Source: an uncultured Sphingomonas sp.
GTDB lineage: Bacteria; Pseudomonadota; Alphaproteobacteria; Sphingomonadales; Sphingomonadaceae
Direction: 5' to 3'
DNA: 64,000 bases
Assembly: GCA_913775975.1 (NCBI GenBank)
Contig: CAJYLQ010000017.1
Coordinates: 1 to 64,000, forward strand
Part shown: piece after piece, positions 1 to 64,000 of the stretch
Layout: the number at the start of each line of letters is the position of its first letter
How positions within the stretch are numbered: the first letter of the stretch is position 1
The notes under the pieces: generated by a model
What the model was told of the DNA's origin: nothing
Seen by the model: the letters and a program-made list of their open reading frames with translations, nothing else
Databases searched by the model: none
Made by a program: the position numbers and the translations under genes

Positions 1-1
1 G

Positions 2-1003
2 GCGCTGCACGATGTCGGCGCCGGCTCCGGCGGCACGCGCAATATCGGCGGCAACACGCATTATCACGTCGATCTCGAAGGCGAACTGGCCGACCTGCAC
101 GGCAAGGAAGCGGCGCTGCTCTTCACCTCCGGCTACGTCTCCAACGAGGCGACGCTGGCGACGATGGCGAAGATCCTGCCCGGCTGCGTGATCTTCTCCG
201 ACGAACTCAACCACGCCTCGATGATCGCGGGCATCCGCAACGCGGGCTGCGAGAAGCGCGTGTTCCGCCACAACGACGTCGCGCATCTGGAGGAATTGCT
301 GGCCGCCGAGGATCCCTCGGCGCCCAAGCTGATCGCGTTCGAAAGCGTCTATTCGATGGAGGGCGATGTCGCCCCCATCGCCGCGATCTGCGACCTCGCG
401 GACAAGTACAACGCGCTGACCTATCTCGACGAGGTCCATGCGGTCGGCATGTACGGCGCGCGGGGCGGCGGCATTTCGGAACGGGATGGCGTCGCCGACC
501 GGCTGACGATCATCGAGGGGACGCTGGGCAAGGCGTTCGGCGTGATGGGCGGCTATATCGCCGCCGACCGCACGATCGTCGACGTGATCCGCTCCTATGC
601 GCCCGGCTTCATCTTCACGACCTCGCTTTCGCCCGTGCTCGTGGCGGGCGTACTGGCGAGCGTGCGCCACCTGAAATCCTCCAGCATCGAGCGTGAGGGG
701 CAACAGGCCGCCGCCGCGAAACTGAAGGCGATGCTAGCGGATGCCGGCCTGCCGGTGATGATCGGCGAGACGCACATCGTGCCCGTGATGGTCGGTGATC
801 CGGTGAAGGCCAAGAAGATCAGCGATATCCTGCTCGCAGAATATGGCGTGTACGTGCAGCCGATCAACTACCCGACCGTCCCGCGCGGCACGGAGCGGCT
901 GCGCTTCACGCCGGGCCCGGCGCATGACGAGGCGATGATGCGCGAACTGACGCAGGCGCTGGTCGAAATCTGGGGCAGGCTGGAATTGAAAAAGGCGGCC
1001 TGA
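2..1003 (+). CDS. hemA: 5-aminolevulinate synthase (5' end truncated by window)
   Basis: Open frame from base 2; [13 protein letters not shown]..., PLP-lysine region [14 protein letters not shown] and ALAS C-terminus. Confidence 0.95.
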
Positions 1004-1010
1004 CCGCCCC

Positions 1011-1448
1011 TTACAACAGGCCGGCGAGGATCGTCAGCCCGCCAAGCCCCAGCGAAAGCGGCACTCGCAGTGCCATCCAGTTGTCCGGCGCCTCCCCGGT
1101 CGCGACGAGATGCCGGTCCACCAGCAGCGTCGCGAAGATCGCGGCCCCCAGCGCCACCAGCGCGGCCCCGCGCGGCAGGACGAACAGCTGGCCGAGCCCG
1201 ATCGCCAGTGCCGCCAGCGACGGCAGCACCGCGACGGCGGCCAGGCTGGCCTGTCCGGCATCCCGCCGCATCGCGAACCCCCACCAGATGCCGCCGAGGA
1301 AACTGAGGATCAGCCCGCCATAGAGCAGCGCGATCCCCTGCCCCAGCGGCGCATCCAGCCCGGTCACGACCAGCCCCGCCGCCGCGACCTGTGGCAGCAG
1401 CCCGGCAAAGCCCAGCGCCAGCGCCACCCATCCCACGCGCGGGGTCAT
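1011..1448 (-). CDS. DUF3429-like multi-pass membrane protein
   Basis: 145-aa hydrophobic ORF with GGIWWGFAMRRD motif. Confidence 0.75.
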   Translation of the reverse strand: MTPRVGWVALALGFAGLLPQVAAAGLVVTGLDAPLGQGIALLYGGLILSFLGGIWWGFAMRRDAGQASLAAVAVLPSLAALAIGLGQLFVLPRGAALVALGAAIFATLLVDRHLVATGEAPDNWMALRVPLSLGLGGLTILAGLL

Positions 1449-1503
1449 CGCATTTCGTCCGTCATCATGGCGAGGAAACGATGCCGCCGCGCCGACGATC
1501 CCC

Positions 1504-2199
1504 TCACACCTTCGCCAGCGGCCCGGCGGCGATGACGGCGCCGGTCGGCTTGCCGGTCGGCGACCCGCCTGGCGGCTCGATGGAGATGGCGAGCGTCGCT
1601 CCCGGCACCAGCCGCGCCCGATCCGTCGGCGTCAGCGGCAATTGCGTCGCCGCCCCCGCCAGCAGGCCGAGTGGATAGGGCATGCCATCGCCGCCGATCA
1701 CCCAAAGCTGCGCGACACGGCCCGCCGGCACGGTCGGCGCGGCGGTCAGGCGCAGAGCACCTGCGCCCGCATCGAACGTCGCGGCGACGGCATCGCGCGC
1801 CGCCCCCTGCCCCGCCAATGCGGCCACCAGCGGCGCGGGGGTGGCGACCGGCGCACGCGGTGCCTCGCCCGGCCGCAGTGCGACGATGACGAGCAGGCAC
1901 GCGGCCAGCGCGGTACTGGCGATGGCAAGAAGCGGCCATGGAAAGCGCCGCGATCGCGCCGACGCCGGCGATGGACCGCCAAGGCTGGCATCGATCCGGT
2001 CGATCAGCCCCTCGGGCGGCTCCGCCTCCGGCCACAGGTCGAACAGCTGCGCCAGCCATTGCCGCCAGCGTTCCACCTCCGCCGCGAAGTCCGGTTCAGC
2101 GAGGACGCGCCGCAGCGCCGCCGCGCGCTCCTCGCCATCGAGCGTGCCGAGCGCCAGTTCGGCCGCGGCGACATCCGGCTCGGCCCCGTCATCGGTCAC
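1504..2199 (-). CDS. Anti-sigma factor (RskA/anti-sigma-K-like)
   Basis: N-terminal AAELALGTLDGEER zinc-less ASD-like segment, one TM, RskA-like C-terminal domain; overlaps the upstream sigma gene. Confidence 0.85.
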   Translation of the reverse strand: MTDDGAEPDVAAAELALGTLDGEERAAALRRVLAEPDFAAEVERWRQWLAQLFDLWPEAEPPEGLIDRIDASLGGPSPASARSRRFPWPLLAIASTALAACLLVIVALRPGEAPRAPVATPAPLVAALAGQGAARDAVAATFDAGAGALRLTAAPTVPAGRVAQLWVIGGDGMPYPLGLLAGAATQLPLTPTDRARLVPGATLAISIEPPGGSPTGKPTGAVIAAGPLAKV

Positions 2200-2758
2200 G
2201 GTGCAGGCACTCCTTCAAGCGGGCAAGGCCCCGACGGATCCAGCTTTTCGCGGTGCCGGCGGGCACGCCGCGTCGCTCCGCCAGCTCGGCATAGGTCACG
2301 CCATCGAAAAAGGCGGTGCGGATCGCGTCCGCCTGTCGCGCCTCCAGTTCCCGCAGGCAATCGTGCAGCGTGTGGCGCTCACCCTCTTCGACCAGCATCG
2401 CCTCGGCATCCGGGGCGGGGTCGACGGGCTCGGGCGCATCCTCCAGCCGGCCGGCGAAGCGGGCGGCATTGGCGCGGCGCCAGTCGATCGCCTTGTTGCG
2501 CGCGATCGTCGCCAGCCAGCTGATCGGGCTGGCCCGCCCCGGCTCCCAGCCGCCCGCGCGGCGCCAGATCACCAGATATACGTCGTGCAAGACATCCTCC
2601 GCGGCCTGTCGGTCACCGCAGATACGCAGCGTGATGCCAAACAGCTTCGCGGAGGTCAGACGATAGAGTTCATGGAACGCGGCGCGGTCCTCGCTGCCCG
2701 TCGCGATCAGCGTCGCGGCCAGATGCGCGCGGGCCGTGTCACTGGCGGTTCGACGCAT
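2189..2758 (-). CDS. ECF-family RNA polymerase sigma factor
   Basis: Region 2 (AEDVLHDVYLVIWRRA) and region 4 (GVTYAELAERRGVPAGTAKSWIRRGLARLKECL). Confidence 0.92.
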   Translation of the reverse strand: MRRTASDTARAHLAATLIATGSEDRAAFHELYRLTSAKLFGITLRICGDRQAAEDVLHDVYLVIWRRAGGWEPGRASPISWLATIARNKAIDWRRANAARFAGRLEDAPEPVDPAPDAEAMLVEEGERHTLHDCLRELEARQADAIRTAFFDGVTYAELAERRGVPAGTAKSWIRRGLARLKECLHRDR

Positions 2759-2762
2759 CGGT

Positions 2763-4097
2763 TCAGTCCGCGAGGGGCTTGGCGACGGCGCCGCGATGCA
2801 TCACGAAGTCCACCGTTTCCAGCCGGCGCACATCCTCCAGCGGCGATCCGCGCACGGCGATGATGTCCGCCGCCTTGCCCGGGGCGATCGTTCCGATCGT
2901 ATCGCTCTGGCCCAACAGGTCGGCCGCCGCGACGGTGGCGGTGCGGATCGCCTGCGCCGGCGTCATGCCGATCTTGTCGACCAGCAGCGCGAACTCCTGC
3001 GCATTGATGCCATGTTTCGAAACGCCCGAATCGGTGCCGAACGCGAATTTCACTCCCGCCTTCAGCGCACGCCGATGGCTGTCGACCATCGCGGCCGCCG
3101 CCGCCTCGGCCTTGGGGATGGTAGCGGGCGGCAGTGCGCCCGATCGGGCCTGCGCCAGCGCGGCGACGGGGGCGAGTTCGGTCGGGACCAGATAGGCCCC
3201 CGTCTTGCGGAACAGCGCAATCGCCTCGTCGTCGAGGAAGCTGCCATGCTCGATCGAATCGGCGCCGGCCGCCAAGGCCGCCTTCGTCCCGTCGGCGGCA
3301 TGGCTGTGCGCTGCGGCCTTCCTGCCCAGCCCGTGCGCGGTTTCGACGATCGCGCGCATCTCTTCCGGGGTGAAGGCCCGGCCCAGCCCACCCGCGACGT
3401 TGGAGAGAACGCCGCCGGTCGCGGTGAACTTGATCACCTGCGCCCCCAGCGCGACCTGCCGCCGCACCGCGCGCCGGCAATCGTCGGGGCCGTCGCAGGT
3501 GTTCTCCACCGTCTCCGCGATGGCATGGGCGAAGGGCTCGGCGACGCCGTTCGTCGGATCGCCATGGCCGCCGGTGACGGAGATGGGACTGCCCGCATTG
3601 ACGATCGTCGGCCCCGGCACGTCGCCGCGCTCGATCGCGTCGCGCAGCGCGCGAATGCCGCGCGGCTCGCCGCCTAGGTCGCGCACCGTGGTGAAGCCCG
3701 CCATCAGCGTCGCGTGCGCATTGCCCGCGCCATAGAGGATGTCGTCCGCCGCCTCCGTGTTCAGCGCCGTCAGCCGCGCCCGCATCGGATCCCCACCGAT
3801 CCCGAGCAGGTGGACGTGGGCGTCGATGAGTCCGGGCAGCACGAAGCGGTCGCGCAGGTCGATGACGCGCGCGCCCCGTTCCGGCGTCGCGAAGCCGTCG
3901 CGTACCTCCACGATCCGGCCGTCGCGCACCAGGATGGTGCTGGCCCCGCGCGGCCGCTCACCCGGTCGATCGAGCAGCTGGCCGGCCAGGATATACGTCA
4001 CCGCCCCGGTCGCAGCCGGCGCGGGGGCGGCGGGCGTCTGCGCCGCGACCGGGATGGCCGCCGTCATCAGCACGGCAGCGGTGATCGAACGCAGCAT
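2763..4097 (-). CDS. Amidohydrolase-family protein with signal peptide (prolidase/imidazolonepropionase-like)
   Basis: LIDAHVHLLG, HSHAADG, FGTDSGV metal-binding motifs; N-terminal signal peptide. Confidence 0.9.
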   Translation of the reverse strand: MLRSITAAVLMTAAIPVAAQTPAAPAPAATGAVTYILAGQLLDRPGERPRGASTILVRDGRIVEVRDGFATPERGARVIDLRDRFVLPGLIDAHVHLLGIGGDPMRARLTALNTEAADDILYGAGNAHATLMAGFTTVRDLGGEPRGIRALRDAIERGDVPGPTIVNAGSPISVTGGHGDPTNGVAEPFAHAIAETVENTCDGPDDCRRAVRRQVALGAQVIKFTATGGVLSNVAGGLGRAFTPEEMRAIVETAHGLGRKAAAHSHAADGTKAALAAGADSIEHGSFLDDEAIALFRKTGAYLVPTELAPVAALAQARSGALPPATIPKAEAAAAAMVDSHRRALKAGVKFAFGTDSGVSKHGINAQEFALLVDKIGMTPAQAIRTATVAAADLLGQSDTIGTIAPGKAADIIAVRGSPLEDVRRLETVDFVMHRGAVAKPLAD

Positions 4098-4198
4098 CCA
4101 GTCCCCCGAAAACGCGGGCGCGAATGCCCGTCGACGGCGGAGGGTAAGGCAAAAAACCTGCCGGGCAAGGGGATTGACCCGCCCGGCGAGGCGGTCGC

Positions 4199-4492
4199 TC
4201 AGGCCGCGTTCTTCTTCACGCTGTCCGCCATGCGCGCCAGCTGCTCGGGCGTCGCCTCCGCCTGGTGCCGCGCCTTCCAGTCGTCATAGGGCATGCCGTA
4301 GATCGCCTCGCGCGCCGTCGCCCGGTCCAGCCCCGCCGCTTCGCCCAGCCAGTCCGACAGGCAGTTGCGGCAGAACCCCGCCAGCCCCATCAGGTCGACA
4401 TTCTGCGCATCGGTGCGATGGCGCAGATGGCGGACGAGACGGCGAAAGGCCGCGGCCGCCGCCGCGTCGTCGATATGGTCGATGCTATCCAT
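4199..4492 (-). CDS. DUF1244 family protein
   Basis: MDLMGLAGFCRNCLSDW-type core with YGMPYDDWKARHQ; likely start at the internal Met giving about 97 aa. Confidence 0.85.
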   Translation of the reverse strand: MDSIDHIDDAAAAAAFRRLVRHLRHRTDAQNVDLMGLAGFCRNCLSDWLGEAAGLDRATAREAIYGMPYDDWKARHQAEATPEQLARMADSVKKNAA

Positions 4493-4570
4493 ACGTAAGC
4501 TCCAAGGTTGATCGCCAGCCAATAGAGTCTAGGAGAACGCGCGGAAGCCCCTTCAGGAAGCCGTACCCCC

Positions 4571-6043
4571 ATGTCCAAGGCTCTCGCCCCCCGCGCGCGC
4601 AAGGTCCGTATCCTCGCGACCCTCGGCCCGGCCAGCAATTCCCCCGAAATGATCGCGACGCTGTTCCAGGCGGGCGCGGACGCGTTCCGCATCAACATGA
4701 GCCATGGCGACCAGGAATCGAAGATCCCGGTCATCAAGGCGATTCGCGCGATGGAGGCTCGGTTCCGCCGGCCGACCACGATCCTGGCCGACCTTCAGGG
4801 CCCGAAACTGCGCGTCGGCCGCTTCGCCGACGGGCGGGTGACGCTGGAGACGGGATCGACCTTCGTCCTCGATCGCGACCCCACGCCGGGCGATGCGACC
4901 CGCGTCGAACTGCCGCATGACGAAATCTTCGCCGCGATCGAACCGGGCGCCCGCCTGCTGCTCGACGACGGCAAGCTGGTGCTGCGCGTCTCGGATCACG
5001 ATGCCCACACGATCACGACGACGGTCGAGGTCGGCGGGCCGCTGTCGAACAACAAGGGGTTGAACGTGCCGGACGTGGTGCTGCCGATGGCGGCGCTGAC
5101 GGAGAAGGACCGTTCCGATCTCGCCTTCGCGGTCGAGCAGGGTGTGGACTGGATCGCCCTGTCCTTCGTCCAGCGGCCGGAGGATCTGATGGAGGCGCGC
5201 GGGCTCATCAAGGGCCATGCCGCGCTGCTCGCCAAGATCGAGAAGCCCGCGGCGATCGAGCGGCTGGAAGAGATCATCGAACAGTGCGACGGCGTGATGG
5301 TCGCGCGCGGCGATCTGGGCGTCGAGCTGCCGCCCGAGCAGGTGCCGCCGCTGCAGAAGCGCATTGTCGAGGCCTCGCGCCGGCTCGGTCGTCCGGTGGT
5401 GGTCGCGACGCAGATGCTCGAATCGATGATCACCTCGCCCTCGCCAACCCGCGCCGAGGTGTCGGACGTCGCCACCGCCATCTATGACGGTGCCGATGCG
5501 ATCATGCTGTCGGCGGAGAGCGCGGCGGGCAACTGGCCGGTCGAATCGGTGTCGATGATGAACGCGATCGGCCAGTCGGTCGAAAGCGATCCGGCGCATG
5601 GCGACCGCGTCCATTTCACCGTGATGCGCCCCGATCCCACCACCGCCGACGCGCTGGCGGAGGCGGCGAAGGGGATCGCGAAGACGGTGTCGGCCGCCGC
5701 GATCATCTGCTTCACCTCGTCGGGCTCGACCGCGCGCCGCATCGCGCGCGAACGGCCGTCCGTGCCGATCCTGGTGCTGACGCCCAATGCGGAAACCGCC
5801 CGTCGCATGGGCCTGCTGTGGGGCACGCATGCCGTTCAGACCCGCGACGTCGAGTCCTTCGAGGAAATGGTCGCCAAGTCGAAGCGGATGGCGCTGCGCC
5901 ACGGCATGGCGAAGGCGGGTGAGCAGGTGATCGTGATGGCCGGCGTACCGTTCCGTACGCCGGGCTCCACCAACGTGCTGCACGTCGTGCGAATCACCGG
6001 TGACGAGCTGAAGAACTATACCGGCGAGGCCGGCGAAAACTGA
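4571..6043 (+). CDS. pyk: Pyruvate kinase
   Basis: RKVRILATLGPASN, ADLQGPKLRVG, MVARGDLGVELPPEQVP, VATQMLESM motifs. Confidence 0.97.
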   Translation: MSKALAPRARKVRILATLGPASNSPEMIATLFQAGADAFRINMSHGDQESKIPVIKAIRAMEARFRRPTTILADLQGPKLRVGRFADGRVTLETGSTFVLDRDPTPGDATRVELPHDEIFAAIEPGARLLLDDGKLVLRVSDHDAHTITTTVEVGGPLSNNKGLNVPDVVLPMAALTEKDRSDLAFAVEQGVDWIALSFVQRPEDLMEARGLIKGHAALLAKIEKPAAIERLEEIIEQCDGVMVARGDLGVELPPEQVPPLQKRIVEASRRLGRPVVVATQMLESMITSPSPTRAEVSDVATAIYDGADAIMLSAESAAGNWPVESVSMMNAIGQSVESDPAHGDRVHFTVMRPDPTTADALAEAAKGIAKTVSAAAIICFTSSGSTARRIARERPSVPILVLTPNAETARRMGLLWGTHAVQTRDVESFEEMVAKSKRMALRHGMAKAGEQVIVMAGVPFRTPGSTNVLHVVRITGDELKNYTGEAGEN

Positions 6044-6059
6044 TCGGCCTGCCTGCGAG

Positions 6060-6088
6060 GAGGTGGCCGGGCGCTACCCGGCCACCTC
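6060..6088. terminator. Bidirectional terminator hairpin between pyk and mfd-like gene
   Basis: Perfect 12-bp stem GAGGTGGCCGGG / CCCGGCCACCTC with 5-nt loop CGCTA; loop contains the stop codon of the minus-strand gene. Confidence 0.75.
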
Positions 6089-9000
6089 TTCCAGCACGTC
6101 GGCGACGCGGCGCAGGCGTTCCGCCGGCCCGGGGATCCGCTCGGCCAGCAGCCAGCGGCCATTCTTCGCCGCCAGCCCCTTCGGGACCGGGCCATCTTTT
6201 TGCGGGGTGAGGGCGATGGCGGCGGGGCCGGCATCGACCCTTGTGATCGCCGCGGCTTGCGCCAGCCGGCGGACGCGCGCCAGATCGATCAGGATCAGCG
6301 CTTCTTCGGGGATCGCGCCGAAGCGATCCTCCAGCTCCTCCTCGAACGCATCGATCCCCGCCTCGTCGGTCAGCCGCGACAGGCGGCCGTACAGCGCCAG
6401 CCGCACCTCCTCTTCCGGGATCCAGCGTTCGGGCAATCGACCGGCAACCTCCAGCGTCAGCTCGGGCGCTGGCGGATCGACCGGCTCGCCGCGCGCCGCG
6501 CGCAACGCGCGGGTGAGCAGGAACTGGTAGAGGTCGATGCCGATCAGCTTCATGTGCCCGGCCTGTTCCTCGCCCACCAGGTCCCCGGCGCCGCGCAGAT
6601 CCAGATCACGCGCGCTGATCGCAAAGCCGGCGCCCAGCCGGTCGAATGCCTGGAGTGTCCTCAGCCGCTTCAGCGTCGCAGGCGCGATCGTGGCGCCCGC
6701 CTCCGTCGCGAGCATAAGCTGCCCGCGCCGTCCGCCCCGCCCTACGCGGCCGCGCAGCTGATGCAGCTGCGACAGGCCGAAACGGTCGGCATGATGGACG
6801 ATCATCGTGTTGGCGCGCGGCACGTCCAGCCCCGCCTCGATGATGTTGGTCGCCAGCAGGACATCGCCCTCCCCCTGCGCGAAGCCCACCATCGCCTCGT
6901 CCAGCGTCGCGGCCGGCATCCGGCCATGCGCCTCAACCAGCGACAATTCCGGCACCAGCCGCCCCAACCGCTCCGCCAGCGCGGCCATGTCGCCGATGCG
7001 GGGCACCACGACGAAGCTCTGCCCGCCGCGCCCCTTTTCACGCAGCAGTGCGGCGCGGACGGCGGCATCGTCCCATTCGCCTACGGCCGTCCGCACCGGC
7101 TGGCGACGCGCGGGCGGGGTCGCGATGACGGAAATCGCCTGCAAGCCGACCAGCGCCGATTGCAATGTGCGCGGGATCGGCGTCGCGCTCAGCGTCAGGA
7201 CATGGCCGGCGCCCAGCCCCGCCAGCTTCGCCTTGTCCGCCGCACCGAAGCGCTGCTCCTCGTCGATCACCATCAGCGCCAGATCGGCATAGGCCACGCC
7301 CTTGCCCGCGACCGCGCCGGTGCCGATCAGGATCGCGATCGACCCGTCCTTCACCCCGGCGAGCACGCGCTTGCGCTCCGCCGCGCTGGTCAGGCGCGAC
7401 AGCCCCGCGACCTCGAGCCCGCTGTCCGCGAAACGCCGTCGGAAGGTTTCGAGATGCTGGCGCGCCAGTACCGTCGTCGGCGCGGCGATCGCGACCTGTC
7501 GCCCCGCCGGCGCGACCATCGCCGCCGCGCGCAAGGCCACTTCGGTTTTTCCATAGCCGACATCGCCGACGATCAGCCGGTCCATCGGCCGCCCGCTCGC
7601 CAGATCGTGGCGCACCGCCGCGATCGCCCGCGCCTGATCCGCCGTTTCCGTAAAGCCGAACCCCGCCGCGAATCGTTCATACGCGCCTGAATCGGGGGTG
7701 ACGGGATCGGTACGCCGCGCGTCCCGCTCCGCCGCCAGGTCGGCCAAGGCCTTCGCGCTTTCCGCCACCGCGCGATCGATCGCGCCGCGCCGCTTCTGCC
7801 AGCTCGATCCGTCGAGCGAGTCGAGCGTCACACCGTCCCCATCCGCGCCATAGCGCCAGATGCGATCCGCCTCCGTCACCGGTACCAGTCGCCGCGCCTC
7901 GCGGGCATAGGTCAGGACGATCGCGTCACCGCCGTCGCCGGTCGGCTCCAGCCCCTCGACACGACCGATGCCGAAATCCTCGTGCACCACCACGTCGCCG
8001 ATCGCGAGTTCACCCGCTCCGCCGAACAGCGCGCCGGCCGCCTCCGACGCGCCCGACGCATGCCCGGCGCGCCCGCCGAGCAGGTCGGTGGCGGCGACCA
8101 GCGCGATCCGCTCGTCCACGAAGCCGCGATCGACGGGCGCGGTCAGCAGCAGCGCGGCGCCCGGTTTCGCCTTCTCCACCGACGCCCAGTCCGCGACCAT
8201 GTCGAAGTCACGCTTGGCGGCGCGTGAAAGGCGCGGGCCAAGAAAGCGCAGGTCACGCGCGCTGCCCGCCACGACCAGCACCCCCTCGGTCGCCTGCGCG
8301 AACCGCGCAAAGGCCCGCAGTGGCGCGCGCTTTTCCACAAAGCGGGGAATGGCATCGGCCATCTCCATCGCGGGCGGAGTGGGGCGCTTCGCGCTGTCCG
8401 CCGCCCAGCGGTCGGCATCGACCAGCGCGGCGGGGGTCCGGCCGCGCCGCCCCCGCTCCGCCGCGATGGCCAGAAAGCGGTCGCGCCGCGCCTGCGCGCC
8501 CGGCTCCATCGATACCGCCGCGTCGGGCAGGTGCGCCAGCAGCGAGACGCCATCGCCGATCTCCGGCTCCGTCGCGCGACCAAGCTCCACGCGGTCCAAC
8601 GCCTCGACGGTACGCTGCGTTACGGGGTCGTACCGGCGGATCGCGGCGACCTGCCCGTCCGACAGTTCCAGTCGCACCGGCGTCTCGCGATCGGCGGGGA
8701 AGATATCGATGACCTGCCCGCGCACCGCGATCTCGCCCGGTTCGTCAACGCGGTCGTCGACGACATATCCATTATCCGCCGCAGTCTGCGCGAACGCGTC
8801 CGGGTCCAGCGCGTCCCCCGTGGACACGACCGGCGGAGCCGCATCGAACGCCGCGGGCTCCGGATAGCGCATCGCGATCGCCTCCGCAGTCGTGACGAGG
8901 ATCACGCGCGGACGCCGTTCCTTCTCCGTCAGGGCCCGGCGGACGCTGCGCAGGGCGGCGACGCGGTGCCCGACATTGGCCGGGGATGCCGGCGCCGCGT

Positions 9001-9235
9001 CGCCGGGCAGCGCATCGCTGGCGGGAACATGCGCGACGACCGCGTCCGGGGCGAAGGCCGTCAGGATCGCCGCCAGTGCGATCGCCTGCTGCTCATCCAC
9101 CGCGACGTGAATCACGTCGCCCTTCGCGCGCGCCAGCACGGCCGCGACGGCGCTCGCCGGGGATGATCCGCGATCGACGGAACCGGACGCGGCGCGGGTC
9201 GGGGACGAGGCCATGGTCGCAGATAATCCTTCCAT
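6074..9235 (-). CDS. mfd: Mfd-like transcription-repair coupling helicase (divergent, about 1053 aa)
   Basis: GDVVVHEDFGIGRVEGL (RNAP-interaction domain), PMDRLIVGDVGYGKTEVALRAA, DEEQRFG, SATPIPRTL, DRFGLSQLHQLRGRVGR, C-terminal TRCF domain. Confidence 0.85.
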   Translation of the reverse strand: MEGLSATMASSPTRAASGSVDRGSSPASAVAAVLARAKGDVIHVAVDEQQAIALAAILTAFAPDAVVAHVPASDALPGDAAPASPANVGHRVAALRSVRRALTEKERRPRVILVTTAEAIAMRYPEPAAFDAAPPVVSTGDALDPDAFAQTAADNGYVVDDRVDEPGEIAVRGQVIDIFPADRETPVRLELSDGQVAAIRRYDPVTQRTVEALDRVELGRATEPEIGDGVSLLAHLPDAAVSMEPGAQARRDRFLAIAAERGRRGRTPAALVDADRWAADSAKRPTPPAMEMADAIPRFVEKRAPLRAFARFAQATEGVLVVAGSARDLRFLGPRLSRAAKRDFDMVADWASVEKAKPGAALLLTAPVDRGFVDERIALVAATDLLGGRAGHASGASEAAGALFGGAGELAIGDVVVHEDFGIGRVEGLEPTGDGGDAIVLTYAREARRLVPVTEADRIWRYGADGDGVTLDSLDGSSWQKRRGAIDRAVAESAKALADLAAERDARRTDPVTPDSGAYERFAAGFGFTETADQARAIAAVRHDLASGRPMDRLIVGDVGYGKTEVALRAAAMVAPAGRQVAIAAPTTVLARQHLETFRRRFADSGLEVAGLSRLTSAAERKRVLAGVKDGSIAILIGTGAVAGKGVAYADLALMVIDEEQRFGAADKAKLAGLGAGHVLTLSATPIPRTLQSALVGLQAISVIATPPARRQPVRTAVGEWDDAAVRAALLREKGRGGQSFVVVPRIGDMAALAERLGRLVPELSLVEAHGRMPAATLDEAMVGFAQGEGDVLLATNIIEAGLDVPRANTMIVHHADRFGLSQLHQLRGRVGRGGRRGQLMLATEAGATIAPATLKRLRTLQAFDRLGAGFAISARDLDLRGAGDLVGEEQAGHMKLIGIDLYQFLLTRALRAARGEPVDPPAPELTLEVAGRLPERWIPEEEVRLALYGRLSRLTDEAGIDAFEEELEDRFGAIPEEALILIDLARVRRLAQAAAITRVDAGPAAIALTPQKDGPVPKGLAAKNGRWLLAERIPGPAERLRRVADVLEEVAG

Positions 9236-9250
9236 AAATCAGGCGTCTGT

Positions 9251-9276
9251 AACGAGGGGTCACGGTCCGGCGTTCC
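9251..9276 (-). promoter_or_regulatory. Candidate EcfG-type general-stress promoter for the mfd-like gene
   Basis: Minus strand reads GGAAC-N17-CGTT; -10 element about 16 nt upstream of the annotated start. Confidence 0.6.
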
Positions 9277-9368
9277 GCGTCGGTCGGCGCGATCTGTACG
9301 CCAGCGGACATGGACCATCGTCTTTGGGACGATTGCCCCGCCAGCGGCCGCATGGCATGGTCGATGCC

Positions 9369-10139
9369 ATGATGTTCTCCTCGCCGGCCGGCACCCAGAG
9401 TGCGCTGTCGATCCGACTGGCCCATTATCTTTCGCTGACCGTCGAAGAGGTCGCCGCGCTCGAGGCGATGCAGGGTCCGCGCCGCCGGCTGATCGCCGGC
9501 GAGGTGCTGATCGCGACCGATGGTGCGGCCGAGTCCTTGTTCGTCGTCCAGCAGGGCTGGCTGCATTCCTCCACTCGCCCCCGCACAGGCGGGCGGCAGA
9601 TCCTGGGGTTCCACTATCCGGGTGACCTGATCGGCACGGAATCGATCGCCTGGGCGCGGGCGGCGACGGCGCTGACGGCGGTCAGCGACTGCATCGTCAC
9701 CGACGTGCCGAAGGCGGCGCTGGGAGAGTTGTTCGCCCAGCATGGCCGGCTGGCCGGGCTGCTATACGCCGTCGCGGCGGCCGAGGGGGTGGCGATGAGC
9801 GACCGGCTGACCGCGATGGGCCGGATGACGGCGATGCAGCGGCTGGCGATGCTGCTGCTCGACATCATGGCGCGGCTGCGGGTGACGGCCGGGGGCGTGA
9901 TCGACAGTTTCGATCTGCCGCTGACGCAGGCGGACCTGGGCGATGCGCTGGGGCTGACCAAGGTCCATGTGAACCGGACGCTCCGCGCCATGGAGGCCGA
10001 GGGCATGATCGCGCGAACCGGCCGCCGCGTCCGGATCTGCGACGAGGCCGCGCTGATCGCCTTTTCCGGCTTCGTCGATCGCCACGCCGTCGTCGCGACC
10101 GACTGGCTGCCCCCGCGCGCCCTGGGGGTGGCGGCGTAA
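9369..10139 (+). CDS. Crp/Fnr-family transcriptional regulator
   Basis: cNMP-binding-like beta roll and C-terminal HTH LTQADLGDALGLTKVHVNRTLRAMEAEGMI; no N-terminal FNR cysteine cluster; start may be 9357. Confidence 0.9.
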   Translation: MMFSSPAGTQSALSIRLAHYLSLTVEEVAALEAMQGPRRRLIAGEVLIATDGAAESLFVVQQGWLHSSTRPRTGGRQILGFHYPGDLIGTESIAWARAATALTAVSDCIVTDVPKAALGELFAQHGRLAGLLYAVAAAEGVAMSDRLTAMGRMTAMQRLAMLLLDIMARLRVTAGGVIDSFDLPLTQADLGDALGLTKVHVNRTLRAMEAEGMIARTGRRVRICDEAALIAFSGFVDRHAVVATDWLPPRALGVAA

Positions 10140-10204
10140 CGTTCAGTTTGGCGCAAGGGCGGATTTGCTCTACAGCCCCTAGCGACCCCCTAGAGTGGAT
10201 ATCC

Positions 10205-10933
10205 ATGCGCTTCATCGCCGGCCTGTTCGCGTTCGCTGCCTGTCTCTCCGCCGCCCCGCTTGCCGCCAAGGCGACCGCGCCGGTGCCGACGCCCGCCCCC
10301 ACCGCACCCGCTCCTCCCCCGGTCACGGACAAGGAGAATCTGTGGTTGCTCGACCTGTCGACCGGCGGGCGGGTGACGATCTGGCTGCGGCCCGATGCCG
10401 CGCCGCAGATGGTGAAGCGGATCAAGACGCTGACCCGCCAGCACTTCTATGACGGGCTGGCCTTCCACCGCGTGATCGACGGCTTCATGGCGCAGGGCGG
10501 CGATCCGAAGGGTGACGGCACCGGCGGGTCCGACCTGCCGAACGTGCCGGCGGAGTTCAACTGGCTGCCGCATACGCGCGGCGCCGTCTCCGCCGCCCGT
10601 GCGGACGACAAGGACAGCGCGAACAGCCAGTTCTTCATCGTCTTCATGCCGCGCCTGCAACTCGACAAGAAGTACACGGTGTTCGGCCGCGTGATCGACG
10701 GAATGAAGTATGTCGACGCGATCGAGCGGGGCGAGCCGCCGACGAATCCGTCGCGCGTGCTGCACGCCTATATCGCATCGGACAATCCGCCTGCCTACAC
10801 GCCCGCGCCGCCCCCGCCGCCCGCCGATCTCGGCGCCCCGGTGACGCTGCCGGGGACGGGCAAGCCGGCGGGCACCGCCGCGCCGAAGCGGGTCGTGCCC
10901 GCACCGGCGAAGAAGGCGCAGTCCCGCCGTTGA
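10205..10933 (+). CDS. Secreted cyclophilin-type peptidyl-prolyl isomerase
   Basis: [34 protein letters not shown]; signal peptide; Pro-rich tail. Confidence 0.93.
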
Positions 10934-11964
10934 AGGTCGACCTTTTCGATTTCGACCTGCCGACGGACCGTATCGCGCTGCACCCCGCCGCGCCACGCGA
11001 CGCGGCCCGGATGCTCGTGCTGGAGGGCGCGGAAACCCGCGATGCCGGGGTTCGCGACCTGCCCGATTGTCTGCGGCCGGGCGATTGCCTGGTCTTCAAC
11101 GATACGCGCGTCATCCCGGCGCAGCTTGAGGGGCTGCGCGGCGCCGCCCGCATCGCCGCCACGCTGCACAAGCGGGAGGGGCCACGCCGCTGGCGCGCCT
11201 TCGTGCGCGGCGCGAAGCGGTTGCATGACGGCGATGTGATCGACTTCGGCGCCGACGTCACCGCGACCAGCACGGAACGCGGCGAGGATGGCAGCTGGGC
11301 GCTCGACTTCGCCGGCGACGAACCGGTGGAGCTGCTGCTCGAGCGCGCCGGTCGAATGCCGCTGCCGCCCTACATCGCGCAGAAGCGTGGGATCGCCGAC
11401 AGCGACGCCAGCGACTATCAGACGATGTTCGCCAACGAGCCGGGCGCGGTCGCGGCACCCACCGCGGCGCTGCACTTCACGCCGGGCCTGCTCGATGCGC
11501 TGACCGCGGCCGGGATCGGGCACGAGACGCTGACGCTGCATGTCGGCGCGGGCACGTTCCTGCCGGTAAAGGCCGACGATACCGATGACCACCGGATGCA
11601 CGCCGAATGGGGCCGCATCGACGCCGCCACGGCCGACCGCCTCAACGCGGTGCGGGCTCGCGGCGGCCGGCTGATCGCGGTCGGCACCACCTCGCTGCGG
11701 CTGCTGGAGAGCGCGGCCGGTGAGGACGACCGGATCATGCCGTTCGAAGGAGACACCGCGATATTCATCACCCCCGGCTATCGCTTTCGCGCGCTTGACG
11801 GGCTGATGACCAATTTCCACCTGCCGCGCTCGACATTGTTCATGCTGGTATCGGCGCTGATGGGACGGGAGCGGATGCAGGCCGCCTATGCCCATGCCAT
11901 CGCGGGGGGCTATCGCTTCTACTCCTATGGCGACGCATCGCTGCTGTTGCCGGAGCGCGCATGA
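10930..11964 (+). CDS. queA: S-adenosylmethionine:tRNA ribosyltransferase-isomerase
   Basis: [45 protein letters not shown] start overlapping upstream stop. Confidence 0.96.
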
Positions 11965-12476
11965 TGATCCTGCTCGCGCTGCTGCTCCAGGCGGCCAGCC
12001 CGCCCGACAATAGCGACATCCTCGTCACCGCGCCGCCCAAGCCCTTCGGACAGGCGCCCGCGACGATGGTGGTGGAGCCGGTGGCAATGATGATCGCCGC
12101 CTGCGACGCGGACAATGACGGAGAGACGCTTCGCAGCGAGATGATCGCCTGCGTCCGCCATTCCTATGAGACGATAGACACGGCTCATGCCGGCACTATC
12201 GGCTATATCCAGTTCGCCGATTGGGCGGAGAAGTGGCTGGGCGACCGCAACGCGCTGCCCAGTCCGTTCGACGTCGACACCAATGGCGACAATCGCATCA
12301 CGCTGGACGAGCTGCAGGCGCATTTCTCCAAGCTCTTCTCCCGCTTCGATCGCAATCACGACGGCGCGATCAGCCGGGCGGAGACGCTGACGATCCGTAC
12401 CGCACCGGCCGACGCCAACGGCCCCGTCGCGCCGCGCCCGCCCTTTGGCGGCAAACCGCAGAAGGACCGGCGATGA
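11961..12476 (+). CDS. EF-hand domain protein
   Basis: [13 protein letters not shown] and [12 protein letters not shown] calcium-loop motifs, N-terminal signal. Confidence 0.85.
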
Positions 12477-13615
12477 CCGCCTCCGCCAGCCGCCCGCGTT
12501 TCGACTTCACCATCGCCGCCACCGACGGGCCTGCGCGAACCGGCCAGATCGCGATGGAGCGGGGCGTCATTCGTACGCCCGCCTTCATGCCGGTCGGCAC
12601 CGCCGCCACGGTGAAGGCGATGAAGCCCGGCGATGTCGAGCGCGCGGGCGCGGACATCATTCTGGGCAATACCTATCACCTGATGCTGCGCCCCGGCGCG
12701 GAGCGGGTGGCGCGGCTGGGCGGGCTGCACGGCTTCATGGGCTGGAACCGGCCGATCCTGACCGATTCCGGCGGCTATCAGGTGATGAGCCTGGCCGAGT
12801 TGACGAAGCGGTCGGAGGATGGCGTCGCGTTCAAGAGCCATCTCGACGGCAGCCGCCACCTGCTGTCGCCCGAGCGCTCGATCGAGATCCAGCGGCTGCT
12901 CGGTTCGAACATCGTCATGGCGTTCGACGAACTTGTGCCGACCACCTCCACGCCGGAGGTGCAGGCCGCCGCGATGGAGCGGTCGATGCGCTGGGCGCGG
13001 CGCAGCCGCGCGGCCTTCGATGCGGGCGGCGACCATGCGGCGCGCAACGCGATCTTCGGCATCCAGCAGGGCGCGCTGGACGAACGATTGCGCAAGGCGT
13101 CCGCCGATGCGCTGATCGATATCGGGTTCGACGGTTATGCCGTCGGCGGCCTTGCGGTCGGTGAGGGGCAGGAGGCGATGTTCGGCTGCCTCGACTTCGC
13201 GCCCGGCCAGCTGCCTGCGGAAAAGCCGCGCTATCTGATGGGCGTCGGCAAGCCGACCGATATCGTGGGCGCGGTGGAGCGCGGGATCGACATGTTCGAC
13301 TGCGTGCTGCCCACCCGGTCCGGGCGGACCGGCCAGGCCTTCACGCGCGGCGGCCCGATCAATATCCGGAATGCCCGCTTCGCCGAGGATCAGGGACCGC
13401 TCGATCCCGCCTGCGACTGCCCGGTCTGCGCGACGTGGAGCCGCGCGTATCTGCATCACCTCGTCCGAGCGGGCGAGATCCTGGGCGCGATGCTGATGAC
13501 CGAGCACAACATTCGCTTCTATGAAGCGTTGATGGCGGACCTGCGGGCGGCCATCGCCGAAGGCCGGCTGACCGCATTCGCCAACGGCTTCCGCACCTCT
13601 TACACGGGCGGATGA
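12473..13615 (+). CDS. tgt: tRNA-guanine transglycosylase
   Basis: [32 protein letters not shown], zinc motif CDCPVC...H; start placed at ATGACC within the longer ORF. Confidence 0.97.
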
Positions 13616-13626
13616 GGAGAGACACT

Positions 13627-13830
13627 GTGACCGATACGACCGACGACACCCCGAACGAAATCCTGGCCGCCGCCAAGGAAGCCAAGCACAGCGCGGAGGC
13701 CGCCGCGAAGGCCGCCGTCGATCATGCCCGCCGCTGGCCGCTCGGCCGTATCGGGCTGGGCGTCGGGATCGGGTCCGCGGCGGTTGCCGCCGCCGTACTC
13801 TACGCCAACCGGAAGCGCGACGGGAAGTGA
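13627..13830 (+). CDS. Small single-TM hypothetical protein
   Basis: GTG start preceded by AGGAGA; alternative ATG at 13612; one C-terminal TM segment. Confidence 0.65.
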   Translation: MTDTTDDTPNEILAAAKEAKHSAEAAAKAAVDHARRWPLGRIGLGVGIGSAAVAAAVLYANRKRDGK

Positions 13831-16703
13831 CCCGCGCCTTCATCGCGGCGCTGCTCGCCGCCGCCGCGCCCGCGCCGCTGATGGCCGGTGCGCCGGCGAC
13901 GGCGCCCGCCGCGATGAAGCCCCAGGCCTTTACCGAACGCACGCTTCCTAACGGACTGCGCGTCTTCGCCATCCGCGACACCACGACGCCCAATGTCACG
14001 GTGCAGGTCTGGTACAATGTCGGCGGCCGCGACGATCCGCGCGGGCGATCGGGCTTCGCGCACCTGTTCGAACATCTGATGTTCAAGGCGACGCGCAACC
14101 TGGTCCCCGAACAGATGGACCGGCTGACCGAGGATGTCGGCGGCTTCAACAACGCGTCGACCGGCGACGACTATACCAACTATTACGAGGTCGTGCCCGC
14201 GAACCACCTGCAAAGGCTGCTGTTCGCCGAAGCGGACCGGATGGCTTCGCTGGTCGTCGATCCCGCCAGCTTCGCATCCGAGCGGGAGGTGGTGAAGGAG
14301 GAATATCGCCAGGGCCTCGCCCGCCCCTATGGCAAGCTGTTCCAGACCGACCTGCCCGCGATCAGCTACACCCGCCACCCCTATGCGCGGGGCGTGATCG
14401 GTGACGTGGCGAACCTGGATGCGGCGACGATCGACGATGTCCGCGCCTTTCACGCGACCTATTACCGGCCCGACAATGCGGTGCTGGTCGTCGCGGGCAA
14501 TTTCGATCCGGCGCAGCTCGATCGCTGGATCGACGAGTATTTCGGGCCGATCAAGCGCCCCGCCGGCACCATCCCGCGCGTGACCGTGACGGAGCCGCCG
14601 CGCACCGCACCGATCCTCCGTACCGTCCATGAGCCGGGGACGCCGCTCCCCGCCGTCGTCATCAGCTGGCAGCTGCCGCCCGCGCGCGATGCGGACGTCC
14701 CCGCGCTTCAGGTCCTCGATGCCATTTTGGCGACGGGCGAGCATTCGCGGCTGTACGACAGCCTCGTCTATCGCAGCCAGATCGCGACGAGTGCGGCGAC
14801 CGCGCTGGATTTGCGCGCCGGCACCGGCATGTATGCGGCCTATGCGATCCTGGCGGGCGGCAAGACCGCCGCCGCAGGCGAGGCTGCGCTCCGGCGGGAA
14901 GTCGCCCGGCTGCGCCACACGCCCGTGACCGCCGCCGAGCTTGCCGAGGCGAAGAACGAGCTGACCACCGCCGCGCTGCGCGGACGCGAGACGATCGACG
15001 GCCGCGCCTCACAACTCGCCAGCGACGTGTTGCTGACCGGCGACCCGCGCGCCAGCGAGCGACAGCTGGCGGCGATCGGCCAGGTGACGATCGCCGACGT
15101 GCAACGCGTCGCGCGCCGCTACCTTACCGACGCGCAGTCCGCCGCGATCCGCTACCTGCCCGCCGCCCCGGGCACTGCGGGGGAAACGGTGGCCGTCGCT
15201 TCGAGCGTCGTCACCGCGCCCCTGACCGTGCCGGCGGACGTGCCCGTGATCGTCCCCGCGAGCGCAGCGGAACGGATCGCCCCACCCGCGCCGGGCCCCG
15301 CCATCGCCGCCACCCCGCCCCGGATCGACGAGCAGACGCTGCCCAACGGCCTGCGCATCGTAACGGTCGAACGGCACGATCTGCCGCTGGTCACGGCGGT
15401 GATCGTGGCCGAAGGCGGCGGCAGCGGCGATCGCCCGGGCCGCGCGGGCACCGCCTCGCTTGCCGCCTCGCTGATGACGAAGGGCACGGCGACGCGCTCT
15501 GCCACCGACATCGCGCGCCAGATCGAGGCCTTGGGCGGCAGCATCGCCAGTGGCGCGGACCGCGACGGCAGCTCGGTCAGCATCGCGGTCACGTCCGCCG
15601 AACTTCCCCGGGCGATGCCGATCCTGGCCGATGTCGTGATGCACCCTGCCTTCGCGGCCGATGAGCTGGAACGTCTGCGGACGCAGGCGATCGACGGCAC
15701 CACCGTCGCTTTGAAGGATGGGCCGCAACTCGCCGCGCTGGTCGCCGGCCGCGCGGTGTTCGGCACCGGCCCCTATGCCGCACCCGCCGACGGCACGCCC
15801 GCATCGCTCGCCGCGATCACGCGCGCAGACGTGACGGGCGCGTGGCAACGGATCTGGGCGCCGGGCCGCGCCTCGCTGGTGATGGTGGGCGACGTGACGC
15901 CCGCCATGGCGCACACGCTGGCGGAGCGCGCGCTGGGCGACTGGCGCGGCACACCCGTGACGCCGCTACCCGCGCCCGCGCCCTTCCCCGCCCCGCGCGC
16001 CATCCTGATCGACATGCCGGAGGCGGCGCAGGCAGCGGTCATCGTCGCCCGTCCGGGCATCGCGCGAACCGATCCGCGCTATTATGCGCTCAGTCTCGCA
16101 AACACGGTGCTGGGCGGCGGCTTTTCGTCACGGCTCAATCAGGAAATCCGCATCCGGCGTGGCCTGGCCTATGGCGCCTCGTCCAGCGTCCAGGCCCGGC
16201 GCCTGCCCGGCAGCGTCGTCGCGCAGACGCGAACGCGCAATCCGGCGGCGGCAGAAGCGACCGGGCTGATCATAGCGGAGATGCGGCGGATGGGTGCGGC
16301 GGCCGTGCCGCCGGCGGAACTCGACACGCGAAAGGCGGTGCTGACCGGCGGCTTTGGCCGGGCGATCGAGACGAACGACGGCATGGCCGGCCTGATCGCC
16401 GACCAGCTGGAGGGCGGGGTGCCACTGGCTGAAATTGCCGGCTATCCGGCACGGATCGCGGCGGTCGACCCGCAAGCGGTGCAGGGGGTAGCGCGCGACC
16501 TCCTCGACCCGACGCCTGCCAGCATCGTCGTCGTCGGGGATGCGCGGCAGTTCGCCGAACCGCTGCGCGCCCTCTATCCCGCGCTGGAGGTCATACCCGA
16601 GGCGGCGCTGGATCTCGACAGCCCGACCCTTCGCCGCCCCGTGTCGGCGCTTACCAGCGGCGCGTCTGACCGTCGTTCTTCTGGAACCGCACCCGCGCGC
16701 TGA
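13827..16703 (+). CDS. M16 family zinc metallopeptidase, two-domain, secreted
   Basis: GFAHLFEHLMFKAT (HxxEH) and a second inactive M16 domain; signal peptide. Confidence 0.95.
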   Translation: MTRAFIAALLAAAAPAPLMAGAPATAPAAMKPQAFTERTLPNGLRVFAIRDTTTPNVTVQVWYNVGGRDDPRGRSGFAHLFEHLMFKATRNLVPEQMDRLTEDVGGFNNASTGDDYTNYYEVVPANHLQRLLFAEADRMASLVVDPASFASEREVVKEEYRQGLARPYGKLFQTDLPAISYTRHPYARGVIGDVANLDAATIDDVRAFHATYYRPDNAVLVVAGNFDPAQLDRWIDEYFGPIKRPAGTIPRVTVTEPPRTAPILRTVHEPGTPLPAVVISWQLPPARDADVPALQVLDAILATGEHSRLYDSLVYRSQIATSAATALDLRAGTGMYAAYAILAGGKTAAAGEAALRREVARLRHTPVTAAELAEAKNELTTAALRGRETIDGRASQLASDVLLTGDPRASERQLAAIGQVTIADVQRVARRYLTDAQSAAIRYLPAAPGTAGETVAVASSVVTAPLTVPADVPVIVPASAAERIAPPAPGPAIAATPPRIDEQTLPNGLRIVTVERHDLPLVTAVIVAEGGGSGDRPGRAGTASLAASLMTKGTATRSATDIARQIEALGGSIASGADRDGSSVSIAVTSAELPRAMPILADVVMHPAFAADELERLRTQAIDGTTVALKDGPQLAALVAGRAVFGTGPYAAPADGTPASLAAITRADVTGAWQRIWAPGRASLVMVGDVTPAMAHTLAERALGDWRGTPVTPLPAPAPFPAPRAILIDMPEAAQAAVIVARPGIARTDPRYYALSLANTVLGGGFSSRLNQEIRIRRGLAYGASSSVQARRLPGSVVAQTRTRNPAAAEATGLIIAEMRRMGAAAVPPAELDTRKAVLTGGFGRAIETNDGMAGLIADQLEGGVPLAEIAGYPARIAAVDPQAVQGVARDLLDPTPASIVVVGDARQFAEPLRALYPALEVIPEAALDLDSPTLRRPVSALTSGASDRRSSGTAPAR

Positions 16704-16969
16704 GCGCATCGTAGCGGCGGTTTAGATCGTCCCGCTCGCGACGGCTGAGCCCGTCGGCGCGATAGCGCGCCTCCAGCCGGGTCAGCTGACGGTATTCGGC
16801 GGTCAGGCGCCGCGCCTCCGGCCGAGTGAGGCGGCCGGAGCGGACGCCCTGCTCGATCCGTGCGTCAAGGTTCGCCTGGCGTTGCGCAACCGGCTGCCAC
16901 CGCTGCGCATCGGCCATGGCGGGCATCGCGGTGGCGGCGATGGCAAGGGCGAGGGTAAAGGTCTTCATG
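16651..16969 (-). CDS. Periplasmic hypothetical protein, charged/helical
   Basis: MKTFTLALAIAATAMPAMADAQR signal peptide; start placed at the internal Met. Confidence 0.7.
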
Positions 16970-17095
16970 GTTTCTACTCCCGGTTCGGCCACCGGCGGCG
17001 GCCCTGAACGATAGATGGGCGCGGGGTGTAACCGGCATGTCGCGCCGGCCCCGAAAAACTGTCACGATCGGTCGCAAGGACGTTGGGATCGTTCA

Positions 17096-17120
17096 GGAAC
17101 GGTGATGGAGGGCACTCGTT
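17096..17120 (+). promoter_or_regulatory. EcfG-type general-stress promoter
   Basis: GGAAC-N16-CGTT, with AGGAGA ribosome site and ATG at 17144 downstream. Confidence 0.7.
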
Positions 17121-17143
17121 CGAACCGGACAGGAGAGCGCAAG

Positions 17144-17299
17144 ATGACCGATCAGCAGAAGACACCGACGACCGAAACCGACCGCCCCAATCTGTCGACC
17201 GAACACCAGAAAGAGGGCGACGCCCGGCGGCCAAGCGACACGCTGGACAAGGACCGGCCGCAAAATCAGACGATCACGCGAAAGACATCGCTGACGTAA
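17144..17299 (+). CDS. Small hydrophilic stress-type protein (51 aa)
   Basis: MTDQQKTPTTETDRPNLSTEHQKEGDARRPSDTLDKDRPQNQTITRKTSLT; good SD and EcfG-type promoter. Confidence 0.7.
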   Translation: MTDQQKTPTTETDRPNLSTEHQKEGDARRPSDTLDKDRPQNQTITRKTSLT

Positions 17300-17304
17300 C
17301 GAAG

Positions 17305-17335
17305 GCGGAGCGGACGCCAACGGCGTCCGCTCCGC
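17305..17335. terminator. Terminator hairpin between convergent genes
   Basis: Perfect 14-bp stem GCGGAGCGGACGCC / GGCGTCCGCTCCGC, loop AAC. Confidence 0.7.
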
Positions 17336-17343
17336 TATCCGGA

Positions 17344-17763
17344 TCAGCGGCAGCGCACGTTGTTGCGGTCGATCTCCCGCCCGGCCAGCGCGCCCGCCGC
17401 GCCGCCCAGCACGGTGCCGAGCAGACCTGAGCCGCCGGGGGCGATGATGTTGCCGAGCACGCCGCCCGCGACACCGCCGACGATCAGGCCCGTGGTGCCG
17501 TCCGGCCGGCGGCAATAGTAATTGCCGTTCTGTCCCCGATAGATACGATCGCGGCGCGACAGGCGGCGCTCCTGATAGCGGGGATCATCGACATAGTAGC
17601 GATCGGCGTAATACCCGCCATAAGCCGGGTCGGCGCGGTTGTAGTCGTAGCCGCGATACGACGCATAGCGCGGGTCCGCGCCATAGCCGTAGCCATCGCC
17701 GGCACAACCGGAAACGGCGGTCAGCGCGGCGAGGGCGGCGGCGGTGAGGGCAGGCATACGCAT
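17344..17763 (-). CDS. Glycine-zipper 2TM-domain lipoprotein-like protein
   Basis: Lipobox-like TAVSGCAGDG, Tyr-rich middle, GLIVGGVAGGVLGNIIAPGGSGLLGTVLGGAAGALAG. Confidence 0.85.
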   Translation of the reverse strand: MRMPALTAAALAALTAVSGCAGDGYGYGADPRYASYRGYDYNRADPAYGGYYADRYYVDDPRYQERRLSRRDRIYRGQNGNYYCRRPDGTTGLIVGGVAGGVLGNIIAPGGSGLLGTVLGGAAGALAGREIDRNNVRCR

Positions 17764-17824
17764 CGGGGGTTCCTCTCCTGTTGAAAGACTGCGCCACCAA
17801 TGCGCGACCGATCGCGAAGTTGCC

Positions 17825-18250
17825 TCAGGTCAGGTTTGCCGTCAGCGTGATCTCTGCGTTCAACAGCTTGGAGATCGGGCAGTTCGCCTTCGCATCCTGC
17901 GCGATCCGATCGAATTCGGCCTTCTCGATCCCCGGCACGCTGGCGGTGAGCGTGAGGTCGGAGCGCGTGACCTTGAAGCCGTCACCGTCCTTTTCCAGCT
18001 TCACAGCCGCCTTCGTCTCCAGCGTGCCGTCGCTGTGGCCGGCGCCCGCGAGCGCGAAGGACAGCGCCATGGTGAAGCAGCTGGCGTGCGCGGCGGCGAT
18101 CAGCTCTTCGGGGTTGGTGCCGGGTTCGTCCTCGAACCGGGTGTTGAAGCCATAGGGGCTGTCGGCCAGCACGCCCGACTGGGTGCTGACATGGCCCTTG
18201 CCGTCCTTGCCGAGGCCCTCATAGCGGGCGGAGCCGGTACGCGTCGTCAT
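17825..18250 (-). CDS. OsmC family peroxiredoxin
   Basis: GTNPEELIAAAHASCFTMALSFAL and CPISKLL cysteine motifs. Confidence 0.93.
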   Translation of the reverse strand: MTTRTGSARYEGLGKDGKGHVSTQSGVLADSPYGFNTRFEDEPGTNPEELIAAAHASCFTMALSFALAGAGHSDGTLETKAAVKLEKDGDGFKVTRSDLTLTASVPGIEKAEFDRIAQDAKANCPISKLLNAEITLTANLT

Positions 18251-18262
18251 CGCAAAATCTCC

Positions 18263-18628
18263 TTACTGGATCGTGGTGCCGCGATCGGCGGCGAAGCCGG
18301 GCGCGTGGCCGGTGGCGGGGCGCAGCGATTCGCGCAGTTCCGGCGGGACCGGCGCGGTCGGATCGGGGCGAAAGGCGTCGGGCGCGCGGTTCGTGCCCGG
18401 CACCGGCGCGTCGGCGGCGAGATCGGGGGCGGCGTGTTCGGCCGGGTTGGCGCGCGCGCGGCGGCGGGTGAATACCACCGCAAGCGCCGCCGCACCCAGC
18501 GCGACCGCCGCGCCGGCGGCGGCGATCAGCTGTACGCCCGCCGTACGATCGCGATAGGGCGCGCCGTTGATCAGCGCCTTGTCGCCCTTGCGATGCTTGC
18601 GACCCGGTTTGTGAGGATTCGCCATCAT
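18263..18628 (-). CDS. Hypothetical membrane-anchored protein upstream of osmC
   Basis: MMANPHKPGRKHRKGDKALINGAPYRDRTAGVQLIAAAGAAVALGAAALAVVF; SD GGACAGG before start. Confidence 0.65.
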   Translation of the reverse strand: MMANPHKPGRKHRKGDKALINGAPYRDRTAGVQLIAAAGAAVALGAAALAVVFTRRRARANPAEHAAPDLAADAPVPGTNRAPDAFRPDPTAPVPPELRESLRPATGHAPGFAADRGTTIQ

Positions 18629-18654
18629 CCTGTCCTTTGTTGTCCGGCGCACCC

Positions 18655-18680
18655 AACGGCGGAAGCGGCAGGCCCGTTCC
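18655..18680 (-). promoter_or_regulatory. EcfG-type general-stress promoter for hypothetical-osmC operon
   Basis: Minus strand GGAAC-N17-CGTT about 27 nt upstream of the start codon. Confidence 0.7.
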
Positions 18681-18698
18681 CATCGGGAGAACGGATCA

Positions 18699-19973
18699 TC
18701 AGTGCAGCAACGCGTCGTCCCCCGGCAGCGCCGCCGCCGGATCGAGCCAGTCGGGCGGCGTCGTGCTGTCGAGATCGGGCGCGGTATCGCGCGCGGCGAA
18801 CCAGGCGCGGCGCGCCTCGTGCGCGGCGACCTCCGCCGCCGCCAGCGCGGCGCGGCGTGGGCCCTCCACCACCCGCTCCTCCGCCGGGGTCAGCGCGCGG
18901 ACGCATGTGCCGTCGCGCCGCATCTCCCGCTGCGGATGATAGCCGGGCGGCGCGGGAAAGGTCGTGCGCCAGGCCTGATGGAAGCGATCGAACCAGACGG
19001 GCGCCGGCGCGGCGGGCGAATGTTGAGACTGTTGAGGGTTGCGGGCGGGGTCGGCGCCCGGCGTAACGGACGCGGCATCCGTCGCGGCGGAGGGCGGCTC
19101 GGTGGCGGGCGGCGGGGCGGGCGCGAGCGCGACCAGCCCGGCCGCCTCCGCGCGGCGCCACTGATCCGCCGTCCAGTCGGCGCGCGCGGCGGGATCGCAA
19201 TCGGCCACGTCGACCTCCGCCGCCGCGCCCTTGCCGGTGCGCAGGTACAGGTCCGCGCGGGCTAGCGACAGGATCGGATCGAGCCCGGCGGCGGGATCGG
19301 CCCCCGCCCCCGCTCCGGCCCCCGCGCCGCCCCCCGCATCCGGCACGGCGGCGGCGCGCGCGGCGAGGAACAGCCCGGCGCGCGCCGGCCCGCCCTCCGC
19401 CGCGATCACGTCGAGATAGGCCTGCCATTCGCCCGCAACGACGCGCGCGGCCTGCGCCTCCCCATGCGGATCGCCCTGCCCCTCGCTCGCGGCGAGCCGG
19501 TCGAGCCGGGTCAGCAGCGCCAGCGCCAGCCGGTTGTCGTGGCGGTGGCGCGTCACCGCCGTCCCGTCGGCACGGGTATAGGTATCGACCTGCCCGTCGA
19601 ACGCGCGCGCGGTCAGCACGTCCGCCAGCTTCTGCCGCTGGAGCAGCATCGCGGCATGCCAGCCGAGCGCGAAGGCCGCGCCGTGCGCGCGCTGGCGAAA
19701 GGCATAGGCGGACGCGGGCGACAGGCCGACGAGCCGCGCGGCGGCCTCTACCGTGGCCCCCTCCGCCAGCGCCTCCAGGAATATGCGCTGCCGCTCGCAC
19801 GACCAGCCATCGGCGCGGCGCGAGGCGGGGGCCGGCGGATGATCGCTGGAGATCGGCAACAGCGCGACGCAATGCTCCAGCGCCTCGCGCGTGACGGGGT
19901 CGAGCGGCGCTTCGGCGGGGCGGGCACCACGCGGCGTGGACGCAGTGGCGAAGGCGGGCGGGCGGATGCGCAT
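18699..19973 (-). CDS. HTH-containing protein, N-terminus resembling phage terminase small subunits
   Basis: RQRIFLEALAEGATVEAAARLVGLSPASAYAFRQRA HTH; Gly/Ala linker; 424 aa. Confidence 0.7.
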   Translation of the reverse strand: MRIRPPAFATASTPRGARPAEAPLDPVTREALEHCVALLPISSDHPPAPASRRADGWSCERQRIFLEALAEGATVEAAARLVGLSPASAYAFRQRAHGAAFALGWHAAMLLQRQKLADVLTARAFDGQVDTYTRADGTAVTRHRHDNRLALALLTRLDRLAASEGQGDPHGEAQAARVVAGEWQAYLDVIAAEGGPARAGLFLAARAAAVPDAGGGAGAGAGAGADPAAGLDPILSLARADLYLRTGKGAAAEVDVADCDPAARADWTADQWRRAEAAGLVALAPAPPPATEPPSAATDAASVTPGADPARNPQQSQHSPAAPAPVWFDRFHQAWRTTFPAPPGYHPQREMRRDGTCVRALTPAEERVVEGPRRAALAAAEVAAHEARRAWFAARDTAPDLDSTTPPDWLDPAAALPGDDALLH

Positions 19974-20051
19974 GTCGGTCCTTCCGGCAAATGGGGGACC
20001 GGAGAGGTTACAGGATGGAGGGGTGTGTAGGACAGCGCGCCGCCCCCGAGA

Positions 20052-20139
20052 CGATCGCGGAGCGATCGGCGAGGGCTCGCCCGGCGGCGCGCCCGGCCAG
20101 CGGCGCTAAAGCGCCGACCGACGACGCGGCTTTGCCGCG
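20052..20139. repeat. Tandem array of perfect short dyads
   Basis: CGATCGC-GGA-GCGATCG (20052-20068), GGCGAG-GG-CTCGCC (20068-20081), GGCGCGCC (20086-20093), CGGCGCT-AA-AGCGCCG (20101-20116), CGCGGC-TTT-GCCGCG (20125-20139). Confidence 0.8.
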
Positions 20140-20267
20140 GCGGGGCTGGTTGCAGGCCACCCTAGCAGGCAGTCGAATAGCGGCCCGGCTAAAATCGTGC
20201 CTCTTCGTAAGAATTTTTTTGGCGGTCGGATTGCCTACCAAGGCGAGAAAAAGTTAAGTGATATTGC

Positions 20268-20786
20268 GTGACCAATCTCGCCCCCAACTCGTGTCAAAAA
20301 TGCGAAGGGTACAGTATTCGCGGGCTGGCGAACTGGATCCTTGATGAAGCCGACAAGTTCGGCTTTCCAATTACAAATATGGCTTTAAACAAGCTATGCT
20401 ATTTCCTGTATGAGGCATTCCTAATTTCGCGCGAGGTGCCGCTGTCCCAAGCCAAAATAGAGGCATGGGAGCACGGCCCCGTCTTCCGCGAGATATACCA
20501 GTCATTTAAGCAACATGGGGATCAACCCATAAGCACCCGCGCATTGGCCTTTGATCGTACACTCGGCTCAATGACGAAAGCCGAGATCGCTATTGACCCC
20601 AACGACGAAAGTTTCCTGCGAGAGCAACTGCTACCTTTGCTTCCGTTGAGCGCATCCCGCTTACGTTCACTATCCCACGTGGAGAACGGACCCTGGTGGC
20701 GCGTTTGGTGGTATGATGGAGACGTGAATCCGGGTATGGAGATTACGCCGGAACTGATTCTCGAGCAAGGCGGCAGGAGATCGTAG
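20268..20786 (+). CDS. Panacea/SocA-like (DUF4065) domain protein, putative antitoxin
   Basis: GLANWILDEADKFGFPITNMALNKLCYFLYEAFLISREVPLSQAKIEAWEHGPVFREIYQSFKQHG matches the Panacea core pattern (LxKLxYF...AWxxGPVxxxxYxxFKxxG); GTG start. Confidence 0.85.
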   Translation: MTNLAPNSCQKCEGYSIRGLANWILDEADKFGFPITNMALNKLCYFLYEAFLISREVPLSQAKIEAWEHGPVFREIYQSFKQHGDQPISTRALAFDRTLGSMTKAEIAIDPNDESFLREQLLPLLPLSASRLRSLSHVENGPWWRVWWYDGDVNPGMEITPELILEQGGRRS

Positions 20787-20787
20787 A

Positions 20788-21495
20788 GTGGGCTTTTCGG
20801 TCGAGCAAAAAATTGCACAGATTAAGCGGCCCCCTTCCTTGCCAAATTGGGTTCGATTGAACGATCCCCGTCGCGACGAAACAACGCGAAAAATTGCTCG
20901 CTTCGTTCTAGGCAAGCCTCGTCACGCCCTTGCCAAGATTTACCAACTTGTAGCTGATAAGGTTACATTTGGCCTGCCCGATGCTACCGTGTTTCACGCG
21001 CTACGCATGATCGGCAACGAGCGTGTTGAAGCCCTTGGGGAAGAAATTCTCGAAGCGCTTCTGCCGTGGCTGGACGAACACGATTTCAAGGGTATTCAAG
21101 TTTTTCACGACATGGTGGCGCCTTTCCCGATTGGGCGTGGCATAGTTGTACCCATCAAACCAACGTTCGTGACTCTTCAGCACGGGAAGTTGACGCCGGT
21201 ATTTGTCATCGGCTGGACGAAAATGCCGTTCTCCGATTTTCACAAACGACTGTTTGCGTCACTCGTACACAGAGCTATCCTCACACAGGAAGATTTTGTG
21301 GGGTCAGACGCGCTCGTAATTTGCGTACCGCGCATACAGCCTGGACATCCGCAGCGACGAGTGCGCCATTGGTGGGTCAATGACCGCGCAATGCTCTCCG
21401 ATCAAGAACTTGCCACACAATTTGATCGATTCGGCAACGCTCTCGATGACGCGGTTCCTATAATCCTCGCCGAGCTTTCACGCAGAGGCGAATAG
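20788..21495 (+). CDS. Uncharacterised 235-aa protein, putative toxin partner
   Basis: GTG start 1 nt after the stop of the Panacea gene, preceded by AGGAGA; no family recognised. Confidence 0.8.
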   Translation: MGFSVEQKIAQIKRPPSLPNWVRLNDPRRDETTRKIARFVLGKPRHALAKIYQLVADKVTFGLPDATVFHALRMIGNERVEALGEEILEALLPWLDEHDFKGIQVFHDMVAPFPIGRGIVVPIKPTFVTLQHGKLTPVFVIGWTKMPFSDFHKRLFASLVHRAILTQEDFVGSDALVICVPRIQPGHPQRRVRHWWVNDRAMLSDQELATQFDRFGNALDDAVPIILAELSRRGE

Positions 21496-21579
21496 CGCTA
21501 CTCACCAGCGTGATCGAAGTTGAACACAAATCGCGACAAACTGGCTACGCTAAGTCTACTTGACTTGGCCCCAATATTT

Positions 21580-21756
21580 TCACCATTTTGCGCCTAGCTC
21601 ATCAAGAGCCTTAAGCATCGCGCTTTTACTAGCCGTGCGCCGCGCGCCACCATTGCGCGGCAGGTCCGTAATTCCCGTCTCCTGCCGACGCCGCTCGATA
21701 TCGGCGGCGAACGCGGCGAGCGGAATGGCCTTACGGTTCGAGATCGGAGACACCAT
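21580..21756 (-). CDS. 58-aa hypothetical protein downstream of nucleotidyltransferase
   Basis: [58 protein letters not shown]; overlaps the end of the upstream gene. Confidence 0.55.
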   Translation of the reverse strand: MVSPISNRKAIPLAAFAADIERRRQETGITDLPRNGGARRTASKSAMLKALDELGAKW

Positions 21757-22279
21757 AATCCCCTGCGCTTTCGTGGCGGATACGATCTTCCATATAGGCG
21801 CGATCGGCATCGGCATGAAGCCGGAACAGCCGCCGGGCCTGTTCCAGCATTTCGGGCGCGCTGCCCGAGGCATATTGGCCCATGCGGTCGGCGATCAGGT
21901 CCTCAACCGACACGATGGCAGCCTCCCCGTCTTCGCCGAGATCGATAAGGATCACGCGATCGCGATCAGCCATGCCGTCGTAGAGGGTCGATGAGACAAT
22001 CTCGAATCCCAGCCGCAGCGTCGGGTGGATCCAGCCCAACGGCGTATGGCCAAGGCCCTGCGGCTTTTCGAAGCCGAGGCCGACCAATCGTCGCTCGAAC
22101 TCCTCCTGCCGGGGCGTGACGATATCGAAGTCGCCGGTCGTGATGGCGCTGTTCGAGTAGAGTTCGACGGCGCCTCCGCCGACGAGAATCGGGGCACCGT
22201 ACCCTTCCGCCTTCATCGCCTCGCTCGCGCGGGCGAAAAGGCGCAGGGCGGCCTCGAATTCCGGGCGGTATGCGCTCAC
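21731..22279 (-). CDS. Nucleotidyltransferase-fold protein
   Basis: [24 protein letters not shown] (GG...DxD motif); GTG start overlapping uvrA stop (GTGA). Confidence 0.75.
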
Positions 22280-25173
22280 TCCGCCGCCTCGCGCCCCCGC
22301 TCCAACAACGGCGCCAGATACTTCCCCGTATAGCTGCGCGGTTCGGCCGCGACGTCTTCGGGCGTGCCGGTGGCGACGATCTCGCCGCCCTTGACGCCGC
22401 CTTCGGGGCCCAGATCGATGATCCAGTCGGCGGTCTTGATGACGTCGAGATTGTGTTCGATCACGACAACGGTGTTGCCCTGCTCCACCAAGGCGTGGAG
22501 CACCTCCAGCAATTTGCGGACGTCCTCGAAATGCAGGCCGGTGGTGGGCTCGTCGAGGATGTACAGCGTGTTGCCGGTCGCGCGGCGGGCGAGTTCCTTG
22601 GCCAGCTTCACGCGCTGCGCCTCGCCGCCGGACAGGGTGGTCGCCTGCTGGCCGACCTTGACGTAGCCCAGCCCCACCTCGACCAGCATCGCCATCTTGT
22701 CGCGGATGGGCGGCACGGCCTTGAAGAACTCGGCGGCGTCCTCGACCGTCATGTCGAGCACGTCGGCGATGCTGTGGCCCTTGAACTTCACCTCCAGCGT
22801 CTCGCGAGTGTAGCGGGCGCCGTGGCAGACGTCGCAGGTGACGTAGACGTCGGGGAGGAAGTGCATCTCGATCTTCAGCACGCCGTCGCCCTGGCAGGCC
22901 TCGCACCGGCCGCCCTTGACGTTGAAGCTGAAGCGGCCGGGCTTGTAGCCGCGCGCCTGCGCCTCCGGCAGCCCGGCGAACCAGTCGCGGATCTGGGTGA
23001 AGGCGCCGGTATAGGTGGCGGGGTTGGAGCGGGGCGTGCGGCCGATCGGCGACTGGTCGATGTCGATGACCTTGTCGAGATGGTTGAGGCCGGTGACCTT
23101 GTCGTGCTTGCCCGCCAGGATGCGGGCGCCGTTCAGCGCGCGCGCGGCGCTGGCGTAGAGCGTGTCGATGGTGAAGCTGGACTTGCCCGAACCCGACACG
23201 CCGGTGATGCAGGTGAAGGTGCCCAGCGGCACGGACGCGGTGACGCCGGTCAGGTTGTTGGCGCGCGCGTTATGGACGGTCAGCTTCTTGCCGGTGCCCT
23301 TGCGGCGTTTCGCGGGCACGGGGACCTCGCGGACGCCGTTGAGGTAATCGGCGGTGATGCTGGTCTTCGACTTCAGGAGCTGTTTCAGCGTGCCCTGCGC
23401 CACGACCTTGCCGCCATGAACGCCGGCGCCCGGCCCCATGTCGATGACATAGTCGGCGGTGCGGATCGCGTCCTCGTCATGCTCGACGACCAGCACGGTG
23501 TTGCCGAGGTCGCGCAGGCGGCGCAGCGTGGCGAGCAGCATGTCGTTGTCGCGCTGGTGGAGGCCGATCGAGGGCTCGTCGAGGACGTAGAGGACGCCCG
23601 ACAGGCCGCTGCCGATCTGGCTGGCGAGGCGGATGCGCTGGCTCTCGCCGCCCGACAGCGTGCCCGACGTGCGGTTGAGGTTGAGGTAATCGAGGCCGAC
23701 ATTGTTGAGGAAGCCGAGCCGCTCGACGATCTCCTTCAGGATCCGCTCCGCGATCGCGCGCTGCTGGTCGCCGAGATGGTTGGGCAGGTCGGTGAAGAAG
23801 GCGAGCGCGTCGACGACGGACAGATGGGTGGCGTGAGCGATGTCCTGCCCGGCGATCTTCACCGCCAGCGCCTCCGGCTTCAGGCGGGCGCCATGGCAGA
23901 CCTCGCACGGCTGGCTCGACTGGTACTTGCCCAGCTCCTCGCGCATCCACGCGCTCTCGGTCTGGAGCATCCGGCGGTTGAGGTTGCCGATGACGCCCTC
24001 GAACGGCTTGTTGACGTCGTACTTCTTCTTGCCGTCGATGAAGGTGAGGGTGACGGGCTTGCCTTCCGTGCCGAACAGGATCTTGTCCTGCACCTCGGGG
24101 TGAAGATCCTGCCAGGGGGTGTCGAGCGAGAAGTCGAACGCCTTCGCCAACGACGCCAGCACCTGCATGTAATAGGGCGAGGGCGGATTGGACTTCGCCC
24201 AGGGGACGATCGCGCCCTTCTTGATCGTGAGCTCGTGGTTGGGGACGACCAGATCCTCGTCGAAGATCAGCTTTTCGCCGAGGCCGTCGCACGCCGGGCA
24301 GGCGCCCTGCGGCGCGTTGAACGAGAAGAGGCGCGGCTCGATCTCCGCGATGGTGAAGCCGCTGACCGGGCAGGCGAATTTCTCGGAGAAGACGATGCGG
24401 CCCGGCGGGGCGTGGTCGCCCAGCACGACGCTTTCGGGGGTGCGCGGTTCGACGGGGTCGGCGGGGTCGATGTAGGCGAGGCCATCAGCAAGCTTCAGCG
24501 CGGCCTCGAAACTCTCGGCGAGGCGGGTGGCGATATCCTCGCGCACGACCAGGCGGTCGACGACGACCTCGATGTCGTGCTTGTACTTCTTGTCGAGCGC
24601 GGGAGCCTCGTCGATCTCATGGATTGTGCCGTCGATGCGGACGCGGGTGAAGCCCGCCTTCTGCCATTCGGCGAGTTCCTTGCGATACTCGCCCTTGCGG
24701 CCGCGCACGACGGGGGCGAGGAGGTAGAGGCGCGTCCCCTCCGGCAGGGTCATCACGCGGTCGACCATCTGGCTGACCGTCTGCGCGGCGATCGGCAGGC
24801 CGGTCGCGGGCGAATAGGGAATGCCGACCCGCGCCCAGAGCAGGCGCATGTAATCGTAGATCTCGGTCACGGTCGCGACGGTCGAACGCGGGTTGCGCGA
24901 CGTCGTCTTCTGTTCGATCGAGATGGCGGGCGACAGCCCCTCGATATGATCGACGTCGGGCTTCTGCATCAGTTCAAGGAACTGGCGCGCATAGGCAGAC
25001 AGCGATTCGACGTAGCGACGCTGCCCCTCCGCATAGATGGTGTCGAAGGCGAGGCTGGACTTGCCCGACCCCGACAGGCCGGTGATGACCGTCAGCGTGT
25101 CACGGGGAATGTCGATATCGACATCCTTGAGGTTGTGCTCGCGCGCGCCGCGGACGCTTATTTTGCTCAGCAT
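22276..25173 (-). CDS. uvrA: Excinuclease ABC subunit A
   Basis: [51 protein letters not shown], zinc motifs, two ABC signatures; start at 25173. Confidence 0.98.
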
Positions 25174-25214
25174 CGGGAACACCCGCGCTTCGGGATCTTG
25201 GTCAGCATGGATAC

Positions 25215-25229
25215 GTTCTACTTCCGTTC
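25215..25229 (-). promoter_or_regulatory. LexA (SOS) box upstream of uvrA
   Basis: GTTC-N7-GTTC (GTTCTACTTCCGTTC), exact alphaproteobacterial LexA direct repeat, 42 nt upstream of the uvrA start. Confidence 0.85.
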
Positions 25230-25392
25230 CCGCATCGCGGGCAAGAGGGGGCACAGCGGCAGATAGGAACGAAGAGGCGGAGGAAAAGTCGCGGAGCGCA
25301 TGGCGGCTTTCGCTTGCGGCGCGGCGCACCTCTTGCGGCACGCACGCGAAACGCCCATGTGTGTTACCTGAACAAGACAGGCAGGCAGGCGG

Positions 25393-25917
25393 ATGGGCAG
25401 GAAGCACGACAGGGCCGGCGAGACGGCGGCGGAGAAGGCGGCGCGCAAGGCGGCGAAACATGCGCGCAAGGCGGCCAAGCACGCGCGCGAACAGGCCGGG
25501 CACGCGGCGCATGACGCGGGCAAGGGGGCTGGCCATGGCGCCTCCCCCCTCGCGCCGCTGGCGGGCATCGCGGCGACGCTGGCGCGGCAGATCGACAGCC
25601 CGGAGGGCCGGCGCCTGCTGGCGAGCGGGCTGACGATGGCGGCGGCGGCGGCGAGCGCGGCGCTGGTGAAGGGCGCGACGGCGACCCCGGATACCCCGCC
25701 GGCACCGCCCCGCCCGCCGGAGCCGCCCCGCCCGCCCGAACCGCCGCGCCCACCCGAACCACCACGGCCGCCGGAAGCGCCCGTGCCCCCCGTCCCGCCG
25801 GTGCCGCCAGCCACCCCGCAGGGCACGGGCAAGGCCCCCGAACCGCACGATATCGGCATCGCGCTCGGGCGCGCGGCAGAGCAGATGCTGGGGAAGCTGT
25901 TCGCGAAGCGGGACTGA
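25393..25917 (+). CDS. Ala/Lys-rich hypothetical protein with PPRPPEPP repeats
   Basis: [19 protein letters not shown] and (PPRPPE)n tract. Confidence 0.75.
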
Positions 25918-26079
25918 GGGGCTTTCGTCAGGCCCCGTCGCCAGGACATTTTACGGCACCGGCCGCCTCGAAACGCGCAGGTCCGCGCGTCCGGGGCGAC
26001 CACTCGATGCCTGGCGCGCGGGGCCGCCCCCGCGTCTCGTGGCGTGTTCGACTTGCGTGGAGGCGGTGGCCGCCCCGGC

Positions 26080-28413
26080 TCACCCCGTTTTGGCGAGCGG
26101 CTTCAGCTCATCGGCAACGAACGGACCGGGCCGGCCGAGCAGATAACCCTGCGCCTCGTCGCACCCCTGCGCGCGCAGGAAGACGAGCTGTTCGCAGGTT
26201 TCGACCCCCTCCGCCAGCACGGGGATGGACAGGCTCTCGCCCAGCGCCAGCACCGCGCGGATGATCGCCGCCGATTGCGGCCCGCCGTCCAGCTCGACCA
26301 TGAACGACTTGTCGAGCTTGATCTTGTCGAACGGGAAGGACCGCAGCGTCGAGAGCGACGAATAGCCGGTGCCGAAATCGTCCATTGCGACCGATACGCC
26401 CAGCGCCTTCAGCTGGCGCAGGATGTGCGTTGTGCGGGCCGGATCGACGATCATCGCCGTTTCGGTGATCTCCAGCTCCAGCCGCGAGGCCGCTAGGCCG
26501 GTATCGAGCAGGATCTGGTGGACGAGGCGGGGCAGGTCGACATGGCCGAGCTGGATCGGCGACAGGTTGACCGCGATCTTGTGGGGTTCCGGCCAGGTCG
26601 CCGCCTCCGCACAGGCCGTGCGCAGCACCCATTCGCCGATCGGCAGGATCAGCCCGGAATGTTCGGCGAGCGGGATGAATTCCGCCGGGGACACCGACGT
26701 GCCGTCCGCACGCGTCCAGCGGAGCAGCGCCTCATAGCCGGTCGTCTTGCCGGTGCTGACCGATTCCTGCACCTGCCATTCGATCCGCAGCGCCCCCTGG
26801 TCCAGCGCCTCGCGCAGTTCCATCACCATGCGCCGGCGGTCGCGCACCGCGCGGTCCATATCCTCCTCGTAGAAGCAGATGTCGGTCGCGATCGACGCCT
26901 TCGCCCGGTACATGGCGAGATCGGCGTTGTTGATGAGCGTCGAAATCTCCGTCGCGTCGCGCGGCCAGAGGGCGACGCCGACGCTGGCGCCGCAGGCCGC
27001 CTCGCTGTGGTCGAGCATGACCGGCGCGACGATCGCGGCGCGCAGCCGATCCGCCAGGCCGAGCGCGTCGCCCGGCTCCGTGACCGGCATCACCGCGACG
27101 AACTCGTCACCGCCGAGCCGGGCGATGAATTCGCCGGGCAGCAGCGCCGCCTTCATCCGCTCGCCGATCCTGACGAGCAGCTGGTCGCCGGCGGCGTGGC
27201 CGTGAATGTCATTCACCTCCTTGAACCGGTCGAGATCGATCGACAGCAGCGCCACCGCCGCATGGCCACCATCGGGCGAGATCTGCTTGGTCAGCCATTC
27301 GAGGAAAGAGGTGCGGTTGGGCAGGCCGGTCAGGCTGTCGTTGCGCGCGAGATGGGCGATGCGCCGCTCCTGCGCTATCCGCTGGCGCAGGTCGCGGATC
27401 GCGTAGATCGCCTGCCGGCCGTCGGCGCGCGCCTCGAACCGGACCGCGATCTCCACCGGCACGCTCGCCCCGGCGGCGTCGACCAGCGTCAACTGGCTCA
27501 GCTGATCGTGGCCGACCATGCCGATCCCGGCGATCCAGCGTTCGAGCGGCTGCCCGACCAGACCGTCGGCGGGCACGCCTGTCAGCTCCGCGATCGCGTG
27601 GTTTGCGGCGCCGATGATCCCCTCGCGCGTCACGACCATGCCGTCGACATTGCCCTCCAGCAATTCGCCCAGCCGTCGCTTCGTCTCCAGCCGGGACTGG
27701 GCGTCGAGGACGTACGTCGCCAGCCCCGTGCCGAGCACGAGCAGGCCGACGCCGGCCACCGCGCACGCCATGATCGTCATCGCCGTGCCCGACCCCGTCA
27801 CGCCGGCGCCGGGCGCGAACGGCACGATCGCCATCGCCGCCATGCCGGTGAAGTGCAGCACGACGATCGCCCCGACCATCAGCGATACCGCCGGCCAGGG
27901 CCCCGCCAGCCGCCCCGTCGCGCGCGACCGGTCAAAGGCGAGCGCGCCCAGCGCGATCACACCGACGATCGACACCACGACATAGTCGGCCGACCACGAT
28001 ATCAGGCCCTCAGCCGCGAACGCCCGCATCCCGGTATAGTGCATCGCCGCCACCGCCAGCCCGAACAGCGCGCCGCCCAGCGCGGGCGCCCACCGGCCGC
28101 GCAGCGTCGCGACGCTGAGCGCGAGCGCGCTGCCGACGATCGCGAGCAGCAGCGAGACGCCGGTCAGCCGCGGCTCGTAGGCGACCTCGACACCCGGCTG
28201 ATAGGCGATCATCGCGATGAAATGCGTGCACCAGATGGTCGCGCCCGTCGACAGGCCGCCCATGAAGACCCAGGCCAGCCGGGCCCCGCGTTCGGCATGG
28301 AGGATGCGCGACAGCAGCCGGATGGTGATGGTCGATCCGACCAGGCAGAACAGGGCGGCGAGGCCGACCAGCCAGGGATCATGCTCGTGCACGAGGCAGG
28401 TGAGGAAGCGCAA
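26080..28413 (-). CDS. MHYT-GGDEF-EAL membrane protein (c-di-GMP turnover)
   Basis: MHYTGM-type membrane repeats, GGDEF (RLGGDEFVAVM), EAL (EALLRW, DDFGTGYSSL). Confidence 0.95.
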   Translation of the reverse strand: MRFLTCLVHEHDPWLVGLAALFCLVGSTITIRLLSRILHAERGARLAWVFMGGLSTGATIWCTHFIAMIAYQPGVEVAYEPRLTGVSLLLAIVGSALALSVATLRGRWAPALGGALFGLAVAAMHYTGMRAFAAEGLISWSADYVVVSIVGVIALGALAFDRSRATGRLAGPWPAVSLMVGAIVVLHFTGMAAMAIVPFAPGAGVTGSGTAMTIMACAVAGVGLLVLGTGLATYVLDAQSRLETKRRLGELLEGNVDGMVVTREGIIGAANHAIAELTGVPADGLVGQPLERWIAGIGMVGHDQLSQLTLVDAAGASVPVEIAVRFEARADGRQAIYAIRDLRQRIAQERRIAHLARNDSLTGLPNRTSFLEWLTKQISPDGGHAAVALLSIDLDRFKEVNDIHGHAAGDQLLVRIGERMKAALLPGEFIARLGGDEFVAVMPVTEPGDALGLADRLRAAIVAPVMLDHSEAACGASVGVALWPRDATEISTLINNADLAMYRAKASIATDICFYEEDMDRAVRDRRRMVMELREALDQGALRIEWQVQESVSTGKTTGYEALLRWTRADGTSVSPAEFIPLAEHSGLILPIGEWVLRTACAEAATWPEPHKIAVNLSPIQLGHVDLPRLVHQILLDTGLAASRLELEITETAMIVDPARTTHILRQLKALGVSVAMDDFGTGYSSLSTLRSFPFDKIKLDKSFMVELDGGPQSAAIIRAVLALGESLSIPVLAEGVETCEQLVFLRAQGCDEAQGYLLGRPGPFVADELKPLAKTG

Positions 28414-28585
28414 GAATCATCTCCGATCTGGACATAGCCATCGGATCGACGCTTCAATTATCTATTAATTTGCGAAGTAAAACGGACCGTTTCTCAAATT
28501 GCTATCATCGCGCCCGGAGGACGGCGCGCGCGGCGGCGGGCTTTTGGGATGACAGGCGATCGCCGCGAAGTTAAGACTCGCGGTC

Positions 28586-29215
28586 ATGAAAGTCCTCGCA
28601 TTCGCCGCGGCAATGGCCGCGATCCTCCCCGCCGCCGCATGGGGCAAGGACGAAGATGCCGATCCGGCGAAGGTCGATGTCGTCGACGCGATCGAATGCC
28701 GGATCGACGCGCCGACCTACAACGGCTTCGCCTTGTCCATCGACGGCGCGGACGGTATTGCCAAGGCGCGCAAGTGGACGAAGATTCCCTCGAAGAATCC
28801 GATGCTTGCCGAATATCAACTGCCCGCGCCGATCACCGTGGCGGGGCATTATGCCACGCGCCGCGTCGCGCTGACGTCCACCGGAATCCTCGCGATCCTC
28901 GACCTGCCCGACCCCGCGCCGCTCGCGCGCGAGCAGGGGATCGCCAACGCCGCCGATCCCGGCGCGCTGGTCGACGGGCCGGGCGCGGAGGACCAGATGC
29001 CCCCCGAACTGGCGGCGGCGATGCGCGCGTCCGGCAAGTTCCTGGGCGAAAAGGTGGTGTCCGACACGACGGAGAAGGCGACGCCCGAAAATCACTTCGG
29101 CGCGCACACGGTCATCACGCGCAACGTGTCCACCGTCTCCTCGCATCCGGGCAAGACGCTGTATGGCTGTTCGTACCGGATCACGCTGCTGGACAAGAAC
29201 GGCAATCCGATCTGA
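28586..29215 (+). CDS. Secreted hypothetical protein
   Basis: MKVLAFAAAMAAILPAAAWG signal peptide; full-length ORF. Confidence 0.75.
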   Translation: MKVLAFAAAMAAILPAAAWGKDEDADPAKVDVVDAIECRIDAPTYNGFALSIDGADGIAKARKWTKIPSKNPMLAEYQLPAPITVAGHYATRRVALTSTGILAILDLPDPAPLAREQGIANAADPGALVDGPGAEDQMPPELAAAMRASGKFLGEKVVSDTTEKATPENHFGAHTVITRNVSTVSSHPGKTLYGCSYRITLLDKNGNPI

Positions 29216-29221
29216 GCGGCT

Positions 29222-29238
29222 GGCGGGTCAGGCCCGCC
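29222..29238. terminator. Short hairpin at convergent gene junction
   Basis: GGCGGG-TCAGG-CCCGCC; stop codon of the minus-strand gene in the loop. Confidence 0.5.
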
Positions 29239-29539
29239 CGCCCTTGCCCCGCCAGCGCAGCGAATCGCGGTTCATCGCCGCCATGTCCGCCTGCCCCGCG
29301 ATCGCCGCATGGGCGAGCGCCACCGCGCGGGCGAGCACCGCGTCGGGGGCATGGGCATAGGCGGGGCGCCCGGTGATGAAATCGTACCAGCAGCCGCCCA
29401 CCGCCTGATCGAGCAGGATGCGCTGGAAGCAATGGTCCGCGCGCACCGGCCAGCCGCGCGCGACGGCCAGCGCGGGCAGCTCGGTAAGGGTCAGGCGCAG
29501 CCACTCCGCCTGCAACGCGGCGCGCGGTTCGGGCGTCAT
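29228..29539 (-). CDS. Hypothetical protein (103 aa)
   Basis: CFQRILLDQAVGGCWYDFITGRPAYAHAPDAVLARAVALA; 4-nt overlap with histidine kinase gene. Confidence 0.75.
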   Translation of the reverse strand: MTPEPRAALQAEWLRLTLTELPALAVARGWPVRADHCFQRILLDQAVGGCWYDFITGRPAYAHAPDAVLARAVALAHAAIAGQADMAAMNRDSLRWRGKGGRA

Positions 29540-30951
29540 GCGGCCGGGCCGGCGGCGGGGAGCAGCAGGACGACCGACAGGCCGCCGCCCGCGGCATCGT
29601 CCAGCGTCATGACGCCGCCATAGAGCGCCACCAGCTCCCGCGCGATCGACAGGCCGAAGCCATGGCCGTCGCCCGCCTCGTCCAGCCGGGTGCCCGCCTG
29701 CGCGACGCGGGCGCGATCGGCGGCGGGGATGCCGGGGCCGTCATCTTCGATGGTCAGGCGGACGCGGCGCGGATCGGCGTCGCGCGCGGCGGAGACGGTG
29801 ACGGCGGCGCGCGCATGGCGGGCGGCGTTGTCGAGCAGGTTGCCGGCCAGCTCGTCCAGATCCTGCGCGTCCATCGCCACCGCCAGGCCGGGGGCGAGCG
29901 ACAGCGCGATCGTGACGCCGCGCGCGGCGTGCAGGCGTCGGACGGCGGTGGCGAGATCGGGCAGGGCGGGGTCGAGCGGGGTGGCGGCGCGGTGATTGGC
30001 CGCCTGCGCGCGGGCGCGGGCGAGATGGTGGCGGATCGTGGCGTCGATCCGCGCGACCTGCGCCGCCTCCGCCGGGCGATCCGTGAGATCGAGCGCGAGC
30101 GTGGCGACCGGCGTCTTGAGCGCGTGGGCGAGGTTCGCGGCGGTGGCGCGTGCGGTGGCGAGCGTCGCAGCGTTGTCCGCCGCCAGCGCGTTCAATTCGA
30201 TGGCGAGGGGGCGCAGCTCGCTCGGCTGGTCCTCGTCCACCGTCGCGCGGGTGCCGGCGCGGATCGCCGCGACCTGATCGCGCAGCCGGCGCAGCGGGCG
30301 CAGGCCGACGCGCAGCTGCACGACCATCGCGGCGGCGAGCAGCGCGCCCAGCACCGCCAGCGCGGCGAGCAGCGGCAGCAGCGCGGCGCGGATCGGCCGG
30401 CGAACGACGTCGCGCGGGGCGGCGGCGGTCAGCGTGACGGGGCCGGCCCGCGTCGCGAGGACGAGGCGGCGGGCGTGGATCGCGCTGCCGTCCTCGTTGC
30501 CGTCGAGCGGCTGGGGGCCCTCCATGTCCGGCGGCAACGGGCGTGCATCGGGGGCGGCGACGCCGGGCGGGGGCGGCGCGGGGGGTGCGTCACCCGTCGG
30601 CGCGGGACCGGGGCCGGTGACGAAAGGCGGCGGGCCGGGGTGGATGGGACCGGCCAGCGCGGGGAAATCGGCGGAGCCGACGGTGCCGCCGGGCGCCTCG
30701 ATCCGCCAGCGCCATTCGCGGCCCGTGCCGAGCGCCGCGCGCCGCGCCGCCAGCCGGGCGGTGTCGATCCGCCCGTCCGGGCCGACGACGCTGGCCATCA
30801 GGGCGAGGTCCGCGTCGAGCCGGCGGTCCAGCCCCTCCACGACGAATCGTTCGAGCAGCGTCGCCATCGCCAGCCCGCCCAGCCCCAGCGCGACCAGCGT
30901 CGCGATGGCGGAGACGAGCAGCATCCGCCCCGACAGCGAGCGGGGCGTCAC
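29536..30951 (-). CDS. Sensor histidine kinase with Pro-rich periplasmic loop
   Basis: HAMP, NLAHALKTPVATLALDL, NLLDNAARHA, DDGPGIP. Confidence 0.93.
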   Translation of the reverse strand: MTPRSLSGRMLLVSAIATLVALGLGGLAMATLLERFVVEGLDRRLDADLALMASVVGPDGRIDTARLAARRAALGTGREWRWRIEAPGGTVGSADFPALAGPIHPGPPPFVTGPGPAPTGDAPPAPPPPGVAAPDARPLPPDMEGPQPLDGNEDGSAIHARRLVLATRAGPVTLTAAAPRDVVRRPIRAALLPLLAALAVLGALLAAAMVVQLRVGLRPLRRLRDQVAAIRAGTRATVDEDQPSELRPLAIELNALAADNAATLATARATAANLAHALKTPVATLALDLTDRPAEAAQVARIDATIRHHLARARAQAANHRAATPLDPALPDLATAVRRLHAARGVTIALSLAPGLAVAMDAQDLDELAGNLLDNAARHARAAVTVSAARDADPRRVRLTIEDDGPGIPAADRARVAQAGTRLDEAGDGHGFGLSIARELVALYGGVMTLDDAAGGGLSVVLLLPAAGPAA

Positions 30952-31616
30952 GCCGCGCCCCCGGCGGTGAGGCGGTATCCGCGCCCGCGCACCGTTTCGA
31001 TCAGCGCGGCGCCGATCTTCTTCCGCAAGCGGCCGACGATCACTTCGAGGCTGTTCGAATCGACATCGGCGTCGCCCTCATAGACATGGTCGAGCAGGTC
31101 GAGCCGCTCGATCACCGTTTCCCGCCGCAGCATCAGCTGCGACAGGACGCGCCATTCGAACGCGGTCAGCTTCAGCGGCAGGCCGTCCAGCTCGAACTGG
31201 CCGGTCTGGCTGTCGAACGCCAGCGGCCCGCATTCCAGGCGCGGGCGGGCATGGCCGGCGGCGCGGCGGACCAGCGCGCGCAGGCGCATCACCAGCTCCT
31301 CGACGCGGAACGGCTTGGTCAGATAGTCGTCGGCGCCCGCCTTGAACCCCTGCACCTTGTCCGACCACGCCTCGCGCGCGGTGAGGATCAGGACGGGCAG
31401 GTCGCGCCCCGCCGCACGCCAGCCCTGCAGCACCGACACGCCGTCGCGCCCCGGCAGGCCGAGGTCGAGGATCGCGGCGTCATAGGATTCTGTCTCCCCC
31501 TGATGCCCGCCGTCGATGCCGTTGGTCGCCAGGTCGACCGCGAAATGCGCCTCGCGCAGCGCGCGCGCGATCGCGGGGCCGAGATCGGCGTCATCTTCGA
31601 CCAGCAGGATACGCAT
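30948..31616 (-). CDS. OmpR/QseB-type response regulator
   Basis: MRILLVEDDADLG, ILDLGLPGRDG, LTAREAW, KPF, winged-helix C-terminus. Confidence 0.95.
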   Translation of the reverse strand: MRILLVEDDADLGPAIARALREAHFAVDLATNGIDGGHQGETESYDAAILDLGLPGRDGVSVLQGWRAAGRDLPVLILTAREAWSDKVQGFKAGADDYLTKPFRVEELVMRLRALVRRAAGHARPRLECGPLAFDSQTGQFELDGLPLKLTAFEWRVLSQLMLRRETVIERLDLLDHVYEGDADVDSNSLEVIVGRLRKKIGAALIETVRGRGYRLTAGGAA

Positions 31617-31665
31617 CGACAAGGGCCCCTTTCGCCGCAGCCATCGCAGCATCGACTAAACCGAA

Positions 31666-31685
31666 ACTGAACGGTCCGGTTCAGT
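31666..31685. promoter_or_regulatory. Candidate operator between divergent genes
   Basis: ACTGAAC-N6-GTTCAGT perfect 7-bp inverted repeat. Confidence 0.5.
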
Positions 31686-31736
31686 GGGGGTGGAGGTGGC
31701 CCGGCGTAGAACGCCTTCATCGACACAAGAAGAGCG

Positions 31737-32420
31737 ATGGAGATGACAATGACACGGTTGAAGGATCGCATGACGCTGAGCCGGGGCCAGCGGATCGGAC
31801 TGGCCGGCGCGGCGCTGGTCGCGATCGGAGCGGCGGGTGGAGCGGGCGCGGTGTCGCTGACGCGGCCCAGCGTCGAGATGGCGCCGACGGTCGCGACCCC
31901 GGTCGCGAAGCTGGCGGACAGCCGCGGCGTGGTAACGGTGCGCGGCCGCGTGGCGGCGGTCTATGGCGACCGCTTCGTGGTGCAGGATGCCAGCGGGCGG
32001 ATGCTGGTCGATGCGGGGCCGCGCGGCGCCGCCGAGATGACGCGCGGCGCGCCGGTGCTGGTGCAGGGCCGCTATGACGAGGGGCAGCTGCGCGCCCGCT
32101 TCCTGGTCGACGACCAGAACGGCGTGCGCGAGGTGGGGCCGCAGCCGCCGCATGGGCCGGGTGGCCCGGGCGGTCCGGGTGCGCCCCCTCCCCCGCCGCC
32201 GGGCGCGGGTGCGCCGCCGCCTCCTCCGGGTGGACCGGGCGCGCCGCCGCCGCCGCCCCCCGGTGGGCCGGGCGCACCCCCGCCGCCGCCCGCCGGTGCG
32301 GTTCCGCCGCCGCCCCCGCCCCCGCCTGCCGGCACGCTGCCGCCGCCGCCCCCGGCCGGCGCCGGCGCCCCCGTCCCACCCGCGCCCGTCGCGGCGCCGA
32401 CCGGCGCGATGCGCCGCTGA
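31737..32420 (+). CDS. Exported protein with OB-fold-like region and long Pro/Gly-rich tail
   Basis: GVVTVRGRVAAVYGDRFVVQDASGRMLVDAG...GAPVLVQGRYDEGQLRARFLV; P-rich C-terminus. Confidence 0.75.
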   Translation: MEMTMTRLKDRMTLSRGQRIGLAGAALVAIGAAGGAGAVSLTRPSVEMAPTVATPVAKLADSRGVVTVRGRVAAVYGDRFVVQDASGRMLVDAGPRGAAEMTRGAPVLVQGRYDEGQLRARFLVDDQNGVREVGPQPPHGPGGPGGPGAPPPPPPGAGAPPPPPGGPGAPPPPPPGGPGAPPPPPAGAVPPPPPPPPAGTLPPPPPAGAGAPVPPAPVAAPTGAMRR

Positions 32421-32480
32421 CGGCAAGCCGATCCTGCCGGCGCAGCCGTGCGGGCAGGGTCGGTCGACGATGAGAGATTG

Positions 32481-32515
32481 TGTCGCGGATCCGCCGGCCG
32501 GGTCCGCGACATTTT
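32481..32515 (+). terminator. Rho-independent terminator
   Basis: TGTCGCGGA...TCCGCGACA perfect 9-bp outer stem followed by TTTT. Confidence 0.75.
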
Positions 32516-32640
32516 CGTATCGATCGCGTCCGCAAACGTACGATCAATGTCAGCTTCCTTACGCGATTTTCATGTAGCCGCCACCAAGCCTACGCATCCG
32601 ACTGCCTAAGGGGCGGTTTGAACTTGGCCGGGGAGTATCG

Positions 32641-33969
32641 GTGACGCAGAGCGTAAGGGGGCTGACGACGGCCCGCGCGATCCTGATGGCGGGCGCGATG
32701 GCGGGGCTGGCCCTCGCCACCGCCACGCCCGGCCTGGCGCAGGCGCCCGTGCCCGCGCCCGTGCCGGACGATGCCGGCGAGCCCATGGCCGTGCTGACGC
32801 TGCCCGCCGCGATAGACGCGGCGGAGGCGGAGAATATCGACGTCGTCACCGCGCGGCTCGCCATCCGCACCGCGCAGGCGAACCTGCGCGCCGCCGATAC
32901 CGCGCCCAACCCGGTGCTGGGCATCAACGGCGCGCAGATCCGCCCCGACATGATCGGCCGCACCCCGGCGCGCCAGCTGGCCGACACGGTGGTGCGCGTC
33001 GACGTGCCGCTGGAGCGCGGCGGCAAGCGGCGCGCGCGCGTCGCCGCCGCGCGGGCGAACGTGACCGCGGCAGAGGACGATCTGGGCGATACCCGCCGCC
33101 AGATGCGCGAGGCGGTGACCAACGCCTTCTATACGTTGAAGGCGGCCGAGGAGCGGCTGGCGGCGCTGCGCACGATCGCGGCCAGCTATACCGAGGGGCA
33201 GCGGGTCGCCGGCCTGCAGCGCCAGCAGGGCGCGCTGTCCGAGGGCGACTTCGTACGGCAGAAGGTGGAGGCGCTGCGCGCCGACACGGACGCGCGGCAG
33301 GCGATCCTCGACCGGCAGGACGCGCAGCTGCAACTGGCGATCCTGATCGGACGCGAGCCGCTGGCGACCACGCTGGCGACGGCCGGCGCCTGGCCGATGC
33401 CGGTGACGGGCCCGCAGATCGACGCGGCCACGCTGGCCGCGCGCCGGCCCGATGTGCTGGCCGCGACCGCGCGGATCGAGGCGGCGCGCCGTAACCTGGA
33501 CGGCGCGCACGCGCTGCGCCACCCCGACATCACCGTCGGCGCGCAATATGAAAGCGCGCCCGGATCGCTGGGCGTGGGCGACACGGTGGGCGTCGGCATC
33601 TCCATCCCGCTGCCCGTCCGCAACCGCTATCGTGGCGAAGTAGACGCGGCGAGCACGGCGGTGGTGCAGGCGGAGGCGGACGCGCGCAAGGCGCTGGCGG
33701 TCGCCACGGCGGAGATCACCGCGGCGCGGCGTACGGTCGCGGAATCAACGCGGCGGCTGCAACTGATCGAGGGCACGCAGCTGCCCGCCGCCACCCGCGC
33801 GGCGGACGTGGCGGAATTCGCATACAAACATGGCGCGACGACGCTGCTCGACCTGCTCGACGCGCGGCGCTCGCTCCAGGCGGTGCAATTGGGGGCGATC
33901 GATGCCCGATCGGCGGAAGCGGCGGCGCTGGCGAAGCTGCGCTCGGTCGAAACGACAGGGGTTGAATGA
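32641..33969 (+). CDS. TolC/CzcC-type outer membrane efflux protein
   Basis: OEP repeat architecture (RPDVLAATARIEAARRNLDGAHALRHPDITVGAQYE); GTG start. Confidence 0.9.
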   Translation: MTQSVRGLTTARAILMAGAMAGLALATATPGLAQAPVPAPVPDDAGEPMAVLTLPAAIDAAEAENIDVVTARLAIRTAQANLRAADTAPNPVLGINGAQIRPDMIGRTPARQLADTVVRVDVPLERGGKRRARVAAARANVTAAEDDLGDTRRQMREAVTNAFYTLKAAEERLAALRTIAASYTEGQRVAGLQRQQGALSEGDFVRQKVEALRADTDARQAILDRQDAQLQLAILIGREPLATTLATAGAWPMPVTGPQIDAATLAARRPDVLAATARIEAARRNLDGAHALRHPDITVGAQYESAPGSLGVGDTVGVGISIPLPVRNRYRGEVDAASTAVVQAEADARKALAVATAEITAARRTVAESTRRLQLIEGTQLPAATRAADVAEFAYKHGATTLLDLLDARRSLQAVQLGAIDARSAEAAALAKLRSVETTGVE

Positions 33970-35093
33970 TGCGTAACGGTCCGATTTCCTTGCTGGGCGG
34001 GGCGGCCCTCGCGCTGGCCCTGCCGTTGGCCGGCTGCGGCGGCGACAAGCCCGAACAGGCGGACGCGCCCGCGCCCGCCAGGTCGCGCGACGTCATCAGC
34101 TACAAGCCCGGTTCGCCCGAACTCGATTCGATGCAGATCGTGTCGGCGGATGCGGGCGCGCTGCCCATCTCCGCCGACCTCAATGCCAAGGTCGCGCTGG
34201 ACGAGACGAACACCAGCCGCGTCGGCAGCCCGGTCGCGGGCCGCGTGACGCGCGTCGTCGCCGATATCGGCCAGCCGGTGCGGCGCGGCCAGGCGCTGGC
34301 GATGCTGGACGCGCCCGATCTCGGCCAGGCGCAGGCCGACCTGCAAAAGGCCGCCGCCGACGCGCAGCTGAAGCGGCAGGCGCTGGAGCGCAGCCGCGCG
34401 CTGTATGCGGGCGGCGCGATCGCCAAGCGCGACGTCGAGCTGTCGCAGGCGGACGCGCAGTCCGCCGCCGCCGAGCTGACGCGCAGCCGCCTGCGCGTCG
34501 GCAATCTGGGCGGCGGGCGCGGCGACGCGCTGGCGCTGACCAGCTCCGTCTCCGGCTTCGTCATCGACCGGCAGATCAATCCCGGCCAGCAGGTCAGCGC
34601 CGGCCAGTCGCCGCTGTTCACCGTGTCCGACCCGCGCACGCTGTGGCTGCTGGTCGACGTGCCCGAAACCGCGATCGCCCGCGCCAAGGTGGGCGAGGCG
34701 ATCCAGTTCGAGGTGCCCGCCTATCCGGGCCGCACGTTCAGCGGCACGATCTCCCGCGTCGGGCTGGGCGTCGATCCCGGCACGCGGCGCATCCAGCTGC
34801 GCGCGACGGTGCGCAATCCCGACCTGGCGCTGAAGCCCGAAATGTATGCGCGCGCGCGCTTCGTCACCGCCGACGGCCAGCGCGCGGTGCGCGTGCCCAA
34901 TGCGGCGCTGTTCGAACAGGGGATGCAGAACTACGTCTTCCGCGTCGAGGGACCGGGCCGGTTCCGGCGCATCCCCGTGTCGGTGGGCGAGCGCGGCGAC
35001 CAGTATTCCTACATCACCAGCGGGCTGAAGGGCGGCGAGAAGATCGTCGGCGAGGGCGCGGTGCTGCTCAACGCCCAGCTGGCCGGAGCGTAA
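33966..35093 (+). CDS. CzcB-type efflux RND periplasmic adaptor
   Basis: Lipobox LAGCGG, GRVTRVVADIGQPVRRGQALAMLDAPDL biotinyl-lipoyl-like domain. Confidence 0.92.
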   Translation: MMRNGPISLLGGAALALALPLAGCGGDKPEQADAPAPARSRDVISYKPGSPELDSMQIVSADAGALPISADLNAKVALDETNTSRVGSPVAGRVTRVVADIGQPVRRGQALAMLDAPDLGQAQADLQKAAADAQLKRQALERSRALYAGGAIAKRDVELSQADAQSAAAELTRSRLRVGNLGGGRGDALALTSSVSGFVIDRQINPGQQVSAGQSPLFTVSDPRTLWLLVDVPETAIARAKVGEAIQFEVPAYPGRTFSGTISRVGLGVDPGTRRIQLRATVRNPDLALKPEMYARARFVTADGQRAVRVPNAALFEQGMQNYVFRVEGPGRFRRIPVSVGERGDQYSYITSGLKGGEKIVGEGAVLLNAQLAGA

Positions 35094-35096
35094 GCG

Positions 35097-38000
35097 ATGC
35101 TCGAAACGCTGGGCCGGTTCGGCGTCAGGAACCGCATCTTCGTCATCATCATGGTCATCGCGTTGATCCTGATCGGCGCGAAGGCGGTGTCGGAACTGCC
35201 GATCGAGGCGTTCCCCGACGTGCAGGACGTGCAGGTCGTCGTCATCACGCAGCAGCCCGGCCAGGCACCCGAAGAGGTGGAGCGCGCGGTGTCGCTGCCG
35301 ATCGAGCGCGCGCTGGCGGGCACGCCGGGCGTGACGAGCATCCGCTCCGTCTCGATCACCGGCCTGTCGGTGGTGACGCTGATCTTCGCCGACGGCACCG
35401 ACGATTATTTCGCGCGCCAGCAGGTGCTGGAAAAGCTGCGCGACGCGGACTTGCCGCCGGGCGTCACGCCCAGCCTGGCGCCGCTGTCGACGGCGGTGGG
35501 CGAAATCTATCGCTACGTCCTCGAAAAGCCGAAGGACATGCCGCTCTATGAAGCGAGGGCGATCGAGGACTTCGTGGTCCGCCCGGCGATCCGCATGGTG
35601 CCCGGCGTCGCCGACGTCACCAGCTTCGGCGGCAGCATCAAGCAATATCAGATCCTGGTCCGCCCCGACGCGCTGAAGCGGTACGGCGTGACGCTGGCCG
35701 ACGTGCAGACCGCGGTCGGCAACGCCAATTCGAACGTCGGCGGCGGCATCATTCCGCGCGGCGACGAGCAGGTCGTGGTGCGCGGCATCGGCCTCTACAA
35801 GTCGATCGACGACGTCGCCAACACGCTGGTCAAGGCGAAGGACGGCACCACGGTGCGCGTCGGCGACCTGGGCGACGTGCAGATCGGCACGCCCGAGCGC
35901 AGCGGCATCGTGTCGCTGGACCGCGAGGACGATGTCAGCGAAGGCATCGTCACGATGGTGAAGCGCCAGAACGCCGCCGTGGTGGTGAAGGGCGTGCGCG
36001 ACGCGGTGGACAAGCTGAACGCGCAGTTCCGCCTGGACGCCGCGCGCACCGGCAAGCCGCCGATCCAGATCAAGCCGACCTATCAGCGCACCAAGCTGCT
36101 GGACCGGACGGTGGAGACGGTGGGCGAGAACCTGGTGGTCGGCGCGTCGTTGGTCACCGCGCTGCTGCTGATCTTCCTGCGCAACTGGCGCGCGGCGCTG
36201 GCGGTGGCGGCGATCATCCCGCTGTCGCTGCTGGCGGCATTCGCCGGGCTGGACGCGGTGAAGGTGCCCGCCAACCTCATCTCGATGGGCGCGGTCGATT
36301 TCGGCATCATCATTGATTCGGCGGTGGTGCTGGTCGAGGCGTTGATGGTCGCGCTGTCGATCGAGGCGGCGCGGCACGGCGGGCAGCAGCCCGACCGGTT
36401 CCGCCGGCGCGAGATCCTGAGCAACACCGTCACCAGCCTGTCGAAGCCGATCCTGTTTTCGAAGGCGATCATCATCACCGCCTTCGTCCCCATCTTCACC
36501 TTCCAGCGGGTGGAGGGGAAGATGTTCAGCCCGGTCGCGCTGACGCTGTCCTTCGCGATCGGCGCGGCGCTGCTGCTGACGCTGACCTTCCTGCCCGCCG
36601 TGCTCAGCTTCCTGGTCGACAAGTACGACATGGCGGAAAAGCACATCGCCTGGATGGATCGCCTGCGCGACAAGTATCGCGCGGTGCTGGAAAAGACGGG
36701 TCCGCGCTACAAGGCGGTGTTCGGCGTGTCGCTGGCGGCGCTGCTGCTGACCGGCGTGATGGTGCCACGCCTGGGCTCCGAATTCCTGCCCAAGCTGGAC
36801 GAGGGCAATATCTGGCTGACGATCCAGCTGGCCCCCTCCGTCTCGATCCAGACGACGCGGCGCGTGGAGGCCAAGGTGCGCGGCATCATGCTGTCCTATC
36901 CCGAGGTGCGGCAGGTCAGTTCCGAAACGGGCCGCCCCGATGACGGCACCGATCCCAAGGGGCCCTCCAGCCTCCAGATGCTGATCGACCTGCAGCCGCG
37001 CGACCAGTGGCGGGGCCAGTTCCCGACCAAGGAGGCGCTGGAGGACGACATGCGCAAGCGGATCGCGGCCATGCCCGGCGTGCCGACGAACTTCAGCCAG
37101 GTGATCGAGGACAATGTCGAGGAAAGCCTGTCGGGCGTGAAGGGCGAGATTTCGGTCAAGATCTTCGGCGACGACCTGAACGTGCTGGAGCAGCTGGCCG
37201 ATGCGACCGCCGCCGCGATCCAGGCGGTGCCCGGCGCGTCCGACGTCGCGGCGATCAAGTCGGGCGGCCAGACCGAGGTGCGCGCGGTACTCGATCGCGC
37301 GGCGCTGGCCCGGTACGGCCTGAACCCGGGCGACGCGAACACCGCGATCGCCACCGCGTTCGGCGGCGCGACCGTCGGCACCGCGTACGAGGGCGATCGC
37401 AATTTCGACATCGTCGTCCGCTTCGCCGCCGACCAGCGGCGCGCGGTGGACGATCTGGCGGCGCTGCAGATCCCGCTGCCCGCCGGCGGCACGATCTCGC
37501 TGGGCGAGGTCGCGCATATCGGCGTGCAGGTCGGCGCCTCGCGCATCAGCCGCGAGAATGGCGGCCGCAACGCGGCGGTGAAGGCGAATGTCGACGGGCG
37601 CGATCAGGGCGGCTTCGTCGCCGACGCGCAGAAGGCGGTGGCGGAGAAGGTTAAGCTGCCGCCGGGCTATCGCATGGCCTGGGGTGGGCAGTTCGAGAAC
37701 CAGCAGCGCGCGATGAAGCGGCTGGAGGTGATCGTGCCGATCGCGCTGCTGGGCATCTTCATCCTGCTGTTCGCGGCGTTCCGCTCCGTGAAGTCGGCGT
37801 CGCTGGTGCTGGCGATGGTGCCCTTCACGATGGTGGGCGGCGTCGCGGCGCTGGCGATGGCGGGGCTGCACATGTCGGTATCCGCCGCGGTCGGCTTCAT
37901 CGCGGTGGCGGGCATCTCCGTCCAGAACGGCGTGGTGATGCTGGAGCATATCACCGAGCGATTCCGCAACGGCGACAGCTATGCGGTGGCGGTGACGGAA

Positions 38001-38225
38001 GGCGCGATCGACCGGCTGCGACCGATCCTGATGACCGCGCTGATGGCGGGCCTGGGCCTGCTGCCGGCGGCGCTGTCGACCGGGATCGGATCGGAAACGC
38101 AGCGGCCCTTCGCCTGCGTGATCGTCGGCGGCATCGTGTCCGCGACGCTGTTCATGCTGGTGCTGCTGCCGCTGGCGCTGCGCCGGCTGGGCCCGAAGGA
38201 CGAGGAGCCGGTCGCGGTCGTCTGA
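35097..38225 (+). CDS. CusA/CzcA family heavy-metal efflux RND permease
   Basis: PIEAFPDVQDVQV, DFGIIIDSAVVLVEA in TM4, full RND length 1042 aa. Confidence 0.96.
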   Translation: MLETLGRFGVRNRIFVIIMVIALILIGAKAVSELPIEAFPDVQDVQVVVITQQPGQAPEEVERAVSLPIERALAGTPGVTSIRSVSITGLSVVTLIFADGTDDYFARQQVLEKLRDADLPPGVTPSLAPLSTAVGEIYRYVLEKPKDMPLYEARAIEDFVVRPAIRMVPGVADVTSFGGSIKQYQILVRPDALKRYGVTLADVQTAVGNANSNVGGGIIPRGDEQVVVRGIGLYKSIDDVANTLVKAKDGTTVRVGDLGDVQIGTPERSGIVSLDREDDVSEGIVTMVKRQNAAVVVKGVRDAVDKLNAQFRLDAARTGKPPIQIKPTYQRTKLLDRTVETVGENLVVGASLVTALLLIFLRNWRAALAVAAIIPLSLLAAFAGLDAVKVPANLISMGAVDFGIIIDSAVVLVEALMVALSIEAARHGGQQPDRFRRREILSNTVTSLSKPILFSKAIIITAFVPIFTFQRVEGKMFSPVALTLSFAIGAALLLTLTFLPAVLSFLVDKYDMAEKHIAWMDRLRDKYRAVLEKTGPRYKAVFGVSLAALLLTGVMVPRLGSEFLPKLDEGNIWLTIQLAPSVSIQTTRRVEAKVRGIMLSYPEVRQVSSETGRPDDGTDPKGPSSLQMLIDLQPRDQWRGQFPTKEALEDDMRKRIAAMPGVPTNFSQVIEDNVEESLSGVKGEISVKIFGDDLNVLEQLADATAAAIQAVPGASDVAAIKSGGQTEVRAVLDRAALARYGLNPGDANTAIATAFGGATVGTAYEGDRNFDIVVRFAADQRRAVDDLAALQIPLPAGGTISLGEVAHIGVQVGASRISRENGGRNAAVKANVDGRDQGGFVADAQKAVAEKVKLPPGYRMAWGGQFENQQRAMKRLEVIVPIALLGIFILLFAAFRSVKSASLVLAMVPFTMVGGVAALAMAGLHMSVSAAVGFIAVAGISVQNGVVMLEHITERFRNGDSYAVAVTEGAIDRLRPILMTALMAGLGLLPAALSTGIGSETQRPFACVIVGGIVSATLFMLVLLPLALRRLGPKDEEPVAVV

Positions 38226-38243
38226 CCGGGACGAGTAGAACGG

Positions 38244-38277
38244 GGGTGACCCGGTGGCGCGAGGCCCCGGGTCACCC
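38244..38277. terminator. Hairpin terminator at the end of czcA / deaminase convergence
   Basis: GGGTGACCCGG...CCGGGTCACCC 11-bp perfect stem. Confidence 0.65.
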
Positions 38278-38285
38278 GGCCGGCG

Positions 38286-38777
38286 TCAGATATTCGCCTG
38301 CTCGTCGGCCGACAGATCGGCATCGGGCGGGTAATAGAGTTCGGCGCATTCGGCGGCGAGGCAGCCGCCCTCGATCGTCACGTCATCGCGATAGGCGTCG
38401 GCGATGAAGGACAGCGTGTCGATGTGCCGCGCCTCGAAATACATGGCGTGCACGTCGTCCCGCCCCGCGCCGAAGACGACGCGGCCGACCTTCGACCAGA
38501 TCGACGCCATGGTGCACATGCCGCACGGCTGCAGCGTGGAATAGAGCGTCGCGCCGCGCAGCTCCATCTCGCCGGTCGATTCGCAGGCGCGGCGGATCGC
38601 CATCATTTCCGCATGGGCGGTGGCGTCGGGCAGTTCCTGCGTCTGGTTGCGCTCCGCCGCCAGCACCCGGCCATCGAGCACGATCACCGCGCCGAGCGGC
38701 GAACTGGCCGGATCGCTACCCTTCGCCCGCGCCACGTCGATCGCCATGCGCATCCAGCGCTCGTCATCCTCTGTCAT
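38286..38777 (-). CDS. Nucleoside deaminase
   Basis: HAEMMAIRRA and PCGMCTMAS zinc motifs. Confidence 0.93.
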   Translation of the reverse strand: MTEDDERWMRMAIDVARAKGSDPASSPLGAVIVLDGRVLAAERNQTQELPDATAHAEMMAIRRACESTGEMELRGATLYSTLQPCGMCTMASIWSKVGRVVFGAGRDDVHAMYFEARHIDTLSFIADAYRDDVTIEGGCLAAECAELYYPPDADLSADEQANI

Positions 38778-38897
38778 GCGCCGTCAACGCGGGACGATCG
38801 CGATCGGTGCCGGTGCCGGTCGGGCGGTGGAGGCACGGGCGGTGGGGGGCCGGGGGGGCAGCTGCGGCGCTAGCCGCCCCCGCCGCCCCTCCCCGGA

Positions 38898-39074
38898 TCA
38901 GGCGGCGCGGCCGAAGTCCATGTCGTCGTCGTCCGGGCCGCCGGTCGTCAGGTCGATCGTGCCGCCGAATGGCTCCGCGAGGGTCCAGAACCAGGCCGCG
39001 CGCCGCCACGCGGTCATGTCTTCTCCGGCGAGGACGCGCACCATGGGGGGGTTCGGCACGGCATGGTGATCCAT
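38898..39074 (-). CDS. Small hypothetical protein (58 aa)
   Basis: MDHHAVPNPPMVRVLAGEDMTAWRRAAWFWTLAEPFGGTIDLTTGGPDDDDMDFGRAA. Confidence 0.5.
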   Translation of the reverse strand: MDHHAVPNPPMVRVLAGEDMTAWRRAAWFWTLAEPFGGTIDLTTGGPDDDDMDFGRAA

Positions 39075-39091
39075 GCCTCGCACGCGCCCTC

Positions 39092-40351
39092 TCAGCCGAG
39101 CAGCAGCCGAGCGCCCAGCGCGGCGGCGAGGGCGAGGGGCATGGCGACCGCGCCGACCTTCAGGAAGGCCATGAAGGTCACGTCCTCCCCCTCGCGGCGG
39201 ATCGCCTGCAGCCACAGGATGGTGGCGAGCGACCCGGTGATCGACAGGTTGGGGCCGAGGTCGACGCCGATCAGCAGCGCATCGACGACGAGGCGCGGCG
39301 GCTGCGCCTGCGCGACAGCGGTGCTGGCGATCAGCCCGGCGGGCAGGTTGTTCATGACGTTGGAGACGAACGCGAGACCCGTGCCCGATACCGCCGCGGC
39401 GCGGACGGGATCGGCGGCGGCGGTGCGGATCGCGTCCGCGACCATGCGGATGACGCCGGTGCGGTCGAGCGCCTCGACCAGCACGAACAGCCCGGCGACG
39501 AGCGGCAGCACACCCCACGACACGTCGGCGGCAAGGCGCAGCGGCGATTCGCGGCGCAGTGCGCTCACCCCCAGCGCGGTGGCGATCCCGGCCAGCGCGG
39601 TCGGCAGGCCGAGCGGCACGTCGAGCGCCGACACGACGACCAGCAGCGCCGCCGTGGCGACGATCGCCGCCAGCGCGATCTTCCCCCCGGCCGACAGCGG
39701 GTCGCGCGCCACGTCGCATTCGCAGGTGCCCACGATGCGCCGCCGCTCGACGAGGCGCAGCACCGCGAAGGTGACGACGATCGAGGCGACCGAGGGCAGC
39801 GCGAACGATCCCAGCCACTGGCCGAGCGGCGGCATGTGCCCGCCATAGAGGACGAGATTGGCGGGGTTCGAGATCGGCAGGACGAAGCTGGCGGCGTTGG
39901 CGATCAGCGCGCAGGCGAACAACAGCGGCAGCGGTTCCGCCTTCGCCTTCTTCGCCGCCGCGAACACGGCGGGGGTCAGAACCACGGCGGTCGCGTCGTT
40001 CGACATGAATGTCGTCACCACGACGCCCGTCGCGTAGATCAGCAGGAAGAGGCGCGGCGTCGATCCCTTCGCCCGGTTGACCGCCGTCGCCGCCACCCAG
40101 TCGAACACGCTATGCGCGCGCGCGGTCTCGCTGAGCAGCATCATGCCGATCAGGAAGAGATAGACGTCGAGGCCCTTGGCGACCGCCTGTCCCGCGATCC
40201 CCGGCGGCATCAGCCCCGTGAGCACGAGCAGCACCGCGCCCGCCACCGCCCAGATCCATTCGGGCCAGCGCATCGGCCGGCCGATCACGCCGGCGGTGGC
40301 GAGCGCGGCGATCGCCCAGGTCGCGCTGGTGGCGAACGTCAGCTCAGGCAT
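39092..40351 (-). CDS. ArsB/NhaD-superfamily (SLC13-like) anion transporter
   Basis: 11-12 TM segments, TTFMSNDATAVVLTPAV, FVLPISNPANLV. Confidence 0.88.
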   Translation of the reverse strand: MPELTFATSATWAIAALATAGVIGRPMRWPEWIWAVAGAVLLVLTGLMPPGIAGQAVAKGLDVYLFLIGMMLLSETARAHSVFDWVAATAVNRAKGSTPRLFLLIYATGVVVTTFMSNDATAVVLTPAVFAAAKKAKAEPLPLLFACALIANAASFVLPISNPANLVLYGGHMPPLGQWLGSFALPSVASIVVTFAVLRLVERRRIVGTCECDVARDPLSAGGKIALAAIVATAALLVVVSALDVPLGLPTALAGIATALGVSALRRESPLRLAADVSWGVLPLVAGLFVLVEALDRTGVIRMVADAIRTAAADPVRAAAVSGTGLAFVSNVMNNLPAGLIASTAVAQAQPPRLVVDALLIGVDLGPNLSITGSLATILWLQAIRREGEDVTFMAFLKVGAVAMPLALAAALGARLLLG

Positions 40352-41471
40352 CGGGCGGGCCGCCATTCTTGTTGGGGCCGAGTTGCAGCCCGTCGATCCC
40401 GGCGACCGGCCAGGCGCCGATCGCATGCGCGTCCGTGCCGAGGCCGGCGGGCAGGCGGCGTTTGGGAATATCCTTCTCGCCGCGGACCAGCAGGTCGATC
40501 CGGTCGTGACCCTCGCCGCAGGTGACGGTGACGGCGTGGACGCCCGGCTCGTCGATGCGCACCGTCGCCTGCCACAGGCCGTCGCCGGCGCCGGTCATGC
40601 GGATGGCGGCACCGTCGTCGACCGCCAGCACGACCGGCGCGTCGGCGTCCGCGCCGAGCAGCCGGGCGACGATCGCGATCTCGCCCGGCCGGGGGATCTG
40701 GTGCGGATCCGTCACGCGCGTCGCCAGCCGCAGGTCGCAGGGGCTGACGATCTGGACATGCGGCCAGGGCGCGTCGAGCCGGCGGAACCGCCAGCTGGGC
40801 ACGCGGCCATGGACGCAGACGACCGCGAAGCCGGGGCGGCGGCCATCCTCCTCGATCTGCGCGGTCGATCGCGTTGCGCCATAGATGACGCGGCCGTCGT
40901 TCAGCAGCTCGTTATAATGGGTGTGGCCGGTATCGACGAAGGCGACGCGCGCCTCGGCGAGGGTGCGCGCGATCGCGTCGCCATCGGCGGCGAGGTCGCC
41001 GGGATAGGCGTGCATGAACACCAGCGGCACCTGCCCCGCCGCCTCCGCCCGCGCCAGTTCCTCGGCCAGCCGGTTGCGATGGTGCATCGTGACGCGGAAG
41101 TCCGGCCCCCCGGCCCCCGCCGACACGATGTCGAGGAAGACGCAGCGATAGCCGGCGATCGTCTCCGACTCCGGCCGGTTCGCGGCGGGAATGGCGGCCA
41201 CGTAATTCGTCAGGTCGCCCGGCTCGAAATCATGGTCGCCGGCGATCACGCGCCATGGCGGGGCGAGCGGCGCCAGCGCGTCCATCATCCGCGCATATTG
41301 GTCGGGTGTGCCGTGATTAGCATTGTCGCCGGGAAGAAACACGAAATCGACGCCATCGGCGACGCGGTTGACCTGCGCGACGATCGTATGGAGGCGGTCG
41401 AGGCCCAGCCAGCCATCGTCCGGGTCGAGGTGCAGGTCGCCGACATGGACCCAGCAGATCGTATCGGTCAT
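40344..41471 (-). CDS. Metallophosphoesterase
   Basis: VHVGDLHLD, FLPGDNANHG, GDHD, DTGHTHYN motifs; start at 41471. Confidence 0.92.
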   Translation of the reverse strand: MTDTICWVHVGDLHLDPDDGWLGLDRLHTIVAQVNRVADGVDFVFLPGDNANHGTPDQYARMMDALAPLAPPWRVIAGDHDFEPGDLTNYVAAIPAANRPESETIAGYRCVFLDIVSAGAGGPDFRVTMHHRNRLAEELARAEAAGQVPLVFMHAYPGDLAADGDAIARTLAEARVAFVDTGHTHYNELLNDGRVIYGATRSTAQIEEDGRRPGFAVVCVHGRVPSWRFRRLDAPWPHVQIVSPCDLRLATRVTDPHQIPRPGEIAIVARLLGADADAPVVLAVDDGAAIRMTGAGDGLWQATVRIDEPGVHAVTVTCGEGHDRIDLLVRGEKDIPKRRLPAGLGTDAHAIGAWPVAGIDGLQLGPNKNGGPPDA

Positions 41472-42763
41472 CGTGCGCCCTCCGCGTCGGCGGCATCGGT
41501 GCCGGCACAGGCGGGGCGCAGCGTCGCGGCGAAACCGATCCAGAGCGCGAGGCTGACGGTCGCGAAGCTGCCGAGAATGAAGAAACAGGCGCGATAGCCG
41601 AACACCTGCGCGATCCATCCCCCGATCGCGGGCGACAGGCTGGCACCGACACCCTGGATGGTCATCACCGCGCCCTGCCCGACATTGACCCGGCCCGTCC
41701 CCTTCAGCAGACAGGCGACGAGCCCCGGCACCGCGACGCTCTGCAAGCCGGCCCCGATACCGTCAAGCGCCTGCACGGGCCACACGCCCCAATGCTGGAT
41801 GAACGTGCCGGCCAAGAGGCCGCGCAGCGGCAACGCCGCGAACGAGATCAGCAGCACCAGCCAATAGCCGCGCCCTGCCGCGACCTTCATCGCGACGATG
41901 CTGGCCAGGATCATCACCGCCTGCGCGACGACGACGGTCGTCGCGGTGAACAGCGCCGGATTTCCCTTGCCCGCGCCGACGACCGCCAGCGTGTAGAGCG
42001 GCAGCATCCCGCCATTGCCGAGGTGGAAACAGGCAAGCGCCAGCGCCAGGATCAGCATCGGGCGGTTGCGCATCAGCACCTTGAACCCTTCGGCCTTGCC
42101 GCCCTCGTGGTCCTCTTCGCCCTTGCCTTCCAGCCCTCGTGCCGCCTGATGGTCGATCGCCCGTTCCGGGATGGCGAGGACCGAAAGGATCGCCATGACG
42201 CCGAACGCCGCCGACAGATAGAAGATGGCGGGCATCCCGAACTTCCACCCCAGCCAGCCAGACAGGCCCGCGCCGATCATGTTGCCGGCATGGTTATACG
42301 CCTGATTGCGGCCGTTCTGCGCGTTGAAGCCCTTCTGCCGGACGACGCCCAGCGTCATCCCCGCCACCGCCGGCCCGATCGCCGCGCCCGCGATCGCGGT
42401 CGCGACCTGGCTGACGGTCACGACCGCCCAGGCCTGCGACCACAGGATCAGGAACGACGCCAGCACCGTGCAGATGCCGGTGACGATGACGACCAGCCGC
42501 TTCTTCGTCGTATGGTCGATGAACGCGCCGGCGGGGGCGGTGAAGAGCATGCCCGCGACGCCGCCGGCGGTCATCACCGTGCCGATCGGACCCGACTGCC
42601 AGCCGCGCTGCTGCAGGAAGACGCCCAGAAACGGGCCGATCCCCGCCTGCATGTCCGCCATGAAGAAATTGAGCGCCTGCAACGCGCCCCTCGCGCGTTT
42701 GCGGTCGCCATCGGCCTCGCTGCCGGAGGAAGCCGTGATCGTGCCTGCCGTCGTCGCCATCGC
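41468..42763 (-). CDS. MFS transporter
   Basis: 12-TM ORF with GFIDHTTKKRLVV A-motif-like loop; 4-nt overlap with metallophosphoesterase gene. Confidence 0.92.
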   Translation of the reverse strand, partial: AMATTAGTITASSGSEADGDRKRARGALQALNFFMADMQAGIGPFLGVFLQQRGWQSGPIGTVMTAGGVAGMLFTAPAGAFIDHTTKKRLVVIVTGICTVLASFLILWSQAWAVVTVSQVATAIAGAAIGPAVAGMTLGVVRQKGFNAQNGRNQAYNHAGNMIGAGLSGWLGWKFGMPAIFYLSAAFGVMAILSVLAIPERAIDHQAARGLEGKGEEDHEGGKAEGFKVLMRNRPMLILALALACFHLGNGGMLPLYTLAVVGAGKGNPALFTATTVVVAQAVMILASIVAMKVAAGRGYWLVLLISFAALPLRGLLAGTFIQHWGVWPVQALDGIGAGLQSVAVPGLVACLLKGTGRVNVGQGAVMTIQGVGASLSPAIGGWIAQVFGYRACFFILGSFATVSLALWIGFAATLRPACAGTDAADAEGAR

Positions 42764-42820
42764 CGCCTCCAGATCGTCGGGCCCCAACCCAGCAACATTA
42801 AGAAATATCCGGCGTCCGGC

Positions 42821-42834
42821 CTGATGCAGGTCAA
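42821..42834 (+). promoter_or_regulatory. FNR/FixK-like anaerobox
   Basis: CTGAT-GCAG-GTCAA, one mismatch to TTGAT-N4-(A/G)TCAA, in the divergent MFS/cyoA intergenic region. Confidence 0.6.
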
Positions 42835-42857
42835 TTGTTTTGGGCGGCGGCAGCGGC

Positions 42858-42882
42858 GGAACGCTGCCTCAGCAGTATCGTT
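42858..42882 (+). promoter_or_regulatory. EcfG-type promoter upstream of cyoABCD
   Basis: GGAAC-N16-CGTT. Confidence 0.55.
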
Positions 42883-43103
42883 TGCGGCGCGGCTGATGAC
42901 GGGGCCGTATGGCGGTGGTCGCTGTGCCGCGAACCCCGGGTTTCCGCAAACCCACCAAGTGCGCCCACGCAACAAACTCTCGAAGCGCGCGTTTCTGCCC
43001 GCAAGGGCCCTCTCTTGCGCCCATTCCGGGGGTGGCATTGGGGGCGGAACGATCCGGATGGCGAGCGGCGGAGCGACAGCCTCGCAATCACGCTTTCGTC
43101 GGG

Positions 43104-43985
43104 ATGCGCGGGGCGATGCGGCGGGCTTCGCCGATCCTGCTGGCGTTGGCTACGGGCGGCTGCGCGGTGCTGGATCAGGGCTTCCTGAACGCCGCCGGCC
43201 CGGTCGCCGATCATGAGCGGACGCTGTTCGTTACCGTCGCGATCGTCCTGATCTTCGTCGTGACGCCCGTCCTGCTGCTGGCGCCGCTGTTCGCCTGGCA
43301 CTACCGGCTCGCCAATACGCGCCACGCCTATCGCCCGCATTGGGGGTTCAGCTGGTGGGTGGAGGGGCTGATCTGGATCCCGCCGGTCGCGATCGTCGTC
43401 GGGCTGTCGGTGCTGCTGTGGCGCTGGACGATCATCGATGACCCCTATCGCCCCCTGCCCGGCGGCCCTCCGCTGGAGGTGGAGGCGGTGGCGCTCGACT
43501 GGAAATGGCTGTTCCTCTATCCCGGCGCGGGGCCCGGCGGGCGCGGCATCGCGACCGTCGACCGGCTGGTGATCCCCGCCGGACGCCCGGTGCACCTGCG
43601 CCTGACGAGCGGCACGGTGATGCAGTCCTTCATGGTCCCCCGCCTTGCCGGGCAAATCTATGCGATGGCGGGGATGACGACGCAGCTGAACCTCGCCGCG
43701 CACCGCCCCGGCCGCTATGCCGGCCGCAACACCCAGTTCGACGGCGACGGCTTCGCCCGCGCCCGGTTCGAGGTCGTGGCGCTGCCGCCCGCGGCCTACA
43801 CGGCATGGACCGCGCGGGCGGCAACTACGCCCGGCCGGCTGGACGCGGCCGCGCTCGCCCGGCTCGACCGGCGTGCGCTGCCCACCGGACCGGCCGTGTT
43901 CGGCGACGTGCCGGCCGGCCTGTTCGACCGCATCGTCGCCGCGCATGGCGGGACCGGGCACCACCAGATGGCCGCGCCGCGATGA
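43104..43985 (+). CDS. cyoA: Cytochrome bo3-type ubiquinol oxidase subunit II
   Basis: Lipobox ATGGC, LDWKWLFLYP, MQSFMVPRLAGQIYAMAGM; no CuA ligands. Confidence 0.93.
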   Translation: MRGAMRRASPILLALATGGCAVLDQGFLNAAGPVADHERTLFVTVAIVLIFVVTPVLLLAPLFAWHYRLANTRHAYRPHWGFSWWVEGLIWIPPVAIVVGLSVLLWRWTIIDDPYRPLPGGPPLEVEAVALDWKWLFLYPGAGPGGRGIATVDRLVIPAGRPVHLRLTSGTVMQSFMVPRLAGQIYAMAGMTTQLNLAAHRPGRYAGRNTQFDGDGFARARFEVVALPPAAYTAWTARAATTPGRLDAAALARLDRRALPTGPAVFGDVPAGLFDRIVAAHGGTGHHQMAAPR

Positions 43986-46117
43986 TCGCCGTACCCGCCA
44001 TCGCCGCCGCCGCGCCGTCCAGCCCGATATGGCCCGCGCTACTCGGCCGGTTCGGCTGGCGCGATATCGTCTTCGTCCGCACCGCGATGGACCCCACGCT
44101 GTCCGAGATCATCGGCGCGGGCGCGGGCGCCGTGGTGGTGATCGCCGCGATCGGGCTGGCCGTGCTGCTGACCCGGCGCGGCTGGTGGGGGCCGCTGTGG
44201 CGCGACTGGCTGACCAGCCTGGACCACAAGCGGATCGGCATCATGTATGTCGTCCTCGCCTTCGCGATGCTGGCGCGCGCGTTGGTGGAGGCGGTGCTGA
44301 TGCGCGCGCAGCAGGCCAGCGCGGTCGACACCGCCGGCTTCCTGTCGCCCGATCATTTCGGGCAGCTGTTTTCCACCCATGGCTCGATCATGATCTTCTT
44401 CATGGCGATGCCGTTCCTGACGGGACTCATCAACTTCGTCCTGCCGCTGCAGCTGGGCGCGCGCGACATGGCCTTTCCCTGGGCCAATCTGGTCGCGCTG
44501 TGGCTGACCATCGCGGGCGCGGTGCTGATGATGGCGAGCCTGGTCGTGGGGCAATTCTCCACCGGCGGCTGGTCGGGCTATCCGCCCTATACCGAGCGCG
44601 GCTTCAGCCCCGGCGTGGGCGTCGATTACTGGATCTGGGCGCTGACCCTGTCGTCGATCGGATCGACGCTGGCGGGGATCAACATCGCCTGCACCATCGC
44701 CTGGGGGCGCTGCCCCGGCATGACCTTGATGCGGATGCAGATGTTCTGCTGGACCGCGCTGTGCACCGCGATCCTGATGATCTTCGCGATGCCGCCGCTG
44801 ACGGTCGCGACCGCGCTGCTCGCGCTCGATCGCTATCTGGGGTTCCACATGTTCACCAGCGATCTGGGCGGGAACATGATGAACTACGCCAACCTGTTCT
44901 GGCTGTTCGGGCACCCGGAGGTCTACATCCTGATCCTGCCCGCGTTCGGCGTCTATTCCGAGGTCGTGTCGACGTTTTCGACCAAGGACCTGTACGGCTA
45001 TACCTCGCTGGTGCTGGCGACGATGGCGATCGCGGTGCTCAGCTTCACCGTCTGGGTCCATCACTTCTTCACCATGGGCCAGTCGGCGGACGTCAACGCC
45101 GTGTTCGGGATCGCGACGATGACGATCGGCGTACCGACGGGCGTGAAGATCTATGACTGGATCTGGACGATGTTCCGGGGCGAGGTGCGCTTCACCGTGC
45201 CGATGCTCTATGCCCTCGCCTTCATGGTGACGTTCGTGATCGGCGGCGCGACGGGGATCATGCTGGCGATGCCGCCGCTCGACTTCCTCGTCCACAACAC
45301 CGTCTTCCTCGTCGCGCATTTCCACAACATGCTGATCCCGGGCCTGCTCTACGGGATGCTGGCGGGCTATACCTACTGGTTCCCCAAGGCGTTCGGCTTT
45401 CGCCTGGACGAGCGGTGGGGGCGGATCGCGCTCTGCTGCTGGGTGGCGGGATTCTATCTGGCCTTCATGCCGCTCTACGCGCTGGGCGCGGGGGGCATGG
45501 CGCGGCGCATGTCGGGCTATCTCGATCCCGCCTTCCGCCCGTATCTGTACGTCGCGGGCGTCGGCGCGCTGCTGCTGCTGGCCGCGCTCGTCAGCCTGGC
45601 GGTGCAGCTTCGCGTCAGCATCCAGAACCGCGCCGCGCTGGCGGTGCCGGCGGGTGATCCGTGGGACGGGCGGGGGCTGGAATGGTCGGTCGCGGCGCCC
45701 GCGCCCGAGTATAATTTCGCGGTGCTGCCGGTCGTCGACGATCCCTATGCCTTCTACGACGCGAAGCACGATCCCGGCCATCCGCCCGCCTTTCCCGCGC
45801 CGACGCCTGGGGCGGTCCGCTACGAGGCGATCACGCTGCCGCGCAATAGCGTCTCCGCGCCGGTGATCGGGCTGGCCGCGACCGCGCTGGGCCTGGCGAT
45901 GGTGTGGGCGATGTGGTGGCTGGCGATCGCGGCGCTGATGACGGTGACGGGCGCGGTGATCGCGCGCAGCTTCGGCCGCGACCAGCATCGCCGCATCCCG
46001 GCCGGGACGGTCGCGGCGGAGCATCGCGCATGGCTGGTGCAACGCCTCGCCACGCCCGCCATCCCCCGCCAGCTGGAAACCACCCCCGCCAATCGCGGCC
46101 GTGCGGAGACGCTGTAA
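43982..46117 (+). CDS. cyoB: Cytochrome bo3-type ubiquinol oxidase subunit I
   Basis: LTSLDHKRIGIMY, WLFGHPEVYILILPAFG, HNTVFLVAHFHNM; ATGA overlap with cyoA. Confidence 0.97.
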   Translation: MIAVPAIAAAAPSSPIWPALLGRFGWRDIVFVRTAMDPTLSEIIGAGAGAVVVIAAIGLAVLLTRRGWWGPLWRDWLTSLDHKRIGIMYVVLAFAMLARALVEAVLMRAQQASAVDTAGFLSPDHFGQLFSTHGSIMIFFMAMPFLTGLINFVLPLQLGARDMAFPWANLVALWLTIAGAVLMMASLVVGQFSTGGWSGYPPYTERGFSPGVGVDYWIWALTLSSIGSTLAGINIACTIAWGRCPGMTLMRMQMFCWTALCTAILMIFAMPPLTVATALLALDRYLGFHMFTSDLGGNMMNYANLFWLFGHPEVYILILPAFGVYSEVVSTFSTKDLYGYTSLVLATMAIAVLSFTVWVHHFFTMGQSADVNAVFGIATMTIGVPTGVKIYDWIWTMFRGEVRFTVPMLYALAFMVTFVIGGATGIMLAMPPLDFLVHNTVFLVAHFHNMLIPGLLYGMLAGYTYWFPKAFGFRLDERWGRIALCCWVAGFYLAFMPLYALGAGGMARRMSGYLDPAFRPYLYVAGVGALLLLAALVSLAVQLRVSIQNRAALAVPAGDPWDGRGLEWSVAAPAPEYNFAVLPVVDDPYAFYDAKHDPGHPPAFPAPTPGAVRYEAITLPRNSVSAPVIGLAATALGLAMVWAMWWLAIAALMTVTGAVIARSFGRDQHRRIPAGTVAAEHRAWLVQRLATPAIPRQLETTPANRGRAETL

Positions 46118-46144
46118 TGAAGGTGGCGGCATGAAGGTGGCGGC
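46117..46144 (+). repeat. Tandem 14-bp duplication carrying the cyoC ribosome-binding region
   Basis: ATGAAGGTGGCGGC x2 immediately followed by the ATG of cyoC. Confidence 0.9.
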
Positions 46145-46768
46145 ATGAGCGCGGCGGAACTGGCGGAGGTCGGCCTCGACCCCGGTACGCGGGTGGAAGC
46201 TCCAGAGGAGGCGGACGCCGCGGTCTTCGGCTTCTGGCTGTTCCTGATGAGCGACGCGGTGATCTTCGCGCTGCTGTTCGCCACCTATGGCGTCATGGCG
46301 GGGGCGACGGCGGGCGGACCGACGCCCGCGACCGCGTTCCGGCTGACCCCCACCTTCGTCGAGACGCTGCTGCTGCTGACGAGCAGCGCGACCTATGGCC
46401 GGGCGATGCTGGCGGTGCGGTTCGGAGAGGCGCGGCGCGTGCTGTATGGCTGGCTGGTCGCGACGCTGGGGCTGGGGCTCATCTTCCTCGCGCTGGAGCT
46501 GAAGGATTTCGCCGACATGGCCGCCGCCGGCGCGGTGCCGATGCGCAGCGGCTTCCTGTCCGCCTTCTTCGCGCTGGTGCCGCTGCACGGACTGCATGTC
46601 GCGGCCGGCTGCCTGTGGCTGATGGTGATGATCGCGCAGGTATGGGGGATCGGGCTGGATGCGCGGGTGCGGATCAACCTGTTGCGGCTGGGGCTGTTCT
46701 GGCATCTGCTGGACATCGTGTGGATCGCGATCTTCTCGCTCGTCTATCTGCCGGGGCATATCGGATGA
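46145..46768 (+). CDS. cyoC: Cytochrome bo3-type ubiquinol oxidase subunit III
   Basis: GFWLFLMSDAVIFALLFATY, LHGLHVAAGCLWL. Confidence 0.95.
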   Translation: MSAAELAEVGLDPGTRVEAPEEADAAVFGFWLFLMSDAVIFALLFATYGVMAGATAGGPTPATAFRLTPTFVETLLLLTSSATYGRAMLAVRFGEARRVLYGWLVATLGLGLIFLALELKDFADMAAAGAVPMRSGFLSAFFALVPLHGLHVAAGCLWLMVMIAQVWGIGLDARVRINLLRLGLFWHLLDIVWIAIFSLVYLPGHIG

Positions 46769-47070
46769 GCGACGATCGCCGCCGCGCGCTGCGCACGCTG
46801 GGCCTGGGCTATGCCGCCGCGCTGGCGCTGACGCTGGCCGCCTTCGCGAGCACGGTATGGCCGTGGGGGACGCCGCGCGCGGTGCTCGGCGGGGTGCTGG
46901 CGCTGGCGCTGGTCCAGGCGCTCGTGCATTTCCGCGTCTTCCTGCATGTCCGCCTCGATCCGGGATCGCGGCGGACGCTGTGGCTGCTGCTATTTGCGGC
47001 GCTGGTCATCGCGCTGATGGCGGCGGGGACGATCGTGATGCTCGCCAACCTGCATGGCCGGATGATGTAG
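46765..47070 (+). CDS. cyoD: Cytochrome bo3-type ubiquinol oxidase subunit IV
   Basis: 3 TM; ALVQALVHFRVFLHV; ATGA overlap with cyoC. Confidence 0.9.
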   Translation: MSDDRRRALRTLGLGYAAALALTLAAFASTVWPWGTPRAVLGGVLALALVQALVHFRVFLHVRLDPGSRRTLWLLLFAALVIALMAAGTIVMLANLHGRMM

Positions 47071-47122
47071 CGCCATGCGGCGGCCCGTGACAAAGCGCCG
47101 CGCCGGGGGGTAGATCGGCGTC

Positions 47123-47767
47123 ATGACACCGCCGCCCCCCCGCCGCCGCCGTCATGGCCTGCGTCCGTCCCTTCTGGCGGTGGCGATGCCGCTTGCGATC
47201 GCGGTGGCGACGGCCGCCATGGCGGCGCCCCAAGGCGCGGCGGGGGACGATCGCGCGCGGGCGGTGGGCGACTGGACGGTCGCGCCCAGCGCCGATGGCA
47301 AGGGGTGTTTCGTCACGCGCGTCTATGCCGATCATCCGGGGCGCACCACGCTGCTGCTGGGAATCGACACGGACGGCGCGAACCATCTGTCGGTGCTGAA
47401 CGGCAACTGGTCGATCCGGCCGAAGGATCGGCTGAAGCTCGATTTCCGCCTGACCGCCGGCAGCTATGCGAAGCATTTCGCGGTCGGCATCGCGGCGGAC
47501 GGGCAACAGGGTTTCGTCACCAGTTTCGAGGCGAAGTTCCCGACCTATTTCGCCTCGTCCACGCAGCTGGCGATCGCGCGGGGCAGCGTGCCGGTCGAGC
47601 GGCTGGCGCTGGCCGGCAGCGGCGCGGCGGTCGCGGCGCTGCGCCGCTGCGTGGAGGCGCGCCGCCATGCCGCCAGCGCGAAGGCGAAGGCGGCCCAAGC
47701 GACCGGGCCGGGCGCGATTCCGCGCGATCCCTTCGCCCCAGCGCCCGCACGCAAGGGCAAACGATAG
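47123..47767 (+). CDS. Exported hypothetical protein
   Basis: Signal peptide, GDWTVAPSADGKGCFVTRVYADHPGRTTLLLGID. Confidence 0.75.
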   Translation: MTPPPPRRRRHGLRPSLLAVAMPLAIAVATAAMAAPQGAAGDDRARAVGDWTVAPSADGKGCFVTRVYADHPGRTTLLLGIDTDGANHLSVLNGNWSIRPKDRLKLDFRLTAGSYAKHFAVGIAADGQQGFVTSFEAKFPTYFASSTQLAIARGSVPVERLALAGSGAAVAALRRCVEARRHAASAKAKAAQATGPGAIPRDPFAPAPARKGKR

Positions 47768-47936
47768 CGATTCGCGCCGTCGCGCGGCGGGTCGACGGCA
47801 ACGCGCGAGGCAATCAGCGCCCGATTCGCCGTCCGTTGGACGAGGAACATGCACGGCCCGTCAGAATCCCGATTGTCGGATCGGCACGGCTGGGGCTTGC
47901 CTGTTTCGGTTGGTTAACGACTGAAAGACCTTTTGT

Positions 47937-48242
47937 ATGAACCGATTCTCGCCGAAGCTCGCACTGGTGGTGATCGCCGGTGGCGTCGCGGTCAGCGGCT
48001 GCGCCACCAAGCGCTACGTGCGCGAGCAGGTCGCCCCCGTCGCGCAGCGCGTCGACACGCTGGAGGCGAAGCTGCAGGAAACGGACGGCACCGCCAAGTC
48101 CGCGCTCGCCGAGGCGCAGGCCGCCGCCGGCCAGGCGCAGGCCAATGGCCAGCGCCTCGATCAGGTCAGCGGCCGCGTCGACGGTGTCGAGCAGCGCCTG
48201 ACCGTGCAGGAGCAGAAGCGCGCCAAGCGTCCGCGCCACTGA
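47937..48242 (+). CDS. Small coiled-coil lipoprotein
   Basis: Lipobox AVSGCATKRYV, heptad-like C-terminus. Confidence 0.75.
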   Translation: MNRFSPKLALVVIAGGVAVSGCATKRYVREQVAPVAQRVDTLEAKLQETDGTAKSALAEAQAAAGQAQANGQRLDQVSGRVDGVEQRLTVQEQKRAKRPRH

Positions 48243-48360
48243 TCGCGCCCGCCCCGTCCCGCGCGCCCGCATCGCGGGCGGCGGGCGGGGATGCGTCTTA
48301 CTGCCGGCCGCTCCATGATTCGATGGGGCGGCCGTTGCCTTTCCGGGGTATCGCCCACTG

Positions 48361-49131
48361 ATGAAGTCTGTCCCTTGGGCGCTTGCCGGCCTGTCCCTGA
48401 TCCTGTCCGCGATGCCGGCCGATGCCGCCCCGACACCGAATGCTGCGCCGGCCAAGGCCCGGTCCGCGAAGGTGGCGACGGCCGCCAAGGGCCGCGCGCC
48501 CAAGGCGAAGCCCGCCGCGCCGCCGCCCGTCGAAACGCCCGTCCCCGTCCCCTCCGACGGCGCTACGCGGGTGATCGACTGGGTGCTGGCGGAGCATGAC
48601 AATCGCGGCCTGCCCTTCGCGGTGATCGACAAGACGGGGGCCGCGCTGTTCCTGTTCGATGGCAAGGGACAGCCGCTGGCGGCGATGCCGGTGCTGATCG
48701 GCATCGCGCCGGGCGACGATGCGAGCCCCGGCGTCGGCAGCAAGTCGCTCGCCGCGCTGGGCCCGGCGGAAAAGACGACGCCTGCCGGCCGCTTCCTCGC
48801 CAAATTCGGCCTGCCGGTCGCGGGCGAACGCGTGCTGTGGGTCGATTATGCCGACTCGGTCGCGATCCATCCCATCCCCGGCGACGCGGGCGCGCGCGAG
48901 AAGCGGCGCGAGCGGATGCTGTCGCCGACCCCCGACGACAACCGCATCACCTTTGGCTGCATCAACGTGCCCAAGGCCTTCTACACCGGCACGATCCGCC
49001 CGGCGTTCCGGCGCAAGGGCGGCTATGTCTATATCATGCCCGACACCAAGCCGCTGGAGGCGGTGTTCCCGCGCCTGCGCGTACGCGCGGTCCTCGACGC
49101 GCGGGCCGGCGGGGTCATCGCGCGGCCCTGA
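48361..49131 (+). CDS. L,D-transpeptidase (YkuD-like) domain protein
   Basis: Signal peptide; HPIPGDAG...NRITFGCINVPKAFY catalytic Cys context. Confidence 0.85.
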   Translation: MKSVPWALAGLSLILSAMPADAAPTPNAAPAKARSAKVATAAKGRAPKAKPAAPPPVETPVPVPSDGATRVIDWVLAEHDNRGLPFAVIDKTGAALFLFDGKGQPLAAMPVLIGIAPGDDASPGVGSKSLAALGPAEKTTPAGRFLAKFGLPVAGERVLWVDYADSVAIHPIPGDAGAREKRRERMLSPTPDDNRITFGCINVPKAFYTGTIRPAFRRKGGYVYIMPDTKPLEAVFPRLRVRAVLDARAGGVIARP

Positions 49132-49137
49132 GGCCGG

Positions 49138-49581
49138 TCAGCCCTCGACCTGGTCCAGATAGTCGCCATAGCCCTGCGCCGCCATCTCGGCGCGCGGGAC
49201 GAAGCGGAGCGCGGCGGAGTTGATGCAGTAGCGCAGCCCCCCCGTCGCGCGCGGGCCATCGGGGAAGACATGGCCGAGATGGCTGTCACCATGGCGCGAG
49301 CGCACTTCGGTGCGGACCATGCCGTGGCTGCGATCGGTCAGCTCGGCAACGTGCGCGGGCTCGATCGGCTTGGTGAAGCTGGGCCAGCCGCAATGCGAAT
49401 CAAACTTGTCGGCGCTGGCGAACAGCGGCTCGCCCGAGACGATGTCGACATAGATGCCCGGCTCGCGCGTGTTGAGATATTCGCCCGTCCCGGGGCGCTC
49501 CGTGCCGCTCTGCTGCGTGACGTAGAATTGTTCGGGCGTCAGCGCGGCGATCGCCGCGTCGGTCTTGCGATAGTCTGCCAT
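49138..49581 (-). CDS. msrB: Peptide-methionine (R)-S-oxide reductase
   Basis: [37 protein letters not shown]; start at 49581. Confidence 0.96.
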
Positions 49582-49691
49582 GTGTCGGTCTCCTGGCCGT
49601 ATCCCGATGGGATATCGGTCGTCCGTGGACGTGCGGCAAGGATAGCGCGAAAGGGGCGGCGTGGTTCCGCTCGCGGCCGGCGCCGCCGCCC

Positions 49692-50924
49692 TCAGATCAG
49701 CCGCAGGTCGGCCGGCCGCGCGTCGGGGAACAGCGTCGCCAGCCGCGCGGGCGACAGGCCGAACTGGCGCTGGACGAGCCCGCCGATCAGCCCGCGATAA
49801 TCGGTCAGCACGGGCAGGTCGCGGTTCTGGTTCAGCGTCGCCTCGCTGATCGCGACCTGCTCGCCCGCCAGCCGGCCACCCGACAGGCCGCCGCCCATCA
49901 CCCAATAGACGCTGCCATGGCCATGGTCGGTGCCCTTGTCGCCATTCTCGCGGAAGGTACGCCCAAATTCGGAGACGACCACCACCGTCGTGCCGCGCCA
50001 CGCATCGGGGCCGATCGCCTCGGCGAAGCCCGCCAGCCCCCGGCCCAGCGCGCCGATCCGGTCGGCGAGATAGCCGGTCGCGCCGCCCTGGTTCACATGC
50101 GTGTCCCACCCGCCGACATCGACGAAGGCGAGGTTGAAGCGGTCGCGCATCAGCGTGCCGATGCGACGCGCGGACAGTTCGAACCCCTTCGCGCTCACCG
50201 CGCCCCGGCTGGCGGCCTGCATCTCGTCAGACAGTGCCTTGTAGACGGTGTCGCGCACCTCGAACCCCTTGTCGACGGAGGGGCCGAGCGCCTTGTCCCC
50301 CTGATACATCGCCGCGATCAGCTGCGCCTGCCGCGCGTCGATCGGCTTGCCGACATTGGCGAGCGCCAGATTGGGGATCGGATCGCCGCCGCCACCCCGG
50401 AAGCAGAGCGGCAGCTGATCGGTGAAGGCGATCGGCCGGTCGCCCTGCCCCAGCATCGCCGCCAGCCGCGCCATGAAGCCGGAGCCATAGTCGCGATGCC
50501 CGCCGACCGGCTGGCCCAGCTCGATCGTGTCCTGCGTCTCGAAATGGCTGCGGCTCATGTCGTCCGTGCCGGCGAAGGGGACGAAGGCGATCTGCCGCGC
50601 CTGCCACAGCGGCATCAGGCTGTCGCGCAGCGCGGGGTGCAGGCTCCAGTCCGCATCGAGCGCGACCGGGGCCTTGGGGTCGGCGGGGTCGGGCCGGCCG
50701 AGCGCGATGGTGGGGCGCGCCTGATGATAGAAATCGCTGCCCGTCGGCGCGACGATGTTCGCCGCGTCATAGGCGCCGCGCAGGAACACGACGAGCAGCC
50801 GACTGCCCGCCTGCGGCGCGGCGAAGGCGCGGCCGGCGACGACGAAGGGCAGGCTGGCGGCGGCGCCGACCAGCAGGTCGCGGCGATGAACGTGGGGGAC
50901 ATGGGGGACGTGTGGCAGGCGCAT
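49692..50924 (-). CDS. DUF1501 family protein (Tat-like export)
   Basis: [63 protein letters not shown]. Confidence 0.93.
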
Positions 50925-50942
50925 GATGCTCCTCCGGGCTGG

Positions 50943-52526
50943 TCAGCGACGCATGAAATCGGGGGAGGACAGGAACAGCCCGTTCCAGTCCTGCGGCGAG
51001 GTGGCCTGCGCCAGCGCGGCGCGGGTGGGCGGTGCCAGCATGTCGCCGAGGCCGCCGAAATAGAGCGCGTTCTGCAGCTGCGGGAAGGCGGGCGCGTCCG
51101 CCGGCGCGTCGGGCGCGCGGAACAGCCCGGCCGAACCGCTGCCGATCTGGCGCGCGATATCGAACCGCGTCGCCATCTGCCCCGGCCCCGACCAGGCCGC
51201 GCTGTCCAGCGGATAGCCGTCCGGCGTCTCGTGATTGTACAGGCCCTCTCCCATCCGGTTCAGCCAGTTCACGACCGGCATCGGATTGAGGATCACCCGG
51301 TCGCCATAGGCGAGGCGGACGGCGGAGACGGCATAATGCGCCGGGTCCTTGAACGCCTTGCCCAGCGAGGCCGCCGCCTCGCGGCTGCGGATCATCGTGC
51401 GCATCACCTGCGCCATGTCGCCATGACTGCGGCGAAAGGTAGCGGCCATCCGGTCGACCAGCGCGGGCGGCGGATCATCACCGAGGAAGTAGGTGGCGAG
51501 GCGCAGCGAGACATGGTGCGCGGTCGCGGGCGCCGCCGCGATCAGGTCCAGCGCCTGCTCCACCTCGCCAAAGCCGCTGCCGTGGATCGTGTGACCCAGG
51601 AAATGCTTGTCGCCGAAATCGTGGCGGGCGGGATTGAATTCGAACAGGCCGGCGCGGACGTAGAGCGGCTGCCACTGCGGCTTCAGCCGGGGCGGATCGG
51701 GTTTCAGGTCGACACCGACGCCGGTCAGGATCCGCGCCAGCTCCTGCACGTCGGTCTGGCTGTAGCCGGAGCCGACACCCATAGAGTGCAGCTCCATGAT
51801 CTCGCGCGCGTAATTCTCGTTGATGCGCTTCGCCGCATTCTGGTCGTTATCCAGATAGCGCAGCATCGCGGGGTGGCGCAGCGTCGCTTCCAGGATGTCG
51901 CGGAACCGGCCGAAGGCGTGGTCGTGCAGCGTCTGTTCGTAATCGCCGACCATCGCGCGGATGTCGCGCTTGCCCGCCTGCACGTTGAAATGGTTGAACC
52001 AGAACCACGTCATCTGCTCGCGCAGCTGGTCGGGCGCGTAGAGGTCCCGCAGGATCGAGCGCTGCCGCGCCTCGTCCGCCAGCGCATTGAGCGTCTTCTG
52101 ATAGGCCTGCCGCGCGGCCTGCTTCGCCTGCGGATCGGCCAGCGCGTTGGCGTCGCGGTTCATCGCGTCCACCTCGACGACGATCTGCGCCAGCGGTTCG
52201 CGGCTGATGCGCATCCCGGCGACGAGATCGGCGGCGGGCGGCGGCAGCGTCGTATCGCGGCTGGCGAGCTGCGCGTCGAGCCAGCGGCCGGGATCGGGCG
52301 CCTCGCCGTCCAACAGCGTCGGCGTCGCGCCCCAGGTCAGGCGGTTCGCCCAGCCGATCCGGCGCGCGGTCTCGGCCGAAACCGGCGCCGCCCCGGGCGC
52401 GGGGGGAAGAGGGGCTGCCGCCGTCACCAGTGCCGCCGCGCCCAGCGCCAGCGGCCATCTCGCAAATCCTGCCATGTCCGTCCGATCGGCCGCTATTGAC
52501 GCAACGGGCGAAACATAGAGGATCAC
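50943..52526 (-). CDS. DUF1800 family protein
   Basis: WFNHFNVQAGK, NENYAREIMELHSMGVGSGYSQTDVQELARILTG. Confidence 0.94.
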   Translation of the reverse strand: MILYVSPVASIAADRTDMAGFARWPLALGAAALVTAAAPLPPAPGAAPVSAETARRIGWANRLTWGATPTLLDGEAPDPGRWLDAQLASRDTTLPPPAADLVAGMRISREPLAQIVVEVDAMNRDANALADPQAKQAARQAYQKTLNALADEARQRSILRDLYAPDQLREQMTWFWFNHFNVQAGKRDIRAMVGDYEQTLHDHAFGRFRDILEATLRHPAMLRYLDNDQNAAKRINENYAREIMELHSMGVGSGYSQTDVQELARILTGVGVDLKPDPPRLKPQWQPLYVRAGLFEFNPARHDFGDKHFLGHTIHGSGFGEVEQALDLIAAAPATAHHVSLRLATYFLGDDPPPALVDRMAATFRRSHGDMAQVMRTMIRSREAAASLGKAFKDPAHYAVSAVRLAYGDRVILNPMPVVNWLNRMGEGLYNHETPDGYPLDSAAWSGPGQMATRFDIARQIGSGSAGLFRAPDAPADAPAFPQLQNALYFGGLGDMLAPPTRAALAQATSPQDWNGLFLSSPDFMRR

Positions 52527-52548
52527 GGCTGAACAGACGATGAGACGG

Positions 52549-52658
52549 GGTCATTAAATATCGGTCATGCCGCGGTTGCCGGCCGGCAAGTCCCGATGAC
52601 CCCTTATACTCACGCGCATCGCGACTGATCGGTCATGCGACGGCGCGATTTGATGACC
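52549..52658. promoter_or_regulatory. Cluster of five GGTCAT/ATGACC half-sites
   Basis: GGTCAT at 52549, 52563, 52631; ATGACC at 52596, 52653; pairs form TCGGTCAT...ATGACCGA dyads. Confidence 0.5.
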
Positions 52659-52690
52659 GATGCTGTCACCAACCCTTCATCATCGCGCCG

Positions 52691-54214
52691 TCAATGGACG
52701 AGCGGCCGGTCGCGGCGCAGGTAGACCAGGCTGTGCCCTTCGTCCCGCCGCGTCCTGAGCACGAGGCGATAGTCGCGCGCGATCGCCGCCTCCACCAGCG
52801 CGTGGGTGGCCGGGTTCCAGTCCGCGAAGGGGGGATCGAGCGTCACGATGACGGGCGGCCGCCTGCCCAGGATGCGGCGCACCTCCGCCACATCGTCCAC
52901 CCCGCTCGCCCCCGCCTCGTTCGCATAGGCCAGCGTCGAGGGGAAGGCGCGCGCCGTCGGCAGGCAGGTGCCTGACAGGAAATAGGTGATCGAATCGCCC
53001 GCGAAGACATAGGGGCATTCCCCGCCGCTATTGACCGCGACGACATGCGCGACCTCGCGCGCGCCGGCCGCGTCGGTCGGCACCAGCAGCACGCGCACGA
53101 CGAACAGCACCGCGCCGATCGCCAGCAGCAGCGCCGCCGCCCAGCGCCGCCGGTCGAGCGCGGGCGCGGCGATCATCATCAGCGGCAGCATCAGCGGCAG
53201 CGCATAATGGTCGAAGAACGCGCCGATCATCGCATAGGCGATCAGCGCCGCCGCCAGCCAGGCGAACGCCAGCACCATCTCCGCCCGCCATGGCCGCGCG
53301 CGAAGCGCGACGACCGCGCACAGGACGAAGGGTGACAGCTGCGACCAGCTGCCCGCCAGCCGCCCCGCGATCCGCGACGCGGGATAGCCGTGCCGCAACG
53401 CGACCGAGGCGAAATTGGCGAACCAGAACGCCTCAAACACCGCTGGCCCGCGCGAGGCATAGACCGCGATGACGGCCAGCGTCGGCAGCAGCGCCAGCAC
53501 GATCCAGCCGAGCGCTGCCGCTACCAGCGCCGGCCACGACACGCCCGCCCGGCGCGCATACCGGCAATGCGCGAGGCCGAAGACCGCGCCCTCCACCACG
53601 GGCGTGTACTTGGTCTGGATCGCGAGGCCCGCGAGGAAGCACGCCGCCGCACCGCTCCACAGGATCGCGCGCCGCTCGCCCCGCGCCGCCCGTTCGGGCA
53701 GGCGCAGCATCAGCAGCGCCGCCGCCGCCATGAACAGGTTGTAGAAGACGGGCGACTGGCCGCCGCCGCCGCTGAACAGCGACAGCCAGATCAGATAGGC
53801 CAGCCCCACCGCCAGCCCCGCGCGCGGCGATCCGCCCAGCCGCAGGCCGCCGCGCATCACCAGCCAGGCGGTGGCCGCCGCGAACAGCGTCGCGACCAGC
53901 TGATAGGCGACCAGCCCCTCGCCCGGCAGCAGCCGCATCAGCGCATAGAGCGCGAACAGCCCCACCGGCTTGCGGTCCCACACGTCCAGATAGGGCCAAG
54001 CGCCGTGCAGCATCCGATCCGCGACGAGCAGATAATATTGCTCGTCGACATGGATCACCGGATTGCCGAAATCCCGGCAGCGCAGGATCAGCGCCGCCGC
54101 CAGCAGGATCGCGAACGCCGGGACGGGGCGCAGCCACCACGGATGCGGGGCGGTCGGCCCCGACGAGAGCGCCGGGGATGCCGGGAAAGATCGCGCGACG
54201 GATGGGCTTCGCAT
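52691..54214 (-). CDS. Membrane glycosyltransferase (ArnT/GT39-like)
   Basis: FGNPVIHVDEQYYLLVADRMLHGAWPYLDVWDRKPVGLF; about 10 TM. Confidence 0.82.
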   Translation of the reverse strand: MRSPSVARSFPASPALSSGPTAPHPWWLRPVPAFAILLAAALILRCRDFGNPVIHVDEQYYLLVADRMLHGAWPYLDVWDRKPVGLFALYALMRLLPGEGLVAYQLVATLFAAATAWLVMRGGLRLGGSPRAGLAVGLAYLIWLSLFSGGGGQSPVFYNLFMAAAALLMLRLPERAARGERRAILWSGAAACFLAGLAIQTKYTPVVEGAVFGLAHCRYARRAGVSWPALVAAALGWIVLALLPTLAVIAVYASRGPAVFEAFWFANFASVALRHGYPASRIAGRLAGSWSQLSPFVLCAVVALRARPWRAEMVLAFAWLAAALIAYAMIGAFFDHYALPLMLPLMMIAAPALDRRRWAAALLLAIGAVLFVVRVLLVPTDAAGAREVAHVVAVNSGGECPYVFAGDSITYFLSGTCLPTARAFPSTLAYANEAGASGVDDVAEVRRILGRRPPVIVTLDPPFADWNPATHALVEAAIARDYRLVLRTRRDEGHSLVYLRRDRPLVH

Positions 54215-54516
54215 CGTTTCTCGAAGAGCAGGACAGGGGCGGGCTGACCGGGTGTGGCGGCGGATGCCGGGCGCCGGATCGGGCCGGTCCGCCCCCACCG
54301 CCAGACGCCCGCCATGTAGGCCGCGCGGGCCCGGAAATCGACTTAACTATTTTTTGTCCATCCGGTGCGGGTGGCGGGAATCGGCGTCGTCTACCCCGTG
54401 GAGGGAGATTGCCGGGGGGTATTCGACCTTGGGGGGCCAGGGGTCGGCGGCGGGGGATATCCCGCATGTCCGGCCCGGCCGCTCCGCATACCCCGCGCCG
54501 ATCGACCGCACGGCCG

Positions 54517-55428
54517 ATGGATGAAACGATGCTGCTCGACGTCACCGAACGCTTCTCGCTGCAACAGGCCCCGGCGGTGGTGCGCGCGCCGCCGGCGTGG
54601 AGCATCCTCGTCCCCTTCTTCAACGAGCGGGAGATGCTGCCCGCCACGATCGAAAGCCTCGCGGCGCAGACGCGGCCGGCGCGGCTGATCCTGATCGACA
54701 ACGGCTCGACCGACGGCAGTGCGACGATCGCGCGCGCGACGTGCGAGCGGCTGGGCCTCGACCACCTCGTCCTGACCGAGAACCGGCCGGGCAAGGTGCA
54801 GGCGCTGCAGACCGGGCTGGCCTGGGTCCACACCCCCTATGTCGCGACCTGCGATGCCGATACCTTCTACCCGCCAAACTATCTGGCGGCGGCGGAAGCG
54901 GTGCTGATGCAGGACGGCTGCGTCGTCGCCGGCGCCTATTGGGCGCCCGCCGACTCCGACGCGGCGGGCCGGGCGGGCGCGGGCCGGCTGATGCTGGCGG
55001 CGGCGCGCGCGCTGCCCCGCCAGTGCCATACGGGCGGCGCGGGCGAGAGCTTCCGCACCGAGGCGCTGGTCCGCGCGGGCGGCTTCGACCCCGCGATCTG
55101 GGGCTATGTGCTGGAGGATCACGAGGTGATCCACCGGCTGATGAAGCTGGGCACGATGCGCTATGCAATGGACCTGTGGTGCGCGCCCTCCCCGCGCAAG
55201 CGCGACCGCGTGTCGATCCGCTGGACGCTGTTCGAGCGGCTGGCCTACAGCGCGTGCGCGCCGGTGGCGGGGGACTGGTTCTTCTATCGCTTCCTCGCGC
55301 GTCGCCTCGCCGCGCGGCGGCTGCTGAGCCGCAACATCCGCGAGCGCGCCTATCAGGACGACGACGCGCCCCGGCCCCTGTTCACCCAAAGGACGATCCA
55401 TGGCGCGCCTCATCCTGTGTGCGGATGA
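54517..55428 (+). CDS. Glycosyltransferase family 2
   Basis: SILVPFFNEREMLPATIESL, LIDNGSTDGS, ATCDADTFYPPNY. Confidence 0.93.
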   Translation: MDETMLLDVTERFSLQQAPAVVRAPPAWSILVPFFNEREMLPATIESLAAQTRPARLILIDNGSTDGSATIARATCERLGLDHLVLTENRPGKVQALQTGLAWVHTPYVATCDADTFYPPNYLAAAEAVLMQDGCVVAGAYWAPADSDAAGRAGAGRLMLAAARALPRQCHTGGAGESFRTEALVRAGGFDPAIWGYVLEDHEVIHRLMKLGTMRYAMDLWCAPSPRKRDRVSIRWTLFERLAYSACAPVAGDWFFYRFLARRLAARRLLSRNIRERAYQDDDAPRPLFTQRTIHGAPHPVCG

Positions 55429-56203
55429 TTTCGCCTTCTCGCCGGCGGTGAGTGCGACGATCGCGGCGCTGGCGGGCGAGGGACGGCTGAACGCGACGAG
55501 CTGCATGGCGGTGATGCCCGGCTGGCCCGCCGACAGCGCGCTGCTGCGCGACCTGCCGCCGACGGTCGAGATCGGGCTGCATATCGTGCTGACCGAGGAA
55601 CGGCCGCTGACGGCGATGCCGCTGCTCGCGCCGTCGGGCGTCCTGCCGACGATCCAGAAGATGGAATGGCTGTCCGGCCGCCCCGAACTGCCGCTGGACG
55701 AGATCGCCGCCGAGGTGGAGGCGCAGTTCGACGCGTTCGAGGGCGCGATGGGCCGCGCGCCCGATTTCGTCGACGGGCACCAGCACAGCCACGCGCTGCC
55801 GCATATCCGCGACCGGGTGCTGGACATCACCGCCCGCCGCGCGCCGCGCGCGTGGCTGCGCACCAACGAGGATGCGCTGGGCGCGCTGCTCTCCCGGCCG
55901 TATCGCGGCAAGGCGCTGGCGAGCGCGTGGCATTCGCGCGGGTTTCGCGCGGCGGCGGCGCGGCGCGGCCTGACCTGCAATCAGGGGTTTGCCGGCCATT
56001 ACGGCTTTGCGGGCGACTATGCCGCGCTGTTCCCCGCCTTTCTGCGCCGCCCCGGCGAGACGCATCTGGTGATGTGCCATCCGGGCGCTGGCTCGCGACC
56101 CGGCGACGCGATCGCGGCGGCGCGGCCGGTGGAGGCGGCGGCGCTGCGCCGGTTGCCGATCGCCGCGCTGGCGGCGGATCGGGGTTTGACCTTCCCCGCC
56201 TGA
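55400..56203 (+). CDS. ChbG/HpnK family (YdjC-like) deacetylase
   Basis: LILCADDFAFSPAVSATI, GLHIVLTEERPL, DGHQHSHALPHI. Confidence 0.92.
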   Translation: MARLILCADDFAFSPAVSATIAALAGEGRLNATSCMAVMPGWPADSALLRDLPPTVEIGLHIVLTEERPLTAMPLLAPSGVLPTIQKMEWLSGRPELPLDEIAAEVEAQFDAFEGAMGRAPDFVDGHQHSHALPHIRDRVLDITARRAPRAWLRTNEDALGALLSRPYRGKALASAWHSRGFRAAAARRGLTCNQGFAGHYGFAGDYAALFPAFLRRPGETHLVMCHPGAGSRPGDAIAAARPVEAAALRRLPIAALAADRGLTFPA

Positions 56204-56223
56204 TCGGGGAACAACCGGCTTTG

Positions 56224-56778
56224 ATGGACGGGGGCCTCAAGGCGATATTTCTGGCGCAGCGGCCCGCGCTGCTCCGCCTGCTCGCCGCGCGGCTGGGCGA
56301 CGCGGCCGAGGCGGAGGACGTGCTGCAGGACATGTGGCTGCGCATCGACGGGCTGGCCGACCGCCCCGTCGACCAGCCCGCCGCCTTCCTGTTCCGCGTC
56401 GCCGCCAATCTGGCGACCGACCGGCGCATCGCGACGCAGCGGCGCGATGCGCGCGATGGCGCCTGGCACGCCGTCCAGCCCGTGGCGGAGGAACTGCCCG
56501 ACCCCGAACGCGCCCTCATCGCCCGCGACCGGCTGGCGCGGATCGAAGGCGCGATGGCCGACATGCCAGAACGGATGCGCACGGCGCTGCGTCTGTTCCG
56601 CCTGGAGGAACAGCCGCAACGGGTCATCGCCGAAAGGCTGGGGATCACCGTCAGCGGCGTCGAAAAGCTGTTGCGGCGGGGATTTCAGCGTCTGGTCGAA
56701 ATTGCCGAAGCGGATGGTGCGGTTTCGGGCGATCGGCGTCGTCATGAGGGTGAAGGGATGGCGGACGGTGACGGCTGA
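56224..56778 (+). CDS. FecI-type ECF sigma factor
   Basis: AEAEDVLQDMWLRI; QPQRVIAERLGITVSGVEKLLRRG. Confidence 0.9.
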   Translation: MDGGLKAIFLAQRPALLRLLAARLGDAAEAEDVLQDMWLRIDGLADRPVDQPAAFLFRVAANLATDRRIATQRRDARDGAWHAVQPVAEELPDPERALIARDRLARIEGAMADMPERMRTALRLFRLEEQPQRVIAERLGITVSGVEKLLRRGFQRLVEIAEADGAVSGDRRRHEGEGMADGDG

Positions 56779-57760
56779 CGCGCGGATCATGGACGAGGCG
56801 ATCGGATGGCATCTGCGCCAGCCGTCGATGACCGCTGCCGACTGGCTGGCCTTCACCGACTGGCTGGAGGCGGACGCCGCCCATGCCGCCGCCTATGACC
56901 GGGTGGCGCTGGCCGATCGGATGATGCCGATCGCGACTTTCGAGGCCCCGTCGGCTGCTTCCGAGCCGGCCCCGACGCCGGTCCTGCCGGTCGCCGCCAA
57001 TGATGATGCGCCGCGCGCACGCCACTGGCGCCGCGTGCTGGGCGGGTCGGTCGCGGCGGCGGTGGCGGCGGTGCTGATCGTGCCGCTGGCGCTGCCGCAC
57101 GGCCCCGCCCCCTATGCCGTCGAAACCGCCGCCGGTGAGCGCCGCGTCGTCGCGCTGGGCGATGGCACCCGGATCGAGATGGGCGGCGATACGCGGCTGA
57201 CGCTGGACCGGCACGACGACCGGGTCGCGGTGCTCGATCGCGGGCAGGCGCTGTTCACCGTCCGCCACGACGCCGACCACCCCTTCACCCTGACCGCCGG
57301 TACGGTCGAGATCCGCGACCTCGGCACCGTGTTCGACGTCGCCGTAACAGGTAAGGATCGGCGCGCGCGGCTGGCGGTGCAGGTGGCGGAGGGATCGGTG
57401 ATGGTCCGCCCCGACCGCGCACCCGTCGTCCTGACGCGCGGCCAGACGCTGACCACCGACATGGCGGGGGGCCATGAGCTGCGCGGAACGGTGGCACCCG
57501 AAGAGGTCGGCGGCTGGCGCGACGGGCGCATCGCGCTGACCGATGCGACGCTGGGCGATCTGGCCGACGCGTGGCGCGCCCGCTTCGGGACGCGCGTCAC
57601 CCTGGGCGGTGAGTTGCCGCATCGCCCGTTTAGCGGCATGGTGACGCTGACGGGTAGGGCTGAGCGCGACGTGCCTCACATGGCGGCGCTGATCGGGGCG
57701 GATTGGCGGCGCGAGGGTGACGACTGGATCATCGAGGCGCCGGGGGGCCGGTCGCGCTGA
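56768..57760 (+). CDS. FecR domain anti-sigma/signal-transduction protein
   Basis: DUF4880-like N-terminus (WLAFTDWLEADAAHAAAYDRV), FecR core VALGDGTRIEMGGDTRL; start uncertain. Confidence 0.9.
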   Translation: MTADARIMDEAIGWHLRQPSMTAADWLAFTDWLEADAAHAAAYDRVALADRMMPIATFEAPSAASEPAPTPVLPVAANDDAPRARHWRRVLGGSVAAAVAAVLIVPLALPHGPAPYAVETAAGERRVVALGDGTRIEMGGDTRLTLDRHDDRVAVLDRGQALFTVRHDADHPFTLTAGTVEIRDLGTVFDVAVTGKDRRARLAVQVAEGSVMVRPDRAPVVLTRGQTLTTDMAGGHELRGTVAPEEVGGWRDGRIALTDATLGDLADAWRARFGTRVTLGGELPHRPFSGMVTLTGRAERDVPHMAALIGADWRREGDDWIIEAPGGRSR

Positions 57761-60155
57761 CCTGCTGATCGTCGCCCTGCGCGCGGCGCCGCTTTGCGCG
57801 GTATCGCTGTGCGCGGGCATCGGGGCGATCCCGGCGCGTGCCGCGCCCGCCGGGCACATCATCCGCGTCAGCTTGCCGGCGACCACGCTGGATCGGGCAC
57901 TGGCATTGCTCGGCCGGCAGGCGGGTCTGGATATCGCCAGCCTTGATCCCGGCCTGTCGCGCGTTCGCACGCGGCCGCTGGCGGGAACGCTGACACCGGA
58001 GGCGGCGCTGGCCCGGCTGTTGCGCAGATCGGGCTATCGCGCCGTCCGCGTCGATGCGCGCGGCTTTCGCGTCGAGCGGGATGCGACGCCCGCCCGCCGC
58101 GCTGCGCCGCGCCGCCCTGCCACGCCGCCTGCCGCCGCACCGCCGCCGCCCGCCGGGCCCGCACCCGACATCGTCGTGACCGCCAGCAAGCAGGCGGTGC
58201 CGCTGCTGCGCTATCCCGGCAGCCTGACGCGGCTCGATCCGGGCCTGCTGCCAGGGGGGATGCCGACCGATCCCGGCGGCCTGACGCGGCTGTTGCCGGT
58301 GTTGCAGGGCACGGGCTTCGGGCCAGGCCGCGACAAGCTGTTCATCCGGGGCATCGCCGACAGCAGCTTTCCGGGCGCCGCGCAGTCCACCGCGAGCATC
58401 TATTTCGGTGACGTGCAGTTGGGCTTTTCCGGCGCCGACCCCGCCGTGCGCCTGTACGACATGGCGGACGTGGAGGTGCTGGAGGGGCCGCAGGGCACGC
58501 TGTACGGCGCCGGCACGATCGGCGGCGTCGTCCGCCTGACGCCCAACCCGGTCGAGCTGGACCGGGCGGGCGGCGCGATGATCGCCGGGACGACGCTGAC
58601 CGCCGGCGGCCAGCCGGGCGCAGACCTCGCCGCGACCGCGAACCTGCCGCTGGTACGCGGCGTCGCGGGCGTGCGCGGCACGCTCTACCGCGTGCGCGAC
58701 GGCGGGTATGTCGACGATCGGCAGCGCGGCGCGCGGAACGTGAACACCGTCGATACGACCGGCGGGCGGCTGGCCGTGCGCATCGCGCCGGGCGGGGGCT
58801 GGACGATCGACCTCGGCGGGCTGGCGCAGGGCATCGACGCCGCCGATGCGCAATATGCGGAGCGGCGGGTGGGCCCGCTCTCCCGCCGATCCGGACTGGC
58901 GCAGCCATATGACAGCGACATCCTGCTGGGCCGCGCCGTCATCACGCGGCGGTTCGACGACGGGCTGGAGCTGGTGTCCGCGACCGGACTGGCGGTGGCC
59001 CATGCACAGGACCTGTTCGATACCGGCCGCCGCGTCGCCACCGCGCAGGGGGCGACCGTCTATGGCACTCAGCGATCAAAGCGGCTGCTCAGCCACGAGA
59101 TGCGATTGTCGCGCAGTACCGCGACGGGGCATTCCTGGATCGTCGGCGTCACGATGCTGGACAATCGCGACAGCCAGAACCGCACGATCGGCTTCGCCGC
59201 CGCGCCGATGGAGATCATCGGCGTCACCAACCGCACGGGCAGCGCCTCCTTGTTCGGAGAGGCGACGGTGGCGGTGCGGCGCGACCTGGCGCTGACGCTG
59301 GGGCTGCGCGCCACCTCCGCCCGGGTCGATGGCGCGCCGTCGTTCCGCCCGGCGGGCACCCCGCTGATCGCCGGGCAGCGGACCAGCCGGATCGACCCCA
59401 CGGCGGCGCTGTCCTGGCGGCTTGCCCCCGATCTGGCGATGTTCGCCCGGGTGCAGACGGGCTTTCGCACCGGCGGCCTCGCGGTCGCGCGCAGCGTCGG
59501 GCGGGTCGCGGTGTTCCGGCCCGATTCGATCCTCGTCGAGGAACTGGGCATCCGCCGCGTCCGCCGGGGGCCGACCGGCCTCGCCTTCAGCGCCACGCTG
59601 TCGCACGCGACATGGCGGAACATCCAGGCCGATCTCGTCACCCGGCGCGGCCTGCCCTATACCGCCAATATCGGCACCGCGTGGATCGGCGCGCTGGGCG
59701 GGATGGTCGACTGGGTGCCGACGCCCGGCCTGCGCGCGACCGCCTCGTTCCTCTATACCGGCAATCGGGTCAGCGGCGCGCTGGCCGACACGTCCCGGCG
59801 CGAGAATCGGCGCCTGCCCGATACGCCCCCCTTCGCGGCGAGCGGCGCGATCCGCTACGAATGGTCCGCGACCGCGGACGATCGGCTGGGGGTATCCGCC
59901 GACGGCGCCTATGTCGGCCGGTCGGTGCTGGGGACGGGCGACCTGTTCGACGTCACGCAGGGCCGTTACGGCACGCTGCGCGCCGCCACCTGGTGGACGC
60001 ACCACCGCACGACGGTGACGCTGGCGGTGGACAATATGCTCGATTCGCACGGCAACCGTTTCGCCTCCGGCAATCCGCTGATCCTGAGCGCGCGGGACCA
60101 GACGACCCCGCCGCGCCCGCTGAACGCGCGGCTGGGGGTCGCGGTGGCGTTCTGA
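57717..60155 (+). CDS. TonB-dependent receptor with N-terminal STN (signalling) domain
   Basis: STN-like ATTLDRALALLGRQAGLDI, plug DIVVTASKQ...FIRGIADSSFPG...EVLEGPQGTLYGAGTIGGVVRL, terminal F. Confidence 0.93.
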   Translation: MTTGSSRRRGAGRADLLIVALRAAPLCAVSLCAGIGAIPARAAPAGHIIRVSLPATTLDRALALLGRQAGLDIASLDPGLSRVRTRPLAGTLTPEAALARLLRRSGYRAVRVDARGFRVERDATPARRAAPRRPATPPAAAPPPPAGPAPDIVVTASKQAVPLLRYPGSLTRLDPGLLPGGMPTDPGGLTRLLPVLQGTGFGPGRDKLFIRGIADSSFPGAAQSTASIYFGDVQLGFSGADPAVRLYDMADVEVLEGPQGTLYGAGTIGGVVRLTPNPVELDRAGGAMIAGTTLTAGGQPGADLAATANLPLVRGVAGVRGTLYRVRDGGYVDDRQRGARNVNTVDTTGGRLAVRIAPGGGWTIDLGGLAQGIDAADAQYAERRVGPLSRRSGLAQPYDSDILLGRAVITRRFDDGLELVSATGLAVAHAQDLFDTGRRVATAQGATVYGTQRSKRLLSHEMRLSRSTATGHSWIVGVTMLDNRDSQNRTIGFAAAPMEIIGVTNRTGSASLFGEATVAVRRDLALTLGLRATSARVDGAPSFRPAGTPLIAGQRTSRIDPTAALSWRLAPDLAMFARVQTGFRTGGLAVARSVGRVAVFRPDSILVEELGIRRVRRGPTGLAFSATLSHATWRNIQADLVTRRGLPYTANIGTAWIGALGGMVDWVPTPGLRATASFLYTGNRVSGALADTSRRENRRLPDTPPFAASGAIRYEWSATADDRLGVSADGAYVGRSVLGTGDLFDVTQGRYGTLRAATWWTHHRTTVTLAVDNMLDSHGNRFASGNPLILSARDQTTPPRPLNARLGVAVAF

Positions 60156-60184
60156 CAACCCCCTTCCAGCGAAGCGGTACGGGC

Positions 60185-60205
60185 CGTGCGCGTTATCCGC
60201 GCACG
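60185..60205. terminator. Hairpin at TonB-receptor / ompA-like convergence
   Basis: CGTGCGCG-TTATC-CGCGCACG; minus-strand stop codon in the loop. Confidence 0.55.
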
Positions 60206-60870
60206 TCGTTCTGCGTCACCGGCACGATCTTGATCTCCACCCGGCGGTTCGCGGCGCGCCCCTCCTCGGTATCGTTGGAGGCGATCGGCTGCGTCTTGCC
60301 ATAGCCGCGCGTCGCGATGCGGGCAGCCTGCACGCCATGGCTGGCGAGATAATCGGCAACGGAGGTCGCCCGCCGCTCCGACAGAGCCTGGTTGTACGCG
60401 TCGCTGCCGATCGAATCGGTGTGGCCGTACACATCGACATAGGTCTGGTTGTATTCGCCCAGCGTCTGCGCGACCTGGTCCAGCGTCTTCTGGAACTGCG
60501 GCTGCACAGTCGCGCTGTCATAGGCGAAGGTGATGCCCGACGGCAGGTTCAGCACCAGATCGTCGCCGCGCCGGATCACCTGCACGTCGCTGCCGGCGGT
60601 GCGTTCGCGCAGCGCGCGCTCCTGCTTGTCCATATAGGCGCCGATGCCCGCTCCCGCGAGACCGCCGATCCCCGCGCCGATGATCTTCTCCGTCCGGTCG
60701 CGCCGCCCGCCGACCACGTCGCCCAGCAGATAGCCGCCCAGCGCGCCGCCGATGCCGCCGATCGCCGCCTTCGAAATGCGCCGCTGCCCGGTCTCCGGGT
60801 CCGTGGTGCAGCCCGCCGTCGCCATCGTCGTGGCCAGCGCCGCCGTCAGGAGAATGCGATGCGTCTTCAT
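60193..60870 (-). CDS. OmpA-family lipoprotein with glycine-zipper domain (YiaD-like)
   Basis: Lipobox ATAGCTT, GGIGGALGGYLLGDVVGG, YGHTDSIGSDAYNQALSERRA. Confidence 0.93.
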   Translation of the reverse strand: MKTHRILLTAALATTMATAGCTTDPETGQRRISKAAIGGIGGALGGYLLGDVVGGRRDRTEKIIGAGIGGLAGAGIGAYMDKQERALRERTAGSDVQVIRRGDDLVLNLPSGITFAYDSATVQPQFQKTLDQVAQTLGEYNQTYVDVYGHTDSIGSDAYNQALSERRATSVADYLASHGVQAARIATRGYGKTQPIASNDTEEGRAANRRVEIKIVPVTQNDVRG

Positions 60871-60898
60871 GTTCACCCTCGTCATATGTCGGATCACC

Positions 60899-60924
60899 AA
60901 CCCCGGGGGGCCGCATCCTGTTCC
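60899..60924 (-). promoter_or_regulatory. Weak EcfG-like promoter upstream of ompA-like gene
   Basis: Minus strand GGAAC-N17-GGTT (one -10 mismatch). Confidence 0.35.
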
Positions 60925-61025
60925 GCCTGCGTATCGATCGCCACCTGAACGGGCGATGGCGATCCGCATTCGCAGCGGCAGCCGCTACAGGCCATTGTCG
61001 CGGGTGTCATTTCCCGGCTAGAGCG

Positions 61026-62339
61026 TTGGACAGGTCAATGGCACCCCTTCCCCCCTTCCCCTGGATCGACGTCGCGATCATCCTCGCGCTGACGGCGATG
61101 AACGGCGTCTTCGCAATGAGCGAACTGGCCGTCGTCTCCGCGCGCAAGGCGCGGCTGGAGGCGATGGCCCGCGCCGGCCGGGGCGGCGCGCGCGCCGCGC
61201 TGGAACTGGCGTCCGATCCCGGCAAGTTCCTGTCGGCAGTGCAGATCGGCATCACGCTGATCGGCATCCTGACCGGCGCCTATTCGGGCGCGAGCCTGGG
61301 CGGCCCCACCGGCGCGCGGCTGGCGCGGCTGGGCCTGCCGGCGGAAACGGCGGAAACGCTGGGCTTCGCGCTGGTGATCGGGCTGACCACCTATGCCTCG
61401 CTGATCGTCGGCGAACTGGTGCCCAAGCAGTTCGCGCTCCGCTCGCCGGAGGCGGTTGCGTCGTTCGTCGCGCGGCCGATGCGCTGGCTGGCGCGCCTGA
61501 CGAAGCCGCTAGTCTGGCTGCTCGATTCGTCCAGCGCGCTGATCTTTCGCCTGCTGCGCCTCGACCGCAGCGGCGAGGAGCAGGTGACGGCGGAAGAATT
61601 GCAGCTGATCGTCGCCGAAGCCTCCAAATCGGGGGTGATCGAGGAGCATGAGCGCTCGATCATCTCGGGCATCGTCCGCCTCGCCGACCGGCCGGTGCGC
61701 GAGGTAATGACGCCGCGTACGGAGATCGATTGGATCGACTGCCGCGCCGACCCCGCCGATATCCGCGCGACGCTGGCGGCGACGCAGCATACGCGGCTGC
61801 CGGTCGGCGACGGCTCGATCGACAGCGTACTGGGCGTGGTGCAGGCGCGCGATATCGCCGCCGCGCTGCTGCGTGGCGAGGCGCTGCACCTGCCCTCGCT
61901 GATGCGCAAGGCGCCGGTTGTGATCGACCGGATCGACGCGCCCGACGCCTTTCTGGCGCTGCGCGGGGCGGAGGTGCCGATGGCGCTGATCCACGACGAG
62001 TACGGCCATTTCGAAGGGATCGTGACGCCCGCCGACCTGTTGGCGGCGATCGGCGGCGCCTTCGGCTCCGACGCGGACCCGCGCGAGGCGCCCGACGTCG
62101 TCGTTCGCGACGACGGGTCGCTGCTGGTCGCGGGCACCATGCCCGCCGATGCGCTGGCGGAACGGCTGGGCATCGGCCTGCCCGAGGATCGTGACTATGC
62201 GACGGTCGCCGGCCTCGCGCTGGCGGCGCTGCGCCGCCTGCCCGACGAGGGCGAAAGCTTCATCGAACAGGGCTGGAAGTTCGAGATCGTTGACCTGGAC
62301 GGCCGCCGCATCGACAAGCTGCTCGTCAGCGTCGTCTGA
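61026..62339 (+). CDS. Hemolysin-family / CNNM-CBS-CorC protein
   Basis: CNNM transmembrane domain, CBS pair (VMTPRTEIDWID, HDEYGHFEGIVTPADLL), CorC_HlyC. Confidence 0.95.
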   Translation: MDRSMAPLPPFPWIDVAIILALTAMNGVFAMSELAVVSARKARLEAMARAGRGGARAALELASDPGKFLSAVQIGITLIGILTGAYSGASLGGPTGARLARLGLPAETAETLGFALVIGLTTYASLIVGELVPKQFALRSPEAVASFVARPMRWLARLTKPLVWLLDSSSALIFRLLRLDRSGEEQVTAEELQLIVAEASKSGVIEEHERSIISGIVRLADRPVREVMTPRTEIDWIDCRADPADIRATLAATQHTRLPVGDGSIDSVLGVVQARDIAAALLRGEALHLPSLMRKAPVVIDRIDAPDAFLALRGAEVPMALIHDEYGHFEGIVTPADLLAAIGGAFGSDADPREAPDVVVRDDGSLLVAGTMPADALAERLGIGLPEDRDYATVAGLALAALRRLPDEGESFIEQGWKFEIVDLDGRRIDKLLVSVV

Positions 62340-62346
62340 CCGCCCG

Positions 62347-62382
62347 GGCGAACGGGCCGCCACATGGCGCGACCCGTTCGCC
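62347..62382. terminator. Hairpin terminator between convergent genes
   Basis: GGCGAACGGG...CCCGTTCGCC 10-bp perfect stem. Confidence 0.6.
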
Positions 62383-62385
62383 GGA

Positions 62386-63198
62386 TCAGAACATCTCGTC
62401 CAGCAGCAGGTGAAAGGTGCGCTTCGGCTCGTCCACCATCACCCCATAGGCGGCCAGGAATTGCGCCTGCAGGGCCGGGTCGAATTCGCCGAGGCAGCTC
62501 CACATGATCGCCAGATCCTGCCAGCGATCAGCGACCCCGGCTCGCCCGACATCGATCAGCCCGGTGACGACGCCGTCCACGACCAGCATGTTGTCGAGCG
62601 AATAGTCGCCATGCGTCACCACCGGATCGGGCGCCAGCGGCAGCAGCGCCTGCATCGCCTGCCACACCTGCTGCGCCGTCCAGCCGGCGCGGGCCTCGTC
62701 GAAATCCTCCTCCTCGACCAGCCCCGCGTCGATCCGCGCGCGCGCCGCTGCCAGCCGCAGGCGATGATCCGCGTCGAACGGGCAGGTCGCGACGGGGATC
62801 GCGTGCAGCCGCCTGAGCGCGACCGCCAGCGCCTCGACCACGGCCCCGTGCTGGTCGGGGTCTTCCGTCAGCACCTGCCAGGCGGTGCGCCCCGGCAGCG
62901 CGGTCGTGAGCAGCCAGGCCGCGTCCGCCGTCCGCTCGAAATGCCGCACCGCCGGCACCGGGACCTGCCCGGCCAGCCACGCCAGGCGCTGCCTCTCGTC
63001 CGTCACATCATCCGCGACCGCGCCGGTGCCGTTTTTCAGATAGAGGTCCGGCGCCCCCGCCCGGCCGTGCAGGCGATAGACCGCCGCCCCCGCCTCTCCC
63101 ACACGGTCGCGGGCCCAGCGATAGCCGGCGACCGCCTCCGCCAGCCCGGCCGGCACCGCGACGGGATCGCAGGGCTCCTCGCGTTCGTCCATCGTCAT
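62386..63198 (-). CDS. APH(3')-like aminoglycoside phosphotransferase
   Basis: VVTHGDYSLDNMLVVDGVVTGLIDVGRAGVADRWQDLAIM catalytic block and C-terminal FHLLLDEMF. Confidence 0.9.
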   Translation of the reverse strand: MTMDEREEPCDPVAVPAGLAEAVAGYRWARDRVGEAGAAVYRLHGRAGAPDLYLKNGTGAVADDVTDERQRLAWLAGQVPVPAVRHFERTADAAWLLTTALPGRTAWQVLTEDPDQHGAVVEALAVALRRLHAIPVATCPFDADHRLRLAAARARIDAGLVEEEDFDEARAGWTAQQVWQAMQALLPLAPDPVVTHGDYSLDNMLVVDGVVTGLIDVGRAGVADRWQDLAIMWSCLGEFDPALQAQFLAAYGVMVDEPKRTFHLLLDEMF

Positions 63199-63342
63199 CC
63201 CCCCTGTGTTTCCGCCCGGCCATCGCATATGTTGGCGCGCCGGCGATAGTCGATCGTCCGCCCTGCCGACGCGAGTGCGGGCGGGATCGGTGCCTGTCGC
63301 AGCGCGCCAGCGGGGCCCGCCTGCCGGCGCAGGCCATGGGAG

Positions 63343-63564
63343 GTGTCGATGATGATACGGAATCTCGATGTACGGCCCCGCCGTTGGACCCGCGATGGGG
63401 CGCTGGCGCTTCGCGAGCGGGCGATGCGGCAAGCGCGTTCGGGCTGGAAGCGGCCACGCCCTGCCGGCGACGCGGCCGAGCCTTTGCCGGTCCCGCAAGG
63501 GCCCGGCCCCCTGCCCTTGTCCGGCGCCGCCGCGCTGGAATTGCCCATTCCGGAAGGCGACTGA
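63343..63564 (+). CDS. Small hypothetical protein
   Basis: 73-aa ORF with GGGAGGT upstream; no recognised domain. Confidence 0.4.
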   Translation: MSMMIRNLDVRPRRWTRDGALALRERAMRQARSGWKRPRPAGDAAEPLPVPQGPGPLPLSGAAALELPIPEGD

Positions 63565-63672
63565 CGCGCCAGGCCGCGAGGATTCGGCCGATTGATTTTT
63601 TCCGCCGCGACGTAGGGTTCTGCGAACGTCGGGCATCCCCGCGCCGCGCGGCGCAAGGATCGGCGTAGGCGC

Positions 63673-63993
63673 TTAAAGCCGCCCGAACACCGCCTCGAAG
63701 CCGGCGCGGTCGCCGGCGGCGAGGAATCGGGACTGTTCGATCCAGCGGTCGCGTGCCATCCGCCCGGTGAAGGGGCCGAGCTGCGCGTCGAGCGCGGACG
63801 CCTGATCGTCGGTCAGCGCGGCCATCTGCCCGACCGTGGTGATGCCGTGTCCGGCAAGCCGCTCGACCAGCTTCGGGCCCAGCCCCTTCAGCTGCGCGAT
63901 CGACCCGTCCGCCGGATGTTCCGCCGGAGGGGCTTGCGCGGGTGCCGGTTGCGCGGGGGCATCGGCGGCGAGGCTGGCCGGGCTGGCGTCCAT
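63673..63993 (-). CDS. Helix-hairpin-helix domain protein (may extend beyond window)
   Basis: IAQLKGLGPKLVERLAGHGITTVGQMAALT HhH motif. Confidence 0.75.
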   Translation of the reverse strand: MDASPASLAADAPAQPAPAQAPPAEHPADGSIAQLKGLGPKLVERLAGHGITTVGQMAALTDDQASALDAQLGPFTGRMARDRWIEQSRFLAAGDRAGFEAVFGRL

Positions 63994-64000
63994 CGGCGCG

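Follow-up and report, generated by a model that had tools for sequence, protein, structure and literature searches.

The locus and its inverted repeats

The window, which is the whole stretch of 64,000 nucleotides that was analysed, comes from an uncultured Sphingomonas sp. and carries a block of inverted repeats flanked by a minus-strand HTH gene (18699-19973) and a Panacea gene (20268-20786). A preliminary description had listed five perfect dyads at 20052-20139, and all of them were confirmed in the sequence. The first two overlap by one base (20068). The dyad GGCGCGCC (20086-20093) lies mostly inside a longer arm (20083-20092), all 10 bases of which pair with 20035-20044, an outer pairing that was missing from the earlier list.

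Read on the plus strand, the block begins with the 5' arm of the outer stem S1 (GCGCGCCGCC, 20035-20044). S1 encloses the hairpin hpA, CGATCGC-GGA-GCGATCG (20052-20068), which has hpA-type counterparts at the same place in other copies, and a second small hairpin, GGCGAG-GG-CTCGCC (20068-20081), and it ends with its 3' arm, GGCGGCGCGC (20083-20092). These are followed by the conserved linker CGGCCAG (20094-20100; consensus CGGCYRG) and by hpB, CGGCGCT-AA-AGCGCCG (20101-20116), the stem of which is hypervariable and covarying. A second conserved linker, ACCGACGA (20117-20124), consists of a bulged N, CYG and ACGA and leads into hpC, CGCGGC-TTT-GCCGCG (20125-20139), the best-conserved hairpin. 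The conserved core ends with the tail GCGG (20140-20143), and a covariance model of the core, described below, matched 20093-20143 with 74.3 bits. The last three nucleotides of the first linker (YRG) are usually paired with the CYG after hpB; in the window copy they read CAG/CCG, with one A-C mismatch.

The block alone is only modestly unusual. The coverage of bases by perfect dyads of at least 6 bp was matched in only 7 of 2000 dinucleotide shuffles, a modest excess over chance, and three perfect dyads of at least 6 bp occurred together in only one 88-bp stretch among 2906 sampled from the window. Folding against shuffled controls had been proposed as a check, and here the energy was ordinary (z = -1.25), with 26 of 200 shuffles folding equally well; energy-based folding was uninformative as evidence in such GC-rich sequence. 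The hpC sequence CGCGGCTTTGCCGCG, with up to two mismatches, did not outnumber its reversed control in the genome, and short dyads of this kind are therefore not rare by themselves. The decisive evidence for the block is comparative, because the same layout recurs elsewhere with different, matched arms. When the block was compared by BLASTN with its own genome, further copies were found in which the linkers matched and the stems differed. Copies were also present in relatives, with 22 of 24 congeners matched, so that the suggestion of a dispersed palindromic element was borne out.

Structure and covariation of the element

The element is about 110 nt long and is arranged, from 5' to 3', as S1 5' arm, hpA, S1 3' arm, CGGCYRG, hpB, bulged base, CYG, ACGA, hpC and GCGG. 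hpA often has TAGC-NNNN-GCTA near its loop and is absent from some copies. hpB is usually 6 bp long with C-G as its first pair. hpC usually has 6 bp and a 3-nt loop, mostly as CGCGGC-TTY-GCCGCG, and sometimes a longer stem with the loop ATTTACT. The YRG/CYG linker pair was CGG/CCG in 142 cases and CAG/CTG in 42, and mismatches were few. In 209 copies hpB took 156 distinct sequences. The block had been described as a structural rather than a sequence repeat, which is correct for the stems and incorrect for the linkers, since the latter are conserved in sequence.

Among 29 copies, 97.8% of cells were paired compared to 87.5% in shuffles, and double-changed cells numbered 41 compared to 8.6, a value reached in none of 500 shuffles, although the sequences are related and the counts are not all independent. 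The covariation signal was lost when the 3' side was slid by one column. Non-Watson-Crick pairs in hpB and hpC, read on the element strand, comprised 22 G-T and 2 A-C, and counting distinct wobble events gave 21 G-T (in 19 contexts) versus 2 A-C. DNA hairpins should tolerate G-T and A-C alike, while an RNA strand should tolerate only G-U, so the excess of G-U points to RNA of one strand. Part of this excess could come from a strong C-to-T bias linked to transcription. The element thus shows covariation beyond column composition together with sense-strand wobble pairs, as is looked for in a structured RNA element. No match to Rfam 15 was obtained with the window or the block, and around other copies there were only sub-threshold matches at chance level.

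Distribution and inheritance

The covariance model R2, which represents the 51-nt core and was built from 29 copies, found matches in 103 of the 121 congeners sampled. These genomes had between 1 and at least 49 copies each; no more than 49 candidates were scored in any genome, and all of these copy numbers are lower bounds. The element is not essential, given that genomes hold anywhere from 0 to at least 49 copies. In an order-wide search with R2, matches were found in 58 of 301 genomes, all belonging to one family, the Sphingomonadaceae (23 Sphingomonas sensu lato and 35 genomes from 17 other genera). The named matches were Sphingomonas and close relatives. Typical Sphingomonas elements were also seen in assemblies titled Arthrobacter sp. 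TPD3018 (L109, L125) and Microvirga sp. SRT01 (L116), which are probably misnamed. No viral contig was among the matches, and the single plasmid match was weak, covered 40 bases and lay in a coding gene.

The identity of hpB was 0.616 between copies at the same gene in different genomes, 0.522 between unrelated pairs and 0.433 within one genome, indicating vertical inheritance without homogenisation; within-genome homogenisation was sought and not found. The rpoA-rplQ gap held the element in about half of 30 genomes, including diverged copies where the model scored none. The Y1/RAYT transposase (Y1_Tnp, PF01797) was absent from the window's own genome and from the eight highest-copy genomes tested, each with at least 20 model matches. 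Among 16 genomes tested, RAYT was present in one, which had 4 copies of the element.

Position relative to genes

Genes around the copies were called with a simple hexamer caller trained on the loci. A first set contained 144 copies with an upstream gene on the same strand, and the median distance from stop codon to core was 46 nt. In a larger set of 254 copies the upstream neighbour was on the same strand in 191 and on the opposite strand in 53, and the distance from stop codon to element was 15-75 nt in 169 of 187 same-strand copies. About a fifth of the copies, that of the window included, had a divergent upstream gene. In the broad sense the copies are REP-like, being multi-copy palindromes found for the most part immediately after coding regions.

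Upstream genes tested with Pfam included rpoA, rpoZ, rplQ (L17), groEL, glnA, lepA, gcrA, nrdB, ndk, polA, ftsJ and fliQ, and rpsD was recognised by its sequence. Other copies directly followed tRNA and SRP RNA genes, as confirmed with Rfam; at tRNA-Gly, S1 begins immediately past the CCA. A separate intrinsic terminator lies 3' of the element at rpsD and groEL, and terminator-like sites within 120 nt past hpC were found in only 8 of 250 cases, as separate hairpins. Copies also occur within operons, in the rpoA-rplQ and fliQ-fliR gaps. Tandem copies exist as well, and copies in opposite orientation often stand tail to tail. Such tail-to-tail pairs were seen in the rpoZ-ftsJ gap (L125, L153, L167, L174, L207) and in the fliQ-fliR gap (L116, L156, L165, L190), where one copy is antisense and abuts the fliR start codon.

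An outer stem shared with the host gene

The 3' arm of S1 is often the reverse complement of the last codons of the host gene. S1 stems of at least 8 bp were found in 57 of 169 gene-end copies, compared to 3.2 (maximum 8) in a swapped-arm null, and stems of at least 7 bp that start before the stop codon, inside the coding sequence, in 49 of 169, compared to 5.9 (maximum 11). Only some 30-45% of gene-end copies had a detectable S1 with the coding sequence. The longest was a perfect stem of 18 bp at a P450 gene of S. lenta (L285). Among 60 genes with the element, 45% reached a score of at least 8 for complementarity between coding sequence and 3' UTR versus 7.7%, whereas the 319 control genes without the element equalled their null (6.9% versus 5.5%).

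The clearest series came from rpsD, because its C-terminus (PNLVVEFYSR*) was identical in every species seen. Synonymous differences in its last codons (CGC/CGT, TAC/TAT, TTC/TTT, TCG/AGC) were mirrored in the 3' arm of S1. In the register starting at -10 the two arms were CTCGCGCTGA/TCAGCGCGAG in G010, TTCGCGCTGA/TCAGCGCGAA in G106, where TAT replaces TAC, AGCCGCTGAT/ATCAGCGGCT in G124, where AGC replaces TCG, and CTCGCGTTGAT/ATCAACGCGAG in G054, where CGT replaces CGC; one G-U was retained in G043 and G078. S1 was found at this gene in at least three registers, the others being -24/-25, represented by G050 with TTT replacing TTC (GGTCGTCGAATTTT/AAAATTCGTCGACC) and by G013 with 18 positions and one mismatch, and -33, represented by G014. 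In species without the element, the rpsD stop codon is followed directly by the usual intrinsic terminator, and where the element is present the same terminator lies 3' of it. The element was therefore gained, or lost, between stop codon and terminator.

In the rpoA copies of G041, G068, G081 and G084, S1 has the form GGGCU-GA-GCCG / CGGC-GA-AAGCCC, in which the GA of the UGA stop codon stands opposite a GA, possibly as a tandem sheared G-A motif. Conserved CAC/GAGAC flank hpA in the same copies.

Interpretation and alternative explanations

We interpret the block as a copy of a dispersed, Sphingomonadaceae-specific element whose copies function as RNA within the 3' untranslated regions of genes, a reading to which we assign a probability of about 0.68. 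The element would be transcribed as part of the upstream RNA. After ribosomes have left the end of the message, S1 would pair the last codons and the stop region with the 3' UTR and, together with hpB and hpC, would block 3'-to-5' exonucleases and/or modulate termination on the upstream gene, while the constant linkers might be read by a putative trans-acting factor. By analogy with the REP elements of E. coli, the outcome could be a protected 3' end or an influence on how translation terminates.

An alternative is a mobile REP/MITE family that a transposase has dispersed, its structure serving transposition and gene ends being tolerated insertion sites. It would account for the high and uneven copy number, for the tandem and tail-to-tail copies and for orthologous loci, rpsD and rpoA-rplQ among them, that are occupied in some genomes and empty in others. 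However, the eight highest-copy genomes tested and the window's own genome had no Y1/RAYT gene, copies within a genome were no more alike than copies from different genomes, and the G-U excess marks one strand as RNA. RAYT-driven mobility was thus not supported, and we consider a mobile family unlikely. Still less probable is a transcription terminator module of the Sphingomonadaceae. Its appeal lies in the position at 3' ends, those of tRNA and SRP RNA genes included, and in the pairs between convergent genes; yet hpC is not followed by a T-run, rpsD and groEL have an intrinsic terminator of their own beyond the element (at rpsD also in species that lack it), and a terminator inside the rpoA-rplQ or fliQ-fliR operons would cut off the downstream gene. 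The DNA cruciform, recombination or protein-binding site that had been proposed at the outset is very improbable as the main role. Perfect inverted repeats suit it and the conserved linkers could serve binding, but the ratio of 22 G-T to 2 A-C on the gene strand is unexpected for DNA hairpins, the orientation of the copies tracks transcription, and there is no tie to islands.

How the S1 arms came to match the gene ends is a separate matter. The 3' arm could have been made, or remade, by DNA template switching, in which the gene end is copied by folding back, with selection then preserving the result; template switching is probably the source of the S1 arms. The register shifts at rpsD and the perfect 18-bp stem are suggestive of such a process. 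Our fuller proposal is that the element writes one arm of itself from its host, taking a reverse copy of the gene end on arrival or repeatedly, so that each copy would become a gene-specific fold-back in which the 3' UTR pairs with the stop codon and the final codons; this we hold only tentatively, at somewhat less than even odds. The matched arms could instead result from ordinary compensatory selection on an RNA stem without any templated copying. The one-for-one matching of synonymous changes at rpsD and some G-U intermediates (G043, G078) speak for it, while stepwise change would hardly lead to the 18-bp perfect match at the S. lenta P450 gene or to registers that differ between related species at a single gene end. 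We regard compensatory evolution, too, as possible at a little below even odds.

If the arm is templated, a new RNA structure would arise in one step and not by slow compensation, and the rpsD series makes the idea directly testable. Of the element's features, it is the host-derived arm that would be new in principle. It also ties synonymous codon choice at gene ends to the 3' UTR, a constraint that is seldom considered, and the element follows core genes (those for RNA polymerase alpha and omega, S4, L17, GroEL, SRP RNA and tRNA-Gly) in a large environmental genus.

Relation to known repeats

The REP/BIME sequences of enterobacteria and pseudomonads (GTAG superfamily, PMC3733652) are likewise dispersed intergenic palindromes, mostly at gene 3' ends and often in opposite pairs, and are likewise considered to influence stability or translation as RNA. 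The occurrence of REPs near stop codons and their bearing on mRNA stability have been reviewed; those of E. coli stabilise mRNA and affect translation when within 15 nt of the stop codon (PMC12306157). In contrast to REP/BIME, the present element has no GTAG tag, its linkers being CGGCYRG and N-CYGACGA, and has a compound S1-hpA-hpB-hpC architecture. Its stems are unconstrained but covarying, its outer stem pairs with the host coding sequence, and no RAYT was found in the high-copy genomes tested.

Alphaproteobacterial REPs with a CGTC tag are known in S. wittichii, S. chlorophenolicum and N. aromaticivorans and have one stem of 8-9 bp with A/T first pairs, a 4-5 nt loop, an unpaired CGTC tag and a CCA tail (PMC3733652). 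They resemble the element in bacterial group, in their position near gene 3' ends and in that a dedicated transposase is not known. The element does not fit their definition, however, with hpB usually of 6 bp starting from C-G and hpC usually of 6 bp with a 3-nt loop. In place and likely role it resembles REPs, and it lacks defining features of both described superfamilies (PMC3733652). Dyads of the CGTC type (dRS3-like, GTCATTCCCGCGAAGGCGGGAATC) form a separate repeat beside some copies, being located downstream of the element in L043 and L164. They were also seen in the rpoA-rplQ gaps of G010, G042 and G061, and sometimes where the element is absent.

The RIME/ABC mosaic elements of Rhizobium are alphaproteobacterial intergenic elements with more than one palindrome. 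To our knowledge, they have no host-derived arm. They are cited in PMC2873474 and are of a different order. Quasipalindrome template switching in E. coli copies one arm from the other, so that imperfect inverted repeats become more perfect (PMC7202029); it is known as a mutational process at single sites and not as the maker of an arm of a dispersed element. Perfect inverted repeats involving conserved coding sequence occur in the mitochondria of Nematomorpha (PMC6649704), but there both arms are coding, whereas in the Sphingomonas element one arm is coding and the other lies in the 3' UTR. The open-licence literature yielded papers on REPs only and no published description of the element, an absence that does not prove novelty; the gene-derived stem appears to be new.

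The window copy and its neighbours

The window copy is atypical in having no plus-strand gene upstream and in adjoining the promoter of the divergent HTH gene. Its head abuts CTGTCCTACA (minus strand, 20026-20035), a flanking motif outside the element that precedes related HTH genes in many species whether or not the element is there, and that is probably the -35 region of the HTH gene. Upstream of HTH_28/HTH_23-like genes (L043, L045, L072, L085, L106, L122, L164 and others), CTGTCCTACA stands about 17 nt before a TATAAC-like box, and it resembles a promoter or operator common to a family of Sphingomonas genes.

The same copy was found in S. dokdonensis (94% over 71 bp) and in at least seven more genomes, and HTH homologues were confirmed beside four of the relatives' loci. 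No Panacea gene was present in the fetched flanks of the relatives' loci that carry this copy. Neither the integration hotspot that the preliminary description had envisaged nor a link to the Panacea island is supported: relatives carry the copy beside the same HTH gene and without a Panacea gene in the fetched flanks, and the island is therefore later or unrelated. The window copy is taken to be old and vertically inherited, and it may have little effect at this place.

The AT-rich two-gene unit that follows (20268-21495) encodes a SocA/Panacea-domain protein of 172 aa and then a protein of 235 aa, for which no Pfam or PADLOC match was obtained. The unit resembles a pair of the toxin-antitoxin type in which one partner is undescribed.
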